From contig JAQBPO010000032.1 of assembly GCA_028287465.1 (NCBI GenBank), forward strand, positions 1 through 64,000: a DNA stretch of 64,000 nt, written 5' to 3'. The translations under genes were made by a program, and so were the position numbers. Origin of the DNA: Fibrobacterota bacterium (GTDB lineage Bacteria; Fibrobacterota; Fibrobacteria; UBA11236). This document shows positions 1 to 64,000 of the stretch, piece after piece. The notes beneath the pieces were generated by a model that saw only the letters and a list, made by a program, of their open reading frames with translations, was not told where the DNA came from and ran no database searches. Every line of letters starts with the position of its first letter. The stretch's first letter is position 1.

Positions 1-931
1 CGAACTTCACGTCCGCGCGGGCGTTCGCCGACCATGTGACCTTGAGCCCGCGGTTGATGACTTCCTGGCACAGCTCGGCGGTGCGGGAAGGATGCGCGGT
101 GAAGGTATCGTCCTCGAAGAAGATCTCCCCCAGGTCCGGGAACTCGGCCTTGATGTAAGCCATTTCGTCCACCACGTCCTTGATGCTGCGCTTGCGGTAG
201 GTATGGCCGGTCATGGTCTGGGGAATGACGCAGTAGGTGCAGCGGAACGGGCAACCGCGCCCGGACAGGATGACGATGAGAGGATTGATGTTGGCGCCGT
301 AGAAGTAGCGCTTGTAGCATGAAAAGAGATGCTTGCGGTAGACCTTGCTCACCCAGGGAAGGGTGTCCAGGTTCTCGATCTTGGGGCGCTCGGGATTGCG
401 GACCATCTCTTCGCCCTTGCGCCAGGAGATGCCGAGGATCTTCTTCTTCTCTTCGGCGGTGACCGGGGTTCCGGGGGCGGCGGCGCGCAGGACGCGCACG
501 AGCTCACGGGCGGTATAGTCGGCTTCGCCGGAGATGACGTAGTCGATGGCCAACTCGCGTTCCAGGATTTCCAGGGGCTCGGCCGTGGCATGGGTGCCCA
601 TCATCGAGATGTCGCACTTGTATCCGTCCTTGGCGGCGGCTTCCTTGATGGCCTTGCCGACGCGCATGTCATTGTTGATGGAGGGAGTGGAGGTGTTCAG
701 GACGGCGAGTTCAGGGCGGAAATCCTTGATCCGGTCCAAGGTGCCTTGAAGGTCCAGGTCCATGGCTGGAGAGTCGATGACCAGGATCTCATTCCCGTCC
801 TCCTCCACGCAGCCGGCAGCGTAGGCCATGAACATCGGCCAGTACAGGGTGCTCGACTTGGTGACGCATGGGCTCCGTGATTCCCGGGAAAACATGGGAA
901 AATAAGGAGGATTCAGGAATAGGACCTTCAT
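1..931 (-). CDS. B12-binding-domain radical SAM protein (3' end cut by window edge)
   Basis: The frame is open from an ATG at 931 to the left edge, giving about 310 residues without a stop. It opens MKVLFLNPPYFPMFSRE, the usual start of cobalamin-binding radical SAM proteins. Residues 1 to about 150 would be the Rossmann-like B12-binding domain. The [4Fe-4S] cysteine motif CPFRCTYC (C227, C231, C234) follows, within ILSGRGCPFRCTYC, and starts the radical SAM barrel. A GGAGG ribosome site lies about 8 bases before the ATG. Family members carry out methylations or rearrangements on lipids, cofactors or peptides; the substrate cannot be told here. The C-terminal part is outside the window. The family call is firm; the reaction is unknown. 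Confidence 0.9.
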   Translation of the reverse strand, partial: MKVLFLNPPYFPMFSRESRSPCVTKSSTLYWPMFMAYAAGCVEEDGNEILVIDSPAMDLDLQGTLDRIKDFRPELAVLNTSTPSINNDMRVGKAIKEAAAKDGYKCDISMMGTHATAEPLEILERELAIDYVISGEADYTARELVRVLRAAAPGTPVTAEEKKKILGISWRKGEEMVRNPERPKIENLDTLPWVSKVYRKHLFSCYKRYFYGANINPLIVILSGRGCPFRCTYCVIPQTMTGHTYRKRSIKDVVDEMAYIKAEFPDLGEIFFEDDTFTAHPSRTAELCQEVINRGLKVTWSANARADVKF

Positions 932-1055
932 AGGCAAAGCCTCCGCAAATATGGCGAAATACGCGATAATTCGTGCCCGACTACCCTAGAACGGGAACGG
1001 GACCCAAACTACCTAGTTCAAATGACAAATTCAAATATACCGTCCGGATTTCCTT

Positions 1056-2390
1056 TTAGCGTGCCCTAAATCTTTGCACGTCGGCCTTGTCCAGGATCCC
1101 TATGTCGGATTCGACCTGGAATTTTGCGGATTTTGACCCGATTTCAAAACGGATCCTATCCGCCCCTGCGATCAGGAGATGCACTCCGCCATACGCACCT
1201 GAATGGAAATCCCCTTCCAATAAGGCTTTATGGTCCCAAAGGCTCGCGGATTCCCAACCCAGGATCCCCTGAAGCCCGTAATAGCCGCTCCAGCGCCATA
1301 ATCTGAGCGTCCGCTTCCGGACCCAATCCATGCGGTTTTCGACGGTCAGGATCGCTTCGCTTTTCCCCCGGTAGGCATCGTTGGAATAGCCGCGCAAGGT
1401 GTTGACCCCGCCCACGTGGAACCGATCATACCGGCCGAAGGTGCGATCGAGGGTGCCGGATCGGAATTGATATAATCCGGACATGGCCAGGGTATTGCGG
1501 CTTTGCCAGGGCAGGTAGAGGCGCGTATCCGAAAGCGATTCCAGGAAGTCGGCAGGGCCCCCGAGGAAGCCCCCATTCTGGGTGATGCGGAATTCCTGAT
1601 ACAATCCGCGGCGGGGATTATGCCTGCGGTCGCGGCCGTCCCACAGGACTCCGGTTCCGAGCCGCGGCACGAAATCCCCGCCTTCCCGGAGCAGGATACC
1701 GCTATCGGCCTTTCCGCCGCGCAGGAAGAACAACTCCCCCGCATACAGGATATAGGCCGGCGCCGGCAGGCCCGCCTCTCCCAGGCTCTGGGCGAGATCC
1801 AGCTTGGCCCGCCAGGAATCCTCGTGGAAGGCCTCGAAGTTGTTGTAGCTGTCCACGCGCAATACCGCCAAATCGTATTTGACGGGCAAATCCCAAAGCC
1901 GGGTCGAACTCAAGGAACCCTGGAATTCGGTCGTTCCGCCGAAGCGGGTGATGAACTCGGCCCGGATGCCTTGGCCCAGGAAATTCAGGGACGCGAGGGC
2001 GGGTCCCAGGCTAAGTCCGTCCTGATCGGTTTTGGAAACCGCGACGAAAGGGATATAGGGCGGCAGCTCTCGGAAAGCGTAGGTCAGGATGACCCCGGAA
2101 TCTTTTTCCTCGGCACGCAACCGCACCTCGGCGAAGATGTCCAGGTCCTCGAGCCCGGCTTGTTCCGCTTCCCATTTCCCGCACTCGAACGGGACGCCGA
2201 CCTTGTTCCGCAATTCCCGTTGCACGACCTCCCGGCGCGTGGTGCCCAGGCCTTCGAACTCCATGGAAGTGATCTTCAGGGAATCGGTTACCGGGCACGA
2301 TCGCGGTTCGGAGCGGGCGGGGAGGCCGGCGCAAGCGACGATCAATCCCGGAACGAAGAGGTAACGGAATGGGGAGCGGCCTGGTCGCAT
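1056..2390 (-). CDS. BamA/TamA-family outer-membrane protein, short form
   Basis: This is a 444-residue protein with an N-terminal signal segment (LFVPGLIVACAGLPARS). One POTRA-like region follows at about residues 35-110 (LKITSMEFEGLGTTRREVVQ), then a beta-barrel. The barrel carries the family hallmark VGGVNTLRGYSNDAYRG, equivalent to the VRGF/Y lid-loop motif of Omp85 proteins. It is far shorter than true BamA, which lies at 43649-46045 and has five POTRAs. It is therefore a minor Omp85 member, perhaps TamA-like or a single-POTRA translocator. No good ribosome site precedes the ATG. The gene diverges from the WYL regulator across about 70 bases. Its cargo is unknown. Confidence 0.8.
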   Translation of the reverse strand: MRPGRSPFRYLFVPGLIVACAGLPARSEPRSCPVTDSLKITSMEFEGLGTTRREVVQRELRNKVGVPFECGKWEAEQAGLEDLDIFAEVRLRAEEKDSGVILTYAFRELPPYIPFVAVSKTDQDGLSLGPALASLNFLGQGIRAEFITRFGGTTEFQGSLSSTRLWDLPVKYDLAVLRVDSYNNFEAFHEDSWRAKLDLAQSLGEAGLPAPAYILYAGELFFLRGGKADSGILLREGGDFVPRLGTGVLWDGRDRRHNPRRGLYQEFRITQNGGFLGGPADFLESLSDTRLYLPWQSRNTLAMSGLYQFRSGTLDRTFGRYDRFHVGGVNTLRGYSNDAYRGKSEAILTVENRMDWVRKRTLRLWRWSGYYGLQGILGWESASLWDHKALLEGDFHSGAYGGVHLLIAGADRIRFEIGSKSAKFQVESDIGILDKADVQRFRAR

Positions 2391-2459
2391 GGGGTCGTAA
2401 AGCTAGAAATCGGGCGGAATGGAGTATTATCTTTCCGGGATACCCCTTCGGAGGCCGGA

Positions 2460-3149
2460 ATGTCGCGCGCGCAACGTCTGCTCGAAATCCTTGAACTCCT
2501 CAGGCGGAACCGCTTCCCGATCACTGGAGCGGCCTTGTCCCGGCAGTTGGGCATCAGCCTACGGTCCCTCTACCGCGATATCGCCACCCTGCAATCCCAG
2601 GGAGCACGGATCGACGGCGCTCCCGGAATGGGGTACGTTCTCAAGCCCGGTTTCACCTTGCCTCCAATGATGTTCTCGGAGGAGGAAATCGAGGCCCTGG
2701 TCCTGGGCGCGCGATGGGTCGCCGACAAGACCGACGAGAAGCTGGCGGAAGCCGCCCGCAACGCCTTGGCGCGGATCTCCGCGGTCCTGCCGCCCGCCCT
2801 TCGCGATGAATTGGAGTCCTCCACCCTTCTCATAGGCCCGGGGGACCGGGAACCGGTCAACGGCAAGGACATCGCCGACCTCCGGGATGCCATCCGCCGC
2901 GGCCGGAAGATCGCGATCACCTACCGCGATGCCAAGGACGAGCCCTCGAGCCGGATCGTCTGGCCATTCGCCCTCGCCTTCTTCGACAGCGTCCGCATGG
3001 TGGTCGCATGGTGCGAGTTGCGCGATGGATTCCGGAATTTCCGTGCGGATCGGATCGCCGGGCTGGAAGTCCTGGACACGGGGTATCCCCGCAGCCGCCA
3101 TGCCCTTTTGGCGGAGTGGCGCGCCCTGGAAGGCATCCCCCCGCCTTGA
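2460..3149 (+). CDS. YafY-family HTH/WYL-domain transcriptional regulator
   Basis: This is a 229-residue protein. The N-terminal winged HTH (residues 1-60) contains RLLEILELLRRNRFPITGAA and LGISLRSLYRDIATLQSQGA, typical of the DeoR-like HTH_11 fold. The C-terminal half (about 125-215) is a WYL ligand-sensing domain; its canonical WYL triad is changed but RNFRADRIAGLEVLDTGYP is diagnostic of the domain's end. The frame is open far upstream, but the ATG at 2460 has GGAGG five bases before it and fits the family length. It likely controls itself, the divergent barrel gene or the downstream VOC protein; YafY regulators often sit beside VOC genes. Confidence 0.9.
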   Translation: MSRAQRLLEILELLRRNRFPITGAALSRQLGISLRSLYRDIATLQSQGARIDGAPGMGYVLKPGFTLPPMMFSEEEIEALVLGARWVADKTDEKLAEAARNALARISAVLPPALRDELESSTLLIGPGDREPVNGKDIADLRDAIRRGRKIAITYRDAKDEPSSRIVWPFALAFFDSVRMVVAWCELRDGFRNFRADRIAGLEVLDTGYPRSRHALLAEWRALEGIPPP

Positions 3150-3256
3150 GGGCATAAGGCTCCGGGGACGGCTGCTGACGTAAACTGTCAGGCAGCGGGG
3201 TTATCCTTGGTTCCGGATCCGACGGATCAGCCGGACCGCATTCGAAAGGACTTCCC

Positions 3257-3628
3257 ATGCTCGCCGCCAACCTACTCATCCTTTACGTGGAAAAAGTATC
3301 AGCCAGCACCGCGTTCTATACCGGACTGCTGGGACGGGAACCGGCGGAGGCGTCCCCGAATTTCGTCATGTACGTCCTGGATTCAGGCCTGACCTTGGGC
3401 CTTTGGGCGGGCCATGACGCGCAGCCAAGGCCGAAAGGGGCCGGCGGCGGCGCCGAACTCGCGCTTACCGTTGAGGACCGGCCGGCGGTGGACGCCTTGC
3501 ATGCGGACTGGAGCGGAAAGGGAATCCCGATCATCCAGGCGCCGGTAGGGATGGATTTCGGATACACCTTCGTAGCGATCGATCCGGACGGGCATCGCTT
3601 GCGGGTGTTCGCGCCGGGGGGGATGTGA
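3257..3628 (+). CDS. VOC-family (glyoxalase/bleomycin-resistance fold) protein
   Basis: This is a 123-residue single-copy VOC protein. Two beta-alpha-beta-beta-beta modules are visible: MLAANLLILYVEKVSASTAF with YTGLLG, then the second half ending in FVAIDPDGHRLRVFAPGG. The late DPDGH signature is typical of the PhnB/glyoxalase-like group. Such proteins bind a metal and act on, or sequester, small molecules; the substrate cannot be inferred. It lies about 107 bases after the WYL regulator on the same strand, which suggests a regulator-target pair. It converges on the TfoX-like gene. Confidence 0.85.
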   Translation: MLAANLLILYVEKVSASTAFYTGLLGREPAEASPNFVMYVLDSGLTLGLWAGHDAQPRPKGAGGGAELALTVEDRPAVDALHADWSGKGIPIIQAPVGMDFGYTFVAIDPDGHRLRVFAPGGM

Positions 3629-3673
3629 AAATCGCCGGCGGCTCCCGGGCGCGCATTCGCGCCCCGGAGCCGA

Positions 3674-4036
3674 TCATTTGGGCGGAAGCGTGGAATTGTA
3701 TTCGAGGGCCTTGCCGGCCAGGCCGGGCCATTTGGATGAGTGGAACGACGGGATCCGGACCCACTCGTTCATGGGGCGGCCCTGTCCGGAAGGATCCCAC
3801 AGATGGGATCCTTCCAGTTTCAAGGCATCTTCGCGGGTCTGGCCGGAAAGCTTGAGCGCCAGGTTCCCATCGGAAATGGCCATGAACCCGTTGCCACGGT
3901 ATTTCATGCAAGGCTTGCCGAACATCTGGGACTTTTCGGCCTTTTTGGAGCGGGCAAGCTCCTCCGCGGGGGCGTCGAAGGCCGCCTGGGCGGCCGACAT
4001 CGCATTCCAGGCCGGCGTCTTCCCAGTATCGGCCAC
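3674..4036 (-). CDS. TfoX/Sxy N-terminal-domain protein
   Basis: This is a 120-residue cytoplasmic protein. Its central part fits the TfoX N-terminal fold: SQMFGKPCMKYRGNGFMAIS, then DGNLALKLSG, then the turn SGQGRPMNEWVRIP and a helix ending in LAGKALEY. It lacks the C-terminal TfoX helical domain, as do many stand-alone relatives. In gammaproteobacteria TfoX activates competence genes, but isolated N-domain proteins have no settled role, so no competence function is claimed. Its stop faces the VOC gene across 45 bases. The family call comes from remembered motif similarity. Confidence 0.7.
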   Translation of the reverse strand: MADTGKTPAWNAMSAAQAAFDAPAEELARSKKAEKSQMFGKPCMKYRGNGFMAISDGNLALKLSGQTREDALKLEGSHLWDPSGQGRPMNEWVRIPSFHSSKWPGLAGKALEYNSTLPPK

Positions 4037-4048
4037 GTTACCCTTCCC

Positions 4049-5470
4049 TCAAGCCTGTAGCCATTCCGTATGGAAGACTCCGGCTTTGTCCACGCGCTCG
4101 TAGGTATGGGCGCCGAAATAGTCGCGTTGGGCCTGGAGCAGGTTGGCGGGGAGGCTGGCGCTGCGGTATTGATCGTAGTACGACAAGGCTGAGCTGAAGG
4201 CGGGGATCGCGATCCCGTTCTTGCTGGCTTCCGAAACCGCCAGGCGCCAGTTGGCCTGGCTCTTGCGTATCACATCCGTGAAGTAAGGCGCCAGGATGAG
4301 GTTGGCCAGCTTGGGCTCGGCGTCATAGGCATTCTTGATCTCTTCGAGGAACTGGGCGCGGATGATGCAACCGCCGCGCCAGAGCATGGCTATCTGGCCG
4401 TAATGGAGATCCCAGTTGTAGGCGGTCGCCGCGGCGCGCAGGATCTGGAAGCCCTGGGCGTAGGACATGAGTTTCGAGGCGTACAGGGCGTCGTGAATGG
4501 CGGGCAGGAACTTCGCCTTGTCGATGTTGAAGGAAATCTCCGGGGCCGGCAACTTTGAGGAGGCGGCCACGCGTTCGTCCTTCATGGCGCTCAGGCTGCG
4601 CGCCACCACGGCTTCCATCATGGTCGGGATGGGCACGCCCAGGTCCATGGCGTTCTGCGATGTCCACTTGCCCGTGCCTTTCTGGCCGGCCTTGTCGAGG
4701 ATCACGTCAACGAGCGGCTTCCCGGTTTCCGGGTCCTTCTTGCTGAGGATGTCCCGCGTGATCTCGATGAGGTAGGAGTTGAGCGGGCCCTTGTACCATT
4801 CGGCAAAGACCTCGCCGATCTCGGGAGCGGACATCTTGAGAAGCACCTTCATCATGAAATAGGCTTCGCAGATGAGCTGCATGTCCCCGTATTCGATGCC
4901 GTTATGGATCATCTTGACGTAATGCCCCGCGCCGTCCGACCCGACCCAGTCGCAGCAGGGGATATCGTTCTTGGGGCCGACCTTGGCCGCGATGGCCTGG
5001 AAGATGGGTTTCAATTCGGGCCAGGCAGAGGTGGAGCCGCCGGGCATGATGGAGGGGCCCTTCAAGGCGCCTTCTTCGCCGCCGGAAACGCCCACGCCCA
5101 GGAAGCGCATGCCTTTTTCCTCGAGGGCCTTGGTGCGGCGGATGGAGTCGGGGAAGAAGCTGTTGCCTCCGTCGATGAGGATGTCCTCCTTGTCCAGGAG
5201 CGGCACCAATTGGTTGATGAGGTCGTCCACGGCGGGACCGGCCTTCACCATCATCATGATCTTGCGGGGCTTCTTGAGGGAATCGACCAATTCCTTGAGC
5301 GAATGGGCGCCGACCAGCTTCTTGCCCTTGCCGCGGCCATTGACCAGTTCGTCCACCTTGGCCGTGGTCCGGTTGAACACCGCGACGGTGTACCCGCGGC
5401 TTTCCATGTTGAGGACGAGGTTTTCACCCATTACCGCAAGGCCGATGAGGCCGATATCCGCTTGTGCCAT
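4049..5470 (-). CDS. gnd: 6-phosphogluconate dehydrogenase, decarboxylating
   Basis: The protein is 473 residues, the normal length for the NADP-dependent enzyme. It converts 6-phosphogluconate to ribulose 5-phosphate plus CO2 in the oxidative pentose phosphate pathway. The N-terminal Rossmann fold starts IGLIGLAVMGENLVLNMESR. The substrate-binding motif GGNSFFPDSIRR and the family signature IRAQFLEEIKNAY are present. The C-terminal tail carries QRDYFGAHTYERVD, close to the dimer-tail consensus. The ATG at 5470 is chosen because the frame upstream adds 34 residues that do not fit the family; AGGAG lies upstream with a long spacer. Confidence 0.97.
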   Translation of the reverse strand: MAQADIGLIGLAVMGENLVLNMESRGYTVAVFNRTTAKVDELVNGRGKGKKLVGAHSLKELVDSLKKPRKIMMMVKAGPAVDDLINQLVPLLDKEDILIDGGNSFFPDSIRRTKALEEKGMRFLGVGVSGGEEGALKGPSIMPGGSTSAWPELKPIFQAIAAKVGPKNDIPCCDWVGSDGAGHYVKMIHNGIEYGDMQLICEAYFMMKVLLKMSAPEIGEVFAEWYKGPLNSYLIEITRDILSKKDPETGKPLVDVILDKAGQKGTGKWTSQNAMDLGVPIPTMMEAVVARSLSAMKDERVAASSKLPAPEISFNIDKAKFLPAIHDALYASKLMSYAQGFQILRAAATAYNWDLHYGQIAMLWRGGCIIRAQFLEEIKNAYDAEPKLANLILAPYFTDVIRKSQANWRLAVSEASKNGIAIPAFSSALSYYDQYRSASLPANLLQAQRDYFGAHTYERVDKAGVFHTEWLQA

Positions 5471-5844
5471 GATATTTCGATGCTCCTGTATCATGAAATG
5501 ACCCGGATCCGCCCCGCGGGCGCAAAGTCCCGTCCCAAGAGCGGCCTGGAGTCGCCCCGACGGACGGGGCATTGGGGAAATTAACTATTCTCCATCCCCT
5601 TGGGAACCCATGGGTTACCGTTGCCGGGCCTTCCCGGTTCCGATTCCCCGGGGTCCGGCAAAGGCCCGGCAACCATACGCGCCGGCCACCTGTCCAAGCG
5701 GACCGGCCCGAAGCCGCATTCCCAAGCTTGTTTTCGTGTCCGGTGGCGGTCCTGAAACGGGCTGTTTTGTAATTTTCCCCTCGATATGACGCTGTTATCG
5801 CGGGGTCCATGTGCCCCGCGGCAAACTTTCCGAAAGGGTTCATC
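5471..5844. other. Intergenic region between gnd and htrA with a GC-rich inverted repeat
   Basis: This 374-base region holds the divergent upstream regions of gnd (leftward) and htrA (rightward). It contains a perfect 12-base inverted repeat, TTGCCGGGCCTT at 5621-5632 and AAGGCCCGGCAA at 5661-5672, with a 28-base loop that is itself partly self-complementary. An AT-richer stretch at about 5768-5800 before htrA is the likely promoter zone, but I cannot fix -35 and -10 boxes. No gene-like frame with family similarity is seen. Confidence 0.5.
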
Positions 5845-7425
5845 ATGATCGGCCATCGCCGGGGTTTTCGTAAGGCCCCATCTCTCTTCCTCTCGATCCT
5901 CCTTTCCGCCGCCTTGGCGGGAACCGGTACCTTCGCCAAGGACGCCAAGGATGCCAAAGAAGATCCGCGGCCCAAGCGCGGAAGCCTGGACCTGGGCAAG
6001 GGCAAACCGGCCCAGACCGACGCCGCCAAGATCGAATTGCTCAACGGCGCTTTCGGCAAGGTCGTGGAAGCGGTCTCCCCCTGCGTGGTGAGCGTGAACA
6101 CCGAGAAGAAGTGGTCCGAGCAGGACAAGCAGATGCAGCATCCCTTCTTCGAATTCTTCGGCATGCCCAACCAGCCCGGCGGCCCCGAAGACAATTCACC
6201 CAAGCGCAACATCCCCTTGGGCGGCGGTTCCGGCTTCATCGTCAACAAGCAGGGTTACGTCTTCACCAACGCCCACGTGGTCGAAGGCGCGGATATCGTC
6301 AAGGTCAGCCTCATCAACAAGAAGACCTACATCGCCAAGGTCGTGGGCATCGACAAGAAGGCGGACGTCGCCGTGCTCAAGATCAAGGCGCCCGGCGAGG
6401 AACTCCCCGTGGTCGCTTTCGGCGACTCCAAGAAGATCGCCATCGGCGAATGGGTCCTGGCCATCGGCAATCCCTTCGGGCTTTCCAACACCGTGACGTC
6501 CGGAATCGTTTCGGCCAAGGGCCGCCGCGACCAGGTACAGCAAGGCGACGCCTACCAGGACTTCATCCAGACCGACGCGGCCGTGAACCCGGGGAATTCG
6601 GGCGGCCCGCTGGTGAACCTCAAGGGCGAGGTGGTAGGCATCAACTCCAGCATCTACACCCGCACCGGCGGCTATATGGGCGTGAGCTTCGCCATCCCAA
6701 TCAATATGGCGGTCAAGGTGGCCGAGGATCTGGTCTATGAAGGCAAGGTGACCCGCGGCTACCTGGGCATCGGCATCGACAACGTTTCCGAGAACCTGGC
6801 CGATGCCTTGGGCCTCGCCAGCACCCAGGGCTGCCTTGTCCGCGAAGTGATGAAGAACGGTCCCGCCGCGAAGGGAGGCCTGAAGGAAGGCGATATCATC
6901 CTCAAGGTCCAAAGCGTAGTGGTCCAGGACGCGGCCGACTTGCGCAACATGGTTGCCGACCTCAAGCCCGCGGAGAAATACGACTTCGAGATCCTGAGGG
7001 ACGGCAAACGTACGACCTTGGGCATCAAGATCGGCGCCAAGCCTGAGGAATCCGAAACCGCCGGTGACGATGCGGTATCGGCCCCGGAACCGGACGAGGA
7101 AAGCGGAAGCTTCCTCTCCAAGAAGCTCGGCATCCGCTTCGGCACCCTGGACAAGGATGCCCGCGTGAAATACTCCATCCCGAACGACCAGTCCGGGGTG
7201 GTGATCACCGGCGTCTCTGACGGTTCGAGCGCGGCCGAGAACGGATTGCAGGAAGGAATGGTGCTGTCCAACTACAAGCGCCAGGCCGACGGAAGCTTCC
7301 AGAAGGTCGAGGATCCGAAGAAGCTTTTATCCGTAGTCAAGACCCTGAAGCCCGGGGAGAAAATCGCGTTCAAGGTCTTCTTCAAGGGCCGTACCGACTT
7401 CATCGCGCTGCAGGCTGAGGAGTAG
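5845..7425 (+). CDS. HtrA/DegP-family periplasmic serine protease with two PDZ domains
   Basis: This is a 526-residue Do-like protease. A signal peptide (SLFLSILLSAALAGTGTFA) leads to a charged linker. The trypsin-like domain follows with a complete triad: H144 in TNAHVVEG, D174 in KKADVAVLKI and S252 in NPGNSGGPLV. PDZ1 is at about 310-400 and PDZ2 at about 430-520, the latter ending in FIALQAEE. It degrades or refolds damaged envelope proteins, matching the outer-membrane-rich content of the window. The ATG at 5845 is preferred over an upstream ATG at 5809, because AAAGGG sits seven bases before it and a signal peptide follows directly. Confidence 0.96.
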   Translation: MIGHRRGFRKAPSLFLSILLSAALAGTGTFAKDAKDAKEDPRPKRGSLDLGKGKPAQTDAAKIELLNGAFGKVVEAVSPCVVSVNTEKKWSEQDKQMQHPFFEFFGMPNQPGGPEDNSPKRNIPLGGGSGFIVNKQGYVFTNAHVVEGADIVKVSLINKKTYIAKVVGIDKKADVAVLKIKAPGEELPVVAFGDSKKIAIGEWVLAIGNPFGLSNTVTSGIVSAKGRRDQVQQGDAYQDFIQTDAAVNPGNSGGPLVNLKGEVVGINSSIYTRTGGYMGVSFAIPINMAVKVAEDLVYEGKVTRGYLGIGIDNVSENLADALGLASTQGCLVREVMKNGPAAKGGLKEGDIILKVQSVVVQDAADLRNMVADLKPAEKYDFEILRDGKRTTLGIKIGAKPEESETAGDDAVSAPEPDEESGSFLSKKLGIRFGTLDKDARVKYSIPNDQSGVVITGVSDGSSAAENGLQEGMVLSNYKRQADGSFQKVEDPKKLLSVVKTLKPGEKIAFKVFFKGRTDFIALQAEE

Positions 7426-7445
7426 CTCCGCGGTGGGTCGCGCGG

Positions 7446-7683
7446 CCGCCAGGGCCCGCGGGTGCGGGTCGGGAGCGGGCCGGCTCGGCAAGTCACCGGC
7501 CTAGGCCCTGGGACTTTCGGCCTGCCGGTTGATCCGGGCTGTGTGGCCGACGCGCCCGCTCGCTTATAAGCGGGTAGCTTCGAATGGTTCCATAGGAAGA
7601 ATGCTCTCGGGCGCTCCGCCGGCAGGCCCCGGTTTGGTTGCCTCGCCTGAACCGCCCCGACCCGCACCCGCGGGCCCTGGCGG
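7446..7683. repeat. Long inverted repeat/hairpin A (28-bp perfect arms)
   Basis: Bases 7446-7473 and 7656-7683 are perfect reverse complements over 28 bases (core CCAGGGCCCGCGGGTGCGGG). Pairing continues inward imperfectly: GGCCTGCCGG near 7517 faces CCGGCAGG near 7618, and GCGCCCG near 7551 faces CGGGCGC near 7607. A near-central palindrome CGCTTATAAGCG lies at about 7560. The whole could fold as one cruciform or RNA hairpin of about 238 nt. Confidence 0.75.
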
Positions 7684-8024
7684 ACCCAAGGCAAACCGCG
7701 GAGCGACGCGTCAGCAGGGACGCGGGCGGTTTGCGTGGGCGCAAGCGAACCGCCATTGCGCGAATCGACCCCAACCCCATCGTCCAGCCCATGCTAGCCC
7801 CAGGCGTGGGCGGACAGGGAAACACGTCAGCTTAGCCCCGCATTCCACGGCCACGCCAAATCCCTCTTCCCCGACCCACTTCCGAGAATACGAAAGACCA
7901 TCCCGATATTACCTGATGCGCAAGACAGCGGCTGGGCCAGAGCCCTTCGCCGACCTCGTGGATCTTCCGTGAGACTACAGGGTCCGCCCCAACGTTGCCT
8001 GGTCTGCTGCGGGTCGCGCGGCCA

Positions 8025-8257
8025 GGGCCTGCGCGTCGCGCGGGGTCCGGGGCTATTCGACGGAAGCGGGCGAGGCGGGCCGGTTAACGAGGCTCACGCA
8101 AGCACTCTTCCCAATGGCCCAGGGCATTAACCGGGTAATGTGCGAGCGGGTGCGGAAGCATCGGAGCATCGGCTCGTTAAACGGCCGGCGGACCCGGAGC
8201 ATCCCCGCCGACCCCGCTGCAGTCGTCAGCCCCGGGCCCCGCGCGGCGCGCAGGCCC
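8025..8257 (+). repeat. Long inverted repeat/hairpin B (30-bp arms, two G-U pairs)
   Basis: Bases 8025-8054 and 8228-8257 are reverse complements at 28 of 30 positions. The two exceptions would be G-U pairs in a plus-strand RNA but A-C clashes in a minus-strand RNA, which is why the plus strand is suggested. Pairing extends inward (CGACGGAAGCGGG against CGACTGCAGCGGG, then GGTTAACGAG against CTCGTTAAAC). The span is 233 bases, nearly the same as hairpin A, and the same 13-base word precedes it. Confidence 0.7.
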
Positions 8258-8274
8258 GGAACCCCAGCCCTGCA

Positions 8275-10713
8275 TCAGATCAGCAATTTACCCTCGAAGC
8301 CGAAGACGATGTAAAGCCCCAACCCCCGGGTGACGACGGGAGCCAGGTCCCCGTTCGCATTCGACCGCGTCCATCCGCGCCGGCGCTGGTTCGCTCCACC
8401 CAGGTAGGAAAAGGTCGAGTTCTCCGAATCGGCGAAGATATTGTCGGCCTCGAAAAAGAACCGCATGGATTCAAGCGGGCGCCATTTGCTCTTCAAATCC
8501 AGGTTGATGCGGACGTCCGTGCGCTGGCGGGATACCGCGCCGATCGTACGGTTGACGCCTACCGTCCGTTGTTCAGTGGAAGCCAAGGCCCTCGTGTCAT
8601 ACAGGCCCGTATACTCGTACAAGGGCGCGTCATTGTTGGCGCCGTAGGTGAGGATGAAGCTGAGCAGGGAATCCCGGCGGGGCAGGATGCGGATGTTCGA
8701 AACGAGATCCAGGGTGCGGTTGGCTTCCCATGGCAGGTATGTATCATCCTCCAAATGGTAATCGCCTTGCACCACCGACGCGTTCACGTTCATGCCGAAG
8801 TGATGGCTGGGAAGCCAGGCCACGGTGACATTGCCACCGTTCGCGTAGGCATAATCGGAAGAATGGGTTTCGGCATAATTCCAGAAGATTTCCGGGGCGG
8901 GAAGGAAAGGGTCCTTGTAGAACCGGGAATAGACGCTGGCGGTCATCCTGAGTTCATCGGTCCAGGCCGCTTCGGTACCGATTTTGCCTTCCACGCTCGA
9001 GGTGGTGGCCGCATCGATGCGATTGACCCCGGTAGGTTGGATGGCCGTGTTCTCGCGGACGGCCACTTCGCCGTACCCGGTCATGGTTCCGAAAACGGGG
9101 CGGGTATACCGCAGGGACGCCAAAGGCGCGGGCGTCTGGAAACCCGGGTCCGCCTCCTTCAAAACGCCTTGATAGACGACCGAGGCGCCGACGGCGGCTT
9201 CCAGGGAGCGCTTCTCGCCGGTGACCCATCTCAGGCGGAACAGCCCGGTCCCCAAGGCATAGTCCTGGCCCAGGTGGAAGCGCTCCAGCGCGCTCCGGAT
9301 ATCCAGGTATTCCCGGACCTGATTCAGGTATTCCACGTCCAGGCCGTAACTGTAGGTGGCCCCGAAGAGCTTGGAATTGGAGTTCCACTGGAAGGAGGTG
9401 TTGAACTGCAAATCCTGGGTGCTCGCATCCCCGATTAGGTTTTCGATCTCTTCGCCTGATTCCGGATACCAGGGCAACCCGGTACCGCGTCCCGTGGACG
9501 GGGGAAGCGTATCCTTGAATGTTTCCTCGCGATTGCGGCGCATGAGGCCGAAGGCGTATTGCAGGTCCCCCGTTTCCCCCGGGGACAAGGCCTCATAGGC
9601 GTAAAGGATGCCATCCTGGACGCCTTCCACCAAGGTCTGGGGCTTGCTTGTCAGAGCGGAAACGGACACGTCCTGGGTCACCCGGTAATAGTCGTCCAAC
9701 CCCATCACGCTATGGCGGGAAAAGGCGCCGGTGCTGTCCCGCTCGAAGGTCCCGAGGTACCCGTCCATGGTCCGGAACTTGAACGGGTTGTCCAGGGTAT
9801 GGCACCCGGTATCGCATGGCTTGCCATTGCTTTGCAAGCGGGCATCCTTCGGCTCGGTGAAAAAGTGGTTGCCCAGGTTGGCCAGGAAGGTGGGCTCCAG
9901 GTAGCGGCCGCTGGCGATGAAGGTGCGTCCGCCCCAATACCCGGTGAGGTTGAGCTCCCGGTTGACCGTACCGAATACCACGTCCCCGGTGATGTTGTTG
10001 GGATCCCCTTCCCTGAGGTCGTAGACGAGGGCGGAGGAGTTCCCCTGATTGATCGGGCCCTTGGCCAGGTTGTCCGAAAGGGTGATGGATTTGAGCAGGC
10101 GGGGGTTGAGTACGCTCTGGTTCCCGGGGAACCCGATGTCCAGGTGCCGGAGGCTGGGAATGCGGCTCTGGCCCAGGTAATGGGTCACGTCGTTGGTCCG
10201 GGAGCCCCAGACCGAGATGTCGTTGGTGAATTCGTTCATGCCGGATACACCGGGAAGCTGGCGGAGATGATCGTTCAGATCGATGCGCATGCCCTGCATC
10301 AGCTCCAGCTCTTCCATGGTGCGAGCCTGGCCCAACTCCCGGGACACGGGCTTGCGGGCCACGGTATCCTTTTCGGCCAGTTCGACCACGTCCGATTGCA
10401 TGCTGACTTCGATATCGATCAGCTCGGTCAAATCGGATAGATCCAATTCCGCCGGCTTGTAGGTATGGCGGGTGAATACCAGGGTGGCGTTATGGCTGTT
10501 CACCGTGATCTCGAAGCGGCCGTTGGACTTGGAATAGCCAAGGACCTTGCCGCTCTTGAGGGCGATCTGGACCTGGCCGACGGGTTCCCCTTTTTCCTCG
10601 TCCTGGACCAGGCCGACCACGTCATAGGTCTGGGAGAAAGCGGGCAAGGCCGCCAGGAGCAAACAAGCCAGTAGTCCCGACCGCCGAATCAAACGTCCAA
10701 AAATGCGCTGCAA
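8275..10713 (-). CDS. TonB-dependent-receptor-like outer-membrane protein with N-terminal carboxypeptidase-regulatory-like domain
   Basis: The protein is about 812 residues. A signal peptide (GLLACLLLAALPAFS, cut before QTYDV) leads to a carboxypeptidase-regulatory-like beta domain (about 30-95: VVGLVQDEEKGEPVGQVQIA). A plug-like domain follows (about 130-260, with LRQLPGVSGMN and ISVWGSRTND), then a large beta-barrel. The build matches SusC/TonB-receptor-like proteins, but no TonB box is evident and the last residues (GKLLI) lack the usual terminal aromatic. A TTG at 10713 is taken as start because AGGGGG lies six bases before it and the promoter at 10776-10803 would start RNA near 10768. 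Another TTG in frame at 10761 is possible. The transported substrate is unknown. Confidence 0.8.
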   Translation of the reverse strand: MQRIFGRLIRRSGLLACLLLAALPAFSQTYDVVGLVQDEEKGEPVGQVQIALKSGKVLGYSKSNGRFEITVNSHNATLVFTRHTYKPAELDLSDLTELIDIEVSMQSDVVELAEKDTVARKPVSRELGQARTMEELELMQGMRIDLNDHLRQLPGVSGMNEFTNDISVWGSRTNDVTHYLGQSRIPSLRHLDIGFPGNQSVLNPRLLKSITLSDNLAKGPINQGNSSALVYDLREGDPNNITGDVVFGTVNRELNLTGYWGGRTFIASGRYLEPTFLANLGNHFFTEPKDARLQSNGKPCDTGCHTLDNPFKFRTMDGYLGTFERDSTGAFSRHSVMGLDDYYRVTQDVSVSALTSKPQTLVEGVQDGILYAYEALSPGETGDLQYAFGLMRRNREETFKDTLPPSTGRGTGLPWYPESGEEIENLIGDASTQDLQFNTSFQWNSNSKLFGATYSYGLDVEYLNQVREYLDIRSALERFHLGQDYALGTGLFRLRWVTGEKRSLEAAVGASVVYQGVLKEADPGFQTPAPLASLRYTRPVFGTMTGYGEVAVRENTAIQPTGVNRIDAATTSSVEGKIGTEAAWTDELRMTASVYSRFYKDPFLPAPEIFWNYAETHSSDYAYANGGNVTVAWLPSHHFGMNVNASVVQGDYHLEDDTYLPWEANRTLDLVSNIRILPRRDSLLSFILTYGANNDAPLYEYTGLYDTRALASTEQRTVGVNRTIGAVSRQRTDVRINLDLKSKWRPLESMRFFFEADNIFADSENSTFSYLGGANQRRRGWTRSNANGDLAPVVTRGLGLYIVFGFEGKLLI

Positions 10714-10775
10714 AAAGGCCCCCTGGGGTTGCCGCCCCGCCCGTTTCGCCGGGCCGGGCAATCCATCGAAAAACG

Positions 10776-10803
10776 GTTATAAACTACTATACTTGCCTCC
10801 CAA
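10776..10803 (-). promoter_or_regulatory. Candidate sigma-70-type promoter for the TonB-receptor-like gene
   Basis: On the minus strand TTGGGA (10803-10798) is followed by a 16-base spacer and TATAAC (10781-10776). This places the RNA start near 10768 and leaves a leader of about 55 bases before the TTG at 10713. The same -35 sequence, TTGGGA, occurs in the candidate clpC promoter. Confidence 0.5.
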
Positions 10804-10929
10804 GACATAGGCCGCGGCCCCCGCAATACTCCGGTGCCTACCCGGCGAAAGCCGCTTCCATGGCCCTATTCCGTGTCTATCCCGCCATTGTTGACTAAAT
10901 TTCATTCCCGCTGATAGGAGAATTCGAAA

Positions 10930-12204
10930 ATGCTGGATCCGCGGCTGTACCGGGAAGACATCGACAGAATCAGGCAAGGGCTGGAGCGCCGGGGCGCGAA
11001 AGTGGACCTGGACACCATGGTCAACCTCGACATCGAAAAGCGCAAAATCAACGTGCGGCTCGATCAGCTGAAATCCGAGCGCAATGCCGCCACGGAGAAA
11101 ATCGCCCAGATGAAGCGGTCCGGCCAGGATGCCCAGGAGCATATCGAAAAGACCCGCGCCCTGGGCGATGAGATCAAGGTCCAGCAGGATAAGTTCAACG
11201 ACCTGGAAGGGCGCTTCCAGGCCATGGCCCTGCTCGTTCCCAACCTGCCCCAGGCTTCGGTCCCCGATGGGCGCACTTCCGCGGACAACGTGGTGCGCCG
11301 GGAGTCCGGCCGGAAATACGAGGGGCCCAAGCCCAAGCATCACCTCGATTTCAGCCGGGAACTGGGCCTCCACGATTTCGAACGCGGCGCGAAAATCGCC
11401 GGCAGCGGTTTCCCCATTTACGTGGGCCTGGGCGCCCGCCTGGAACGCGCCCTGATCAATTTCTTCCTCGATGAGCATATCACCCACAACGGATTCACGG
11501 AAATCCAGCCCCCGGTGTTGGTGAACCAGGCCGCGATGATCGGCACCGGCCAGCTTCCCAAATTCGCCGAGGACATGTATACCATCGGCGATGACGGGCT
11601 CTACCTGGTGCCCACCGCCGAGGTGCCGTTGACCAACATGCATTCCAATGAAGTGCTCGACGCGGCGTCCCTGCCCATCGCGTACGCCGCCTATACCACC
11701 TGCTTCCGCCGCGAGGCCGGCTCGTGGGGCAAGGAAACCCGCGGCTTCCAGCGGCTGCACCAGTTCGACAAGGTGGAGATGGTGCAGTTCACCGAACCCT
11801 CCAAGTCGGAGGAGGCGCATCAGAAGCTCGTAGGTTATGCCGAGGGCCTGTTGCAGAAGCTGGACCTCCACTACCGCGTGCTGGAACTGTGCACCGGGGA
11901 TATGGGGTTCGGCGCGGCCAAGTGCTACGACCTGGAAGTGTTCGCACCGGCGGAAGAACGCTGGCTCGAGGTCTCTTCGGTTTCGAATTTCGAGGACTTC
12001 CAGGCGCGGCGGGCCAATATCCGGACCAAGCTCGAGGGCAAGACCCAGTTCGTGCACACCCTCAACGGGTCCGGCCTGGCCACCCCCCGGGTCCTCGTGG
12101 CGCTTCTGGAACGCAACCAGACCGCCGAAGGCGGATTCCGCATCCCGGAAGTATTGCAGCCTTACATGGGCGGGTTGAAGGAAATTCCACCGAAGAAGAA
12201 GTAG
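10930..12204 (+). CDS. serS: Seryl-tRNA synthetase
   Basis: This is a 424-residue class II synthetase that charges tRNA-Ser. The N-terminal tRNA-binding coiled coil spans about residues 25-110 and starts from MLDPRLYREDIDRIRQGLER. The catalytic core has motif 2 (TTCFRREAGSWGKETRG) and motif 3 (NGSGLATPRVLVALLERNQ). AGGAG lies nine bases before the ATG. It heads a rightward run with the histidine kinase 86 bases downstream. Length and motifs are normal. Confidence 0.98.
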   Translation: MLDPRLYREDIDRIRQGLERRGAKVDLDTMVNLDIEKRKINVRLDQLKSERNAATEKIAQMKRSGQDAQEHIEKTRALGDEIKVQQDKFNDLEGRFQAMALLVPNLPQASVPDGRTSADNVVRRESGRKYEGPKPKHHLDFSRELGLHDFERGAKIAGSGFPIYVGLGARLERALINFFLDEHITHNGFTEIQPPVLVNQAAMIGTGQLPKFAEDMYTIGDDGLYLVPTAEVPLTNMHSNEVLDAASLPIAYAAYTTCFRREAGSWGKETRGFQRLHQFDKVEMVQFTEPSKSEEAHQKLVGYAEGLLQKLDLHYRVLELCTGDMGFGAAKCYDLEVFAPAEERWLEVSSVSNFEDFQARRANIRTKLEGKTQFVHTLNGSGLATPRVLVALLERNQTAEGGFRIPEVLQPYMGGLKEIPPKKK

Positions 12205-12290
12205 ACCCGGAGGGCCCGGGAATACAGGGGTTTGGGGACCCCTCGTCCCTGATCGCCATCCCCTCACCGCGCATAGACGACAGGGAGTCC

Positions 12291-13625
12291 ATGGCATCTG
12301 ACCGCTCTTTTCAAACGCGCCTCCTCCAGCTGCTCCCGCCCATGCGCAAGCTGCAGGGATGGGTGACCTCGCTTTCCCTGGCCAACATCAAGTACATCCT
12401 CTTCACCAGCGCCCTGGCCCTGCTGGCCTGCTTCACCATCCTTAACCAGATCTTCATCAGCAACCTGGAATCCCAGGCCCTGCAGATCAACGACAAGGAG
12501 GCCCGACTCTACGCCGTGGCCATCGCCGAGCAGTTGAACAGGGAAGAGATCAACGTCATCTTCAACGAAATCGTGCGCAAGTCCCAGGTCCCCATGGTCA
12601 TCACGGACAACCAGAACGTGCCGATCAATTGGAACAACATCAGCTACAAGTTCTGGAGCAAGGGCAAGAGCAAGGTACCCCAGGTGCCGTTCTACTACCT
12701 GGCCAAGGCGGAGCAGGAGTTCCTGCTGAAGCTGGTGAAGAACATGGACAAGAAGAACCAGCCCCTGGAACTGGAGGCGGAAGGGCACACCTTCGGATTC
12801 CTGCATTACGGCGAATTCACCTTGGTCCACATCCTGGCCTGGATGCCCATGGTCGAGATGTTCATCATCCTGCTGTTCTGCTTCGTCGGCTATTTCGGGT
12901 TCCACATCATCCGTTCCAATGAGCAAAGCGTCCTTTGGGTGGGGCTCGCCAAGGAAACGGCCCATCAGCTGGGCACCCCGATTTCCTCCCTCCTCGGGTG
13001 GATCGATTTCCTGCGGATGAAGCTGGAGAGCGTCCCCGATTCGGAAAAGAACCTGCGCATCCTGGGGGAGATGGAAAGCGACATTTCCCGTCTCAATCGG
13101 GTGGCCACGCGCTTCTCCCAGATAGGCTCGACGCCGGAGTTGAAAAAACAGGATTTGAACGAAATCATAGGCTTCACGGCCAATTACTTCGCCTCCCGCC
13201 TTCCCCACCTGGGAAAGCGCATCAACATCGAGCTGAAGCTGGAAGACCTTCCGGAGGTCTGGATTAACCGGGAACTGATGGGCTGGGTAGTGGAAAACCT
13301 GATCCGCAACGCGGTCGATTCCATCGAGGTTGAAGCGGGAGTGATCACGATCGGCACCCATTACGCCTCGGAGGAGGAGATGGTCCACATTTCCCTTTCC
13401 GACAACGGGAAGGGCATTCCCCGCGAGCACGTTAAGCACATTTTTAACCCCGGCTTTACCACCAAGAAGCGTGGTTGGGGGCTGGGGCTGTCCCTCTGCC
13501 GCCGGATAGTTAATGAATACCACAGCGGAAAAATCTATGTTGAGAAAAGCCAAAAAGACGTGGGAACCCAGTTCGAAATCGTCCTGCCTCTGGCGCCGGA
13601 TAGAACCACCAGGAAAAAGTCATGA
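12291..13625 (+). CDS. Membrane sensor histidine kinase, partner of the PorX-like regulator
   Basis: This is a 444-residue kinase. TM1 is at about 32-55 and TM2 at about 186-207, enclosing a roughly 130-residue sensor part. No HAMP domain is obvious. The H-box is KETAHQLGTP (H225). The ATPase domain has NLIRNAVDS, DNGKGI, NPGFTTK and GWGLGLSL boxes. The start at 12291 has GGGAG before it; the frame is open upstream through serS but that part is shadow. The stop overlaps the next gene's start as ATGA, so the two are probably translated together and form a two-component pair. This recalls PorY/PorX of Bacteroidota, though there the kinase is usually unlinked; the PorY comparison is inference. 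Confidence 0.9.
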   Translation: MASDRSFQTRLLQLLPPMRKLQGWVTSLSLANIKYILFTSALALLACFTILNQIFISNLESQALQINDKEARLYAVAIAEQLNREEINVIFNEIVRKSQVPMVITDNQNVPINWNNISYKFWSKGKSKVPQVPFYYLAKAEQEFLLKLVKNMDKKNQPLELEAEGHTFGFLHYGEFTLVHILAWMPMVEMFIILLFCFVGYFGFHIIRSNEQSVLWVGLAKETAHQLGTPISSLLGWIDFLRMKLESVPDSEKNLRILGEMESDISRLNRVATRFSQIGSTPELKKQDLNEIIGFTANYFASRLPHLGKRINIELKLEDLPEVWINRELMGWVVENLIRNAVDSIEVEAGVITIGTHYASEEEMVHISLSDNGKGIPREHVKHIFNPGFTTKKRGWGLGLSLCRRIVNEYHSGKIYVEKSQKDVGTQFEIVLPLAPDRTTRKKS

Positions 13626-15193
13626 ACAATAACGGAAAACGCCTTCTTTGGGTCGATGACGAAATCGAATTCCTGCGGTCGCATATCATGTTCATGGAAG
13701 AGCACGGCTACGTGGTCGAAAAGGCAACCAACGGCGACGATGCGGTGGCGATGATCAAAAGCAAGCCTTATGACCTGGTCCTCCTGGATGAGCAGATGGC
13801 CGGCAAGGACGGCTTGAGCACCCTCGAGGAAATCAAGGAATACGACCAGAACATCCCCGTGGTGATGGTGACCAAGAGCGAGGAAGAGCGCTTGATGGAA
13901 GCGGCCCTCGGCAGGAATATCAACGGCTACCTGATCAAGCCCGTCAATCCCTCTCAGATCCTTTCCGTATGCAAGAGCATCCTGCATTCGCGCGCCATCC
14001 GCAGCAACCATGTCACCTCCGCGTATGTCCGGGAATTGTCCGATAACAAATCGAACCTGATGACCAACCTCCTCCCCTCCAAGTGGGAGAAGATCTATTT
14101 CTCGCTCTGCAAGTGGGACAATGACCTGCTGGCCCTTTCCGATCAAGGCCTCGAGGAGACCCACACGGGCCAGAAGAAGGAAATCGCGCGCAAGTTCATC
14201 GCCTACGTGGAGGAGAACTACGTTTCCTGGTTCGGCAAGAAGGGCGGCAATCCCAACATCTGCACCCAGGCGCTGAAGCGCAAGGTGGTCCCCCTCCTCA
14301 AGAAGGGGGACAAGGTCTGCCTATTGGTGATGGCGGGCTTCCGCGTGGATCAATGGCTGGCCATCCAGCCCCTGATGGAACAGTACTTCAAGGTCGAGAA
14401 CGCCATGTCCTGGTCCCTGCTCCCCAGCGAGAAGACCAATTGCCGCGTAGGCCTTTTCTCCGGGCAGAGCCCGCGCGAGGTGAGCCTCAAGCAGCCCCAG
14501 ATGTGGAAGAAGATGCAGGAGGAGGAGGACAAGGCCCCCTACGAGCGCGAACTGCTCCGCATGAACCTGCGCATCAACGGCGTGGACATCGAGGAGCCCA
14601 AGATCGTGCATCTGCGCCAACCCGAAGACAGCCAGAACCTGGCCGATGAAATCGGAAAGTACGAGGAGGAGCCCCTGCTGACGGTCGTGGTGGAGTTCTT
14701 CGACATGCTCAACCAGCTGCGCCGGGAAAGCCCCCTCATGAAGGAAATCGTACCGGATGAGAAGGGCTTCCGCGAATTGGCCAAGACCTGGTTCAAATCG
14801 TCAAAGCTTTTCGAGATCCTGCGCATGTTCGCGGATCGGGGCCGCACCGTGATCCTCACCAGCGACCATGGCACCGTCCTGGTGGATTCCCCGGCGGAAG
14901 TATTCTGCCAGGAGGAAAAGACGCCGAATCCCCGGGTGAAGATCGGGCAGAACATCTCCTGCGATGAACGTCACGCCTTGTTCGTCGAGACTCCGGTGCA
15001 ATACGGATTGCCCGGGGAAGTGGGCGAAGTGGCCTATGCCATCGCCAAGGACAACTACTACTTCGTCTACCCGAACAAGTTCCAGTACTTCGTGACCCAG
15101 TTCAAGGGCCAGATGGTGGGTGGAGGGCTCTCCATCGAGGAACTCCTGGTTCCCCTCGTGACCCTGACTCCCAAGCCGCCCGCCGCCGAATAG
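13622..15193 (+). CDS. PorX-like response regulator: receiver plus PglZ (alkaline-phosphatase-fold) domain
   Basis: The protein is 523 residues, close to PorX. The receiver domain (1-120) has D12/D13, phospho-acceptor D56 (VLLDEQMAG), T84 and K106 (YLIKPVNP). A helical linker leads to the PglZ domain (about 210-520) with metal-site candidates D243 (RVDQW), T272 and D415/H416 (TSDHGTV), ending GGGLSIEELLVPLV. PorX controls type IX secretion genes in Bacteroidota and its PglZ domain acts on oligonucleotides. Here the kinase lies directly upstream with an ATGA overlap. I recall a His just before the late GG-[IL]-S motif in PorX proteins, and it is not present here, so activity is uncertain. Domain order is clear; the role in secretion is inference. 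Confidence 0.88.
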   Translation: MNNNGKRLLWVDDEIEFLRSHIMFMEEHGYVVEKATNGDDAVAMIKSKPYDLVLLDEQMAGKDGLSTLEEIKEYDQNIPVVMVTKSEEERLMEAALGRNINGYLIKPVNPSQILSVCKSILHSRAIRSNHVTSAYVRELSDNKSNLMTNLLPSKWEKIYFSLCKWDNDLLALSDQGLEETHTGQKKEIARKFIAYVEENYVSWFGKKGGNPNICTQALKRKVVPLLKKGDKVCLLVMAGFRVDQWLAIQPLMEQYFKVENAMSWSLLPSEKTNCRVGLFSGQSPREVSLKQPQMWKKMQEEEDKAPYERELLRMNLRINGVDIEEPKIVHLRQPEDSQNLADEIGKYEEEPLLTVVVEFFDMLNQLRRESPLMKEIVPDEKGFRELAKTWFKSSKLFEILRMFADRGRTVILTSDHGTVLVDSPAEVFCQEEKTPNPRVKIGQNISCDERHALFVETPVQYGLPGEVGEVAYAIAKDNYYFVYPNKFQYFVTQFKGQMVGGGLSIEELLVPLVTLTPKPPAAE

Positions 15194-15203
15194 CCTCCGG
15201 TCG

Positions 15204-15632
15204 ATGCCGCAGCCGATCGAAGAGTTCCGGTCCGCTTCGGAGGCGGAAACCCTGGCCTGGGCGGAGAAGTTCGCCGCCCGCCTCCGGGCAGGGGATACGG
15301 TTGCGCTATCGGGGAATCTGGGGGCCGGCAAGACGGTCCTGAGCCGGGGCATCTCCCGGGGCCTGGGATTCGCCGGAGACGTGCACTCCCCTTCTTATGC
15401 CCTCATCCATGAATACACCGGGGCGCGGCTTCCCTTGTTCCATATGGACCTGTACCGGTTGGCCGAAGGGGCCGATTGGGAGGAGATCGGACTGGATCAT
15501 TATTTCCAGCAAGGCGGGATCTGCCTGGTGGAATGGGCGGAAAGGTTGCCTGCCGGTCAGTCGTTCAGCTACCGGATCGAGCTCATCATCGAAGGCGGGG
15601 ATACCCGCCGTATAAGGGTTATCGCGGGTTGA
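15204..15632 (+). CDS. tsaE: tRNA threonylcarbamoyladenosine biosynthesis ATPase TsaE
   Basis: This is a 142-residue P-loop protein. Its Walker A motif is GNLGAGKTVLSRG and the family signature HSPSYALIHEY follows. The MDLYRL and VEWAERLP motifs are typical of TsaE (YjeE). It works with TsaB/TsaD to make t6A37 in ANN-decoding tRNAs. It starts 10 bases after the PorX-like gene, so it is likely co-transcribed with it. Confidence 0.96.
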   Translation: MPQPIEEFRSASEAETLAWAEKFAARLRAGDTVALSGNLGAGKTVLSRGISRGLGFAGDVHSPSYALIHEYTGARLPLFHMDLYRLAEGADWEEIGLDHYFQQGGICLVEWAERLPAGQSFSYRIELIIEGGDTRRIRVIAG

Positions 15633-15656
15633 GATCCGCGGGGACCGCGGGCAAGG

Positions 15657-16106
15657 TCAGGGCTTCGCGGCCATCGCGGATTTGCCGCGGACGGAATCGA
15701 CCCAAGCCTGGTCTTCCGGGTTGAGCAAATCCTTGTGCGAAATCCGGTCGAGTTGGGTGACGACCCCTACGGTATCCTTGGCGGCGGCCATCTTCTTGGC
15801 ATCCGTCACCAGAGCGTTCTGCTGTTCCTGCGCGGTCTCGATGGAGTCCAGGCGCGAGTAGATGGTGCTATCGTCCTTGGTGGTCAGATACTGGGCGGAC
15901 TTCAGCTCCTCGTAGACCTTTCCGGCCTCTTTCAGCTTGCCTGCCTGGTATAGGCCATCCGCCTCCTGGAAACGGCTGGTCGAGGATCGCTTTTGCACCT
16001 GGTAGAAGACCGTGAAGCCGCCGATGACCACGACAAGCCCGATTCCGACCACCCAGTCCCAGAAGCTGCTGGATTTTTCGGCATCCTCTTTTTCCAGAAA
16101 ACTCAT
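15657..16106 (-). CDS. Membrane-anchored TPR-like protein
   Basis: This is a 149-residue protein with one N-terminal TM helix (about 16-36: WDWVVGIGLVVVIGGFTVFY). A soluble helical part follows, with one TPR-like pair (FQEADGLYQAGKLKEAGKVY) and further helices. The topology resembles YfgM-like membrane-tethered TPR proteins, but similarity is not close enough to name it. AAAGGGA precedes the ATG. It is last in the leftward run TolC-like, MlaC-like, membrane protein, this gene, so a role in envelope traffic is possible. Confidence 0.6.
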   Translation of the reverse strand: MSFLEKEDAEKSSSFWDWVVGIGLVVVIGGFTVFYQVQKRSSTSRFQEADGLYQAGKLKEAGKVYEELKSAQYLTTKDDSTIYSRLDSIETAQEQQNALVTDAKKMAAAKDTVGVVTQLDRISHKDLLNPEDQAWVDSVRGKSAMAAKP

Positions 16107-16145
16107 GGTTGCGTCCCTTTTCCTGCTGGCCCTTTATCCGGGCCC

Positions 16146-16913
16146 CTAAGGTAGTAAAACCCGCCTTTGCCACCGATTGAGGCGCGGGTCCCGCCAGCAA
16201 TGGAGGAAACGGGATCCAAGAGGAAGCCAGGGGAAGGAGAACAAGGTCAGGAACCCGAAAACGAGGACGTTGAGTCCGGTGAATCCTCCCGCAAGGCGGG
16301 CCTTGAAATTGAATGGCTCGGTGAATCCCCATCCCACCGGGCATGCCAGGGCGGGTATGGTTCCCTGGACTATGGACCAGGCGGCGGCGATGCGGCCGAG
16401 GTCGTATACGTCTTCCAGGCCCAGATGCATGAACTTCAGCGCCGGGTGCAAAAGCCCCAGGACACGCCGCCCCGATTTCAGGGTGAAGCGAAGGAGGAGG
16501 CGCCAGACTCCCACGTCCAACGCCCATTTGGTGAACGCTTTGCGGGTGCGGACCCGGAATCGCTTCGTAAAGAGCAGCCAGGACTCCGGAATGCCTACGG
16601 CGCCCCGTTGCCCGTCATCGGAACGCGGCCCAAGTCCTTCTCCGGTTCCCGGAGCCGGAGCGACCTCTTCGTCCAGAGAGGATTCGTCGAACTCCCCCTC
16701 TTCCTCGGATTCATCGTATTCCTCGTGATGGCCCATTACCGTATGCGCGACATCCAAGACCACCGCCTCGCGCCGGAACCAGAGGAAGGAAACGCCCACG
16801 GTACCCCTGAAGACGGCCGGGGTCTCGACGTCGATGCTGAAATGGACTCGGAAGAAATGAAGGAGGAGGAGGAACAGGACGGGAATGGCCAGGGCGATGT
16901 AGACCCAGACCAT
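16146..16913 (-). CDS. Membrane protein of unknown function (possibly DUF2953-like)
   Basis: This is a 255-residue protein. An N-terminal TM helix (MVWVYIALAIPVLFLLLLHF) is followed by a beta-rich stretch, a very acidic segment (YDESEEEGEFDESSLDEEVA, about 66-85) and a basic helical region. A C-terminal hydrophobic stretch (GLNVLVFGFLTLFSFPW) comes late. The pattern of N-terminal anchor, long loop and a late LGRIAAAWSIVQG region recalls DUF2953 proteins, but only weakly. It starts 10 bases after the mlaC-like stop, so it is co-transcribed with the lipid-transport genes. Confidence 0.5.
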   Translation of the reverse strand: MVWVYIALAIPVLFLLLLHFFRVHFSIDVETPAVFRGTVGVSFLWFRREAVVLDVAHTVMGHHEEYDESEEEGEFDESSLDEEVAPAPGTGEGLGPRSDDGQRGAVGIPESWLLFTKRFRVRTRKAFTKWALDVGVWRLLLRFTLKSGRRVLGLLHPALKFMHLGLEDVYDLGRIAAAWSIVQGTIPALACPVGWGFTEPFNFKARLAGGFTGLNVLVFGFLTLFSFPWLPLGSRFLHCWRDPRLNRWQRRVLLP

Positions 16914-16923
16914 CCCGAATCCT

Positions 16924-17646
16924 TCAGTGCGAAGCCGGCACGGCCGCGGGGGTGGAGGCGGCGGCCGGCGTGGTCGAGGGAGCCTTCTTTACCGTGCCGG
17001 TATTGGCGGCCGGGGCCTTTTCGGACTTGGACTTCAGGTTGTCGGCGGGTTTGATGCCGGCGGAGCCATTGCCCTTCTTCTCCAGCTTGGCGATCAGGCC
17101 GTCTATGTTGGACGTCTGCAGGATTTTACGGAACTGTTCCCCGTAGTTGCGCGCCGTGCTCAGATCATCGATGACCAGGTCCCAGGCTTTCCAGGTGGTA
17201 TCCTTGGCGAGCAGCTTGTAGGTGACCACGGATTCGGTCCCTTTCGACCAGACATGGGCCGTCACATTGGCCTTGCCATCGGTGACCTCGGGAGCCTCAT
17301 AGGTGGAGGAGTCCGACTGGTAGACTTCAAGCTTCTTGACCGAGGCGTTCTCGACCATCTCCCGGAACGCTTTGACGAAACGCTTTTGCTGGTCCGGAGT
17401 CATGGTCTTCCAGGTCGCGGGACCCAGGGCGCGTTTGCCCAATTCCTCGAAATCGAAAATGCCGTTGATGAGGACCTTGAGCCGATCGGTCTTCTTCGAG
17501 GCTTCCTTGTCGCGCAGCATCCTTTGGAGCTCCGCATCCTTCTTCTTGATGACGGCGACAGGATCGCCCGGGGCGGAAAACGCCGGGGCCGCCGCCAGCG
17601 CCAAAGCGGCCATTCCCGCCAGTATTCCCGATTTCAATGAACGCAT
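16924..17646 (-). CDS. MlaC/Ttg2D-type periplasmic lipid-binding protein
   Basis: This is a 240-residue protein. A signal peptide (GILAGMAALALAAAPAFS) precedes the MlaC domain, seen in LINGIFDFEELGKRALG, QQKRFVKAFREMVENAS and WKAWDLVIDDLSTARNYGEQ. MlaC shuttles phospholipids between an outer-membrane partner and the inner-membrane MlaFEDB complex. The last 45 or so residues are a Lys/Ala/Pro/Thr-rich tail beyond the normal domain. The ATG at 17646 is chosen because AAGGAG lies five bases before it. It lies 76 bases after the tolC-like gene and is divergent from mlaE/F/D. Confidence 0.88.
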   Translation of the reverse strand: MRSLKSGILAGMAALALAAAPAFSAPGDPVAVIKKKDAELQRMLRDKEASKKTDRLKVLINGIFDFEELGKRALGPATWKTMTPDQQKRFVKAFREMVENASVKKLEVYQSDSSTYEAPEVTDGKANVTAHVWSKGTESVVTYKLLAKDTTWKAWDLVIDDLSTARNYGEQFRKILQTSNIDGLIAKLEKKGNGSAGIKPADNLKSKSEKAPAANTGTVKKAPSTTPAAASTPAAVPASH

Positions 17647-17722
17647 GAAAGCTCCTTGATGACCCATTTGGACCCGTTTCAGGACTGGACGCTTGTCCGG
17701 TCCGGATCCGCTATCGTGTGGC

Positions 17723-19483
17723 TTACTGCCCTTTTGTCCCCAAATTATGAAAATAATCGGTCAGAGTCCATCCAATTGATTTGATGACCTTGGATACGGC
17801 AAGGTTGTAATTCATGACCGCCTCGTAATAGTCCCTCCTGGCGCCCAGAACGGTCTTGTAGGGGGAAATCATGTCCTTGGCGGTGGAAGGGTCCAGGTCG
17901 TATTTCAGGGCGGCGCCCTTCAGCCAGCCCTCGGCGGCGCGCAGTGATTTCTGGGCCTCGTTCACGTTGGCGCGGTGGTTGAGCATCTGGATGTATTCAT
18001 CCTGCATTCTGATGAGGAGGCCACGGGCCGCATAGGCTTCCGTCCGCTCCAGTTGGGTCAGCTCGATCTTCTCCTTGCGCACTTTCTGGTAACGGGACCA
18101 GAAATTGAGATTCAGCTTCATCCCCAGCCCGCCGACGCCGGTGATTTCGTTCAAGGGATCGCGCGCGAACGGATCCTCGCCGCCGGATTGCCGGTCGGTG
18201 GACCAGGCCTTGGTGTACTTGAAGGTTCCGAAGAGGAAAATGTCCGGGCCGATTTCGCCTTTGGCGACGCGCACGAGTTCGCGCCGCGCGGCCAGGCCAT
18301 TGGCGAGCCGTTTCAGATCCGGGTGGTTCAACAGGGTCAACATCTTGAGCGAGTCCAGGGACGGAAAGGCTTCCGCACGCAAGACGAGGGAGGAATCCCG
18401 GAGGGTGATGGGAACCGAATCCGGGACCTGGATCAGGAAGCGGAGGCCGAGATCCGCCCGGGCCATGCCCAGGCCGGCCTCATTGCGCGATTTCTCCAAG
18501 GTATAGCGACCGGCCTTCAACTCGAGGAGATCCGTCTGCTTGATCCCTTCGTCGCCTTCATCGAGGAGTTCCTCCATCTTTTTCTGGGCCCGGTCCAATT
18601 CCCGCGTCGCATCCTTGAGCATGGTGAACATCTGCCCCGCATAGACGCGTTGGAAATACAGCTTCTGCGCCTCCTCGGAAACGTCCAAGCGCTCCTTTTG
18701 GAATTGGGCCTCGGATACCTTGATGTTCGATGCGGCGGCCTTGTGGCCGGCGCGATAGCGGGCCAGGTTCAACGGTTGGGCCACCGTCATCTCGATCCCG
18801 AAGAAAGGGCCCCAATTCTTGAAATCGAAGTCCTTTTGGTTTTGGGCAATGTACCCGCCGCCGCCTGGAAGGATCAAGGAGGTCGTGTCAAGGATGTTCC
18901 TCAAGCCGGGCGCAGGACCCATACCGGTCTCAAGTTGGAACCGGGGCAGGATGGCGCCCATTTCCAGGTCGCGCATCTGCTGCTTGGCCTTGTCGATTTC
19001 CAGCATCTTCTCCTGGAGGATCGGCTGAACCTCCTGGGCCCGGCGTTCCAGGGCCGCGTAATCCAGGACGATGCCCGAGGGCGCGGAAACCTGGGCAGGA
19101 GGTACCGCAGGAGAATTCCCGGCGGCGGAATCGGATTGCGCGCCGTTCTGATTGGAACCAGCAGGCGCGGTGGAGGTATCGGTGGGGGCGGACAGGGTAT
19201 CCGGTTCGTTCGCGGGAGCGGTCTTGGCCGAGGCCGCCGCCTTGCCCGGGCGGCCCGGCTTAGCATTGGCTTTTCCCGTGCCCGTGGTTTTCGCGGCCAA
19301 TCGGATCGGGGAGGTCGCGTCCGCACCCTTGGCGGCCTCACTTGCGGGTGAAGCGACTACTCCAGCCAGCAAACCAAATAATAGCGTCGCCAGGGGAAGT
19401 ACGCGCATGCGCCGGCCTGCATGGATACCTGGGTCTACCGTCCGTGAGGCGTCGCTTCGGGCCTGGAAAAGCCTATATTTCAT
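17723..19483 (-). CDS. TolC-family outer-membrane channel protein
   Basis: This is a 586-residue protein. After the signal region (LPLATLLFGLLAGVVAS) comes an unusual low-complexity linker of roughly 100 residues rich in Ala, Thr, Pro and Gly. Paired coiled-coil repeats of the outer-membrane-efflux type follow (DYAALERRAQEVQPILQEKM; AQFQKERLDVSEEAQKLYFQ). The end carries the late TolC pattern YYEAVMNYNLAVSKVIKSIG. No MFP or RND partner gene is nearby. Instead it lies in a run with mlaC-like and opposite mlaEFD, which suggests a channel role in lipid transport. MRVLPLA at 19408 is an alternative start. Confidence 0.85.
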   Translation of the reverse strand: MKYRLFQARSDASRTVDPGIHAGRRMRVLPLATLLFGLLAGVVASPASEAAKGADATSPIRLAAKTTGTGKANAKPGRPGKAAASAKTAPANEPDTLSAPTDTSTAPAGSNQNGAQSDSAAGNSPAVPPAQVSAPSGIVLDYAALERRAQEVQPILQEKMLEIDKAKQQMRDLEMGAILPRFQLETGMGPAPGLRNILDTTSLILPGGGGYIAQNQKDFDFKNWGPFFGIEMTVAQPLNLARYRAGHKAAASNIKVSEAQFQKERLDVSEEAQKLYFQRVYAGQMFTMLKDATRELDRAQKKMEELLDEGDEGIKQTDLLELKAGRYTLEKSRNEAGLGMARADLGLRFLIQVPDSVPITLRDSSLVLRAEAFPSLDSLKMLTLLNHPDLKRLANGLAARRELVRVAKGEIGPDIFLFGTFKYTKAWSTDRQSGGEDPFARDPLNEITGVGGLGMKLNLNFWSRYQKVRKEKIELTQLERTEAYAARGLLIRMQDEYIQMLNHRANVNEAQKSLRAAEGWLKGAALKYDLDPSTAKDMISPYKTVLGARRDYYEAVMNYNLAVSKVIKSIGWTLTDYFHNLGTKGQ

Positions 19484-19614
19484 TTATCCTTCGAATCCAG
19501 TGAGTAATTTTGGATAAAATATCGGATATAATCCATGACTTCATTCACAGGCTATGGAAAATTAACATTTATTCTCCGCATGGTGCGGCCCTTAGACGTA
19601 AACCGGCGGGATGA
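19484..19614. promoter_or_regulatory. Divergent promoter region of the Mce/Mla locus
   Basis: This 131-base AT-rich gap separates the leftward tolC-mlaC run from the rightward mlaE run. It contains TATAAT at 19527-19532 and several TGGATA/TATCC words (for example GGATAAAATATCGGATATAATCC-like repeats around 19511-19535). I cannot assign a convincing -35 box to either direction. As the only spacer between the two runs it should hold both promoters. Confidence 0.5.
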
Positions 19615-20682
19615 ATGAAGGAACAGGTCGTAGAGCTTCCCGAAGAGATTTCCCCCGAATGGGTTTCCCGGGAACATTTCCGTCTGATGGAATCCTCAAA
19701 GGGCGGGGTCCTCAAGCTTGACTGCGGCAAGTTGCATAAACTCGACGCCTTGTCCCTTGCCTGGCTCGCCTACCTGCAGGATACCCTGGAGAAATCCGGG
19801 GGCCGCCTCGTGCTTTCCCGGCTCTCTCCCGAGTTGAAAAAGGATTTGGCCAAGGTCACCTTGCCCGAGGCGGAAAAACCCGATGGAAAGGAAAAGCCCG
19901 GACTCGCGGCCCGGGTCGGGGAGTCCACACTCAAACTCTGGGTGGAAATGCGGGATACCCTGGTCCTACTCTCGGAATCCCTTTATTGGTCCACCATGGC
20001 CTTTTTCCGCCCCAAAACCCTTCTGCGGGAAGACATCATCATCCAGATGGTCCGCCTCGGCAGCAATGCCCTTCCCATCGTGCTCCTCCTGTCCACCCTG
20101 ATCGGCTTCACCCTGGCCCTGCAATCCGGCATCCAGCTCCAGAAGTTCGGAGCCACGGTCTTTCTCGCCAGCGGCATGGGGATCAGCATGGTCACGGAAA
20201 TCGGTCCGGTGATGACGGCCGTGATCCTGGCCGGGCGCTCCGGCAGCTCCATCACCGCCGAAATCTCCACCATGGTGGTCCAGGAGGAAGTGGGCGCCTT
20301 GCACGCCATGGCCATCAACCCCATCCATTTCCTGGTCCTCCCCCGCTTTTGGGCCATGAGCCTCTGCATGCCCCTTCTGACCGTCCTATCCGCCGCTTCC
20401 GGCATTTTCGCCGGACTGGTGGTCGGCCTGCTCTTCTTCCGCCTCTCCCCCGCATCCTACCTGCACGAACTCAAGGACGCGGTCACCATCAATTACCTCG
20501 GACAGGCGCTGATCAAATCCCTGACCTTCTCCTGGATCATCGCCTTGGTGGCCATCAACAAAGGCATGAACGTCCGCGGCGGCGCCGACGCGGTGGGTAA
20601 AGCCACCACATCCTGCGTGGTAACCTGCATTTTCACCATCATCCTGGCCGATGCCGTCTTCTCCTTCATCTTCTATTATTAG
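19615..20682 (+). CDS. mlaE: MlaE-type lipid ABC permease with fused N-terminal STAS domain
   Basis: This is a 355-residue protein. Residues about 20-90 form a STAS domain (GVLKLDCGKLHKLDALSLAW), equivalent to the separate MlaB subunit of E. coli. The rest is the MlaE permease with five or so TM helices and the family loops GSSITAEISTMVVQEEVGAL and GGADAVGKATTSCVV. It forms the inner-membrane pore of the Mce/Mla phospholipid transporter. It heads the rightward run mlaE-mlaF-mlaD-lipoprotein-OMP. The fusion explains the absence of a separate mlaB. Confidence 0.94.
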   Translation: MKEQVVELPEEISPEWVSREHFRLMESSKGGVLKLDCGKLHKLDALSLAWLAYLQDTLEKSGGRLVLSRLSPELKKDLAKVTLPEAEKPDGKEKPGLAARVGESTLKLWVEMRDTLVLLSESLYWSTMAFFRPKTLLREDIIIQMVRLGSNALPIVLLLSTLIGFTLALQSGIQLQKFGATVFLASGMGISMVTEIGPVMTAVILAGRSGSSITAEISTMVVQEEVGALHAMAINPIHFLVLPRFWAMSLCMPLLTVLSAASGIFAGLVVGLLFFRLSPASYLHELKDAVTINYLGQALIKSLTFSWIIALVAINKGMNVRGGADAVGKATTSCVVTCIFTIILADAVFSFIFYY

Positions 20683-20741
20683 GATCGCCCGGGAAATGGA
20701 AAAAATGCAAAGCGCGAGATGGACAAGCCGGTCGGACCGCC

Positions 20742-21536
20742 ATGGGTGAGAACGCGAAGCTCAAGGTGGAAAACCTCAAGGCCGGCTACGATGGCAAGGT
20801 CGTCCTCGACGGCGTTTCCATGTCCGTGGCCCCCGGTGAGATCCGAATCATCCTGGGAGCGTCCGGCTGCGGCAAATCGACCTTGCTCAAGACCATCATA
20901 GGCCTGGAAAAACCCTTGGGAGGCAGCATTGAAATGCTGGGAGCCAAGGTGGACTGGTCCGAAGGCCGGCCCTCCAATGAATTGATGAAGCGCCTGGGCG
21001 TCCTGTTCCAGGCCGGCGCCTTGCTGTCCTCCCTGAGCGTGGGCGAAAACGTGGCCTTGCCGCTCCGTATCCACAACCCGGGCCTCCCCGTGCGGGTCGT
21101 GGAAGAACTGGTGCGGCTTAAGCTCGAACAGGTCAAGCTGGGCCACGCCTATTCCAAGCTTCCCAATGAACTTTCCGGCGGCATGCGCAAGCGGGCCGGC
21201 CTGGCGCGCGCCATCGTCACCGATCCGGAACTGCTTTTCTGCGACGAACCTTCGGCCGGGCTCGATCCCGTCACCTCCCGGGGACTGGACGATCTGTTGC
21301 TGGAGCTGCGCGACGGCCTGGGCATCACAATGGTGGTGGTGACCCATGAACTGGACTCGATCCGCGCCTTGTGCGATCGCATGACCTTCCTGGCGGGCGG
21401 AAAGGTCGTATACGACGGCAAGCTTGACGAGGCCGAGGCCAATGGGCCCCAGGAGGTCAAGGACTTCCTGGAGCGGAAGCCCGGCGAGGTCAAGCAGACC
21501 GGGCGCACTATCGCTTTCAATGTGGAGGACGTATAA
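20742..21536 (+). CDS. mlaF: MlaF-type lipid ABC transporter ATPase
   Basis: This is a 264-residue ABC ATPase. Walker A is GASGCGKST, the signature LSGGMRKRAGLARA (the RKR form typical of Mce/Mla ATPases), Walker B LLFCDEPSAGLDP and the H-loop VVTHELDS. It powers lipid movement through MlaE. It lies 59 bases after mlaE, and its TAA overlaps the next ATG by one base (TAATG), so it is tightly coupled to mlaD. Confidence 0.95.
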   Translation: MGENAKLKVENLKAGYDGKVVLDGVSMSVAPGEIRIILGASGCGKSTLLKTIIGLEKPLGGSIEMLGAKVDWSEGRPSNELMKRLGVLFQAGALLSSLSVGENVALPLRIHNPGLPVRVVEELVRLKLEQVKLGHAYSKLPNELSGGMRKRAGLARAIVTDPELLFCDEPSAGLDPVTSRGLDDLLLELRDGLGITMVVVTHELDSIRALCDRMTFLAGGKVVYDGKLDEAEANGPQEVKDFLERKPGEVKQTGRTIAFNVEDV

Positions 21537-22420
21537 TGGATGTGAGCAAGGCCGAGAAGACCCGGTTGGGGGTTTTCCTGCTGGGGACCGCCGCATTCCT
21601 GGCTCTGGTGATTTTCATCATGGTGGGAAAAAAGCTCCTCACCAAGAAGGTGCCCTATTTCACCCGGCTCTCGGAATCGGTGAGCGGCCTGGAATTGGGG
21701 ACGCCGGTGAAACAGAACGGCGTCGAAGTGGGCAATATCGCCCGCATCGGGACGGACTCCCTGGACATCACCCGGTCCGTGGTCTATTTCGAGGTCAACG
21801 ACGGCACGCCGATGAAAACGGACATGGTGGCCTCCATGGGAAGCTACGGCATCACGGGACTGAAATACCTGGAAATCACCGGAGGCAGCTACGCGTCGCC
21901 GAACGTGCCCGTCGGCGGAGAGGTGAAGTCGGAATTGTCCACCATCGGGAAGATCACCTTGCGGGCCGATTCCATCGCCTACAAGATCGATCGGTTGCTG
22001 GGGAACGTCATCTCCTTCACCGAGGCGCAGAACCGGCAGCAATTGGAGAAGCTGATATCGAGCTCGGCCAACCTTACCGCATCCCTCGACAGCCTGGCCC
22101 AGGATATCAATCGCATCAAACCGGGCAAACGCATGGACAATATCCTGTCCTCCATGGAAGGGGCGACGGCCGGGCTCAAGACCAAGATCCAGAAGATGGA
22201 GCTCGAGCAGACCGTGCACGAATACCGCAAGGCCGCCGAGGGCATCACCGGGGTGGCGCAGAAGGTGGATCTTACCGTGCTGCGCGTGCAGGAGGATCTG
22301 GCCCAATCGATGAGCAACCTGAAAGAGACCATGAAGAATATGAATACCTTCAGCCGGCAGATTAAGGAGAACCCCTCGGTCCTCCTGCGCGGCGAAGAGA
22401 AGCAGGAACGCCATAAATGA
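21536..22420 (+). CDS. mlaD: MlaD-type MCE-domain substrate-binding protein
   Basis: This is a 294-residue protein. One TM helix (about 10-32: LGVFLLGTAAFLALVIFIMV) anchors it to the inner membrane. A single MCE domain (about 38-120) shows VSGLELGTPVKQNGVEVGNI and MVASMGSYGITGLKYLEITG. A long helical C-terminal part (about 140-280) probably forms a coiled-coil tunnel extension. That is longer than E. coli MlaD (about 183 residues) and more like proteins that reach across the periplasm. Start and stop overlap both neighbours. Confidence 0.93.
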   Translation: MDVSKAEKTRLGVFLLGTAAFLALVIFIMVGKKLLTKKVPYFTRLSESVSGLELGTPVKQNGVEVGNIARIGTDSLDITRSVVYFEVNDGTPMKTDMVASMGSYGITGLKYLEITGGSYASPNVPVGGEVKSELSTIGKITLRADSIAYKIDRLLGNVISFTEAQNRQQLEKLISSSANLTASLDSLAQDINRIKPGKRMDNILSSMEGATAGLKTKIQKMELEQTVHEYRKAAEGITGVAQKVDLTVLRVQEDLAQSMSNLKETMKNMNTFSRQIKENPSVLLRGEEKQERHK

Positions 22421-23103
22421 GAGCCCCCCGCATCGCCTACGCATTCGCACCGCTCGCGGCCGCGTCCCTTTTGCTGGCCGGATGCTTTTTCGCAAAACCC
22501 CAGGTCACCCAGTATTACGTCCTGGATTACCTGCCCACCCCGCCCAAGGAACGGCTCGAGAAGGGCCCCTACCCATTCGTGCTCCGCGTGCGTGATTGCA
22601 GCATCGCGGAAGCCTACCGCCGGAGCCAGATCGTCTACCGCCAATCCGCCAACCAGATGCAATTCTACGGATTGCACCTATGGGCCGTGGATCCGGACCG
22701 CATGATAAACGATTTGGCCGTCAAGCACCTAAAGGCAGCGCGGCTCTTCGACAACGTGACGCGCTCCGTGGAGAACTACGTGCCGGACTTCTTCCTTTCC
22801 TGCGATATCCAGGCGGTGGAGGAATACGACAGCAAGGAACAGTGGTACGCCCATATGGCCATCGAATATCAGCTGGAGGACGCCAAGACCAGCGAGATCG
22901 TCTGGAAGAAGCTTTACGATTTGCGCAAGACCGTACCCCAGCAGGAGCCGGTCTATATCGTTCGTGAACTCTCCACCCTGCTTGAGAACGTCAACGACCG
23001 CCTGGTGCAGGAGCTGGAAGTGACCTTGGATGAAGCCAAGTACAAGCGCTTGGTCCCGAAGGATTCCACCAAGGCGGATACCCTTTCCAGGGCCAAGCCC
23101 TAG
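22417..23103 (+). CDS. ABC-type transport auxiliary lipoprotein (PqiC/DUF330-like)
   Basis: This is a 228-residue lipoprotein. The lipobox LLLAGCFF marks the lipidated Cys at about residue 22. The domain starts TQYYVLDYLPT and continues with ADP-less helices seen in PqiC-like auxiliary proteins: WAVDPDRMINDLAVKHLKAA and ARLFDNVTRS. It overlaps mlaD by four bases (ATGA). In Mce systems such lipoproteins connect the MCE tunnel to the outer membrane. Confidence 0.85.
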   Translation: MRAPRIAYAFAPLAAASLLLAGCFFAKPQVTQYYVLDYLPTPPKERLEKGPYPFVLRVRDCSIAEAYRRSQIVYRQSANQMQFYGLHLWAVDPDRMINDLAVKHLKAARLFDNVTRSVENYVPDFFLSCDIQAVEEYDSKEQWYAHMAIEYQLEDAKTSEIVWKKLYDLRKTVPQQEPVYIVRELSTLLENVNDRLVQELEVTLDEAKYKRLVPKDSTKADTLSRAKP

Positions 23104-23106
23104 ACC

Positions 23107-24729
23107 ATGCGCCGCCTCCTCTCCCTATTCGTCCTGAACTTGCTGGCCGCCTTGCCGGCCCTCGCCGTCCAGATCGGGGATCTGCCCGGAGAGGACGTCT
23201 CCACCATCGAGGTCCGCGAATCGAAGGAAAAGGCCAACAGCAAGGATACCGTCCCAAAGGAGAGGCGGAACAACAATTGGCTTGCGCCCTCCGTGGAAGA
23301 GCAGCTTGCGCGCGAAAGGACCTTGATTCCCTTGGGCAAGGGAGCGGTTTTCGTCCCCACCTACTCGGAATCCCGCCGCGAACCCGAAGTATCCGTATTT
23401 TCGCCCTCGGGCAGGCAGGTCAAGAGCGGACAGACCGGGCAGCGCATCCTGCTGGATTCCGGCAGCTATACCCTGAGGATCGGATCCGGGACCAAGGTCC
23501 AACAGATTCCCGTCAAAGTCAGGGTGGAAGAGGGCCATACCGCCGTGGTCGAGCCCGATTGGGGCGGATTGATCGTGGAAACCCTCACGGGCGAAGGCGA
23601 GTACATCGATGGGCAGTACGAAGTGATCCGTATGGAGAAGTGGATCAACTACGGAAAGGGCCATGGCCTGAAGGAGGAGCGCCTGCAGGACATCAAGGCC
23701 TGGATCCTTCCTCCCGGCCTCTACCGCATCAGCAAACCCGGTGAAGGTTTCAATTCCCTGCGCAATTACATCACCGTGCAGATCAATCCCGGTGAACTTT
23801 CCCATGTAGAGGTCATCTACGACAAGGTCGTCGGCGGGGACATCATTTCAGGCGGGCTCAAGGCCCTGAACGCCCGCCTCACGGTGGGTCGGAATTGGAG
23901 CTACGGATTGAGGGCCGGCGGCAATGTCAATCTGACCCGGAAGACGGATGATGCCGGTATCCGGCAGGAAGGGATGCAGGTCTTCAGCGATCTGCGCTTG
24001 CGCGCCCTATATGACAATATCCGCTACCTGGGGACCTCGGAACTGCTGCTCCAGGATAACTTCAGCAAAGAGCGCGGACGGAGGTTCAGCGTCACTTCCG
24101 ATATCGCGGAATTGCGGACGACCTGGATCCGCCGACTCAACAATTGGCTCGGCCCTTACGTACGCGGCACGGTGGACACCCGCCTCTTCCCCATCCATGC
24201 CGACAAGGATACCGTCCTTATCGAGACCATGGTCGATTCTTCCGGAACCATGGTGAGGCGGACGGTCGAGGACACGGGAGGCTCTTTCCTGGTGGCGCCG
24301 TCCTTCGACCCGATCAACCTGAGAGAGGGGATCGGGGTGAATATCGAGTTCATCTCCAAATACTACCTGGAAGCCACGGCCCAGGCGGGCTTCGGAGGAC
24401 GGCAAACCTTCGCGGACGGGAGCTATACCGCGAATCCGGAAGGTAATTACGAATTGACCGAGAGCACCAATGAAATAGGCGCGGAAGGCACTTTGAACTC
24501 GACCATGCGTTTAGGGTCCCAGGTGACGCTCGACCTTCGCCTGGAAATGTTCGCCCCCAATGCGAACTTCTATCGGCTCCGTCTGGACGATCTCTCGGCC
24601 GATTTCCGTTTCTTCCTGAGCCGGAACCTGGAAGTGGGATACCTTTACCAGGTAAAGGAAAAGGTAGGGGCCAAGTACCGGTTTCCCAGTTCCCACAGCC
24701 TTTCGCTCCGCCTCTCCTTCAATTATTGA
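23107..24729 (+). CDS. Outer-membrane beta-barrel protein of the Mce/Mla locus
   Basis: This is a 540-residue protein starting with a signal peptide (LLSLFVLNLLAALPALA). A beta-sandwich, PEGA-like N-terminal part is seen at about 85-150 (SVFSPSGRQVKSGQTGQRIL). The remaining roughly 300 residues alternate polar and hydrophobic positions as in a barrel and end in LSLRLSFNY, an aromatic-terminal strand suited to BAM insertion. It starts three bases after the lipoprotein stop. No named family is recognised. Its place suggests the outer-membrane end of the lipid pathway, in the position MlaA would fill; that is inference. Confidence 0.65.
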   Translation: MRRLLSLFVLNLLAALPALAVQIGDLPGEDVSTIEVRESKEKANSKDTVPKERRNNNWLAPSVEEQLARERTLIPLGKGAVFVPTYSESRREPEVSVFSPSGRQVKSGQTGQRILLDSGSYTLRIGSGTKVQQIPVKVRVEEGHTAVVEPDWGGLIVETLTGEGEYIDGQYEVIRMEKWINYGKGHGLKEERLQDIKAWILPPGLYRISKPGEGFNSLRNYITVQINPGELSHVEVIYDKVVGGDIISGGLKALNARLTVGRNWSYGLRAGGNVNLTRKTDDAGIRQEGMQVFSDLRLRALYDNIRYLGTSELLLQDNFSKERGRRFSVTSDIAELRTTWIRRLNNWLGPYVRGTVDTRLFPIHADKDTVLIETMVDSSGTMVRRTVEDTGGSFLVAPSFDPINLREGIGVNIEFISKYYLEATAQAGFGGRQTFADGSYTANPEGNYELTESTNEIGAEGTLNSTMRLGSQVTLDLRLEMFAPNANFYRLRLDDLSADFRFFLSRNLEVGYLYQVKEKVGAKYRFPSSHSLSLRLSFNY

Positions 24730-24774
24730 AGGGCGTTGGGCCGGATGCGGCCCAACGGATCTCGCACAGACCCC

Positions 24775-26907
24775 TCAGAACCAGGCCAGCTTCCCCCCCC
24801 GCTCCACCCGTCCACCCACTATCAGTTCCAGGAAATAGGTCCCCGGGGATTGACGCGAGATATCGAACCCGCCTTGGTGAGGTCCTGCGGGCAACCGGCC
24901 CAGGATGACTTCCCTGACGATCCTGCCGTCGAAGGCGCGCAGGCGGATCCGCGGATCGGCCGGCATCGCGAGCGTGTAGGCGTAAGCGATTTCCGCGCGG
25001 CCGGACCGCCAGGCGCGCAGGCTTTCCATCCTCCGCATCCGTGTCTCCGAAGAAATGCGGGTGGGTTTGCTTTGGCTGATGGCGTACTTGATGGTCTGGC
25101 CGCCCGTTCCGCCCAGCTTGATGGTCAGGGGGTGGCATTCCAATCCCGGGAAAGGGCTCCAGTATTTCGCCTTATCCTCCCCGGAAGCCAGGGTGAACGG
25201 CCCGGTGCTGGAGAGTACGCGGAGCTCCCAGACGCCGCCTTCGGCGGTCGTGATTCGGAAAAGGCTGTCGCCGCCCAGCGCATAAAGGTTCCCGGGATTG
25301 TCGACGAACGGTTCCACGATACGGACCCCCTGGGGTGACGTGACGGTTACCTCGCTGGAATAGGAACCCTTCAAGAAGCGGTGGATCCAGGTGAAGCCCA
25401 CGCCGGAGGACGCCCCGTTGGAATCGCGCAGGGATCCCGTGGACGTCGTCTTGTAGCCGTCCCCTTCCGCGGCTGCGGCCAGGACCGCTTTCTCATCGTA
25501 AAGATTGGCGTAATAGACCGCGCCCGGCTTGTCGATCCGGGGGGTCAAGGGCAGCAGGCTCCCTTCCACCGGCATATGCCTGGGCTCCTCCCGGTTATAG
25601 GCGGTCTGGGAAGAGGTTTGCAGGAATCCCAGGGTGCCGTAACCTTCGAACCACAGGTTGGTGATGCTGCCGCCCCGGACCACTTCGCCCCGGGAATATT
25701 GGCCGATGGCATCGTAGGCCGTGAGGGTGGCCATGATCTTTTCCGTGCGGATGAGCGCGGTCTTGGCGGTGGAGAAGTATTGGTACCAGTTCGCGGCCTC
25801 GGAAGGGATGGGAGCCGAGGCGGCCGCGTCCGGACCGTATTCCACCGCCGTTGCCAGGCTCTGGGCCCGGGCGAAGGAGGGATAGATGCAGGGCGGATTG
25901 CTGCCGGCATGTTTCGCGGAGTGAGGCCCGTACACCATCAGGTTCCCGTCGCCGATGAAGTTACGGGAAAGGAAGTCCAAGCTCAACGTCGCCGCGCGGT
26001 TGAAGGCCGGATCCTTGTCCGCCAGCAAGGCGAAGGTGAAGGGTATTCCGGGCGCGGTCTTGCTGCCGCTTTCCAGCATCCATTTGTACGATCGCGTGCC
26101 CCAGGAATTGTCGATGGCGCCGTTGGGATACATGAACTTGAAGTGCGTACGCAATACCCGCGCGGCGAAATCGACGTCGGCGGCCGTGTTGGTCAGGATG
26201 CCGTACAACGCTATGTAACCGATTGACTGCGCGATGTTGTACCCCAGATCGATCCCCATGCCTTCGCCGGTTATGAAGTCCTGGGAGTTGACGGACTGCA
26301 CGGTCTGGGCCATTAAGGCCGCGGCCTTGGCGTTCCATTTCGCGGGCGCGCCCGGGATGGCGATGGAAGCCAATTTGAGGGCCACGGCGCCGGTGGGAAG
26401 GTAATTGAGGTTGCCCTTGGGGAAGTTCGCCTCGATCCAATCCGCCGACCGTTTGATGGAACCGGTCCAGGCGTTGTTCTCCGCGGTCGTAAGGCGATCC
26501 TTCAGCATGACATAGGCGCCTGCCAGGGAAATCAGCTGGTCGGCCGTGGTCCCGTCCCAACCGTCATGATTCGGCCAATCCTCCCCCCATGCCCCCGCGG
26601 CATTCTGGATCCGGATCAGCCAGTTCCCCAGCTTCACTGCCGCGTCCGCGTACCTGGCATCCTTTCCATGCTTGAACGCCACGGCTAAGGGATAAACGGC
26701 TTCGGCGCCGCGGGAATGGGTCGGATGGTTGTCGGGGTTGGTGCTGGGGCATACCAGGGCCCCGAAGTCCTTGTCCCCGGCCTTCAGGTTCTGGGTCGCG
26801 GCCAGTCCGTCGCAAAGCCTGTAAAGGTTGGCCAGGAACTCCGGCGCGGCCGCGCGCGCGGCGGCTCCCAGCCCCAGGATCAAAATGAGAAACAATCTCG
26901 GAAACAT
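24775..26907 (-). CDS. Secreted alpha-toroid enzyme (polysaccharide lyase/hydrolase-like) with type IX-style C-terminal tail
   Basis: This is a 710-residue protein with signal peptide (LFLILILGLGAAARA). Residues about 20-400 are repeated helical hairpins with aromatic-rich loops (GAWGEDWPNHDGWDGTTADQ, YNIAQSIGYIALYGI), as in (alpha/alpha)-toroid lyases and hydrolases. A beta-rich region follows (about 430-620). The final 80 residues look like a FlgD/type IX sorting-type Ig tail: LRAFDGRIVREVILGRLPAG, then GTYFLELIVGG and RGGKLAWF. The likely job is extracellular polysaccharide breakdown, but I cannot name the family. GGTGGGG lies about six bases before the ATG. Confidence 0.6.
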   Translation of the reverse strand: MFPRLFLILILGLGAAARAAAPEFLANLYRLCDGLAATQNLKAGDKDFGALVCPSTNPDNHPTHSRGAEAVYPLAVAFKHGKDARYADAAVKLGNWLIRIQNAAGAWGEDWPNHDGWDGTTADQLISLAGAYVMLKDRLTTAENNAWTGSIKRSADWIEANFPKGNLNYLPTGAVALKLASIAIPGAPAKWNAKAAALMAQTVQSVNSQDFITGEGMGIDLGYNIAQSIGYIALYGILTNTAADVDFAARVLRTHFKFMYPNGAIDNSWGTRSYKWMLESGSKTAPGIPFTFALLADKDPAFNRAATLSLDFLSRNFIGDGNLMVYGPHSAKHAGSNPPCIYPSFARAQSLATAVEYGPDAAASAPIPSEAANWYQYFSTAKTALIRTEKIMATLTAYDAIGQYSRGEVVRGGSITNLWFEGYGTLGFLQTSSQTAYNREEPRHMPVEGSLLPLTPRIDKPGAVYYANLYDEKAVLAAAAEGDGYKTTSTGSLRDSNGASSGVGFTWIHRFLKGSYSSEVTVTSPQGVRIVEPFVDNPGNLYALGGDSLFRITTAEGGVWELRVLSSTGPFTLASGEDKAKYWSPFPGLECHPLTIKLGGTGGQTIKYAISQSKPTRISSETRMRRMESLRAWRSGRAEIAYAYTLAMPADPRIRLRAFDGRIVREVILGRLPAGPHQGGFDISRQSPGTYFLELIVGGRVERGGKLAWF

Positions 26908-27079
26908 CGGAACCCCACCCTCGCTGATGCCGCGTTCCCGCGGCGGTTTCCCCCCTGGGTTCCAAACTACTGCGGACTTCCTACCGGAAACCGGTTTTTT
27001 TCCTTTCCAAAAAGGCTTTCCTGGGATCCATGCGACTGCGGCGTCCGTAAAAATTGGGCGGGAAACGAAAAATGGCGGC

Positions 27080-28237
27080 TTAGGCGGCGAGAATGCGGAG
27101 GTAGGCATCGGCCACCGCATCGAACGTCCAGGGATACCGGTTGGGCCTGGCCAGGAAGGCCGGGTCCAGGGCTTCCGCTGCTTTTTTGCGCAGGTCGATC
27201 CGGTCCGTATACAGCTCCAAGGGCGCGCCTTGATCCTGCAGGTAACGGGTCAAGGGAAGCGCGGCGGCGAGGATGGGTTTGCCGAGATGGATCAAATGCA
27301 GCAAGGAACCGCTATTGCTTTTGAACCGCATGGGGCAGAGGAAAAGGTCGCAAAGCCGGAAATGCTCCGCCAGGCGATTTTCCGGAAGGTACCCGGTCAC
27401 CTGCACGCGCCCGCCCAGGCCCCTCGCGGCGACTTCCCCGTCCAACCACCGCTTGACCGGATCATCCGGCCCTGATCCGCCGGCTCCCGGGAGCCCTTTC
27501 CGGGCCTCGCTTCCGCGCGGGCCGCCCAGGATCAGCAGTTTCACGCCGGGATCCGAATCGGCGAGCAAATCCAAGGCGACGCCGTAATCGAGACCGGGAT
27601 TGAGGAACCCGAAAATGCCGACGACGGCTTTGGCGCCCTCGGGGAAGAATGCGGCGCGCAGGGATGCGTCGTCGCTTCCCGATCCAACGGGCGAAACGGC
27701 GGGAGCGTCGGAGACAGGTTCCGGAACAGGGTAATAGGCATGCGGCACCGGCTCCAGGATCGCCTTTCCCGCAAGGGGACGCAGGATGTCCCGGCCGGGA
27801 CCGGAGAGGGGGATAACCCCCTGGGCCGCATAGCCATTGGCCTGCAGGCGCTTCTCCCGGGCGTAATCCCTATGGTCCCACCGGTAACGCAGACGTTTCA
27901 ACCAGAGGATCGGCGGAAATGCCGCACGGAGATCCGCGTAGGGGAAGGCGAACGGGTCCTCCGCATAGACTTCATGCGGCACCACGTATACCCGGCCGGG
28001 ATGGCGGGCGGCCAGGGCCGGGAGGAAACCCGCGTCCGGCACGAGAGAGCGTTCGTATTGCACCAGGATGGCACGGCATCCCGCCAAGTCCCCATCATTC
28101 AAGGCGTGCCGGAAGGGAACGAATACCAGGTCGCATTTCGCCGCCAGGGACCCCGCCAGGCGCGATGTGTAGTCGGCGATTCCGCAGGGTTGGGTCCCGT
28201 CGGGCCCGACCAGGCCTATTCTGAGGGGGGATGGCAT
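27080..28237 (-). CDS. GT-B-fold glycosyltransferase (family 4-like)
   Basis: This is a 385-residue cytoplasmic protein. The N-terminal half begins IGLVGPDGTQPCGIADYTSR, typical of glycosyltransferases with an acceptor-site CGIADYT motif. The C-terminal half holds VGIFGFLNPGLDYGVALDLL, VTGYLPENRLAEHFRLCDLF and NSGSLLHLIHLGKPILA. The last is a nucleotide-sugar-binding helix in which the usual E-x7-E is replaced. The donor and acceptor are unknown; envelope polysaccharide is likely from context. The start has no spaced ribosome site, while a good promoter sits directly upstream, so the mRNA may be leaderless. Confidence 0.8.
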   Translation of the reverse strand: MPSPLRIGLVGPDGTQPCGIADYTSRLAGSLAAKCDLVFVPFRHALNDGDLAGCRAILVQYERSLVPDAGFLPALAARHPGRVYVVPHEVYAEDPFAFPYADLRAAFPPILWLKRLRYRWDHRDYAREKRLQANGYAAQGVIPLSGPGRDILRPLAGKAILEPVPHAYYPVPEPVSDAPAVSPVGSGSDDASLRAAFFPEGAKAVVGIFGFLNPGLDYGVALDLLADSDPGVKLLILGGPRGSEARKGLPGAGGSGPDDPVKRWLDGEVAARGLGGRVQVTGYLPENRLAEHFRLCDLFLCPMRFKSNSGSLLHLIHLGKPILAAALPLTRYLQDQGAPLELYTDRIDLRKKAAEALDPAFLARPNRYPWTFDAVADAYLRILAA

Positions 28238-28244
28238 TCCTGGG

Positions 28245-28274
28245 ATTATAACCCTATTCCGGCGGATGGGCCAA
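28245..28274 (-). promoter_or_regulatory. Candidate promoter giving a leaderless glycosyltransferase mRNA
   Basis: On the minus strand TTGGCC (28274-28269), an 18-base spacer and a perfect TATAAT (28250-28245) lie just upstream of the ATG at 28237. Only seven bases separate the -10 box from the start codon, so transcription would begin at or next to the ATG. Confidence 0.5.
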
Positions 28275-28283
28275 CCGCGCGGC

Positions 28284-29216
28284 CTACTTGTGCTTGCGCT
28301 GGGCCCGTTCGGACATCACCACGGTCTCCGGCGGGACCGACGAGGTAATCCAGCAGTTACCGCCGATGACGCTTCCCTTGCCGATGGTGGTTTCGCCGCC
28401 CAGGACGGTGGCGCCGGCATAGATGGTGACGCCGTCCTCGATGTTGGGATGGCGCTTGATGCCCTTGATGGGGTTGCCGTCCTTGTCCTTCGGGAAGCTG
28501 AGCGCCCCCAGGGTAACGCCTTGGTAAAGCTTGACGCCGCGGCCGATGACCGTGGTCTCGCCGATGACTACGCCCGTGCCATGGTCGATGAAGAAGCCCG
28601 GGCCGATGACCGCGCCCGGATGGATGTCGGACCCCGTGCGGGAGTGGGCGACCTCGCTCATCATGCGCGGGATCAACGGCACGTCCGCCTTGTAGAGCTC
28701 ATGGGCGATGCGATGCACGGAGATGGCCTGGACGAACGGATAGCTCATCAGGACCTCGACCACGGATCCGGCGGCGGGGTCCCCTTCGTAGGCGGCCAGC
28801 AGATCCAGGCCCAGGACCTGGCGGATGAGGGGAAGCTGTTCCAAAAGCTTGACGGTCACCTCGCCGGCGAGGGCGGCGTTCGTACCGCAGCGGGGATCGT
28901 CCGCGCCCAAGGGCCGGGCCAGGGAAGAACGGTAATCGAGGGCCATGGCGATATGGTGGGACAGGGCTCCGCGCACGGAAGCGAGGCTTTCCAGGATGAA
29001 GTCCCCCAATTCGTCCTCACGCACCACCTGGTTGCCGAAAACGCCCGGGAACAGAACGGACAGGAGCTGGTCCAGAACCTGGGCCACCGCGTCCCGGCCG
29101 GGCAGCTGGCAGCCCTCCCAGATGTTCGCCAGATGGTCTCCGGTAATGGCCTGGCCGAGTTTGCCGGCGAGGCCTTCCAAACCCATTTTGTCTTTGTCCG
29201 CGCCGTTCATGCTCAT
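28284..29216 (-). CDS. cysE: Serine O-acetyltransferase (SAT/EpsC type)
   Basis: This is a 310-residue enzyme making O-acetylserine from serine and acetyl-CoA, the precursor of cysteine. An N-terminal helical region is followed by a left-handed beta-helix with hexapeptide repeats. The catalytic signature GFFIDHGTGVVIGETTVIG is present, with GVKLYQGVTLGALSFPKD after it. The length (about 310) and long N-terminus fit the SAT-EpsC subgroup rather than the 273-residue E. coli form. AGGA precedes the ATG, and TATATT about 19 bases upstream is a likely -10 box. No cysK is nearby. Confidence 0.93.
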   Translation of the reverse strand: MSMNGADKDKMGLEGLAGKLGQAITGDHLANIWEGCQLPGRDAVAQVLDQLLSVLFPGVFGNQVVREDELGDFILESLASVRGALSHHIAMALDYRSSLARPLGADDPRCGTNAALAGEVTVKLLEQLPLIRQVLGLDLLAAYEGDPAAGSVVEVLMSYPFVQAISVHRIAHELYKADVPLIPRMMSEVAHSRTGSDIHPGAVIGPGFFIDHGTGVVIGETTVIGRGVKLYQGVTLGALSFPKDKDGNPIKGIKRHPNIEDGVTIYAGATVLGGETTIGKGSVIGGNCWITSSVPPETVVMSERAQRKHK

Positions 29217-29345
29217 GGTTCCTGGCCGAAATATACTAGTAAAGGCCCCGGGCGCAAACCCGGCGCGGAACGTGCGCTCCCGGAAATGCTATTTTGACCG
29301 GTGCGCTGCGCCCCTTTCCCCTTGGGGCCCTAGAACGGAGGCGGC

Positions 29346-30533
29346 ATGAAGATCTGGGTGGACGAGAACATTCCCATGGGCAAAGAGGCGTTCGCCGACC
29401 ATGGGGAAACGATCCGCTTCGCCGGCCGAGGCCTCACGCGCAATGACATCTCCGGCGCGGATGCGCTCATCGTGCGTTCCGTGACCCGGGTCGATGCGGC
29501 CTTGCTTGAGGGAACGCCGGTCCGTTTCGTGGGAACCGCCACCATCGGCACCGACCACATCGATCAGGAATACCTGCGCTCCCGGGGCATCGGCTTCTCC
29601 TCCTCCCCGGGCTGCAATGCCAACTCGGTCGGGGAATACGTCACCACGGCGTTGACCTGGCTGGAAACGGAAAAGGGCTTCGCCCTGGAAGGCAAGACGA
29701 TCGGCATCGTCGGGTACGGCCATGTCGGCAAGCAGGTGGAGCGCAAGGCCTTGGCCCTGGGCCTGCGCGTGCTCCGATGCGACCCGCCCCTGCGCGATGC
29801 GGCCCGCGCCGCGGCCATCGCGGCGGGAGGAGCCGGAGCCGCCGATTACGGCATCGGCGATTTCGGGTTCACCGAGCTGCCAGCGCTTCTGGAGCGGAGC
29901 GATATCCTTTCCTTGCACGTGCCCCTCACCCTGGAGGGCCCCTATCCCACCCTGCGCTTGGCGGATGCGCGCTTCTTCGAACGGCTCACCCGCCCCACAG
30001 TGCTTCTGAACACCTGCCGAGGCGAGGTCATAGACCAGGCCGCCCTCATGGCCGCCATGGACGCGGGAAGGATCCGGCACCTGGTCCTGGATGTATTTAC
30101 CGGGGAACCCCGGATAGACCGGGTCCTCGCCGGCAGGGCGGATTTGATTTCCCCCCATATCGCGGGCTATTCCCTTCAGGGCAAGCTCAACGGCACCACC
30201 CAGGTTGCCGCGGCTTTCAGGAGGTTTTTCGGATTCGATACCCATTGGGCGCCGATCTTCCCCGCCCCCTCCAAGCCGGATATCGATTACTCCCATCCGG
30301 ATTCGGACACCGACTTCCGGCGTTTTTGCGTGGCATCCGCGTATGATCTCCCCGCCGACGACAAGCGGCTGCGGGATTCCCTGCTGGAGGCGGACCCGGG
30401 CAAGGCTTTCGACCGCTTGCGGCGCGATTATCCCGTCCGTCACGAATTCCCCTCATATACCATCCGGAATGTACCCGGAGGGAAACGGGAATTGCGGAAA
30501 CGGTTGGCGGACCTGGGCTTCAAGGTCGCCTGA
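29346..30533 (+). CDS. pdxB: 4-phosphoerythronate dehydrogenase
   Basis: This is a 395-residue D-2-hydroxyacid dehydrogenase. PdxB oxidises 4-phosphoerythronate in pyridoxal phosphate synthesis. The start MKIWVDENIPMGKEAFADHG and the stretch GTATIGTDHIDQEYL are characteristic of PdxB. The NAD fold has GIVGYGHVGKQVERKA. The catalytic residues are visible in NTCRGEVID (Arg), DVFTGEP (Glu) and ISPHIAGYS (His). The C-terminal PdxB-specific dimerisation region (about 285-395) is present, separating it from plain SerA-like enzymes. GGAGG lies four bases before the ATG. Confidence 0.93.
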   Translation: MKIWVDENIPMGKEAFADHGETIRFAGRGLTRNDISGADALIVRSVTRVDAALLEGTPVRFVGTATIGTDHIDQEYLRSRGIGFSSSPGCNANSVGEYVTTALTWLETEKGFALEGKTIGIVGYGHVGKQVERKALALGLRVLRCDPPLRDAARAAAIAAGGAGAADYGIGDFGFTELPALLERSDILSLHVPLTLEGPYPTLRLADARFFERLTRPTVLLNTCRGEVIDQAALMAAMDAGRIRHLVLDVFTGEPRIDRVLAGRADLISPHIAGYSLQGKLNGTTQVAAAFRRFFGFDTHWAPIFPAPSKPDIDYSHPDSDTDFRRFCVASAYDLPADDKRLRDSLLEADPGKAFDRLRRDYPVRHEFPSYTIRNVPGGKRELRKRLADLGFKVA

Positions 30534-30754
30534 AGCCCAAACTTCCCAATATCCGCGGGCCTTCCCGTTTTGATCCCGGATTCGCAGGATTGCGCTTTTA
30601 TAGGCGGCGATTCTTTGACGGATCCATTACTTTACGGATAGGTCGTTGCGGTATCGAGAGATGCCGCACCCGCCCTTCGAAGCATCGGGACGGCCGCTCC
30701 GGAATCCTGCATTGGATTCCACGCAGGGAGGGGCGAGAACCAGGAAAAATCCGA

Positions 30755-31558
30755 ATGAAAAACATGCTATCCCGGCAGACACCGGTCCGCGCCCTCCTCA
30801 AGATGAGGCCCATGGCCATCGGCATGCTCGATAAGCGGAAGATCCGCTACTGGGATTCCCTCGACAAACCCCTCGGCGACCTGTTCCACCAGGAAGGGAT
30901 GGATGATTTCCTCGACGAGGTCTCTTATGCCAGAGTTCCCGCCCCCGATACGGATTGGTCGGCCATGCCCCTTTACATGCTGGTGGAATACCTGACCCAG
31001 GAACATCGCGGCCTCTTGCTGCAGGAAGTCGGCGATATCTCCCACCTCCTCGATATCCACACCCTTTCGGATTCCCCCGAATCAGCGGATCTGCGCAAAC
31101 TGCAACGCGCATTCCAGGATTGGGTGAAGGAATTCCAGGGCCATATCGACCAGGAGGAAACCTACCTGTTCCCCAAGGTCCTCCGTTACGAGGCCTGCCT
31201 CAGGGATCGGAACGTGCACCCCGAATTCCATCATGGCTCCATCCAGTCCTACATGGCCTCCCTGGAAGCCCAGGAAGGCCGCCAATTCTACGCCGATTGC
31301 GGTGACCTGGCGGACCGGATGGGCGCCCATGAGCGCAAACACCCCGATTCCATGGCCGCCAGGGAACTGGCTGAACTCACCGAGCGGCTGCGGGACAAGC
31401 TCAACGCCCATCGCGACCTCGAAAGCAAGACCTTGTATACCGCCGCGCGGGACCTGGAACGGAGCCTGTACAACAAGTCCATCGATGGTGACCCCGCCGT
31501 GGCCTTCCAACGCCGGGGACCCATGGATTCCGGAATCCTGAGGTTGGACGAAGGGTAG
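30755..31558 (+). CDS. RIC/ScdA-like hemerythrin-domain protein lacking the N-terminal Cys pair
   Basis: This is a 267-residue protein. Residues 1-50 resemble the ScdA/DUF542 domain (RALLKMRPMAIGMLDKRKIR), but the family's CCGG segment is replaced by YWDS. Residues about 70-230 are a hemerythrin four-helix bundle with metal-ligand candidates in LTQEHRGLL, GHIDQEETYLFP, HHGSIQSY and GAHERKHPD/AHRDLESKTLY. RIC proteins (YtfE, ScdA) repair Fe-S clusters after nitrosative or oxidative stress. The diiron site seems complete, but the missing Cys pair makes the repair role uncertain. The ATG at 30755 is chosen by family fit; the frame upstream is shadow. Confidence 0.8.
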   Translation: MKNMLSRQTPVRALLKMRPMAIGMLDKRKIRYWDSLDKPLGDLFHQEGMDDFLDEVSYARVPAPDTDWSAMPLYMLVEYLTQEHRGLLLQEVGDISHLLDIHTLSDSPESADLRKLQRAFQDWVKEFQGHIDQEETYLFPKVLRYEACLRDRNVHPEFHHGSIQSYMASLEAQEGRQFYADCGDLADRMGAHERKHPDSMAARELAELTERLRDKLNAHRDLESKTLYTAARDLERSLYNKSIDGDPAVAFQRRGPMDSGILRLDEG

Positions 31559-31960
31559 GCCGGGGAGAAGATTCCGCGGAGGATTCCGGCTGAATCCGAG
31601 GCCCTCTGCATCGGGCATGATTATGCCTGGAGCCGGGGACCGGCGGCCGGGACCGGGAGCGAAATCAAAAATCCGGAGAATTTGGGCGGCTCGGGCAAAC
31701 GGCAGTTGTAGCAGTCAAAACCGCTCGCCAGGGCTCGCTCCCGGCTTGGCTGCTTTCAAAACGCCTCGACACCCACCCCCACCATCCACTCCCCAAAGCT
31801 CCTCCTCCTCCCCCCTACAAACCCTCCAGGCACCCTGTAAACAGCCGCTCCCAGCGGCCTCCAGGGTCCAATCCGGCTTGAGATTCCGGTCCGGACCTAT
31901 TACATTGGAACGACTCAAAAAACAGGTTTTTTCAACAGTTCCAGGTTCAAAGGAGTTCAT
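31559..31960. other. Leader and intergenic region upstream of pyruvate phosphate dikinase
   Basis: These 402 bases carry no recognisable gene. A pyrimidine-rich stretch (C and T runs) lies at about 31768-31830. The 3' end holds a promoter candidate (31878-31906). A possible leader hairpin follows: GGAAC near 31907 pairs with GTTCC near 31940, with AAAAAA and TTTTTT pairing inside at about 31917-31932. AAAGGAG then precedes the ATG at 31961. Confidence 0.55.
31878..31906 (+). promoter_or_regulatory. Candidate sigma-70-type promoter for ppdK
   Basis: TTGAGA (31878-31883) and TACATT (31901-31906) are separated by exactly 17 bases. Transcription would start near 31913 and give a leader of about 48 bases that includes the AAAAAA/TTTTTT hairpin. 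Confidence 0.45.
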
Positions 31961-34936
31961 ATGGCGAAGGCGCCTAAATACGTCTATCACTTCGGCAAAG
32001 CCAAAACCGACGGCGACTCGTCGATGCGGAATTTGCTCGGCGGCAAGGGCGCCAACCTGGCCGAAATGTGCCGCATCGGCCTCCCGGTGCCTCCCGGCTT
32101 CACCATCACCACCGACGTCTGCACCTACTACTACGACAATAAGCGCACCTACCCCGCCGTGCTCAAGGCCCAGACGCAAGAGGGCATCAAGATCATCGAG
32201 AACGAGGTCAAGGCCAAGTTCGGCGATCTCAAGAACCCGCTTCTCGTCTCCGTGCGCTCCGGCGCCCGCGACTCCATGCCCGGCATGATGGACACCATCC
32301 TGAACCTGGGCTTGAACGATGATACGGTCGTCGCCCTTGCCAACAAGACCAAGAACGAACGCTTCGCATGGGATTGCTACCGCCGCTTCGTGCAGATGTA
32401 CGGCGACGTTGTTCTCGGCGTCCAGAAGGCCGCTGGCGAAGATCACGAACCCTTCGAAATGGTCATCGAGGCCATCAAGCAGGAACGCCATGGCGACAAG
32501 GAGATCGACGATACCAAGCTTTCGGTCGAAGACCTCAAGGAAATGGTCTCCCGCTTCCAGAAGCTGATCAAGGATCGCACCGGCAAGAGCTTCCCCAAGG
32601 ATCCCTGGGCCCAGCTCGAAGGCGCCACCGGCGCCGTATTCGGTTCCTGGATGAATGACCGCGCCATCGTCTACCGCCGCAAATACAATATCCCCAGCGA
32701 ATGGGGCACGGCCGTCAACGTCCAGGCCATGGTATACGGAAACACCGGCGAGAATTCCGGTTCCGGCGTGGCCTTCACCCGCGACCCCGCCACCGGCGAG
32801 AAGGTCTTCTACGGCGAGTTCCTCATCAACGCCCAGGGCGAAGATGTCGTGGCCGGCGTGCGCACCCCGCAGCCCGTGCTCGAGCTGAACACCGCCATGC
32901 CCAAGGCCTACAAGGAACTGGACCGGATCCGGTTCAACCTCGAGAAGCATTTCAAGGACATGCAGGACTTCGAGTTCACCATCGAGGACGGCGTCGTCTA
33001 CATGCTCCAGACCCGCAACGGCAAGCGCACCGGCGTAGCCGCGGTCCGCATCGCCTGCGAAATGGTCCAGGAAAAGTTCATCGATTGGGAAACCGCCGTC
33101 ATGCGCGTCCCCGCCGATCAGCTCGACCAGATCCTCGCCCCCATTTTCGACCGTACCGCCCTCTCGGCCGCCGAAGTCATCGCCACCGGCCTTCCCGCCG
33201 GCCCCGGCGCCGCAACCGGCAAGATCTATTTCAACGCCGAGCGCGCGGTGGAAGCCGCCGACAAGGGGGAAAAGGTCCTGCTCGTCCGCGTGGAGACCTC
33301 GCCTGAGGACTTGCGCGGCATGATCGCGGCCGAAGGCATCCTCACCGCCCGCGGCGGAGTCTCCTCCCATGCCGCCCTCGTGGCGCGCCAGATGGGCAAG
33401 GTCTGCGTCTGCGGCGCCGCCGCCCTGCACGTCGACTATGATTCCCGCACCCTCAAGGTGGGAGGCAAGACCTACCATCAGGGTGATTTCCTCTCCATCG
33501 ACGGAACCTCCGGCAACGTGTACGCCGGCCAGGTCAAGACCGCTCCCTCGGAAGTGGTCCAGGCCCTGGTCCAAGGCGATGCGGAAGCCCTCAAGAGCCG
33601 CACATACAAGAACTTCGCCCAACTCATGAAGTGGTGCACCCAGGCTTCCCGCATGGACGTCCGCACCAACGCGGACAATCCCGAGCAGACCCGCCAGGCC
33701 GTGGCCTTCGGCGCGGTAGGCATCGGCCTCACCCGTACCGAGCATATGTTCTTCGAAGGCGACCGCATCGACGCGATGCGCGAGATGATCCTGGCCGACA
33801 GCGTGGAAGCGCGCAAAGAGGCCTTGGCCAAGCTCCTGCCCTACCAGCGCGAGGACTTCCTGGGCATCTTCAAGGCGTTGGCCGGCTATCCGGCCACCAT
33901 CCGCTTCCTGGATCCCCCGCTGCATGAGTTCCTGCCCCATGCCAAGGAACAGCAGCTGGACCTGTCCAAGAAGCTGGGCGTTCCCGTCGAGAAGATCATG
34001 GCCCGCGTGCACGAACTGCACGAGTTCAACCCCATGCTCGGTTTCCGCGGCTGCCGCCTCGGGATCAAGTACCCGGAAATCACCGAGATGCAGGCCCGCG
34101 CCGTCATCGAGGCCGCGGTCGAAGCCAAGAAGGCCGGCATCAAGGCCAAGCCGGAAATCATGATCCCGCTCGTCGGGTTCAAGCGCGAACTGGATCTCCA
34201 GATCGCCGTGGTCCATTCGGTGGCCAAGGCCGTTATGGCCGAAACCAAGACCAAGGTCGAGTACAGCGTCGGCACCATGATCGAAATCCCCCGCGGGGCC
34301 CTGACCGCGGACGAGATCGCGGAGTCCGCCGAGTTCTTCAGCTTCGGCACCAACGATTTGACGCAGACCACCTTGGGCATGAGCCGCGATGATTCCGGTT
34401 CGTTCCTCCAGCCTTACATCGAGGCGGAAATCGTCAAGAAGAACCCGTTCGCCAGCATCGACCAGACCGGCGTGGGCCAGCTCATGCAGATCGCCATCGA
34501 GAAAGGCCAGCGGACCCGTCCCGGCATCAAGCTGGGAATTTGCGGCGAGCATGGAGGCGATCCCGATTCGGTGAAATTCTGCCATAAGATCGGCCTCAAC
34601 TACGTGAGCTGTTCCCCCTATCGCGTTCCCATCGCCCGCCTCGCTGCCGCCCAGGCCGCCTTGCAGGACAAGAAGGACGCGGCCAAGGGGTCCAAGACCG
34701 CGAAGCCGGCCGTCAAGTCCGCTAAGCCGGTCAAGGCCGCCAAGGCTCCGGCAAAGGCTTCCAAGCCCGCCAAGGCCAAGGTTGCCGCCAAGCCCGTGAA
34801 GAAGCTCATCGCCAAGATCATCGCCAAGTTGCCGCCGAAAGCGGCTCCCGCGAAGTCCAAGGCCGCCGTGAAGCCTTCCGCCAAGGCCAAGAAGCCCGCA
34901 ACGGCTTCGAAGCGCCGTGAAATGGCGATGGCCTAG
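31961..34936 (+). CDS. ppdK: Pyruvate phosphate dikinase with lysine/alanine-rich C-terminal tail
   Basis: This is a 991-residue protein; bacterial PPDK is normally about 870-910. It interconverts pyruvate, ATP and Pi with PEP, AMP and PPi. The N-terminal ATP-grasp domain starts [20 protein letters not shown]. The phospho-His domain has [20 protein letters not shown]. The C-terminal PEP/pyruvate barrel ends with the catalytic-Cys loop [11 protein letters not shown]. Residues from about 903 on form an 89-residue tail with 26 Lys and many Ala and Pro (for example [20 protein letters not shown]), like bacterial histone-H1-like proteins. The frame runs straight into the tail with no sign of a frameshift. 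AAAGGAG lies six bases before the ATG. Confidence 0.96.
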
Positions 34937-34948
34937 CCATAATCCCAA

Positions 34949-34987
34949 AAAGCCCCGCCATCTCCAATCGTAGGGATGGTGGGCTTT
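34949..34987 (+). terminator. Stem-loop terminator after ppdK
   Basis: AAAGCCCCGCCATCTCC at 34949-34965 pairs with GGGATGGTGGGCTTT at 34973-34987 around a seven-base loop. It lies 13 bases after the ppdK stop. The stem ends in three T residues only, but the A tract on the other side could serve the opposite strand as well. An ATG at 34976 falls inside it, arguing against that start for the next gene. Confidence 0.7.
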
Positions 34988-35014
34988 CGATTCCGCTCTG
35001 TAAGATCTCCGGGT

Positions 35015-35632
35015 ATGGACTGGCAACGGTTTCTCCCGGGGATCTTTTTGTTTTGTGGCGGCGCCATGGCCTGCCCGGACGGCATGGCCTTGATAGCCGC
35101 CGCAGGCGATTCGCTTTCCGGCTCCTTCCCCTCGGCTGGCAGGGATACCCTCGCGCACGCGCACGCCCCGGAAGCCGCATTCTGCATGGATCATTACGAA
35201 TATCCCAATGAAAAAGGCGGGGAGCCGTTGACCGACGCGACCTGGAAGGAAGCCTCCGATCTGTGCGAGGCCCGGGGAAAGCGTTTGTGCACCGAGGCCG
35301 AATGGACCGCCGCTTGCGCCTCCGGCGGGGATCGGGCCTATCCTTACGGCAGCGAGTACGACCGCAGGAAATGCAATACCCAAAGCCTGACCATCCAGCT
35401 ATCGGGGGGCAGCGCCTTATGCAAAAGCCCGGCGGGACTTTTCGACCTCTCCGGCAACGTTTACGAATGGACCGCTTCGAACTGGAGCCCGCGTTTCGAT
35501 GACAAAGTGGTCAAAGGAGGGAACTGGAATTCCGGTCCCGAGAATTCGAAATGCGCCGTCCGTTTCGGCCAGCCCGCCCAAGAAGGATCGCGCGCCATCG
35601 GATTCCGATGTTGCGCGAATTCCGCCCATTGA
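35015..35632 (+). CDS. Formylglycine-generating-enzyme-fold (SUMF1/FGE-sulfatase domain) secreted protein
   Basis: This is a 205-residue protein. A short hydrophobic N-terminus (FLPGIFLFCGGAMA) looks like a signal peptide. The FGE-like domain shows FCMDHYEYPNEKGG, ARGKRLCTEAEWTAACASGG, LFDLSGNVYEWTASNW and a final IGFRCCA. Most such bacterial proteins are not true sulfatase activators; the domain is a common binding or structural module in secreted proteins. The eight or so Cys residues suggest disulphides outside the cytoplasm. The start at 35015 is used because the ATG at 34976 lies within the upstream terminator stem. Confidence 0.75.
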   Translation: MDWQRFLPGIFLFCGGAMACPDGMALIAAAGDSLSGSFPSAGRDTLAHAHAPEAAFCMDHYEYPNEKGGEPLTDATWKEASDLCEARGKRLCTEAEWTAACASGGDRAYPYGSEYDRRKCNTQSLTIQLSGGSALCKSPAGLFDLSGNVYEWTASNWSPRFDDKVVKGGNWNSGPENSKCAVRFGQPAQEGSRAIGFRCCANSAH

Positions 35633-35881
35633 AATCCTTGGCTGGTTCCGCTTCCTGGCGCTTACCGTTGCTCTTTTTTTGTTGTAAAAATTATCGTCTT
35701 CGACTTTACGGATCCTTGACCCATGGCCCGCGCAGACTCGAATAATAACGGGAAAAAATGGAAAAACCCTAACCTTTCGAAGTGAGGTCAAGGTTTACCC
35801 AGAGCGGCCCCGATCGGAACTTGGTATTATGATCATAGCGTACTACCTTTTTTCACGGTTCTTTTTGAAGGGGATTCCCTT

Positions 35882-36310
35882 GTGAGATCCGAAATCGTCA
35901 AGGAATTGGAACACGCGTTCGACTGCGGTGAGATGAACGATCTCAAAGCATCGATTATTCCGTTCATCCGCACCAACCGCTCCAAGCTGCTGCAGTTCAT
36001 CCATGACTTCCAGCGCATCGAAGGGCCCCGCCCCCTGGACATGCTCATCAAGATTTTCATCATCCAGCACAACATGCCTTTCAATATGGCGCAATACATG
36101 GCCAAGCAATCCTCGACCATCCGCAAGGAAATCGATGGAAGCCAGGCCGACGATCTTTCCCAACGCCAGAGTTGCGTGGCGGAATGGATCCGGCATAAGG
36201 CCGAGGCCCATCGAAGCACCTCCATGTTCCAACAGGTGTTCTGTTTCGAGAAGCTCAAGGATCAACTGATGCCTATGATCGAAGAGGAACTCAACCTCCA
36301 TACGGCTTGA
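35882..36310 (+). CDS. Small helical protein of unknown function
   Basis: This is a 142-residue, soluble, predicted all-helical protein with a GTG start and AAGGGG about ten bases before it. It has a Cys near residue 15 (HAFDCGEMNDL), a central hydrophobic helix (PLDMLIKIFIIQHNMPF) and a mixed-charge C-terminal half. No signal peptide or TM segment is seen, and no family is recognised. It stands alone between the FGE-fold gene and lpxA, which faces it. Codon use matches the neighbours and the ribosome site is good, so it is probably a real gene. Confidence 0.6.
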   Translation: MRSEIVKELEHAFDCGEMNDLKASIIPFIRTNRSKLLQFIHDFQRIEGPRPLDMLIKIFIIQHNMPFNMAQYMAKQSSTIRKEIDGSQADDLSQRQSCVAEWIRHKAEAHRSTSMFQQVFCFEKLKDQLMPMIEEELNLHTA

Positions 36311-36367
36311 GCCGGTCCGGGGGCGCAAAGCTCCTGAAGGGCGCGGGAGATTGATCCGGGATCGGGC

Positions 36368-37177
36368 TCAGGAACCGGTCGCCGGCCGCAAGAGCAGCCC
36401 TCGGCGCTGCTCCCCCAGAAAAACCGACAGGATGGAAGCGAGAGCGGGATCGCCCATGGAAACCTTTTCCGGTCCCTCCGATCCGGCCAAGGCGAGCCTG
36501 TCCAAGGCAGCTGCCTTGCCGTCCCTGGCGAGGTCGCGATAGAAAGCCTTCAGGAAAGCGCCGCTCCCCGCGGCAAAACCGGACCTGGCCAAGCCCACCT
36601 CATTCATTCCGGCGAAGCGCAGGGGGTCGCCCATGGCCTTGGTGAAGGGAAGGACATCCTTGTCCACCCGGAGACCGCCGCCAATGAAGGCCCCCGCCCC
36701 GATGCGGACGAATTGGTGGATGCCGGTCATGCCGGAAATGACGGCCGCCTTCCCGATGTGGACATGGCCGCCCATCTGGACGCCATTGGCGACGATGGCC
36801 TGATCCCCTACCTCGCAGTCGTGGGCAACATGGGTATAAGCCATGATCAGGCAATCGCTCCCGATGACGGTCCGTCCCGAGGCCGCCGTACCCCGGTTCA
36901 CGGTCACGTATTCGCGCAACTGGGTTCCCTTGCCCACGCGGACTCCGGTCTTCTCCCCGCGGTATTTCAGATCCTGCGGGGCATTCCCCAGGATGACGCC
37001 GTCCTCCAGGCGCACCCCGATGCCCAGGCTGGCGCCGGCATAGAGGTGGCAGAAGGGACCTATCCTGACCCCGGAGGCCAGGTCCACGCCTTCTTCCAGG
37101 ATCGAGTAAGGCCCGACTTCAAGGTCGGGGGGCAAATCCAGGGAAGGGTGCAGTATCGCGGTCGGGTGGATGTTCAT
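36368..37177 (-). CDS. lpxA: UDP-N-acetylglucosamine O-acyltransferase
   Basis: This is a 269-residue enzyme for the first step of lipid A synthesis, transferring a 3-hydroxyacyl chain to UDP-GlcNAc. It has a left-handed beta-helix of hexapeptide repeats opening MNIHPTAILHPS. The family motif is GNAPQDLKYRGEKTGVRVGK and the catalytic His is in YTHVAHDCEVGDQ. The C-terminal helical part is short and ends LLLRPATGS. It lies 30 bases after fabZ in the run lpxC-fabZ-lpxA. Confidence 0.96.
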   Translation of the reverse strand: MNIHPTAILHPSLDLPPDLEVGPYSILEEGVDLASGVRIGPFCHLYAGASLGIGVRLEDGVILGNAPQDLKYRGEKTGVRVGKGTQLREYVTVNRGTAASGRTVIGSDCLIMAYTHVAHDCEVGDQAIVANGVQMGGHVHIGKAAVISGMTGIHQFVRIGAGAFIGGGLRVDKDVLPFTKAMGDPLRFAGMNEVGLARSGFAAGSGAFLKAFYRDLARDGKAAALDRLALAGSEGPEKVSMGDPALASILSVFLGEQRRGLLLRPATGS

Positions 37178-37207
37178 GGGGCTCGCGTGCGTTTGGAAAG
37201 GCGGGGT

Positions 37208-37684
37208 TCAGATCATGGAGGCTTTGATGATCGCTTCCGCCACGAGGTCGCCGTCGATTTCCGCGCGCGTCTTGACCACGGCATATCCGCGGCGGTATTT
37301 GTCGAGCTCGCCGATCAGGGTAAGCACATGGCCGGGCCGGACGGGCTTGCGGAACCGGGCTTCCTCGATCCCGGCGAAGGCCGGACGTTTGCCTGCCGAC
37401 TCTTCCGGATAAGAGAGGGCGACCAGGATGCAGCTGATTTGCGCCAAGGCCTCGATCTGGAGGACCCCGGGCATGACCGGTTCCGACGGGAAATGGCCGG
37501 AGAAGAACGGCTCGTTGAAACTGACGTTCTTCTGCCCGGTAATCGACTTGCCTTTGTCGAAGGCGACGATGCCGTCCACCAGCAGGAAGGGGTAGCGATG
37601 GGGCAGGACCTTGAGGATGCCCGCGAAGTCCATGATGAACCTGGGGTTTTCCGAATTGAACAGGGATTCCGTGGTGTCACCCAT
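37208..37684 (-). CDS. fabZ: 3-hydroxyacyl-ACP dehydratase FabZ
   Basis: This is a 158-residue hot-dog-fold dehydratase that removes water from 3-hydroxyacyl-ACP in fatty-acid elongation. The catalytic His is in LPHRYPFLLVDGI and the catalytic Glu in PVMPGVLQIEALAQ; GHFPSEPVMPG is also canonical. In the lpx gene set it sets how much 3-hydroxyacyl-ACP goes to lipid A. The 111-base gap from lpxC holds a stem (CCGGACC and GGTCCGG, about 37755-37773) that could act as an attenuator or partial terminator. Confidence 0.96.
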   Translation of the reverse strand: MGDTTESLFNSENPRFIMDFAGILKVLPHRYPFLLVDGIVAFDKGKSITGQKNVSFNEPFFSGHFPSEPVMPGVLQIEALAQISCILVALSYPEESAGKRPAFAGIEEARFRKPVRPGHVLTLIGELDKYRRGYAVVKTRAEIDGDLVAEAIIKASMI

Positions 37685-37795
37685 GGCGGCATCTCTCCGG
37701 GCTGAAGTGGAAGGGTAAAGGTAGTATCTGCGCCCTGCGGGCCGTACCCGGCGGCCCGGACCGTCGCGGTCCGGCGGGCCCGCACCGTCGCGGCC

Positions 37796-38722
37796 TCAGG
37801 CGCGCGCGGCCAGGATCCGGTCGATGAGCAGGTGGTTCACGTCATGGCCGCCGTTCCGGATTTCCATGTCCAACCGGGGCAGAGCCAGATCCACCAAGGC
37901 AAGGTCCCCGAGAAGGTCCAGGATCTTGTGTTTGACCGGCTCATCCGGCATGCGCCATGCTGCCTGGTTCAGGAGGGGGAACGGGCCTCCCCGCCATTCC
38001 GGATTGAGGCCGAGCAGTTCCCCGTGCTCGGCTTCGGATCCGGCGAGCAGCAACCCGGAATCCTCCCGCGCCCCCGCCATCAGGCCTTCCGCGGTGGCCC
38101 GGACCCAATCGCGATGGTAGGCGAAGGTGCGCGCGGGCAGGATCTCCCGCCAGGCGGTTGCGGCATCCTCCAAGGTGAATTCCTGCCGCATGGGCTGGCG
38201 CTCCCAGGAATACCGGACCCGGAAATGAGCCGCGGGCCGGACGCGGATATGGCCATGGTCCCATGCATGATCCCATTCCAGGTCGCACGGGTATTCGCGC
38301 CAGCGGGGCTCGGCGGCATGCCCGGGAGCGATGCCGGTCAATGCCTCGCGGAAAGGCAAAGCGCTGCCGTCCAGGCAAGGCGTTTCCGCCGCATCGCAAA
38401 CGATCCGCAGGGGAAGGTCCCGGAAAAAGAGCAAGGCCGCCAGCAAGTGTTCCGGCGTCCGCACCATCCTATCGCCTTCGCCCAGGATGGTGGACCGCAA
38501 GGCCGTCCTCTTCAGGGAGCGCCAATCCGCAGGCGACAGGGGATCCGGGAAACCCGGATAGGATACCAAAGGGTCCGAGATCGACTTAGGTCCGCCGGGT
38601 TCGGAAAGGCCGAAGGTGATTCGGCCGGCCGAGCCGGTATGGACCCCCAGGCCGGAGAGCGAAGCGGAGGCGGCCGGGAAGCCTTCCGGGAGCTCAAGGG
38701 GCAAATGGGTCTCCATCGGCAT
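37796..38722 (-). CDS. lpxC: UDP-3-O-acyl-N-acetylglucosamine deacetylase
   Basis: This is about 308 residues from the ATG at 38722. It performs the zinc-dependent deacetylation that commits to lipid A. Motifs include LSGLGVHTGSAG, the Zn ligand in RTPEHLLAALLF, then HKILDLLGDLALVD (His and Asp) and the catalytic His region GGHDVNHLL. The frame is open to an ATG at 38830 preceded by AAGGAT, which has the better ribosome site, but the extra 36 residues do not look like LpxC. Both starts are possible. It diverges from the DUF4423 regulator. Confidence 0.92.
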   Translation of the reverse strand: MPMETHLPLELPEGFPAASASLSGLGVHTGSAGRITFGLSEPGGPKSISDPLVSYPGFPDPLSPADWRSLKRTALRSTILGEGDRMVRTPEHLLAALLFFRDLPLRIVCDAAETPCLDGSALPFREALTGIAPGHAAEPRWREYPCDLEWDHAWDHGHIRVRPAAHFRVRYSWERQPMRQEFTLEDAATAWREILPARTFAYHRDWVRATAEGLMAGAREDSGLLLAGSEAEHGELLGLNPEWRGGPFPLLNQAAWRMPDEPVKHKILDLLGDLALVDLALPRLDMEIRNGGHDVNHLLIDRILAARA

Positions 38723-38905
38723 AATGATAGGATTACCGCGGCGGGGTCCCGTAAAAGGGCCGGCCTGTTCCCCAAAAAAAGGCCATTCCGCGGCCGGGAA
38801 AGGGTTTCCGCAGACGGAATTTCGGGTCATGATGTATCCTTATGGAATACGTAAATCGGAGCTGCCTCCTTGGCCGAAACCCGCCCTGGCGCTATACATT
38901 CTATC

Positions 38906-39835
38906 ATGGATAAAGCCCGTCACGTACCGGTAGGCCCAGCCCGTTCCCCCGGGGCCTCGGCCTCCCCCGATATCTTCCTCTTCTACGATTACCGCGCCTT
39001 CCTCAAGGCCCTGTTCGAATACAACAAATCCCAATCGAGGCGATTCTCGCACAGGTACATCGTAACGCGGGCGGGCTTCAAATCCCCCAATGTCCTCAAG
39101 AACGTCATCGACGGCCGCAGGAACCTGACCTTCGCCGCCGCGGAGCAGTTCGCCAAGGCCTTCAAGCTGGAAGGCGCGGCCAGGAAGTATTTCCTCTCCC
39201 TGGTGCAATACAACCAGGCCGGAACATCCACCGAGCGTGAGAAGTTCTTCCAGGAGTTGGTGGATATGCGCGCCCGCGAGAATCCGGCGCGCCTGGGCGA
39301 ACGGCAATACGAAGTCTTCTCCCATTGGTGGCACCTCGCGATCCGTGAAATCGTATCGCTCCCGGATTTCCAATTCTCCCCGGAATGGGTGTCCGACGCG
39401 CTGACCCCGTCCATCACGCCCGAAGAAGCGGCGGAATCCCTGACCCTGCTCAAGACCCTTGGACTCATCGCCATGAACCGCGACCGGACCTGGACCCAGG
39501 TGGAAAAGACCATGGCCACGGACGCCCGCGTGAAATCCGTCATGGTATCCCAATTCCACCGCGAGATGATACGCCTGGGAGGCGAATCCCTTTCGCGCTT
39601 TCCCGGAAAGGACCGCGAGATAAGCGGAACGACCCTGCGCGTATCGGAACCGGACCTGGACAAGATAAAGGGATGGCTGCGCGAATTCCGCCTGAAGATC
39701 CTGGGCCTGGCCGCCCAAAGCGCCGGGGCCGACCAAGTGTACCAGCTGAACTTCCAGTTCTTCCCGCTGGTCAAGGGAAAGCGCGGCAACGGCAACAAGC
39801 ATCCGGACAACCGCAACGCGGAGGGCCAACCATGA
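38906..39835 (+). CDS. TIGR02147/DUF4423-family HTH regulator
   Basis: This is about 309 residues. The N-terminal Xre-like HTH part runs FLFYDYRAFLKALFEYNK, then RYIVTRAGFKSPNVLKNVI and LTFAAAEQFAKAFKLEG. The C-terminal DUF4423 domain contains HWWHLAIREIVSLPDF and ITPEEAAESLTLLKTLGLI. This family is strongly expanded in Fibrobacterota, where members precede lipoprotein genes. A TTG at 38870 is an alternative start. Its TGA overlaps the next ATG (ATGA), so it is translationally coupled to the lipoprotein. It probably regulates its own cassette; the ligand is unknown. Confidence 0.9.
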   Translation: MDKARHVPVGPARSPGASASPDIFLFYDYRAFLKALFEYNKSQSRRFSHRYIVTRAGFKSPNVLKNVIDGRRNLTFAAAEQFAKAFKLEGAARKYFLSLVQYNQAGTSTEREKFFQELVDMRARENPARLGERQYEVFSHWWHLAIREIVSLPDFQFSPEWVSDALTPSITPEEAAESLTLLKTLGLIAMNRDRTWTQVEKTMATDARVKSVMVSQFHREMIRLGGESLSRFPGKDREISGTTLRVSEPDLDKIKGWLREFRLKILGLAAQSAGADQVYQLNFQFFPLVKGKRGNGNKHPDNRNAEGQP

Positions 39836-40515
39836 TGCGCTCCTCCCGGCTGACCTTAGGCCTGTCTGCGGTGATCCTCGCCTCCATGGCGGCGATCGCG
39901 GCCCTTTCCGGGTGCAATCTCTCCCCCGGCGGCGGCACCGACGTGGGTAACCCTGAAGTTACGGCGCGAGTGAGCGGATCCCTGGTCCGCCTGGACGGGT
40001 CCCCCGCCCCCCTGATCCCGGTCAAATTGAGGCCGAAGGCCTTCCTGACCAATCCCGACAGCGCCTCCGCTCCGTCCGGCCGATCCGTGCAGGACGGCGT
40101 CACCGACACCCAAGGGTTCTTCACCTTCGATTCCGTGCCCCAGGGCGACTATCGAATCGAGGCCATGGATACGGGTTCCCATGGCGCCATGGCGGAATTC
40201 TCCGCGGATGGCCGCGCCTCCCGCATCAACCTGGCGCCGGAGCGCATGGACACCACCGGATCGATGACCGGGAAGGTGAATTACCTGGGTCCGATCAAAT
40301 CGGTTTTCCCCAAGGTGATCATAGCGGTCTATGGGACGGATCGATGGACCGCGGCCAATAACGCGGGGGAATTCACCCTCAGCGACCTGCCTCCGGGGAA
40401 ATACACCCTTAGGATCTCCACTACCGCCGGCACGGGTTTTACGGCGATGGTCCCCGAAACTGGGTTGACCGCGGGCGGACGGGCCTCGGTGGGAACGGTG
40501 GATCTGGGGCCTTGA
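39832..40515 (+). CDS. Lipoprotein with GGGTDVGNP motif and two carboxypeptidase-regulatory-like domains
   Basis: This is a 227-residue lipoprotein. The signal peptide ends in the lipobox AALSGC, followed at once by NLSPGGGTDVGNPE, a motif I associate with Fibrobacterota lipoproteins next to TIGR02147 genes. Two beta-sandwich repeats follow: GSLVRLDGSPAPLIPVKL with GFFTFDSVPQGDYRIEAMD, then GSMTGKVNYLG with GEFTLSDLPPGKYTLRI. These are typical carboxypeptidase-regulatory-like folds that bind or scaffold at the cell surface. GGAGG lies seven bases before the ATG at 39832. Both ends overlap neighbours, so the three genes form one unit. Confidence 0.85.
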   Translation: MMRSSRLTLGLSAVILASMAAIAALSGCNLSPGGGTDVGNPEVTARVSGSLVRLDGSPAPLIPVKLRPKAFLTNPDSASAPSGRSVQDGVTDTQGFFTFDSVPQGDYRIEAMDTGSHGAMAEFSADGRASRINLAPERMDTTGSMTGKVNYLGPIKSVFPKVIIAVYGTDRWTAANNAGEFTLSDLPPGKYTLRISTTAGTGFTAMVPETGLTAGGRASVGTVDLGP

Positions 40516-41780
40516 TGGCAGGGGGATCGCCACTCGCGCATTCGCGGATGGGGCTCCTTGCCTTCGCCTTGGCGTTATGGTCCGCCTATGTGCCCGCCCG
40601 GTCAGCCGGGCACGGTCCCTTCGCCGTCGCGGTTACGCCGTCGGAATTCGTCCCCACCACCATCATGTACCGAGGGGCAACGGTTTTCGGCACCGGCAAG
40701 CCGATTGTCGTCCGCTTCGTCCATAGCACGGCGGATTGGGGGAACCAGCTTTTCTTCATGGACCCGCGCACGGGCGGGGAGAAGCCCTTGATCCTGTACC
40801 GCGGCAGCGGCCTGGGGAACAAATGCCCGGATAGCGGAAGTATGCAGGCGAACCTCGGGATCTACGATTCGACCGAGGAAGCGGTTTTCATGCTCCGTAG
40901 CGTCTCAAGCGACTTCGCGGGCCAGTACTGCACGGGCGAGGCCTGCGGGCCGCGCTATACCGGCCTCAACGATCCCATCCTGAGCCGGTTCCATTCCCGG
41001 GGGGAATTCGGGCACATGGCGGGGCATATCTGGGCCGAAGCGAACCGCATCACCAAAGAGCAGGCCGATTCCCTCGGTCCGCCTTGCCCCGGAAGGCCGC
41101 GTTCGCCCGGCGAGGAAGGCATCCTGTTCTCGTTCAACGACGGGGCCAACGGCACTTTCGGCGACCTCGTGATCCTGGTGACGGGCGTTTACATGGACGT
41201 GGAGCGGGACGGCCTTCCCCGGCTCCCGGCGGATACCGTCGTTGTCCCCGGACCGATACCGGCCCGCTGCGGCATTGAAGCCGTCGCCGGAGGCGTGGCC
41301 CGGGGCGAACCGTTCATGCCGCAGCCCATGGAGCGGCCGGTTTCGGCCATCCTTCCCCGGCCAAGCCCTCGCCATCCGCGCATTTTCATGGACCAGGCCT
41401 GGCGCCGTGAGGACGGCCACCGGCCCGATGAAACCCATTTCCCGAACGGGCCGGACATCGAAGTCACCACCCCGGGACCCTTCGAATTCAACCTGGGATT
41501 CTTCACCACCCAGGGCGAATTCGTGAACCGGGCCCGTGGAGTCGTGACTGCCGAAATGCTCGGGAGCATCGGTGCCGGGAAGGATGGGCGGCGTTCCATC
41601 TCCCTGATGTGGTACCCCGTGAGCGAAAAGGGGAACATCGCTTCCACGGGATCCTTCGTCGTCCGCGGCTGGCTGCGTACCATACCGAATGCGTTGCCCT
41701 CGGAGCCCGGGCATGCCTCCGCGTCATGCCCCGAAGATCGCGCCAACCTTCTCTCCACCTTCGGATTCATCCGTCGTTAG
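40515..41780 (+). CDS. Secreted protein of unknown function, third gene of the cassette
   Basis: This is a 421-residue protein whose start overlaps the lipoprotein stop (TGATG). A signal peptide is plausible (MGLLAFALALWSAYVPARS). A middle segment, GILFSFNDGANGTFGDLVIL, recalls DUF4114-type domains, which carry acidic repeats near a GD-x-N/D core, but the match is weak. Several Cys (CPDSGS, YCTGEACG, PPCPGRPR, ASCPEDR) suggest disulphides in an exported protein. It is probably surface-exposed together with the lipoprotein. No function is claimed. Confidence 0.65.
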   Translation: MAGGSPLAHSRMGLLAFALALWSAYVPARSAGHGPFAVAVTPSEFVPTTIMYRGATVFGTGKPIVVRFVHSTADWGNQLFFMDPRTGGEKPLILYRGSGLGNKCPDSGSMQANLGIYDSTEEAVFMLRSVSSDFAGQYCTGEACGPRYTGLNDPILSRFHSRGEFGHMAGHIWAEANRITKEQADSLGPPCPGRPRSPGEEGILFSFNDGANGTFGDLVILVTGVYMDVERDGLPRLPADTVVVPGPIPARCGIEAVAGGVARGEPFMPQPMERPVSAILPRPSPRHPRIFMDQAWRREDGHRPDETHFPNGPDIEVTTPGPFEFNLGFFTTQGEFVNRARGVVTAEMLGSIGAGKDGRRSISLMWYPVSEKGNIASTGSFVVRGWLRTIPNALPSEPGHASASCPEDRANLLSTFGFIRR

Positions 41781-41946
41781 GTCCAAGGTGTATTCTCCGG
41801 GAATACGCTCTTTCCGGGAAGAGGCGGCCGCAGGCCCTTCATCCGCGATATCTTGAGGGCAGGAGGGCGGCCGCCACCAAAACTCCGCGCAACGGCATCC
41901 ACGGCGGCGCCCCCGGCATTCACGTTCATTAAGGGTCGAATGAATC

Positions 41947-41998
41947 GGCCGGTCGCCAGACTGTAAAGAGTGGGGAATTTACACCTGGCTGGCCGGCC
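41947..41998. terminator. Strong hairpin between convergent genes (possible bidirectional terminator)
   Basis: GGCCGGTCGCCAG at 41947-41959 pairs with CTGGCTGGCCGGCC at 41985-41998, and TGTAAA pairs with TTTACA inside the loop. It lies between the 3' ends of the cassette's third gene and lpxD. No T tract follows on either strand, so it may instead stabilise 3' ends. Confidence 0.55.
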
Positions 41999-42020
41999 CC
42001 ATTAATAGTCCCGGGAACCG

Positions 42021-43121
42021 TCAATCCTCCCGGGTACCCTCCGAACGCTTCGCCTTAATCCACTGCCGACGCCACTCCCGTATCGGCATAGCGGGAAACC
42101 CCGCCACCGTGGCCCCATCGGGGAAATCCTTGGTCACGCCCGAACAGGCCGCAACCGAAACATCGTCACCCAAGCGCAGATGGCCGTCCACGCTCGAGGC
42201 CCCGCCCATGCGCAAACGATGCCCGGCCACCGTCGATCCCGCGATACCGGACTGGGAAGCGAGCAGGCAACCATCCCCTAGCCGGACATTATGGGCGATT
42301 TGCACATGACTGTCCAGCTTGCACCCCCGGCCCAGAATGGTTGGATGCAGAACGCCCGCCGCGATCACGGTCTGGGCCCCGATCCAGCAATCGTCCCCGA
42401 TTTCCACGCCAGCCGGGTGGGGCATGGCAAGAAGTTCAGGCCTGTTTCCCGCCATCGGGAATCGGGGGTAGAATCCGAACCCGGCGCAGCCGATCACGGC
42501 GCCCGCCTGGACCACGCAATTCCTGCCGATGCGGCAATGTTCCTGGATGACCGCATTCGGGCCGATGACCGTTCCCGAACCGATGAACGACCCCTTGCCG
42601 ATATAGGCTCCCGCACCGACCGTCACGTCCCCTTCCAGGCAGCCTTCGACCACGGCCCCTGGAGCGATTCGGTTCCCGGAACCGGAAGCATAGGGCGCCT
42701 CGCGGAGGATCCGGCTTTCCAAGGCGGTCAGGACGGCGGCCATGGCCGCAGGCAGGGAATGGACGCGTATGACAGGGGCGGAGGACCCATTGCCGGGACC
42801 CGAACCCGGCTCGATAGCGGGTTCCGCAACCACCAGGGCGGCCCGCATGGAGGCGCGTACGCGTAAGGGGACCCTTGGACCCAGGAAGGTCAGGGAATCC
42901 GGGCCGGAGAGATCGGGAGGGTCGATGGCGGAGAGGCGGAGCCGGGAAAGGTCTTGGAGGCCGGCGGAGTGTGAAGATTCGGGGGACCCGGATCCGGGCG
43001 CCAGAAAGGGACTGCAGATCCGGAGGATGTCGGCGGCGCTGATGGAATCAGGCGCCGACCATCCGGGTTCCGCATCGGCCGCTTGGTTTGCGGCAGGGAG
43101 CCGCAAGGCGGCGAAACGCAA
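42021..43121 (-). CDS. lpxD: UDP-3-O-(3-hydroxyacyl)glucosamine N-acyltransferase
   Basis: This is a 366-residue acyltransferase for the third step of lipid A synthesis. The N-terminal uridine-binding domain (about 1-140) is divergent and Ser/Pro/Gly-rich. The left-handed beta-helix is clear: GAYIGKGSFIGSGTVIGPNA, AVIGCAGFGFYPRF and the catalytic His in SHVQIAHNVRLGDG. The start is a TTG two bases after the skp stop. Order bamA-skp-lpxD is the classic proteobacterial arrangement, but lpxA/fabZ are displaced to 36.4-37.7 kb by the cassette. Confidence 0.93.
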   Translation of the reverse strand: MRFAALRLPAANQAADAEPGWSAPDSISAADILRICSPFLAPGSGSPESSHSAGLQDLSRLRLSAIDPPDLSGPDSLTFLGPRVPLRVRASMRAALVVAEPAIEPGSGPGNGSSAPVIRVHSLPAAMAAVLTALESRILREAPYASGSGNRIAPGAVVEGCLEGDVTVGAGAYIGKGSFIGSGTVIGPNAVIQEHCRIGRNCVVQAGAVIGCAGFGFYPRFPMAGNRPELLAMPHPAGVEIGDDCWIGAQTVIAAGVLHPTILGRGCKLDSHVQIAHNVRLGDGCLLASQSGIAGSTVAGHRLRMGGASSVDGHLRLGDDVSVAACSGVTKDFPDGATVAGFPAMPIREWRRQWIKAKRSEGTRED

Positions 43122-43123
43122 GC

Positions 43124-43639
43124 CTATTTGGCCTCTTTGTTCAAGACGTCGATGACCTTCTGGGTCAGGTCATTGTCCTTTTTCCAGAAGACCACGGCGC
43201 CGGCGGCGCGATCGAAGACCATGTCATAGCCCTCCTGGTTGGCCACGTCCTGGATGGTCTTCTTGATCTTGGTGATGATGGGGCCGGAGAACTCCTCGTT
43301 CTTCTGGAACAGGGCGCCGTCCTTGCCGTAAATCTGCTGGACGAACTGCTCGTATTCGCTCTTCTTCTTGAGGAAGTCCGCCTCCATCTCCTTCTTCTTC
43401 TCTTCGCTGAGCATCAGGGACTGCTTCTCCAGCTTGTCCTTAAGCTCCATCAGGGACTTCTGCTTGGTGGCGGCGTCCTGCTCCCACTTCTGGACCTGCT
43501 TGTCGTATTCCTTCTGGGCCTTCTTGGTATCCGCGTATTTGTCGAATACCAGTTTCGAGTCCACGTGCGCGATCTTCAGGTCGGCGGGATAAGCCATCCC
43601 GGCCAACAGAAGACCCAACGCCAATACCAACTTGTTCAT
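43124..43639 (-). CDS. skp: OmpH/Skp-family periplasmic chaperone
   Basis: This is a 171-residue protein. Signal peptide (LVLALGLLLAGMAYPA) then IAHVDSKLVFDKYADTKKAQ, the conserved OmpH start. A long charged coiled coil (about 50-125) forms the tentacles, and the C-terminal strand-helix part (YDMVFDRAAGAVVFW) completes the trimer core. It carries unfolded outer-membrane proteins to BamA. Two ATGs in tandem follow AAGGAGGA; the second (43639) has the better spacing. It sits between bamA and lpxD. Confidence 0.95.
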   Translation of the reverse strand: MNKLVLALGLLLAGMAYPADLKIAHVDSKLVFDKYADTKKAQKEYDKQVQKWEQDAATKQKSLMELKDKLEKQSLMLSEEKKKEMEADFLKKKSEYEQFVQQIYGKDGALFQKNEEFSGPIITKIKKTIQDVANQEGYDMVFDRAAGAVVFWKKDNDLTQKVIDVLNKEAK

Positions 43640-43648
43640 CATTCCTCC

Positions 43649-46045
43649 TTAAAATCCCTGCTCGATTACGAAATTGACCGTGGGCGATTTGCCGATTTTC
43701 TGCCTGCGCTGACCGTCATAGGTCTCGAGATCATCCAAGGGCCAGCCGAAGTCGAAGCCCATGCCGAAGGGCGCCACCAGGGGTATGACCAGGCGGAAGC
43801 CGAAGCCCAGATCCCGGCGCAGGTCGGAGAAGTCGATTTCCTCCCATGGATCCGGCACCGCGTCCTTGGAAATCGGATTGTAATAACCCTGACCCAGATT
43901 GGGGTCGTACTTGGACAGGTTGCCGAACACGTTGCCGACATCGTAGAAGCCGAGCAGGTAGAAGGTGTTCTCGACCACGGGATAGGTGAGTTCGGTGACG
44001 AAGGAGAAATAGCTGCGGCCGATGCGGGCGCTGCCGATGCTGCCCGGGTCGTAGCCGCGCATTTTGCCCTGGTAGCCGAGCACGCCGCCCATCTGGAACA
44101 GGTCATAGCTCTGGATATTGCCGCCCAGGAGCATGCCGAACTCCGTGGACACGCCGAGCACCAGCTTCTGGATGGTCGGGAACCACCAGTTCACCTTGCT
44201 CTCGATCTGGTGATAATCGAAATCCCCGCCCAGCTGTCCGCCCACGCGGCTGTAGGTCAAGCGGTACAGCGAGCCTTCCGAGGGGAAGAAGGGCAGATTC
44301 TTATCGTCGCGGGTCAAGGTCAGGTGGAGGGAGGACTCAAGGCCGGACGGGATGATGAGGGAATTCTTGTTGCTGGTGATGCCGTTGTCGTTCTCGGTCA
44401 GGTTGTAGCTGCCGCTGACGGTGAAGTAATCGTCCGGCCAGGTGAGGCGGCGGCCCAGGTTGAGTCGCAGGCCATAGCGGGTATAATCATGATCGACGTC
44501 CCGTAGCGCCTTCTGGAAGCTGTAGAAGACGCTTCCGCCCACCAGGGTCGGGGTGTCGAGGAACCAAGGCTCCGTGAAGCCAACGGATCCCAGCTTCTTG
44601 TTGGGACCGTATTCCAGGCTGAAGTCCGCCCTCTGGCCGTTGCCGAGGAAGTTGGGGATTTGCAGGCCCACCGTGCCCACCAGCTGATCGCGCTGGCTGT
44701 AGGCCAGGCCGGCCGAAACCGTTCCCGTCCCCGCCGATTTCTCCGAGACCTTCATCACCAGGTTCACGTCGCTGGCATCGCCGTCCTTGACCTGCTCGAT
44801 ATTGGGCTCGACATTGTCGAAGAAGGCCAGCTGCATGATGTCGCGCTGGGCGCGCATGATCAGGGACTGGCGGAAGATGTCGCCCGGGAAGAGCTTGATT
44901 TCCCGGCGGATGACCTTGTCCTTGGTCTTGGTATTGCCCCGGATGTCCACCAGGTGGATATGGGCGATGCTGTTTTCCTTGATGGTGAAGGTCACGTCGA
45001 CCACGGTATCCTGGTAGGAGAACTGGTCCTGCATGTCCATGAACAGGTAACCCTCTTCACGGTACAGCGATTGCACCTGGAACTTCGTGGCCTCGTATTT
45101 CTTGATATTGAAGATTTCGCCGGAATCCAACAGGACCTGGGCTTTCAGGGCGGCGTCCTCGATGATATTGTTGTGGATGAAGGTGGCCTTGCCGAAGCGG
45201 TAGCGCTTGCCTTCCGTCACGTTGACCCGGATGTCCATATGACGCTTGTCGGGGCTGTAATTGATCTTGTCCCCGGTCACCGCCGCATCCAGGTACCCCA
45301 GCTCACGGTAGTAATCCACCAGGGAATCCAGGCCCAGGCGGTATTCGTCCTCTTTGAAGTCCCCATCGCGCCACCAACGGTCTTCCTTGGTGGGGAGCTT
45401 CTTGCGGAGCAGCTTGTCCTTCACATGACGGTTGCCCGCGAAGGTCACATAACGGACCTGGACCTTTTTCCCCTCTTCGATATTGAAGGTGACGGTCTTG
45501 CGGCCGGTCTCGGGTTCCAGGCCCTCTTCCACGTCCACCTTGGCGAGCAGGTAGCCCTTGTTATGGTAATGGTCCAGGATTTTCTGGCGGTTGCGCTCCA
45601 CGGCGCTCCGCGAATAGACCTGGCCGTCCAGGAGGTCCATGGCCTCCTTGAGGTCGTCCTTCTTGATTTTGTCGTTGCCCTTGATTTCCGCCCGGGCCAA
45701 GGTGGGGAGCTCCGAAACCACGAAGGTTAGGACGGCGCCCTCGACCGAATCCGGGTAGTCGATGTCCACCTTGATGTCCGAAAAAAGGGCCAACTTGTTC
45801 AAGGCCTGGATCGAGGACTGGACCTTCTGGCGGAGGACGGGGGGAAGGTATTCTTCGCCCTTCTCGACCTGGATGGTGCGGATGACCAGGGACTTGTCCA
45901 CGGTCTTATTGCCTTCCAGGCGGATATCGGCGATCTTCACTTCCTTGACCGGGCTGCGGAAGCCGGGACCTGCGAGCTGGGCCGAGGAAAGGGAGACCGT
46001 AAGGACTAGGAGCAAAAGCGCGAAACTAGGTTTCAAAATGGTCAA
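43649..46045 (-). CDS. bamA: Outer-membrane protein assembly factor BamA
   Basis: The protein is about 798 residues, normal for BamA. Signal peptide (FALLLLVLTVSLSSAQ), five POTRA domains (for example VKIADIRLEGNKTVDKSLVI and VRYVTFAGNRHVKDKLLRKK), then a 16-strand barrel. The lid-loop motif is changed to GKMRGYDPGSIG, keeping the Arg-Gly. The last residues NFVIEQGF end in Phe as expected. The frame extends to 46162, but a likely -10 box (TATATT, 46079-46074) lies between, so a TTG at 46045 with GGAAGG before it is preferred. It inserts outer-membrane barrels, including several in this window. Confidence 0.95.
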   Translation of the reverse strand: MTILKPSFALLLLVLTVSLSSAQLAGPGFRSPVKEVKIADIRLEGNKTVDKSLVIRTIQVEKGEEYLPPVLRQKVQSSIQALNKLALFSDIKVDIDYPDSVEGAVLTFVVSELPTLARAEIKGNDKIKKDDLKEAMDLLDGQVYSRSAVERNRQKILDHYHNKGYLLAKVDVEEGLEPETGRKTVTFNIEEGKKVQVRYVTFAGNRHVKDKLLRKKLPTKEDRWWRDGDFKEDEYRLGLDSLVDYYRELGYLDAAVTGDKINYSPDKRHMDIRVNVTEGKRYRFGKATFIHNNIIEDAALKAQVLLDSGEIFNIKKYEATKFQVQSLYREEGYLFMDMQDQFSYQDTVVDVTFTIKENSIAHIHLVDIRGNTKTKDKVIRREIKLFPGDIFRQSLIMRAQRDIMQLAFFDNVEPNIEQVKDGDASDVNLVMKVSEKSAGTGTVSAGLAYSQRDQLVGTVGLQIPNFLGNGQRADFSLEYGPNKKLGSVGFTEPWFLDTPTLVGGSVFYSFQKALRDVDHDYTRYGLRLNLGRRLTWPDDYFTVSGSYNLTENDNGITSNKNSLIIPSGLESSLHLTLTRDDKNLPFFPSEGSLYRLTYSRVGGQLGGDFDYHQIESKVNWWFPTIQKLVLGVSTEFGMLLGGNIQSYDLFQMGGVLGYQGKMRGYDPGSIGSARIGRSYFSFVTELTYPVVENTFYLLGFYDVGNVFGNLSKYDPNLGQGYYNPISKDAVPDPWEEIDFSDLRRDLGFGFRLVIPLVAPFGMGFDFGWPLDDLETYDGQRRQKIGKSPTVNFVIEQGF

Positions 46046-46227
46046 AACGCCTTCCCGGTTGGAAACCGCAGACAATATAGATAAAAGGCTGAAATATGAG
46101 TCGTTATGAGGGTGAAACCCAGTACTCCGTAGAGTCACGTTTGTGTCACTGTCCGGCACCATGGAATACGGCGCCGACGTTTTGGGATGAACCGCATTGG
46201 GCCGATGGACTTTTTCGGGAGGATATG

Positions 46228-46258
46228 AAAAAGGCGCCGGGGTTGAGCCCGGCGCCTT
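46228..46258 (-). terminator. Rho-independent terminator of clpC
   Basis: On the minus strand GGCGCCGGG (46256-46248) pairs with CCCGGCGCC (46241-46233) and is followed by TTTTT (46232-46228). It lies about 40 bases after the clpC stop and ends the leftward prfB-to-clpC run before bamA. Confidence 0.9.
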
Positions 46259-46296
46259 ATGGATAGTTGGTATACCTTTGTACGGTAGAGGCTTTC

Positions 46297-48801
46297 CTAC
46301 TCCCCCTTGACCTCGGTAGGCGCGGCTTCCTTGTCGTCCTTCTTCGCCGCCGCGGCGGGCTTGGTGGAAGCGCCTGGCGTGAAGGTCAACTGGTCGCCCT
46401 TGCGGCCGACCTTGAGGATGGAGTTGTCGGTGATCTTCCCGCGCAGGATTTCCTCCGCAAGCGGATCCTCGATGAGCTTCTGGATTGCCCGACGGAGCGG
46501 ACGCGCGCCCAACTGAGGGTCGAAGCCCTTCTCCACGATGAGATCGCGGACCGAGTCCGAAATCTGGACCTTGATGTCGCGGGGCCCGAGGCGGCTTTCC
46601 AGCTCGGCCACCAGGATTTCCACGATGCGGCCCATATCCCGCTTTTCCAGGGCGCGGAACACGACCAGGTCGTCCAGGCGGTTCAGGAATTCCGGATTGA
46701 AGGACTTCTTCACCTCGTCACGGACCATCTTTTCCATGCGCTCGTATTCGGTGTCGAGGTCATCCTTGCCGAAGCCCAGGCCCACGCCCTTCTTGATATC
46801 CCTGGCGCCCAGATTCGACGTCATGATGATCAGGGTATTCTTGAAGTTCACCTTGCGTCCGTAGGAATCGGTCAGCTGGCCGTCGTCGAGGATCTGCAGC
46901 AGGATGTTGAACACGTCCGGATGCGCCTTCTCGATTTCGTCCAGCAGGATCACGGAATAAGGCTTCTTGCGCACCTTCTCCGTGAGCTGGCCGCCTTCTT
47001 CATAGCCGACGTACCCCGGAGGCGCTCCCACCAGGCGGGACACGGCGAACTTCTCCATGTACTCGGACATGTCGATGCGGATCAAAGCGTCTTCGGTTTC
47101 GAACAGGAAGGCCGCCAGGGCTTTGACTAGTTCCGTCTTGCCCACGCCCGTAGGGCCCAGGAAGATGAAGCTGCCCATGGGACGCTTGGTCGAATGCACC
47201 CCCGAACGGGAGCGGCGGATGGCCTTGGAAATGACCTCGATGGCCTTGTCCTGGCCCACCACGCGCAGGTTCAATTCCTTTTCCATGTTCAGCAGGCGCT
47301 GGCTTTCCTGATTGGCCATCTTGGCCAAGGGGATGCCCGTCATCTTGGCGACGACTTCCTGGATGGCTTCTTCGTCCACGATCAGGCGCTCTTCGCGCTT
47401 CTGCTCGCGCCACTTCTTGCGCATCTCTTCCAGTTCCGCCTTGAGGCTTTCCTGGGTATCGCGCAGGGAGGCGGCGGTCTCGTAATCCTGGTTCTCGACC
47501 GAGGCTTCCTTCTCCTTCACCACGGCTTCCAGCTCGAGTTCCTTGTTTCGGAGCTCAGGCGGGATGGAAAGGCTGGCGAGGCGCACGCGCGCTCCGGCCT
47601 CATCGATGATGTCGATGGCCTTGTCCGGCATGAAGCGATCGGAAAGGTACCGGTCCGATAGGCGAACGGACGCTTCCAGCGCGGGCTCGGTGTAGGTCAC
47701 CTTGTGATGGGCCTCGTACTTGGTCCGCAGGCCCTTGATGATCTGCAAGGTCTCCGTGAGTGAGGGCGGATCGACCAGGATGGTCTGGAACCGGCGCTCG
47801 AGGGCTCCGTCCTTTTCGATGTACTTGCGGTACTCGTCCAGGGTGGTGGCGCCGATGCACTGGAACTCGCCGCGGGACAGGGCGGGCTTGAAGATGTTGG
47901 ACGCGTCCAGGGATCCTTCGGAACCGCCGGCGCCGACGATGGTGTGCAACTCATCGATGAAGATGATGACGTTATCGTTCTTCTGCAGCTCGGTCATCAG
48001 GGACTTCAGGCGTTCCTCGAACTGGCCGCGGTACTTGGTCCCCGCCACGATGCTGCCCATGTCCAGGGTCACGACGCGCTTGTTCTCCAGGATTTCCGGG
48101 ATGTTGCGCTCCACGATCTTCTGGGCCAGGCCTTCCACGATGGCGGTCTTGCCCACGCCGGGTTCGCCGATGAGGACCGGGTTGTTCTTCTTGCGGCGCG
48201 ACAGGATCTGGATGACGCGTTCGATTTCGGGTCCGCGTCCGATGATGGGATCCAATTGGTTCTGGCGGGCCAGCTCGGTGAGGTCCCGGCCGAAATGATC
48301 CAGGAACGGGGTCTTGGACTTCTTGCGCGAGCCGGCGAAGTCCGTGCCGCTCTGGGCATCGCCGCCGCGGAGCACGCGTTCGATCTCTTCCTTGACGCGC
48401 TCGTATTCCACGCCGATGCTGGCGAGGGCGTTGGCTGCCGCGGATTCATGGTCCTTCATCAGGGCAAGCAACAGATGCTCGGTGCCGATGTACTTGTGGC
48501 TCATCGAGCGCGCTTCCTGCGCGGCGATCTCGAGCACCTTCTTCGCGCGGGGCGTGAAGGGGATCATCTGGCCGATGGTCATCATCCCGCCCGAGGACGA
48601 GATGGACTTCTCGATGTTACGTGCCAGATCGTCGAGATCGATCCCGAGATTCTTGAGTACGGCGACAGCCACCCCGTCGCCTTCGCGGATGAGGCCGAGC
48701 AGCAGATGTTCCGTGCCCACGTAGTCATTGCCGAGCCGCACGGATTCCTCACGCGCCAGCTGCATGACCTTCTTTACTCTATCCGTAAACATGCCGTTCA
48801 T
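46297..48801 (-). CDS. clpC: ATP-dependent Clp protease ATP-binding subunit ClpC
   Basis: This is an 834-residue Hsp100 unfoldase that feeds substrates to ClpP. Two N-terminal Clp repeats ([40 protein letters not shown]) lead to AAA1 ([15 protein letters not shown]). A middle UVR motif ([18 protein letters not shown]) marks ClpC rather than ClpB. AAA2 ([15 protein letters not shown]) and the C-terminal D2-small domain follow, then a short Lys/Ala/Glu tail. GGAG is seven bases before the ATG at 48801. It follows mcsB-like and mcsA-like genes, as in Gram-positive ctsR-mcsA-mcsB-clpC operons, but no ctsR is seen. It has its own candidate promoter. Confidence 0.97.
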
Positions 48802-48848
48802 TTTTTTGCTCCGTTGAGCCGGACTATTCCGGCCCCATCTCATCCATT

Positions 48849-48881
48849 GGATAAAATACTTGTTATCCCCTAAAATCCCAA
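48849..48881 (-). promoter_or_regulatory. Candidate clpC promoter overlapped by an inverted repeat
   Basis: On the minus strand TTGGGA (48881-48876), a 17-base spacer and TATTTT (48858-48853) form a good sigma-70-type promoter just after the mcsB-like stop. An inverted repeat GGATAA-N8-TTATCC (48868-48849) covers the spacer end and the -10 box, as an operator would. A second repeat, GCCGGA-N4-TCCGGC (48833-48818), lies in the leader before the ribosome site. The sequence does not match the CtsR heptad repeat. Confidence 0.5.
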
Positions 48882-48884
48882 TCT

Positions 48885-49985
48885 TTAATGGATTTCTCCA
48901 CCGTGTTCATCCAGATAAGATCTTACAACATTCGAACGGGTGAAGTCCTCTTCTTCTTGAGACAATTCGCGGCCGGAACTTACCGAGAGGTGACCACTTC
49001 CCGCGGTTACGCGCAGTTCTTCCAGTATCACGGGGATTTGGGGGGCCAGGAATCCCAGTCCGGCTCCCAGGCGCGCCAAGGATCCCGCCGAAAGCAGGTC
49101 CGCATAAGCCAAGGGGCCGGGCCCGATAAGGTTGCGGAGCGATTGCCGGACCCGGGCCTCCAGCCTTTCGGGGTGCCTTTCCCGGCAACGGTTCCGGGCT
49201 TCGTATTCCAGGCGTAAAACGGGTTCCACGGCTTCAAGGAGCGCCACGTAAACCTCACGGGCGCTTTTACCGAGCCCCCCCCGGGATGCCAATCGGAATA
49301 GCCCCGCTTCGGCGGCACCGGGAGTGGCCGAATGGGGGGAATGGGAGCGGATGGGGAGGAAGACGGCGCCGACGGCCTGTAGGTAATTCCGGGCATGGGG
49401 CAATTGGCGCGAAAGGGCGAGGCCGGGCAGGTGGACGATCAACTCCACCGTCAGACCGGGCCCAATCCGGGAAGGGTCGGAGGCGAGGTATCCGAAGGCG
49501 GGAGTCCAAGACCATGGGGATCGGCCCGGGCCCTCTTCCGGAGACCGGTACTCGCGTTCGAATTCCCCGGGAGAAGGCGCGCCGGGAAGGATCCTCCCGA
49601 AAGTCGCATGTTCCACTTCGTTCACCAGAAGCCAGGAACCGCCGTCCGGCGAGGCGGCCAGGTATTTGAAGCCCCTTTTCCCCGGAAAGGAAATGGAGCG
49701 GACGGGCAGGATCTCCCGTTCCCGAAGCAAGCGGATGGCCCGCAACGGCAACTCCGCCAGGCGCCAGACGACCCGGCCTCCGCGCTTGGCGATCAGGTCG
49801 AGGGCCTTGTCGGCGGCGGCTTCGCAGGAATTGGGCGGAGCGGACACCACGAAGGGCAGGCCCGAGAAGTTGCGGTAGCAGAGCACGCGGGTCATGATGA
49901 CCGCAGGGGAAACATCCCCGCTACCCCCGGCGGACGCCCACCCGGCCCATGGCAGGGGGCGGGCGGCCAGTTCAGGCCAATCCAA
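48885..49985 (-). CDS. McsB-like ATP:guanido phosphotransferase homologue, active site degenerate
   Basis: This is a 366-residue protein, McsB length, starting at a TTG that overlaps the mcsA-like gene by 14 bases. Alignment by eye to McsB works end to end: RVLCYRNFSGLPF for the RIRLARNxxxxPF region, LLVNEVEHATFGRI for the NEEDHxR loop, and YLASDPSRIGPGLTVELIVH for the YLTSCPTNVGTGxRASVMMH loop. The catalytic Cys is replaced by Asp, the loop Args by Thr, and the NEED loop by NEVE. It is therefore probably a pseudokinase and may serve as an adaptor for ClpC. The family call is by position and motif order. ATG at 49895 is an alternative start. Confidence 0.8.
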   Translation of the reverse strand: MDWPELAARPLPWAGWASAGGSGDVSPAVIMTRVLCYRNFSGLPFVVSAPPNSCEAAADKALDLIAKRGGRVVWRLAELPLRAIRLLREREILPVRSISFPGKRGFKYLAASPDGGSWLLVNEVEHATFGRILPGAPSPGEFEREYRSPEEGPGRSPWSWTPAFGYLASDPSRIGPGLTVELIVHLPGLALSRQLPHARNYLQAVGAVFLPIRSHSPHSATPGAAEAGLFRLASRGGLGKSAREVYVALLEAVEPVLRLEYEARNRCRERHPERLEARVRQSLRNLIGPGPLAYADLLSAGSLARLGAGLGFLAPQIPVILEELRVTAGSGHLSVSSGRELSQEEEDFTRSNVVRSYLDEHGGEIH

Positions 49986-50361
49986 GGCCGGACCCCGCGC
50001 CGGATTGGAGGCCCGCCTCCCGGATCAGCCGGTTGAGCCGGGCCGCTTCCTCGTAATTCTCCGTCTTGACGGCATCGGCGATTTGACGGCGCCAGCGCGC
50101 CAGGGTTTCCGGATCCGGCGCGGAAACGTTGGCCGGAGGGGCGGGGACCGGCGCGGGAGCCGAAAGCGGGTCGGCGGGATTTTCCGGGGCCGCGAAGGCC
50201 AAGGCATGATGGAGCCAGGCTACATCCGCCTGCAGGGCGTCACCGAAAGCGACGTAACAATTCGGGCAGCCGAGGAGGCCGCGGGAGCGGTATTCCCCGA
50301 AGGTGAAACCGCAATGGGTGCAGACGGGAAACTTATCCACGTTCCTGCCGCAGTCCTCCAC
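49972..50361 (-). CDS. McsA-like zinc-finger/UVR-motif protein
   Basis: This is a 129-residue protein. Two Cys pairs (VCTHCG at about 14-17, GCPNCY at about 32-35) form a zinc-ribbon. After a Pro/Ala linker, a UVR motif appears (VKTENYEEAARLNRLIREAG). This is the McsA layout, although McsA usually has four Cys pairs and here there are two. McsA activates McsB and helps ClpC. A GTG start at 50361 overlaps lolD by 29 bases. It precedes the mcsB-like gene, so the two probably work together with ClpC. Confidence 0.8.
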   Translation of the reverse strand: MEDCGRNVDKFPVCTHCGFTFGEYRSRGLLGCPNCYVAFGDALQADVAWLHHALAFAAPENPADPLSAPAPVPAPPANVSAPDPETLARWRRQIADAVKTENYEEAARLNRLIREAGLQSGAGSGLGLA

Positions 50362-51061
50362 CCTCCATCATGAACACCCGCCGCGCCAGGGCCGCCAGGC
50401 TCAGGTCATGGGTGACCACCAGGATGGCCACGGAAAGACGCTGATTGAGATCGAGCAGCAGGGCGTGCAGGTGCTCGGAATTCTTGACGTCCAGGTTCCC
50501 CGAAGGTTCGTCGCAAAGCAGGATCCCCGGATTGTTGATCAGGGCGCGGGCCAGGGCGATGCGCTGACGCTCCCCGCCGGACAGTTCCGCGGGCAAATGC
50601 TTCAGCCGGTGATCCATGCCCACCATGCGGATCAACTCCAGGGCCCGTTCCTCGTCCGCCCGGCGCAGGCCGCCGGCGATGCGCTTGGGCATGAGGACGT
50701 TTTCCTTCACGGTGAGATCAGGCAGCAGGTGGTGGAACTGGAATACGAAACCGAGTTCGCCGTTCCGGATGGCACTAAGACTCTTGTCGGAGAGTCCGTT
50801 GGTATCCTTGCCCTTGAACAAAACCCGGCCTGAAGTAGGGCGATCCAACATGCCCAGGATGTGCAGCAAGGTGCTCTTCCCCACTCCGGAGGCGCCCTTG
50901 ATGGCCACGAATTCGCCCGAGGCTATGGTGAAGTCCAGGTCCCGGAACAATTCGATGCGGGTGCCGGTCTCGACGAAGATCTTCTGGATCTTCTCGACCG
51001 AAACCAGCGGGGATCCCGCGGCGGCGGATGCGGTACGCGCGGTCTGGATGGCGTCATTCAT
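50333..51061 (-). CDS. lolD: LolD-type lipoprotein-release ABC ATPase
   Basis: This is a 242-residue ABC ATPase. Walker A is GASGVGKST, the Q-loop VFQFHHLLPDLTVKENV, the signature LSGGERQRIALARAL, Walker B ILLCDEPSGNLD and the H-loop VVTHD. The Q-loop HHLLPDLT phrase is typical of LolD. It powers release of outer-membrane lipoproteins to LolA. The ATG at 51061 lies inside the end of lolC (ATGAATGA, eight-base overlap) with GGAGG before it. The C-terminus overlaps the mcsA-like gene. Confidence 0.93.
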   Translation of the reverse strand: MNDAIQTARTASAAAGSPLVSVEKIQKIFVETGTRIELFRDLDFTIASGEFVAIKGASGVGKSTLLHILGMLDRPTSGRVLFKGKDTNGLSDKSLSAIRNGELGFVFQFHHLLPDLTVKENVLMPKRIAGGLRRADEERALELIRMVGMDHRLKHLPAELSGGERQRIALARALINNPGILLCDEPSGNLDVKNSEHLHALLLDLNQRLSVAILVVTHDLSLAALARRVFMMEGGGLRQERG

Positions 51062-52301
51062 GGCGGATCGCCTCCACGGGATCATGGCGCGCGGCCTTGA
51101 GCGCGGGAAGGATGGTGGCCAGGCCGCAAAGGCAGTTGGTCACGACCAGGACCGAGACCACGTCGGCAAGGTGCAGTTCCACCGGCAGCACGGTCACGAA
51201 GTACACGTCCCCGGGCAATTGGATGATCCCGAAGCGGCTCTGCAGCCAATAGCTCAACAGGCCCAGGAGGGTCCCCGTGACGGATCCGGCAACGCCGATG
51301 AGCATGCCCTCGAGGATGAAGATGCGCAGGATGCCGCGGCGGGTGGCGCCCATGGCGCGCAGAATGCCTATCTCCCGCACCTTGTCGTTCACGGCCATGA
51401 CGAGCGAGGAAATGATGTTGAAGGCCGCGATGATGATGATGATTCCCAGGGCCAGCCCCACCAGGATCTTCTCGTAAGCCATCCATTTGATGAGGGTGTA
51501 GTTCTTGGCCTGCCAGTCCAGCGCCCGGAAGGGGAACCCTAGGGAATCCTCCAGGTCCCTGGAAATGGGACCGCTGGCGTAGGGATCATCCACCCTCAAT
51601 TGGATCCCCGTGACCGCGCCCGGCTGTTCGAAAAGCTTCATGGCGTCGTCCAAGGAGATATAGGCCAGGGACTCGTCGAACTGGTACATGCCGGATTCGA
51701 AGGTGGCCGCGACGATGTAGGGCGCGATCTTGGGCGTAAAGCCCGATGAGCCCAATTCTCCTGCGTCCGTGAAGTCCGCCAGGAATACCTTATCCCCGAT
51801 GGAAGCCTGGAGGCGCGCCGCCAGGGCGTAGCCGAGGATGATGCCGGGATAATGCTTCCCGGTGGAGTCGGTCAGCCCGTGAAAACGGTATTTGCCGTGG
51901 GAGATGGTGGAGGCGAGCCCGATCACGTCATGGCTGGTGGCGCTGTCGATGCCGTAGACGACGATGCCGTCCTGGTTCTTCTTGCGTGAGATGATGGTCT
52001 TGGACATGATGAATGGGGAGGCCCCGGTCACGTGGGGGAATTCGCGGACCTTTTGCACTACGGAATCGTAGTCGCGGATGGGCGCGTACTGGTACTGGGT
52101 CACCTCGATATGGGCATCCTTGCCGATGAGCTGTTTCTTGACCTCATGCTCGAACCCGTTGATGGCCGAAAGGACGAAGATGAGCAGCCAGGTCCCCACG
52201 GTAACGCCGGCCGCCGAGAACATGGCGATAAGACCCGTGGAAAGGGTCCGGCGTTGGGCCCAGAAGTACTTCCGGGCGATGAACCATTCGAAATATTTCA
52301 C
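51054..52301 (-). CDS. lolC: LolC/LolE-type lipoprotein-release permease
   Basis: This is a 415-residue FtsX-superfamily permease. TM1 (STGLIAMFSAAGVTVGTWLL) is followed by a large periplasmic MacB-like domain (about 50-270) and three C-terminal TM helices (ILVGLALGIIIIIAAFNIIS; VAGSVTGTLLGLL; LADVVSVLVVTNCLCGLATI). The motif SLVMAVNDKVREIGILRAMG is the coupling region for LolD. Only one permease gene is present, so it may act as a homodimer (LolCE/LolF-like). Its GTG start overlaps the lysS stop (GTGA). Confidence 0.93.
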   Translation of the reverse strand: MKYFEWFIARKYFWAQRRTLSTGLIAMFSAAGVTVGTWLLIFVLSAINGFEHEVKKQLIGKDAHIEVTQYQYAPIRDYDSVVQKVREFPHVTGASPFIMSKTIISRKKNQDGIVVYGIDSATSHDVIGLASTISHGKYRFHGLTDSTGKHYPGIILGYALAARLQASIGDKVFLADFTDAGELGSSGFTPKIAPYIVAATFESGMYQFDESLAYISLDDAMKLFEQPGAVTGIQLRVDDPYASGPISRDLEDSLGFPFRALDWQAKNYTLIKWMAYEKILVGLALGIIIIIAAFNIISSLVMAVNDKVREIGILRAMGATRRGILRIFILEGMLIGVAGSVTGTLLGLLSYWLQSRFGIIQLPGDVYFVTVLPVELHLADVVSVLVVTNCLCGLATILPALKAARHDPVEAIRHE

Positions 52302-53824
52302 TCGGGTTTCATCAAGGGGAACAAAAGCACGTCTTTGATCGTGGCGCTGTCCGTCAGCAGCATGACCATGCGATCGATGCCGATGCCGACTCCCCCGGTC
52401 GGGGGCATGCCGTATTCCAGGGCGCGCAGGAAGTCTTCGTCCAAGGGATGGGTCTCATCCTCTCCCCCGCGGCCGCGCTCCACCTGATCCTCCAGGAGCT
52501 TGCGCTGCACCAGGGGATCGTTCAGCTCGGAATAGGCGTTGCCGACCTCCCATCCGTTGATATAGGGCTCGAACTGCTCGACCAGGTCCGGCTCGGAGCG
52601 GTGGCCTTTGCAGAGCGGCGTGCTTTCCTTGGGATGGTCGATGATGAAGATGGGACCCTTGAGCTGGGCCTCGCACTTGGCCTCGAACAGGGCCTTGATG
52701 GCCAGTCCGCGGATGTACTTGCCCTTCAATTCGATCTGGCCCTTTTCCAGCTCGGCCTTGAGCTGTTCGTCGGAGAGCGCGTCCACATCCAGACCCCCGA
52801 ACTTGAGGATGGCCTGCTTGACCGTCATACGGGGCCAAGGCGGCGTGAGATCGAACTCCTCGCCCTGGTAGGAGAACTTCGGGGATCCGTTCGCGGCCGT
52901 GCAGGCCGCGGCGTAGACGTTCTCGAAGTGCTTCATCATGTCATTATAGTCGGCGAAGGCCTGGTAGAACTCCAGCAGGGTGAACTCCGGATTGTGGGTC
53001 CGGTCGATGCCCTCGTTGCGGAAATCCTTGGCGAACTCGAATACCTTGGGGAAACCGCCGGTGATGAGGCGCTTGAGGTACAGCTCGTTGCTGACGCGCA
53101 GGTACAAGGGGATGTCCAGGGCGTTGTGGTGGGTGAGGAAGGGCCGGGCGCTGGCGCCGCCGTAGATGGCCTGCAGGATGGGCGTCTCCACTTCCAGATA
53201 GGCGTTGTCGAGCAGGTACTGGCGTATGGATTGGATGATGCGCGAGCGCTTCTTGAAGACCTCGCGGACCCCGTCGTTGAGGGTGAGGTCCACGTAACGC
53301 TGGCGGTACCTGGTCTCCACGTCCTTGAACTCATCGAAGATGATCTTGACGCCGTTCTCGATCTTCTCCTTGGGGATGGGCAGGGGCCGCACCGCCTTGG
53401 ACAATAGTTCCACGGTCTTGGCGTGCACGGTGTACTCGCCCGCGCGGGTGATGAACATGGTGCCCTTCACCCCGATCCAGTCCCCGATGTCCAGGATCTT
53501 GACCAGTTCGAAGGAGGGTTCGCCCACGGCGTCCCGGCCGAACATGATCTGCATGCGGCCCATGTCGTCCTTCAAATGCACGAAAGCCAGCTTGCCCTTC
53601 AGGTTGTAGCGCACGATGCGCCCCGCGAACGCGATCTCGGGGCCGACGGCCGCGGGAGCGGAATCGCCCTCGGCCGCGGGGGGCGGAAGCAGCTTTTCTT
53701 TCTCCGCAGTCAGCGCCGCGCTGTCGTGGGTGGGCGCGAAGCCGTAAGGATAGGGGTTGATCCCCATCTCCCGCAACTTGCGGAGCTTTTCCAACCTGGC
53801 TTCTACCTGATCATTCATTTCCAT
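52298..53824 (-). CDS. lysS: Lysyl-tRNA synthetase (class II)
   Basis: This is a 508-residue synthetase that charges tRNA-Lys. The N-terminal OB-fold domain contains FAGRIVRYNLKGKLAFVHLK. The class II core has motif 1 (RYVDLTLNDGVREVF), motif 2 (FRNEGIDRTHNPEFTLLEFY) and motif 3 (GVGIGIDRMVMLLTDSATIK), ending LFPLMKPE. Two ATGs (53824, 53818) are near each other; the first is used. It lies 39 bases after prfB and overlaps lolC, so it is inside the run. Confidence 0.97.
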   Translation of the reverse strand: MEMNDQVEARLEKLRKLREMGINPYPYGFAPTHDSAALTAEKEKLLPPPAAEGDSAPAAVGPEIAFAGRIVRYNLKGKLAFVHLKDDMGRMQIMFGRDAVGEPSFELVKILDIGDWIGVKGTMFITRAGEYTVHAKTVELLSKAVRPLPIPKEKIENGVKIIFDEFKDVETRYRQRYVDLTLNDGVREVFKKRSRIIQSIRQYLLDNAYLEVETPILQAIYGGASARPFLTHHNALDIPLYLRVSNELYLKRLITGGFPKVFEFAKDFRNEGIDRTHNPEFTLLEFYQAFADYNDMMKHFENVYAAACTAANGSPKFSYQGEEFDLTPPWPRMTVKQAILKFGGLDVDALSDEQLKAELEKGQIELKGKYIRGLAIKALFEAKCEAQLKGPIFIIDHPKESTPLCKGHRSEPDLVEQFEPYINGWEVGNAYSELNDPLVQRKLLEDQVERGRGGEDETHPLDEDFLRALEYGMPPTGGVGIGIDRMVMLLTDSATIKDVLLFPLMKPE

Positions 53825-53863
53825 CGTTCGTTCCAATCGTCGTATTCAAAGGTCGTAGCGGGC

Positions 53864-54962
53864 TTACGTGCCCTTCAGGCGTTCTTCGTCCGCGGCCAGC
53901 AGGTAGGCGTTGATGAAGCCGTCCAGGTTCCCGTTCAGGACGCCTTCCGCGTCCGAGGTCTCGAAATCCGTGCGCGCGTCCTTCACCATCTGGTAGGGTT
54001 GCAGCACGTAAGAGCGTATCTGGCTGCCCCATTCGATCTTGAGCTTGGAGGCCAGCTTGGATTCGCGCTTGGCCGCTTCGTCGTCCTGGTGCTTCTGGTA
54101 GACCCTGGCGCGCAGCATCTTGATGGCGCTGGCGCGGTTCTTATGCTGGCTGCGCTCGCCCTGGCAGGACACCACGATCCCGGTGGGAAGATGGGTCATG
54201 CGCACGGCGGAATCGGTCTTGTTGATGTGCTGGCCGCCCGCGCCGCCGGCGCGGAAGGTATCCACCTTGATATCGTTCTCGTTGAGTTCGAACTCCACCT
54301 CCTCGACTTCCGGATACACGTACACGGCGGCGAAGGAGGTGTGGCGGCGGGCGTTCGAATCGAAGGGTGAGATGCGGACCAGGCGGTGCACGCCGATTTC
54401 CGAGCGCAGGTAGCCGAATGCGTATTCGCTGGACACTTCGATGGTGGCGCCCTTGATTCCGGCTTCCTCGCCCGGCTGTTCGTCGAGGAGTTCGAATTTG
54501 AGGCCGCGCTTCTGCATCCAACTCGTGTACATCCTCAGGAGCATGCGGGCCCAGTCCTGGGATTCCGTTCCGCCCGCGCCCGAATGGATGCTGAGGATGG
54601 CCGGCTTCTCGTCGTTCTCGCCGCTGAGCATCTTCTTGAGCTCCAGCTCGCGGATTTTGGCTTCCAAGGGGGTGGCCGAATCGATCGCCTCCTTGAGGGT
54701 CTTTTCGTCCTTGTCTTCTTTGGCCATCTCGGCCAGCATCTCCAGTTCCTTGACCTGATGGTCGAGGGACTTCCATTCATCGACCCACCATTGGAGGGTC
54801 TTCATCTGCTTCTGGATTTTCTGGGCTTTGGCGGTATCGGACCAGAATCCCGGTTCCGAGGCGGAGCGCTCGAGTAGGGCTATTTCTTCCTGCTTGCGAG
54901 CCAGGTCAAAGATACCCCCATAGGCGGTCGACACGGGCCTTCAAATTGGTGATTTCTTCCAC
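53864..54962 (-). CDS. prfB: Peptide chain release factor 2 with programmed +1 frameshift
   Basis: RF2 reads UGA and UAA stop codons. The gene starts at a GTG (54962) with AGGAG six bases before it. The zero frame encodes 18 residues (VEEITNLKARVDRLWGYL) and meets an in-frame TGA at 54908-54906. A +1 shift at CTT TGA C continues as DLARKQEEIALLER to 53864, giving about 365 residues. The stop-recognition motif is RISPFDSNARRHTS and the peptidyl-hydrolysis motif GGAGGQHINK. Without the shift the long frame lacks a sensible N-terminus. The frameshift gives auto-regulation: low RF2 favours shifting. It is upstream of lysS in the same direction. Confidence 0.97.
54905..54922 (-). promoter_or_regulatory. 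prfB programmed frameshift site
   Basis: Minus-strand TATGGGGGTATCTTTGAC. The G run (54919-54915) acts as an internal Shine-Dalgarno element, three bases before the slippery CTT (54911-54909), and TGA follows directly with C after it. This matches the conserved bacterial RF2 recoding element. Confidence 0.95.
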
Positions 54963-55051
54963 GGGAAGCTCCTAGGGTTGCGGGGAGAAAGATAGTCAAA
55001 CCCCGGCCCGGATTCACGCAGACGACGGCGTCAGGAGGACGGGGCGGGAAT

Positions 55052-55828
55052 TCAGACGGCGGCGCGGATGGGAATGCCCGCGGCGGACAAATCGGCCTTG
55101 ATGGCCGGGATGGTATAGGTGCCATAGTGAACCATGGAGGCGACGAGTCCGGCATCGGCCTTGCCCTTGTTGAACACATCGACCAGGTGCGATGGCGTAC
55201 CGGCCCCGCCGGACGCGATCACGGGCACGTCCACGGCTTCGGCGATCAGGCGGGTGAGGGTAAGCTCATACCCGTCCTTGGTGCCGTCCGCATCGATGGA
55301 GTTCACGCAGATCTCCCCCGCCCCCAACGCCACGGCTTTTTTCGCCCACTCGATGGCATCGATACCCATGGCCTTGCGGCCGCCCTGGACGAAAACCTCG
55401 TAGCCGGAAGGCAGTCCCGGGAGGCCGGTCTTCTTGGCGTCCATGCCGAGCACGATGCATTGTTTGCCGAATGCGCGGGCGCCTTGGGAGATGATGTCCG
55501 GATTCTGGACGGCCAGGGAATTCACGCTCACCTTTTCCGCCCCCGCCAGCAGGACCTCGCGCATATCGTCCAGGTTGCGGATGCCGCCGCCCACGGAGAA
55601 GGGGATGAACACCTTTCGCGCCACCGCCCGGACCATGGCGATGTCGATGGGGCGTTTCTCGGCCGAAGCCATGATATCGTAGAAAACCAGCTCGTCAACC
55701 CCGTCCAGGTAGTACTTCCGGCCCATCTCGACGGGATCCCCGAGATCCACGTTTTCCTTGAACTTCACGCCCTTGGTAACCTTGCCGTTACGGACGTCCA
55801 GGCAGACGATCAGGCGTTTGGTCAGCAT
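55052..55828 (-). CDS. hisF: Imidazole glycerol phosphate synthase subunit HisF
   Basis: This is a 258-residue TIM barrel that joins ammonia to PRFAR to make IGP and AICAR in histidine synthesis. The catalytic Asp residues are in [13 protein letters not shown] and [10 protein letters not shown]. Phosphate-binding loops [14 protein letters not shown] and VIASGGAG are present, and [18 protein letters not shown] is a normal variant of the late loop. It overlaps hisH by seven bases. No other his gene is in the window. Confidence 0.95.
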
Positions 55829-56484
55829 ACGCCGTCCCCTTCAAGACGGCCGTCCCACCTGCAGAAGTTCTTCAGCAGGGCCAATCCCCACCTTCCGCTT
55901 TTCTCCACGTGGAACTGGCAGGCAGCGATATTCCCCGATCCGAGGATGGAAGCGAAGGGTTTCCCGCCATAATCGGTCAGGGCCAGGACATGGTCCGTAT
56001 CCGCCGGAGTGGGAAAGTAGCTATGAACGAAATAGAATTCGCTGCCGTCCGGGATTCCCATGACCAGAGGATGCCGCGGACCGCGACCGGAAACCGCGCG
56101 CTTCGTGAACCGGATCTGGTTCCATCCCATATGCGGCACCTTCGACTCCGGGGAGGCCGCAAAGATATCCGTGCCGCCGGGAAGCAGGCCCAGGCAGTCG
56201 GTCCGGCCATCCTCGAGGCTCCAGTCCATGATTATCTGGCAGCCGACGCAAATCCCCAGGAAAGGTTTGCCCGTGGCGACGTACGCCTTGAGAACGGGTT
56301 CCAGGTCCATGCGGCGCAGCTCTTCCATGGCCGACCCCGCGGCTCCCACACCCGGAAAAACCAGGTGGTCCGCCGCGGCGATGATCGCCGGATCGGAGGA
56401 AATCACGGACTCTTCGCCCACTTCGGCCAAGGCAAGTTGGACCGAAGTGAGATTGCCGGCTTTATAATCGACGATGACTATCAT
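55822..56484 (-). CDS. hisH: Imidazole glycerol phosphate synthase subunit HisH
   Basis: This is a 220-residue class I glutamine amidotransferase that supplies ammonia to HisF. The nucleophile Cys is in [13 protein letters not shown], where LGMQ of most HisH is changed to VGCQ. The catalytic His and Glu are in [12 protein letters not shown], where FHPEKS is usual. N-terminal [20 protein letters not shown] is typical. It overlaps hisF and lies 51 bases after bioB. Confidence 0.92.
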
Positions 56485-56535
56485 GGTTCTTCGGTGCGGG
56501 CTGACCGGTACGACCCGGTGTGCGGCCCGCTGAGC

Positions 56536-57630
56536 CTACTTGGCCTGGCGGACCTGCCGGGAGGTCAAGGTGACGCGATCCACCAGGGGCACGGCGGTCC
56601 CCTCCCCGGCGTTATCGCCGACGATTTCGAATCCCATGTCCCGGATCATTTCCCGATCGAGGGATCCTGCCTGCCCTTCCGTGGTCAGGTAGTCACCCAC
56701 GAAAATGGAATTGGCCGCGTAGAGGCCCAGCGGCTGCAGGCTGCGCAGGTGCAATTCGCGCCCGCCGGCGATGCGGATTTCCGAAAACGGGTTGATCAGG
56801 CGGAACAAGGCCAGGATCTTGAGGCAATAGACCGGGGTAAGCTCTTCGCGATGCCCCTCGGGCGTACCCTTGAAGGGAATGAGGAAATTCACGGGGATGG
56901 AATCCACCCCCAGCTCGCGCAGGCGGAAGGCCACGTCGAGGATGTCTTCGCGGGCCTCGCCCATTCCGAATAGGGCCCCGCTGCAGGAGGAGATGCCGGC
57001 TTCGCGCACCTTGCGGACCGTGTCCAGGCGATCCGAGAAGCCGTGCGTGGAGCAGATTTCCCCATAGTGGCGCTCGCTGGTATTGAGATTGTGATTGTAG
57101 GCGTCCACTCCGGCCTCGTTCAGGGTGGCGGCCTGGCCATCCTTCAGAAGTCCCAGGCAGGCGCACAGCTCGAGCTGGGGGAAACGTTCCTTGACGCGGC
57201 GGATCGCCGAGGCCACCCCGGCGACATCCTTATCCGACGGCCCGCGCATGGAAGCGACCATGCATAGGCGGGCGGCCTTGTTGGCGACGGCCTTTTCCGC
57301 GGCGGCCTCGACCTCTTCCGGGGTCATCAGCTTATACTTCTCGACCGGCACGTCGGATATGCTGGATTGGGAGCAATAGCCGCAATCCTCCTGGCAAATG
57401 CCGCTCTGGATATTGACCAGATAGTTGAGGCGGACCTTTTTACCGAAAGCGGCATGGCGCACCTTGTAGGCGGCCTGCATCAAGGTCAAGATTTCTTCAT
57501 CGGGCCATTCCAGAACGGCAAAGGCCTCCTCCCGGGACAATTCTTCGCCGGCCAGGCTCTTTTCCGCCAGATCATTGGCGTTCAGGTTCAGGACCCTGAG
57601 GAGGGGAGCGGTTGAAGGGCGATTGTCCAT
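56536..57630 (-). CDS. bioB: Biotin synthase
   Basis: This is a 364-residue radical SAM enzyme that inserts sulphur into dethiobiotin. The SAM cluster motif is CQEDCGYCSQSS. Other BioB hallmarks are YNHNLNTSERHYGEICSTHG, GALFGMGEAREDILDVAFRL, IPVNFLIPFKGTP and RIAGGRELHLRSLQPLGLYA; the last carries the Arg ligand of the [2Fe-2S] cluster. AAGG precedes the ATG. No other bio gene lies nearby. Confidence 0.97.
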   Translation of the reverse strand: MDNRPSTAPLLRVLNLNANDLAEKSLAGEELSREEAFAVLEWPDEEILTLMQAAYKVRHAAFGKKVRLNYLVNIQSGICQEDCGYCSQSSISDVPVEKYKLMTPEEVEAAAEKAVANKAARLCMVASMRGPSDKDVAGVASAIRRVKERFPQLELCACLGLLKDGQAATLNEAGVDAYNHNLNTSERHYGEICSTHGFSDRLDTVRKVREAGISSCSGALFGMGEAREDILDVAFRLRELGVDSIPVNFLIPFKGTPEGHREELTPVYCLKILALFRLINPFSEIRIAGGRELHLRSLQPLGLYAANSIFVGDYLTTEGQAGSLDREMIRDMGFEIVGDNAGEGTAVPLVDRVTLTSRQVRQAK

Positions 57631-57694
57631 TGGGCCTGCCTTTGAAAAGCCCCTAAATATAGGAAAGGTCGGGAATTTCCGCCTAAGCCAAAGG

Positions 57695-58063
57695 TCAGGG
57701 GGGAGGCAAGGTTATCCCAAAACGGGCCGCTTGGGCCAAAATCCGGTGGGCCCGCTCCTCGTATTTGTCCCGGACCCCGTCCTCCAGATGTCGGAGGCGC
57801 CGCTGCAGTTCGGACAGGAGCCGCTCCACTTCCTCCTGTTTTTCCCGCATCAAGGTCAATCCTCCGAACCTGCCGGATGAGGAAAGGAACCGCAGACCTT
57901 TGGAGATGTCCGAAAAGAGCCGATCGATTTCCCGGTGGAAATTCCGGTTCCCCGCCGGATCCACCTTCGTGGATCCGTTCCGCAAGGCGAACCAGGTCAG
58001 GGCGAAACCCAATGCGCCCATCATGACGGCGCCGGGAATGGAAATGGAATTCGGTAACTGCAC
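57695..58063 (-). CDS. Small membrane-anchored coiled-coil protein, unknown function
   Basis: This is about 122 residues from the GTG at 58063 (GGAG ten bases upstream). One N-terminal TM segment (IPGAVMMGALGFALTWFALR) is followed by a basic-acidic helical part (MREKQEEVERLLSELQRRLR) that likely forms a coiled coil. The frame extends to 58159 but the extra residues lack sense. No family is recognised. It is 64 bases upstream of bioB on the same strand. Confidence 0.5.
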   Translation of the reverse strand: MQLPNSISIPGAVMMGALGFALTWFALRNGSTKVDPAGNRNFHREIDRLFSDISKGLRFLSSSGRFGGLTLMREKQEEVERLLSELQRRLRHLEDGVRDKYEERAHRILAQAARFGITLPPP

Positions 58064-58287
58064 GCGCTTTAGACTCCGGCCTCTGGACCATGGGTAACTT
58101 GACGACGGAAAAATAAGCCTATCGGGATCCGGAAGGGCCGAAAACCGAACGGTGCGCAAGGTAATTCGGTAGAGTCCGTATCCGGATTGGATACGCCCGC
58201 AACCGGTCCGGTTACGGGCCCGGAATGGTTACGGGCGCAGGGAGGCAGCCATCCGGTCGGCCGAGGGACATCGATTCCGGACGTTCC

Positions 58288-61200
58288 TCAGGTCTGGATT
58301 TCCGGAGTGAATCCGTGCCGCATGGTGTTCTCGGTGATGCAATACGGATCCGCGAAATTCAGGAGGTAACCGGGGCCGCCCGCCTTGGTGCCGAGCCCGC
58401 TGTGGCCGAAGCCTCCGAACGGCTGCCGTTCCACCAGGGCGCCGGTCGATCCGCGATTGACGTACAGGTTGCCCACGCGGAAACGCGCGCGCGCCTCTTC
58501 GATATGGCTCGGGCTGCGCGTGAATACCGCGCCCGTGAGCGCGAAGGGCGTGGTCGCGGTGAGGTCCAGCGCCTTGCCGAAGTCATCGGCCTTGATAACC
58601 GCCAGGACCGGGCCGAACAATTCCTCTTGCATCAACCGGTGCCCCGCATCCGTCACCTCGAAGATGGCCGGCGCCACGAACTGGCCTCCCGGAGGCGCCT
58701 TACCACGGTACAAAAGGCGGGCGCCGGGTCCCGGATCCGCGATTACCGCTTCCAGGCGGGCTCGCGACTCCGCGTCGATGACGGGACCCATGTCGCAGGC
58801 GGGCGATTCCGCGGAAACGATGGCGAGGCCCTCGCAAGCGGCCACCAGGCGATCGGTGAAGGCACGATGAACGTCGCCTACGGCGATCACGCGCGAACAG
58901 GCCGAGCACTTCTGTCCCGCGTACCCGAAGGCGCTTCTGAGCACGCCCGTTACCGCATCGTCGAGGTCCGCGTCGTCGTCGATGATGATGGCGTTCTTGC
59001 CGCCCATTTCGCAGACCACGCGCTTGAGCCTCGCCTGCCCGGGCCTGAGGAGGGCCGCCTCGCGGAGGATGATGGTCCCCACCTGCAGGCTCCCGGTGAA
59101 TGCGATCTGGGCGATGCGGGGATGGGCCACCAGCCGGGCTCCGGCCTCTTCGCCCAGGCCCGGCAGGAACTGCACGACGTCCTTGGGGAAGCCTGCCTTG
59201 ATCATGGCCTGGTAGAGCAGGTAGGCGATGGCGCTGCTCTGCTCGGCAGGCTTTATGATGATCGGATTGCCCGCGACCAAGGCCGCGACGGACATACCGC
59301 AAAGGATGGCCAAGGGGAAATTCCACGGAGCGATGATGGCCGCGGGGCCGCGCCCCTGGTACTGGAGGGTGTTCAGTTCGCCGGGCGCCTGTCCTTGGGT
59401 GCGCGGGGAAAGTTCGATCAGGGCCTGCCGAGCGTAATAGCGGCAGAAATCCACGGCCTCGGCCACGTCCAAATCGGCTTCCTGCCAGGGTTTGCCCACC
59501 TCTATGGCCTGCAAGGCGGCCAGGCGGATCCGATCCGCTTCCAATCCATCGCCCAGCCTCTCGGCGAGGGCGGCCCGCTCCCTCAGGGGGCGGTCGCGCC
59601 AGGCGGGAAAGGCCTTGTCGGCGGCATCCGCGGCCTTGTCGGCCTGGTTCGCCGAACCCGATTCGACATTGGCCACGATAAGCGATTCATCATTGGGGGA
59701 GCGCCAGGCCCGGGAATCCGGCGCGGGATCCTCCCGGCCATCGCGCACCACGGGAACGCGGATGGGTAGACGGCCCTTCCAGTCGGACAGAGCCTTGGCG
59801 AAAGCCTCCCGGGCCGCGGGCACGGCGAAATCGGTGCGGGGGCAATTGCGGAACGGGGACGCCAGGTCCCCCGGTATCATATCGGTTACGTCCGCGGAGA
59901 AGTCCCCCGGGGCCAGGGCCGCGGGAGACGCGGGAAGTGCGGCTGGCATCGCCGCCTTTATCGAGGCCGATTGCGGGGATGGCGGTGCGGCCCCGGCCCG
60001 GGGGGCGGCCAATAAGGCGGCGATATCCTCGCCCTCATGGTAGCTTTGCCTCAGGAAACCGGAATTGGAGGTGTTCTCGAGCAACCGGCGCACCAGGTAG
60101 GCCATGCCCGGGAGCAGCGCGCCCACCGGAGAATAGACGCGCAGGCGATGTCCGCGCGCGCGGAGCACCTTCCGTTCCGGTTCCGCCATGCCGTAAAGCA
60201 TCTGGATCTCGTAGGCACTGCGCGGGACCTTCAGTTCCTCGGCGGCGACCAAGGCGTGCACGAGGGAGCGCAGGTTGTGGCTACCGAAGGCGGGCGCCAG
60301 ATGTTCGTGGTTGACGAGCAGGTCCCGGCTCAGGGACTCGAATTGGGCATCGGTGGCCGCCTTGCTCGTGAGCACCGGGCAGGGCAGGCCCCATTGCTTC
60401 GCCATCGCCACTTCGTAATCCCAGTACGCTCCCTTGACAAGGCGCACGGTGATGGGCGCGCCCCGTGACTTGGCCAGGGACAGCAGCCTTTGCTGATCCG
60501 CCGGCGCGGACTTGAGATAGGCCTGGACTACGATGCCCAGATGGGGCCAATCCCTCAGCTCCGGGTGCGAGAGGATTTCCTCGAAAAGATCGTAGGTGAT
60601 GCCGTGCAGCTGCCAATTCTCGAGGTCGACGTTGAGGAAAACGTTCTTCCGCCGGGCCAGGAGGAACAAGGGAAGCACCTTGGCCTTCAGGCGGGCCACG
60701 CAACCGGCGGTATTGACCGGGTCCAACCGGCCCTCCAGGGCCGAGAGCTTGATGGAAACGTTGGCCACCGGAATAGGGCCCAGGTGGTTGCGGTCCAGCA
60801 CGGGGTCGGAAGGCCATTTGGAGACCTCGCCCGCAAGGGTATCAATCAAATCCCGGTAGCGCTCCAGGTAAGCCTCCGCTTCCGGCTCGCTGAGGGTGGC
60901 CTCACCCAGGAGATCCGCCGTGAATCCGATGCCTTGGCCATGCAATTTCCGCAAGAGGGGTATGGCCTCCGCCGCGTCATGGCCCAGGATGAAATTCTCC
61001 GCCATATTGACCACATTGCGCTTGATGACTTCCACGGCCACCACGCCGGTTATCCCGCCGGATGCCGCCTTGAGGGCCACGCTCAGGACGGAGGGAAGGG
61101 GACGCCCTTCCCGCATCAGGTAATCCCGCATATGGTGCCAGACCTGTTTGCGTGTTTTGAGCACCGGGAGCACGTCCACCAGGCGGAAGAGGTCCACCCG

Positions 61201-61362
61201 GAAGGACGGGTCCTTCATGGCCCATTCCAGGATGCGCCCTTGCCAGAAATCCTTATTGAAGATGCCCGGGACCTCGCCTCGCATTTCATGCCAGATCTCC
61301 TGGCCCAATTTCAGGACTTGGGAATCCGGGATTTCGGGTTGCATTCGCTGTGAATCCGGCAT
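58288..61362 (-). CDS. putA: Bifunctional proline dehydrogenase/glutamate-semialdehyde dehydrogenase (PutA-like)
   Basis: This is a 1024-residue two-domain enzyme taking proline to glutamate. The proline dehydrogenase barrel (about 70-440) has VANVSIKLSALEG, VRLVKGAYWDYEVAMAKQWG and the FAD-tail RRLLENTSNSGFLRQSYHEG. The aldehyde dehydrogenase domain (about 520-1010) has AIIAPWNFPLAILCGMSVAA, CEMGGKNAIIIDDDADLDDA and the nucleophile Cys in FGYAGQKCSACSRVI. It lacks the DNA-binding RHH domain of E. coli PutA. GGGGAAG precedes the ATG. It diverges from the lipoprotein gene at 61567. Confidence 0.96.
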   Translation of the reverse strand: MPDSQRMQPEIPDSQVLKLGQEIWHEMRGEVPGIFNKDFWQGRILEWAMKDPSFRVDLFRLVDVLPVLKTRKQVWHHMRDYLMREGRPLPSVLSVALKAASGGITGVVAVEVIKRNVVNMAENFILGHDAAEAIPLLRKLHGQGIGFTADLLGEATLSEPEAEAYLERYRDLIDTLAGEVSKWPSDPVLDRNHLGPIPVANVSIKLSALEGRLDPVNTAGCVARLKAKVLPLFLLARRKNVFLNVDLENWQLHGITYDLFEEILSHPELRDWPHLGIVVQAYLKSAPADQQRLLSLAKSRGAPITVRLVKGAYWDYEVAMAKQWGLPCPVLTSKAATDAQFESLSRDLLVNHEHLAPAFGSHNLRSLVHALVAAEELKVPRSAYEIQMLYGMAEPERKVLRARGHRLRVYSPVGALLPGMAYLVRRLLENTSNSGFLRQSYHEGEDIAALLAAPRAGAAPPSPQSASIKAAMPAALPASPAALAPGDFSADVTDMIPGDLASPFRNCPRTDFAVPAAREAFAKALSDWKGRLPIRVPVVRDGREDPAPDSRAWRSPNDESLIVANVESGSANQADKAADAADKAFPAWRDRPLRERAALAERLGDGLEADRIRLAALQAIEVGKPWQEADLDVAEAVDFCRYYARQALIELSPRTQGQAPGELNTLQYQGRGPAAIIAPWNFPLAILCGMSVAALVAGNPIIIKPAEQSSAIAYLLYQAMIKAGFPKDVVQFLPGLGEEAGARLVAHPRIAQIAFTGSLQVGTIILREAALLRPGQARLKRVVCEMGGKNAIIIDDDADLDDAVTGVLRSAFGYAGQKCSACSRVIAVGDVHRAFTDRLVAACEGLAIVSAESPACDMGPVIDAESRARLEAVIADPGPGARLLYRGKAPPGGQFVAPAIFEVTDAGHRLMQEELFGPVLAVIKADDFGKALDLTATTPFALTGAVFTRSPSHIEEARARFRVGNLYVNRGSTGALVERQPFGGFGHSGLGTKAGGPGYLLNFADPYCITENTMRHGFTPEIQT

Positions 61363-61566
61363 ACTTCCCCTTTTTTGGGGTAATGGAGTGTGATCTTAAT
61401 CTACATGCCCTATTATCAAAGGCGCTACAATCAGGCGTCAAGGGGTGGAACAAGTAGGGAGGACCGGACGTCCAACAAAAAAGGCGTAGCGGAACCCGTA
61501 AACCCGTTCGTCTTAGCTGATGCCGCCCGCAACCGGACGATAAAAATCACTTTACCTGGAGAACGC

Positions 61567-63054
61567 ATGCGCTCAACCCCTAAATTCCTCATATTGGCCG
61601 CGATGGCGGTCTCCTCATCCTGCCTCACCGGGTGCTTTCTCGGCTCCGAGAACAACGGCCCGTCCGCCGAAGCCGTCAAGCAGTCGGACGCCGCGGCACT
61701 CAAAGCGGACGCGGACCTGGAAACCTCGGTGACCCGTATGAGCGATATGAGCCAGTTCAGGTACGGCAAGGAGGACCTGACCACCCTCCGGAATTCGCGC
61801 TCGGAATATAGCGAGGCCCTCCGCCTCAATCCCGGAAACAACCGGGCCCACCTCGGCATGGCCCTCACCGGCGTGCTGATCGCCGGCCAGACCAAAGGCC
61901 TGGCCGATATCATCAACCGGACCCTGGACAACAAATCCCCCTTCGACATGAGCCTTACGGAAAACGCACCCTTGATGCGCGCCGGCGTCCTGCGCAAGGT
62001 CGCGGAAGCGTCCGCCTGGCCGGAATTCCATGAAATCCAGGATTCGATCGCGAACATCCTTCTGCCCGCCCTCGAGGACGCCATCGCCCACCTCAATGTC
62101 GTCTACCAGGATCCGTCCTTCTCGGCCGTCCTCACCATCGAAGGCGAGGCCCGGGAACTCGACCATGCCGAGGCCGGCGTGCTCCTTGCCGGCGTGAAAG
62201 CCATCCACGGCCTCCTTACCCTGTACCTGTCCTACGATATCGACGTGGACTACAAGGGATCCTACGATTATATCGCGGCCCTGGAAGGCCTGGATACGGT
62301 CGAGAATTTCGATCAACTCACCGCGGAGCAGCGCGACGCCCTGAACAAGGCCGCTTCCATCCTCTCCCCCGCCTCCCCGTTCCTCGCGGTGCGCCCCGCC
62401 TGGCAGGCCCGTCTGGCCAACGTGGACGATGAGATCAAATCCGCCTTGACCGTGCTCAAGGAGGCCGTGGGTTCCATCGCCTCCGAAACGGACGCCCAGG
62501 ATAACGACCTGATCCACGTCTGCGCCGGTTTCGAGGACGGTTCCTGCATCTCGGCCAATGAATACGATGCCGGCAAGGGATTCATCGATTCCGCCCGCAA
62601 GTACATGGATCAGCCCTATGTCTTCCATCTCACCGACATCGACACCACCGTCAAGGTGGACTTCGCGGCCTATTTCCGGGTCCAGGATTACAAGAAGATG
62701 CTCCCCTACTACGGCTTCTACGATGCCGCCGTTTGGAGCGAATCGAAGCCGATCCTGTACTTCAAGGATGCCCAGGGCAACATCACGGGCGACATCAAGA
62801 CCCTGATCCAGATCGGCAAGGACGCGGATGCCCAGGGCACCCCCGCCTCCCAGGTCATCGCGCAAATCCGCCAGGTCATCCATCTCCAGGACCCGACCTT
62901 CCAGGGCTTCCTGCCCGGCGCCAAGGAAAACGATATCTGGAACCTCCTCACCAAACAGGCGGAATGGAGCGAATCCCATTCGCACGTGATCTACAAGAAG
63001 TCCGCGCTCGCCCCCTTGAAGCCCAACTTCGCGCTGAGCCTGATAGGGAAGTAG
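61567..63054 (+). CDS. Lipoprotein with helical-repeat character
   Basis: This is a 495-residue lipoprotein. The lipobox CLTGCFLG marks the lipidated Cys at about residue 23. The body is helical, with a TPR-like stretch (SRSEYSEALRLNPGNNRAHL) and a later part with two nearby Cys (HVCAGFEDGSCISANEYDAG) that could form a disulphide. No family is named. GGAG lies six bases before the ATG at 61567; the frame is open upstream but non-coding in look. It ends just before a terminator. A link to the next barrel gene is possible but not shown. Confidence 0.7.
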   Translation: MRSTPKFLILAAMAVSSSCLTGCFLGSENNGPSAEAVKQSDAAALKADADLETSVTRMSDMSQFRYGKEDLTTLRNSRSEYSEALRLNPGNNRAHLGMALTGVLIAGQTKGLADIINRTLDNKSPFDMSLTENAPLMRAGVLRKVAEASAWPEFHEIQDSIANILLPALEDAIAHLNVVYQDPSFSAVLTIEGEARELDHAEAGVLLAGVKAIHGLLTLYLSYDIDVDYKGSYDYIAALEGLDTVENFDQLTAEQRDALNKAASILSPASPFLAVRPAWQARLANVDDEIKSALTVLKEAVGSIASETDAQDNDLIHVCAGFEDGSCISANEYDAGKGFIDSARKYMDQPYVFHLTDIDTTVKVDFAAYFRVQDYKKMLPYYGFYDAAVWSESKPILYFKDAQGNITGDIKTLIQIGKDADAQGTPASQVIAQIRQVIHLQDPTFQGFLPGAKENDIWNLLTKQAEWSESHSHVIYKKSALAPLKPNFALSLIGK

Positions 63055-63111
63055 CTTTAGCCGATGCCTTCTACGCGCATCTCGACCGGAACGGAACCTC
63101 TCCGATCCGGC

Positions 63112-63142
63112 AAAGGCGGGCCTTGGGCCCGCCTTTCCTTTT
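63112..63142 (+). terminator. Rho-independent terminator after the lipoprotein gene
   Basis: AAAGGCGGGCC (63112-63122) pairs perfectly with GGCCCGCCTTT (63126-63136) around a three-base loop, and a T-rich tract (CCTTTTCC) follows. It lies 58 bases after the lipoprotein stop and before the start chosen for the next gene. Confidence 0.85.
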
Positions 63143-63168
63143 CCATTCAGCGCATCGCGTCGGTGTCC

Positions 63169-64000
63169 ATGCCCGCCGTCCTGCTGACCGCCGCCCTGGC
63201 CCCGGCCCTCGAGAATCCGATGCAATCCTTTTTGGGTCTCGATTATCGAAGGCAGATCTGGATGCAGGCTCTGCCCGGCGTTCCCGACGGCGAGGGAAAC
63301 GGGTTTCCGCGGGTTGGCGAGCCCGGCTCCGATTCCGCGCCGAAGTTCTCCGGAGCCTTGAGCCTGGATTATTCCGACCTCATCCGCCGATCCGGCCGCT
63401 TCTTCTACGATCACGGGCAATCGGCATCCGGAATGCGATTCGCCGCCACCGCCTTTCCGGACATGGAAATCCGGTTCTCGGCGGAACGGTCCGACGCGGA
63501 TCTGGATTTCGGCGACGCTTCCGCCTGGGTGGATCAGAGCGGGGTGACCTGGGGTTGGACGGGAAGCGCGGCCTATCGCCCATCGCCGAAACTCACGGCC
63601 ACCGTTACCCTGGGCGGCGACTCGCGCACCTCGCATGAAAATGCCTTGCGGGCCCTGTCCATGGGGGGAACGGTCGGATCGGGATTCGCGTGGTCGGCCA
63701 CCCTGGGCGAACGGAACCGGGATTTCCCTTTGACCCTGTATCTGAAGGATTACCGTCCCTTGGCCATCCCCCTGCGGCTGCGGCAACGCTTCGAAAGTTT
63801 GGCATTCAGCTACGGAAAGGGCCCCTGGACGGCCTCCTGGTCGGGGGATTGGACCCGATTGGGTTACGCCAACGTGCCCCCTCAAGGGTATGTCCTGGGG
63901 GACAGCGGCGCGACATGGCTCCAGGCTGCGAACCTGGCCTTCGACCGCCGCCGCGGGGGCGAGGGCCCGAAAGCTACGATGGACTTCCGCCTGGGATCCG
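63169..64000 (+). CDS. Probable outer-membrane beta-barrel protein (3' end cut by window edge)
   Basis: The frame is open to the right edge, giving about 277 residues from the ATG at 63169. A short hydrophobic N-terminus (MPAVLLTAALAPALE) could be a signal peptide. The rest shows alternating beta-strand pattern with aromatic girdles (GALSLDYSDLIRRSG, TWGWTGSAAYRPS, PLTLYLKDYRPLA). This fits an outer-membrane barrel or long beta-sandwich. An in-frame ATG at 63064 is rejected because the terminator lies after it. The family is not recognised, and the missing part prevents more. Confidence 0.55.
   Translation, partial: MPAVLLTAALAPALENPMQSFLGLDYRRQIWMQALPGVPDGEGNGFPRVGEPGSDSAPKFSGALSLDYSDLIRRSGRFFYDHGQSASGMRFAATAFPDMEIRFSAERSDADLDFGDASAWVDQSGVTWGWTGSAAYRPSPKLTATVTLGGDSRTSHENALRALSMGGTVGSGFAWSATLGERNRDFPLTLYLKDYRPLAIPLRLRQRFESLAFSYGKGPWTASWSGDWTRLGYANVPPQGYVLGDSGATWLQAANLAFDRRRGGEGPKATMDFRLGS

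Follow-up and report, generated by a model that had tools for sequence, protein, structure and literature searches.

The window analysed here is a stretch of 64,000 nt from the genome of an uncultured member of the Fibrobacterota. The gap at 7426-8274 has an htrA-type protease gene on one side and a gene for a CarboxypepD_reg-domain protein on the other, and it contains two GC-rich hairpins of about 235 nt each. The genes are convergent, and no gene is supported in the gap, though mechanical open reading frames occur there; both points had been predicted. The product of the second gene is probably a TonB-receptor-like outer membrane protein, a receptor assignment that we infer. The features are as follows, where R2 is a covariance model given on the strand that runs away from the neighbouring gene.

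5809-7425, plus strand: gene for an HtrA/DegP-type protease (trypsin-like and PDZ domains; Pfam Trypsin_2 8.7e-36, PDZ_2 1.3e-16), its stop codon adjoining hairpin A
7446-7683, minus strand (the strand pointing at htrA): hairpin A, arms 7446-7473 and 7656-7683; R2 match at 7470-7660, plus strand, 148.5 bits
7560-7611 (approximate), minus strand: conserved apical segment of hairpin A (alignments A1 and A4)
7686-7739, no strand: small inverted repeat between hairpin A and the C-rich tract, 14-nt arms, 86%
7740-8020, plus strand: C-rich, G-poor tract leading into hairpin B, 107 C and 72 G; best 78-nt C/G 3.5 near 7835-7913
7777-7843, no strand: short stem-loop segment kept in two other species (BLAST in G002 and G003)
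8025-8257, plus strand (the strand pointing at the 8275-10761 gene): hairpin B, arms 8025-8054 and 8228-8257; R2 match at 8047-8235, minus strand, 151 bits
8098-8150 (approximate), plus strand: conserved apical segment of hairpin B (alignments A1 and A4)
8275-10761, minus strand: gene for a CarboxypepD_reg-domain protein (Pfam CarbopepD_reg_2 31.8 bits, just below the 32.2 cut-off), its stop codon adjoining hairpin B

Both long inverted repeats lie where the original prediction had placed them. Hairpin A has perfect 28-bp outer arms that are part of a longer imperfect repeat (7414-7715), and hairpin B has 30-nt arms that are Watson-Crick at 28 positions, the two departures being, as had been noticed, G-U when read on the plus strand and A-C on the minus. 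When ungapped palindromes were sought throughout the window (outer span up to about 330 nt), A scored 30, B 24 and the third best 14, and no palindrome scoring 14 or more occurred in two mononucleotide shuffles of the window. Both hairpins folded far better than dinucleotide shuffles on either strand, with z-scores (plus/minus) of -6.9/-7.5 for A and -6.3/-5.0 for B, and no shuffle folded as well. The small stem predicted between them is also present. Elsewhere in the window a weaker 17-nt inverted repeat (39602-39912, score 14) spans 311 nt and has no match to the family model.

The 13-base word said to precede each hairpin does occur exactly twice in the window, but its placement is not equivalent relative to the orientation of each hairpin, since at hairpin A it falls immediately outside the hairpin, toward htrA, and at hairpin B immediately inside, toward the gap. 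Part of the word, GGTCGCGC, is found in 5 of 34 elements on the gene side, at most 60 nt from the hairpin base, against an expectation of about 0.002 per element. Two other parts of the prediction were not borne out. By rough gene calls, which may miss small genes, the gap is not the longest gene-free stretch in the window, as a convergent gap of 1343 nt follows 41780, and the hairpins are not in tandem, because their orientations oppose when they are aligned by the conserved apical core, each belonging to its own flanking gene boundary.

Hairpins A and B belong to an undescribed dispersed family of hairpins of about 230 nt, found in a single genus of uncultured Fibrobacterota; that they might form a new repeat family was among the possibilities raised at the outset. 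A BLAST search with the gap sequence gave one further copy (73%) elsewhere in the genome (5.8 Mb, 100 contigs), and two other species of the genus have both hairpins in the same gap together with the conserved stem-loop at 7777-7843 between them. Covariance models built from 8 and later 14 copies detected 6-10 copies in this genome; the two double-hairpin species had up to 11 and 6, two further species of the genus had one each, and the sixth had none. The model was not relied on by itself for copy numbers, and a palindrome scan of 1.57 Mb of this genome was added without it. It yielded extra members that are weak or negative by the model (L151, L157, L165, L141:4870 and L222:7201), and nearly every long, perfect GC-rich hairpin in it was of the family kind. 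At least 15 copies are known in this genome, and 15-30 is a fair estimate of the copies per genome; an extrapolated 50-60 was withdrawn when a third scan gave only 2 elements in 0.8 Mb. The apical loop differs in some copies (L025, L040 and L041; L027 and L141:4870).

No copy was detected outside the genus in a limited first look at 145 other Fibrobacterota genomes, which weak copies could escape; a match in G008 lay inside a helicase gene and was set aside as chance. A pattern search of all genomes returned 57 stretches, for which the covariance model confirmed two Fibrobacterota contigs only; the other 55 stretches and two viral ones had no model match. Rfam 15 gave no match at E up to 1 in 7000-8800 and none at gathering scores in the window. 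A literature search found no relevant paper on repeats or structured RNAs of the Fibrobacterota.

Compensatory changes among copies and species bear out the predicted selection on structure. In a stated structure of 35 pairs, compared in 14 aligned copies with shuffles and slid registers, pairing was possible in 85% of cells against 70.5% in shuffles, double-sided changes were found in 30 of the 35 pairs against 15.4, and the covariation score was 0.403 against 0.174 in shuffles and at most 0.141 in slid registers; none of 500 shuffles attained any of five measures. The structure was partly picked on the same alignment, which favours it over its slid versions, though the margin is nonetheless large. 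An RNAalifold structure from the first 8 copies gives the same picture, with 32 of 54 pairs. The outer arms are nearly perfect, yet their sequence varies by species and copy, and their similarity is mostly at the level of shuffled controls, orthologues included. What stays recognisable, on the strand reading away from the adjacent gene, are internal loops (approximately GAC/UGAU and UNC/UCC) and an apical segment, CATTAGCCGGTC...CCATTG...AGGAAGAG.

Such perfection of the arms could also arise at the level of DNA, if the palindromes extrude or bind a nucleoid protein at gene borders and owe their pairing mainly to template switching between arms. Watson-Crick pairs occupy 932 of 974 arm positions, with few G-U, and convergent gaps accumulate positive supercoils. 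Two near copies 11 kb apart (L141; G000:C100 124870-125095 and 136056-136276) are 89% identical in the inner part and have altered both arms in step through matching indels, to which template switching may have contributed as well as selection. The asymmetric conserved apical sequence, the internal loops, the strict polarity and the strand-specific C-rich tract described below better fit RNA, however, and we regard a DNA-level palindrome as very improbable.

Orthologous sites indicate that the element is inherited and at times lost, replaced or duplicated. The hairpin 3' of htrA is kept, with compensatory change, in five of the six species of the genus, and in the sixth htrA has a different downstream neighbour and no hairpin. 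At the YicC site the element is present in three species and absent in three; after the LeuA-type gene it is present in two, and a third (G003) has a canonical hairpin-T7 terminator instead. This variation at the YicC and LeuA sites, the dispersal of the copies and the recent L141 duplication are what would be expected of a MITE-like element, non-autonomous, mobile now or in the past, and with gene borders as its target, but the arms are not common to the copies, shared ends were not seen, no transposase is linked to them, and the htrA site has been retained with its pairing maintained. The empty sites at hand belong to other species and have diverged too far for a target duplication to be recognised; none was seen. 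We consider a MITE-like origin quite unlikely.

The placement of the hairpins is highly regular. A gene boundary is found 0-50 nt from the base of the hairpin in 31 of 32 elements, and the median distance, taken by hand and in some cases approximate, is 17 nt to the near gene and 351 nt to the other. About 27 of the 32 stand next to a stop codon, with the hairpin beginning 0-40 nt from it, and 5 next to a start codon. The genes abutted at their stop codons encode HtrA, LeuA-type, YicC, superoxide dismutase, YbjQ, SecDF, RseP-type M50, poly(A)-polymerase-type, aldo/keto reductase and PglZ response regulator proteins, among others; those abutted at their start codons (L028, L060, L066 and L067, the last twice) include genes for PurD and a glycosyltransferase. 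In the divergent gap of L067 two hairpins face outwards to two starts, a mirror image of the arrangement in the window. Polarity is also constant, as every model hit with E up to 0.01 has the same strand pointing at the near gene; the orientation of copies missed by the model was set by adjacency and hence is not independent evidence. At L157 (1304-1373) the frame of the abutting gene (1304-2170, minus strand) enters the hairpin arm for about 20 codons as an Ala/Gly-rich tail, perhaps through a lost stop codon.

The elements next to stop codons first suggested a 3'-UTR element, in which the mRNA of the abutting gene would end in the hairpin and be terminated, protected from exonucleases or bound by a protein there. 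Stem-loops near stop codons are widespread (PMC1590033), and the substitution of a canonical terminator in G003 accords with such a role. The idea was demoted once the start-codon elements turned up, for which the polarity is reversed from that of a 3' UTR, and the lack of a U-tract and a G-U bias in the arms that favours the opposite strand also count against it. It remains a reading to which we give a modest and minor share of belief.

On the gene-pointing strand, C is abundant and G scarce over the 350 nt that lead up to the hairpin. There the best 78-nt C/G has a median of 3.6; the corresponding values are 1.0 for the opposite strand and 1.8 for 130 control 3' flanks (p 3e-10). By the C-rich, G-poor composition over about 78 nt that characterises Rho-dependent terminators, hairpin B has such a tract (3.5), whereas hairpin A has none on its own strand (best C/G 1.4). 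It is likewise absent from the hairpin A orthologues of the two other double-arrangement species and from one L065 hairpin. In the L065 pair the tract belongs to the partner hairpin, as it does for the htrA-side hairpins of the three double-arrangement species; in two species where only the htrA hairpin is known, that hairpin has a C-rich stretch of its own.

In composition the tract resembles a Rho-loading site. The RhoTermPredict rule for Rho-dependent terminators is a C-rich, G-poor sequence followed by a hairpin (PMC6407284), and exonucleases trim Rho-terminated RNAs as far back as a stable stem-loop (PMC9927376). The genome has a rho gene, the main Rho being encoded on contig C90. A second Rho-like protein (G000:C55:71676-72761; 432 bits to TIGR00767, below the cut-off of 509) may be a paralogue. 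No terminator-like site with a U-tract was found on either strand of 7300-8400.

Several tracts are tandem arrays of small stems and pyrimidine-rich linkers (L025, L061, L064 and L065). The L025 flank (G000:C1, upstream side of 16816-17045) has about four tandem units of about 60 nt, each made of a small stem (GGACAACC..GGTTGTCC) and a linker that is C/T-rich on the strand running toward the hairpin, and the arrays of L061, L064 and L065 are related to it. A small stem with a consensus near CCGCG-GGGAGAATT-CGCGCGG recurs in the flanks of L015, L061 and L064 and is possibly a second short repeat family of this genome.

The G-U departures in hairpin B had been read as a hint of an RNA under structural selection. 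The family follows this in its outer arms, which lean to G-U on the gene-pointing strand (14 G-U against 5 A-C in 34 elements, p=0.06; 13 against 3, p 0.02, in a previous tally of 28), but in the inner helices the two are balanced (12 against 13), and the lean is a hint and not proof. A search of both strands for a promoter signal found none. This bears on the reading of the element as an independent structured non-coding RNA, with a promoter in the gap, a C-rich leader and a giant hairpin whose apical motif would serve a trans or scaffold role. Conservation of the apical sequence and internal loops, covariation, and the occurrence of elements even where no gene reads into them would suit such an RNA, while the lack of a promoter signal, the many diverged copies in each genome and the constant abutting of the base on a gene, which it leaves unexplained, would not, and we think it improbable.

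The elements abut a gene at either end, keep one polarity, are approached by a C-rich tract and consist of a structured hairpin with no U-tract, and for these reasons we favour, tentatively and with a confidence somewhat short of even, the view that they are genus-specific cis-acting boundary elements, each a polar Rho-dependent barrier that keeps RNA polymerase out of the adjacent gene. Transcription of the gap, the use of Rho, termination and protection of the gene are steps that we infer. RNA polymerase leaving the gap toward the gene would transcribe the C-rich tract, which in the RNA would load Rho, and the giant hairpin would stall the polymerase, become a protected 3' end, or both. The neighbouring gene would thus be spared incoming transcription, both antisense transcription begun at a convergent gene and read-through of a gene upstream. 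In the window, transcription leaving htrA would be kept by hairpin B from reaching the 3' end of the 8275-10761 gene, and hairpin A would shield htrA from the opposite side.

The covariation, the closeness of the base to one gene at its stop or start codon, the constant strand, the C/G excess over control flanks beside a resident rho, the terminator that takes the element's place in G003, the gap without a U-tract terminator and the G-U lean of the arms all accord with this polar barrier. Against it stand the hairpins without a C-rich tract of their own and the inner helices without strand bias. At L027, L041 and L064, moreover, no gene reads toward the hairpin from the tract side, so that any transcription to be blocked there would need an origin inside the gap, for which the promoter search gave no signal. 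For a barrier, the conserved apical motif is also needlessly elaborate; no reading accounts for it fully, and it suggests a binding partner. A bolder form of the barrier, a new class of bacterial polar transcription insulator in which a Rho-loading tract is joined to a 230-nt structured RNA whose apical motif binds a dedicated factor, fencing genes at either end, we consider unlikely.

The element is thus undescribed and restricted to a genus, and combines strong covariation with fixed gene-abutting placement and fixed polarity. If it does insulate transcription units, it would rank as a bacterial terminator of unusual elaboration, one that could perhaps be used to keep genes apart in synthetic circuits; if it does not, it would still be a striking, fast-evolving palindrome that is held perfect at gene borders. 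In both cases it is a precise target, open to experiment, in a phylum whose RNA biology has received little attention.

YPAL, ERIC, NEMIS and REP repeats are likewise hairpins scattered near genes, and some of them influence mRNA stability (PMC2229807, PMC2267715, PMC1590033), but by shared sequence the present family does not belong with them. The YPAL or RU-2 elements of Yersinia are intergenic palindromes, like the present family, of about 168 bp that are co-transcribed with upstream genes and are suspected of influencing mRNA stability (PMC2229807). YPAL copies, however, share sequence, leave target duplications of 3-26 bp and look recently mobile, whereas in the present family the arms differ from copy to copy and target duplication was not seen. 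ERIC and Correia/NEMIS elements are intergenic, about 100-160 bp, form long stem-loops as RNA and change the mRNAs of the genes next to them (PMC2229807), but their terminal inverted repeats are defined (tabulated for Correia/NEMIS) and their sequence is conserved, neither of which was seen here, and the present hairpins are larger and have a polarity and a C-rich tract. Rho-dependent terminators resemble the family in their C-rich, G-poor stretch followed by a GC-rich hairpin (PMC6407284), and this genome has a rho gene; the known ones lack a conserved structured hairpin of 230 nt, and here hairpin A lacks its own tract. Intrinsic terminators likewise place a GC-rich hairpin right after stop codons, and one replaces the element at an orthologous site, but the present hairpins are about 10 times larger, also lie against start codons and have no U-tract, none following directly after a hairpin in 7300-8400. 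According to a general survey, 3' ends and convergent gaps are where stable stem-loops are concentrated (PMC1590033), and so the place of these hairpins is ordinary, whereas their size, covariation, polarity and C-rich tract are not.
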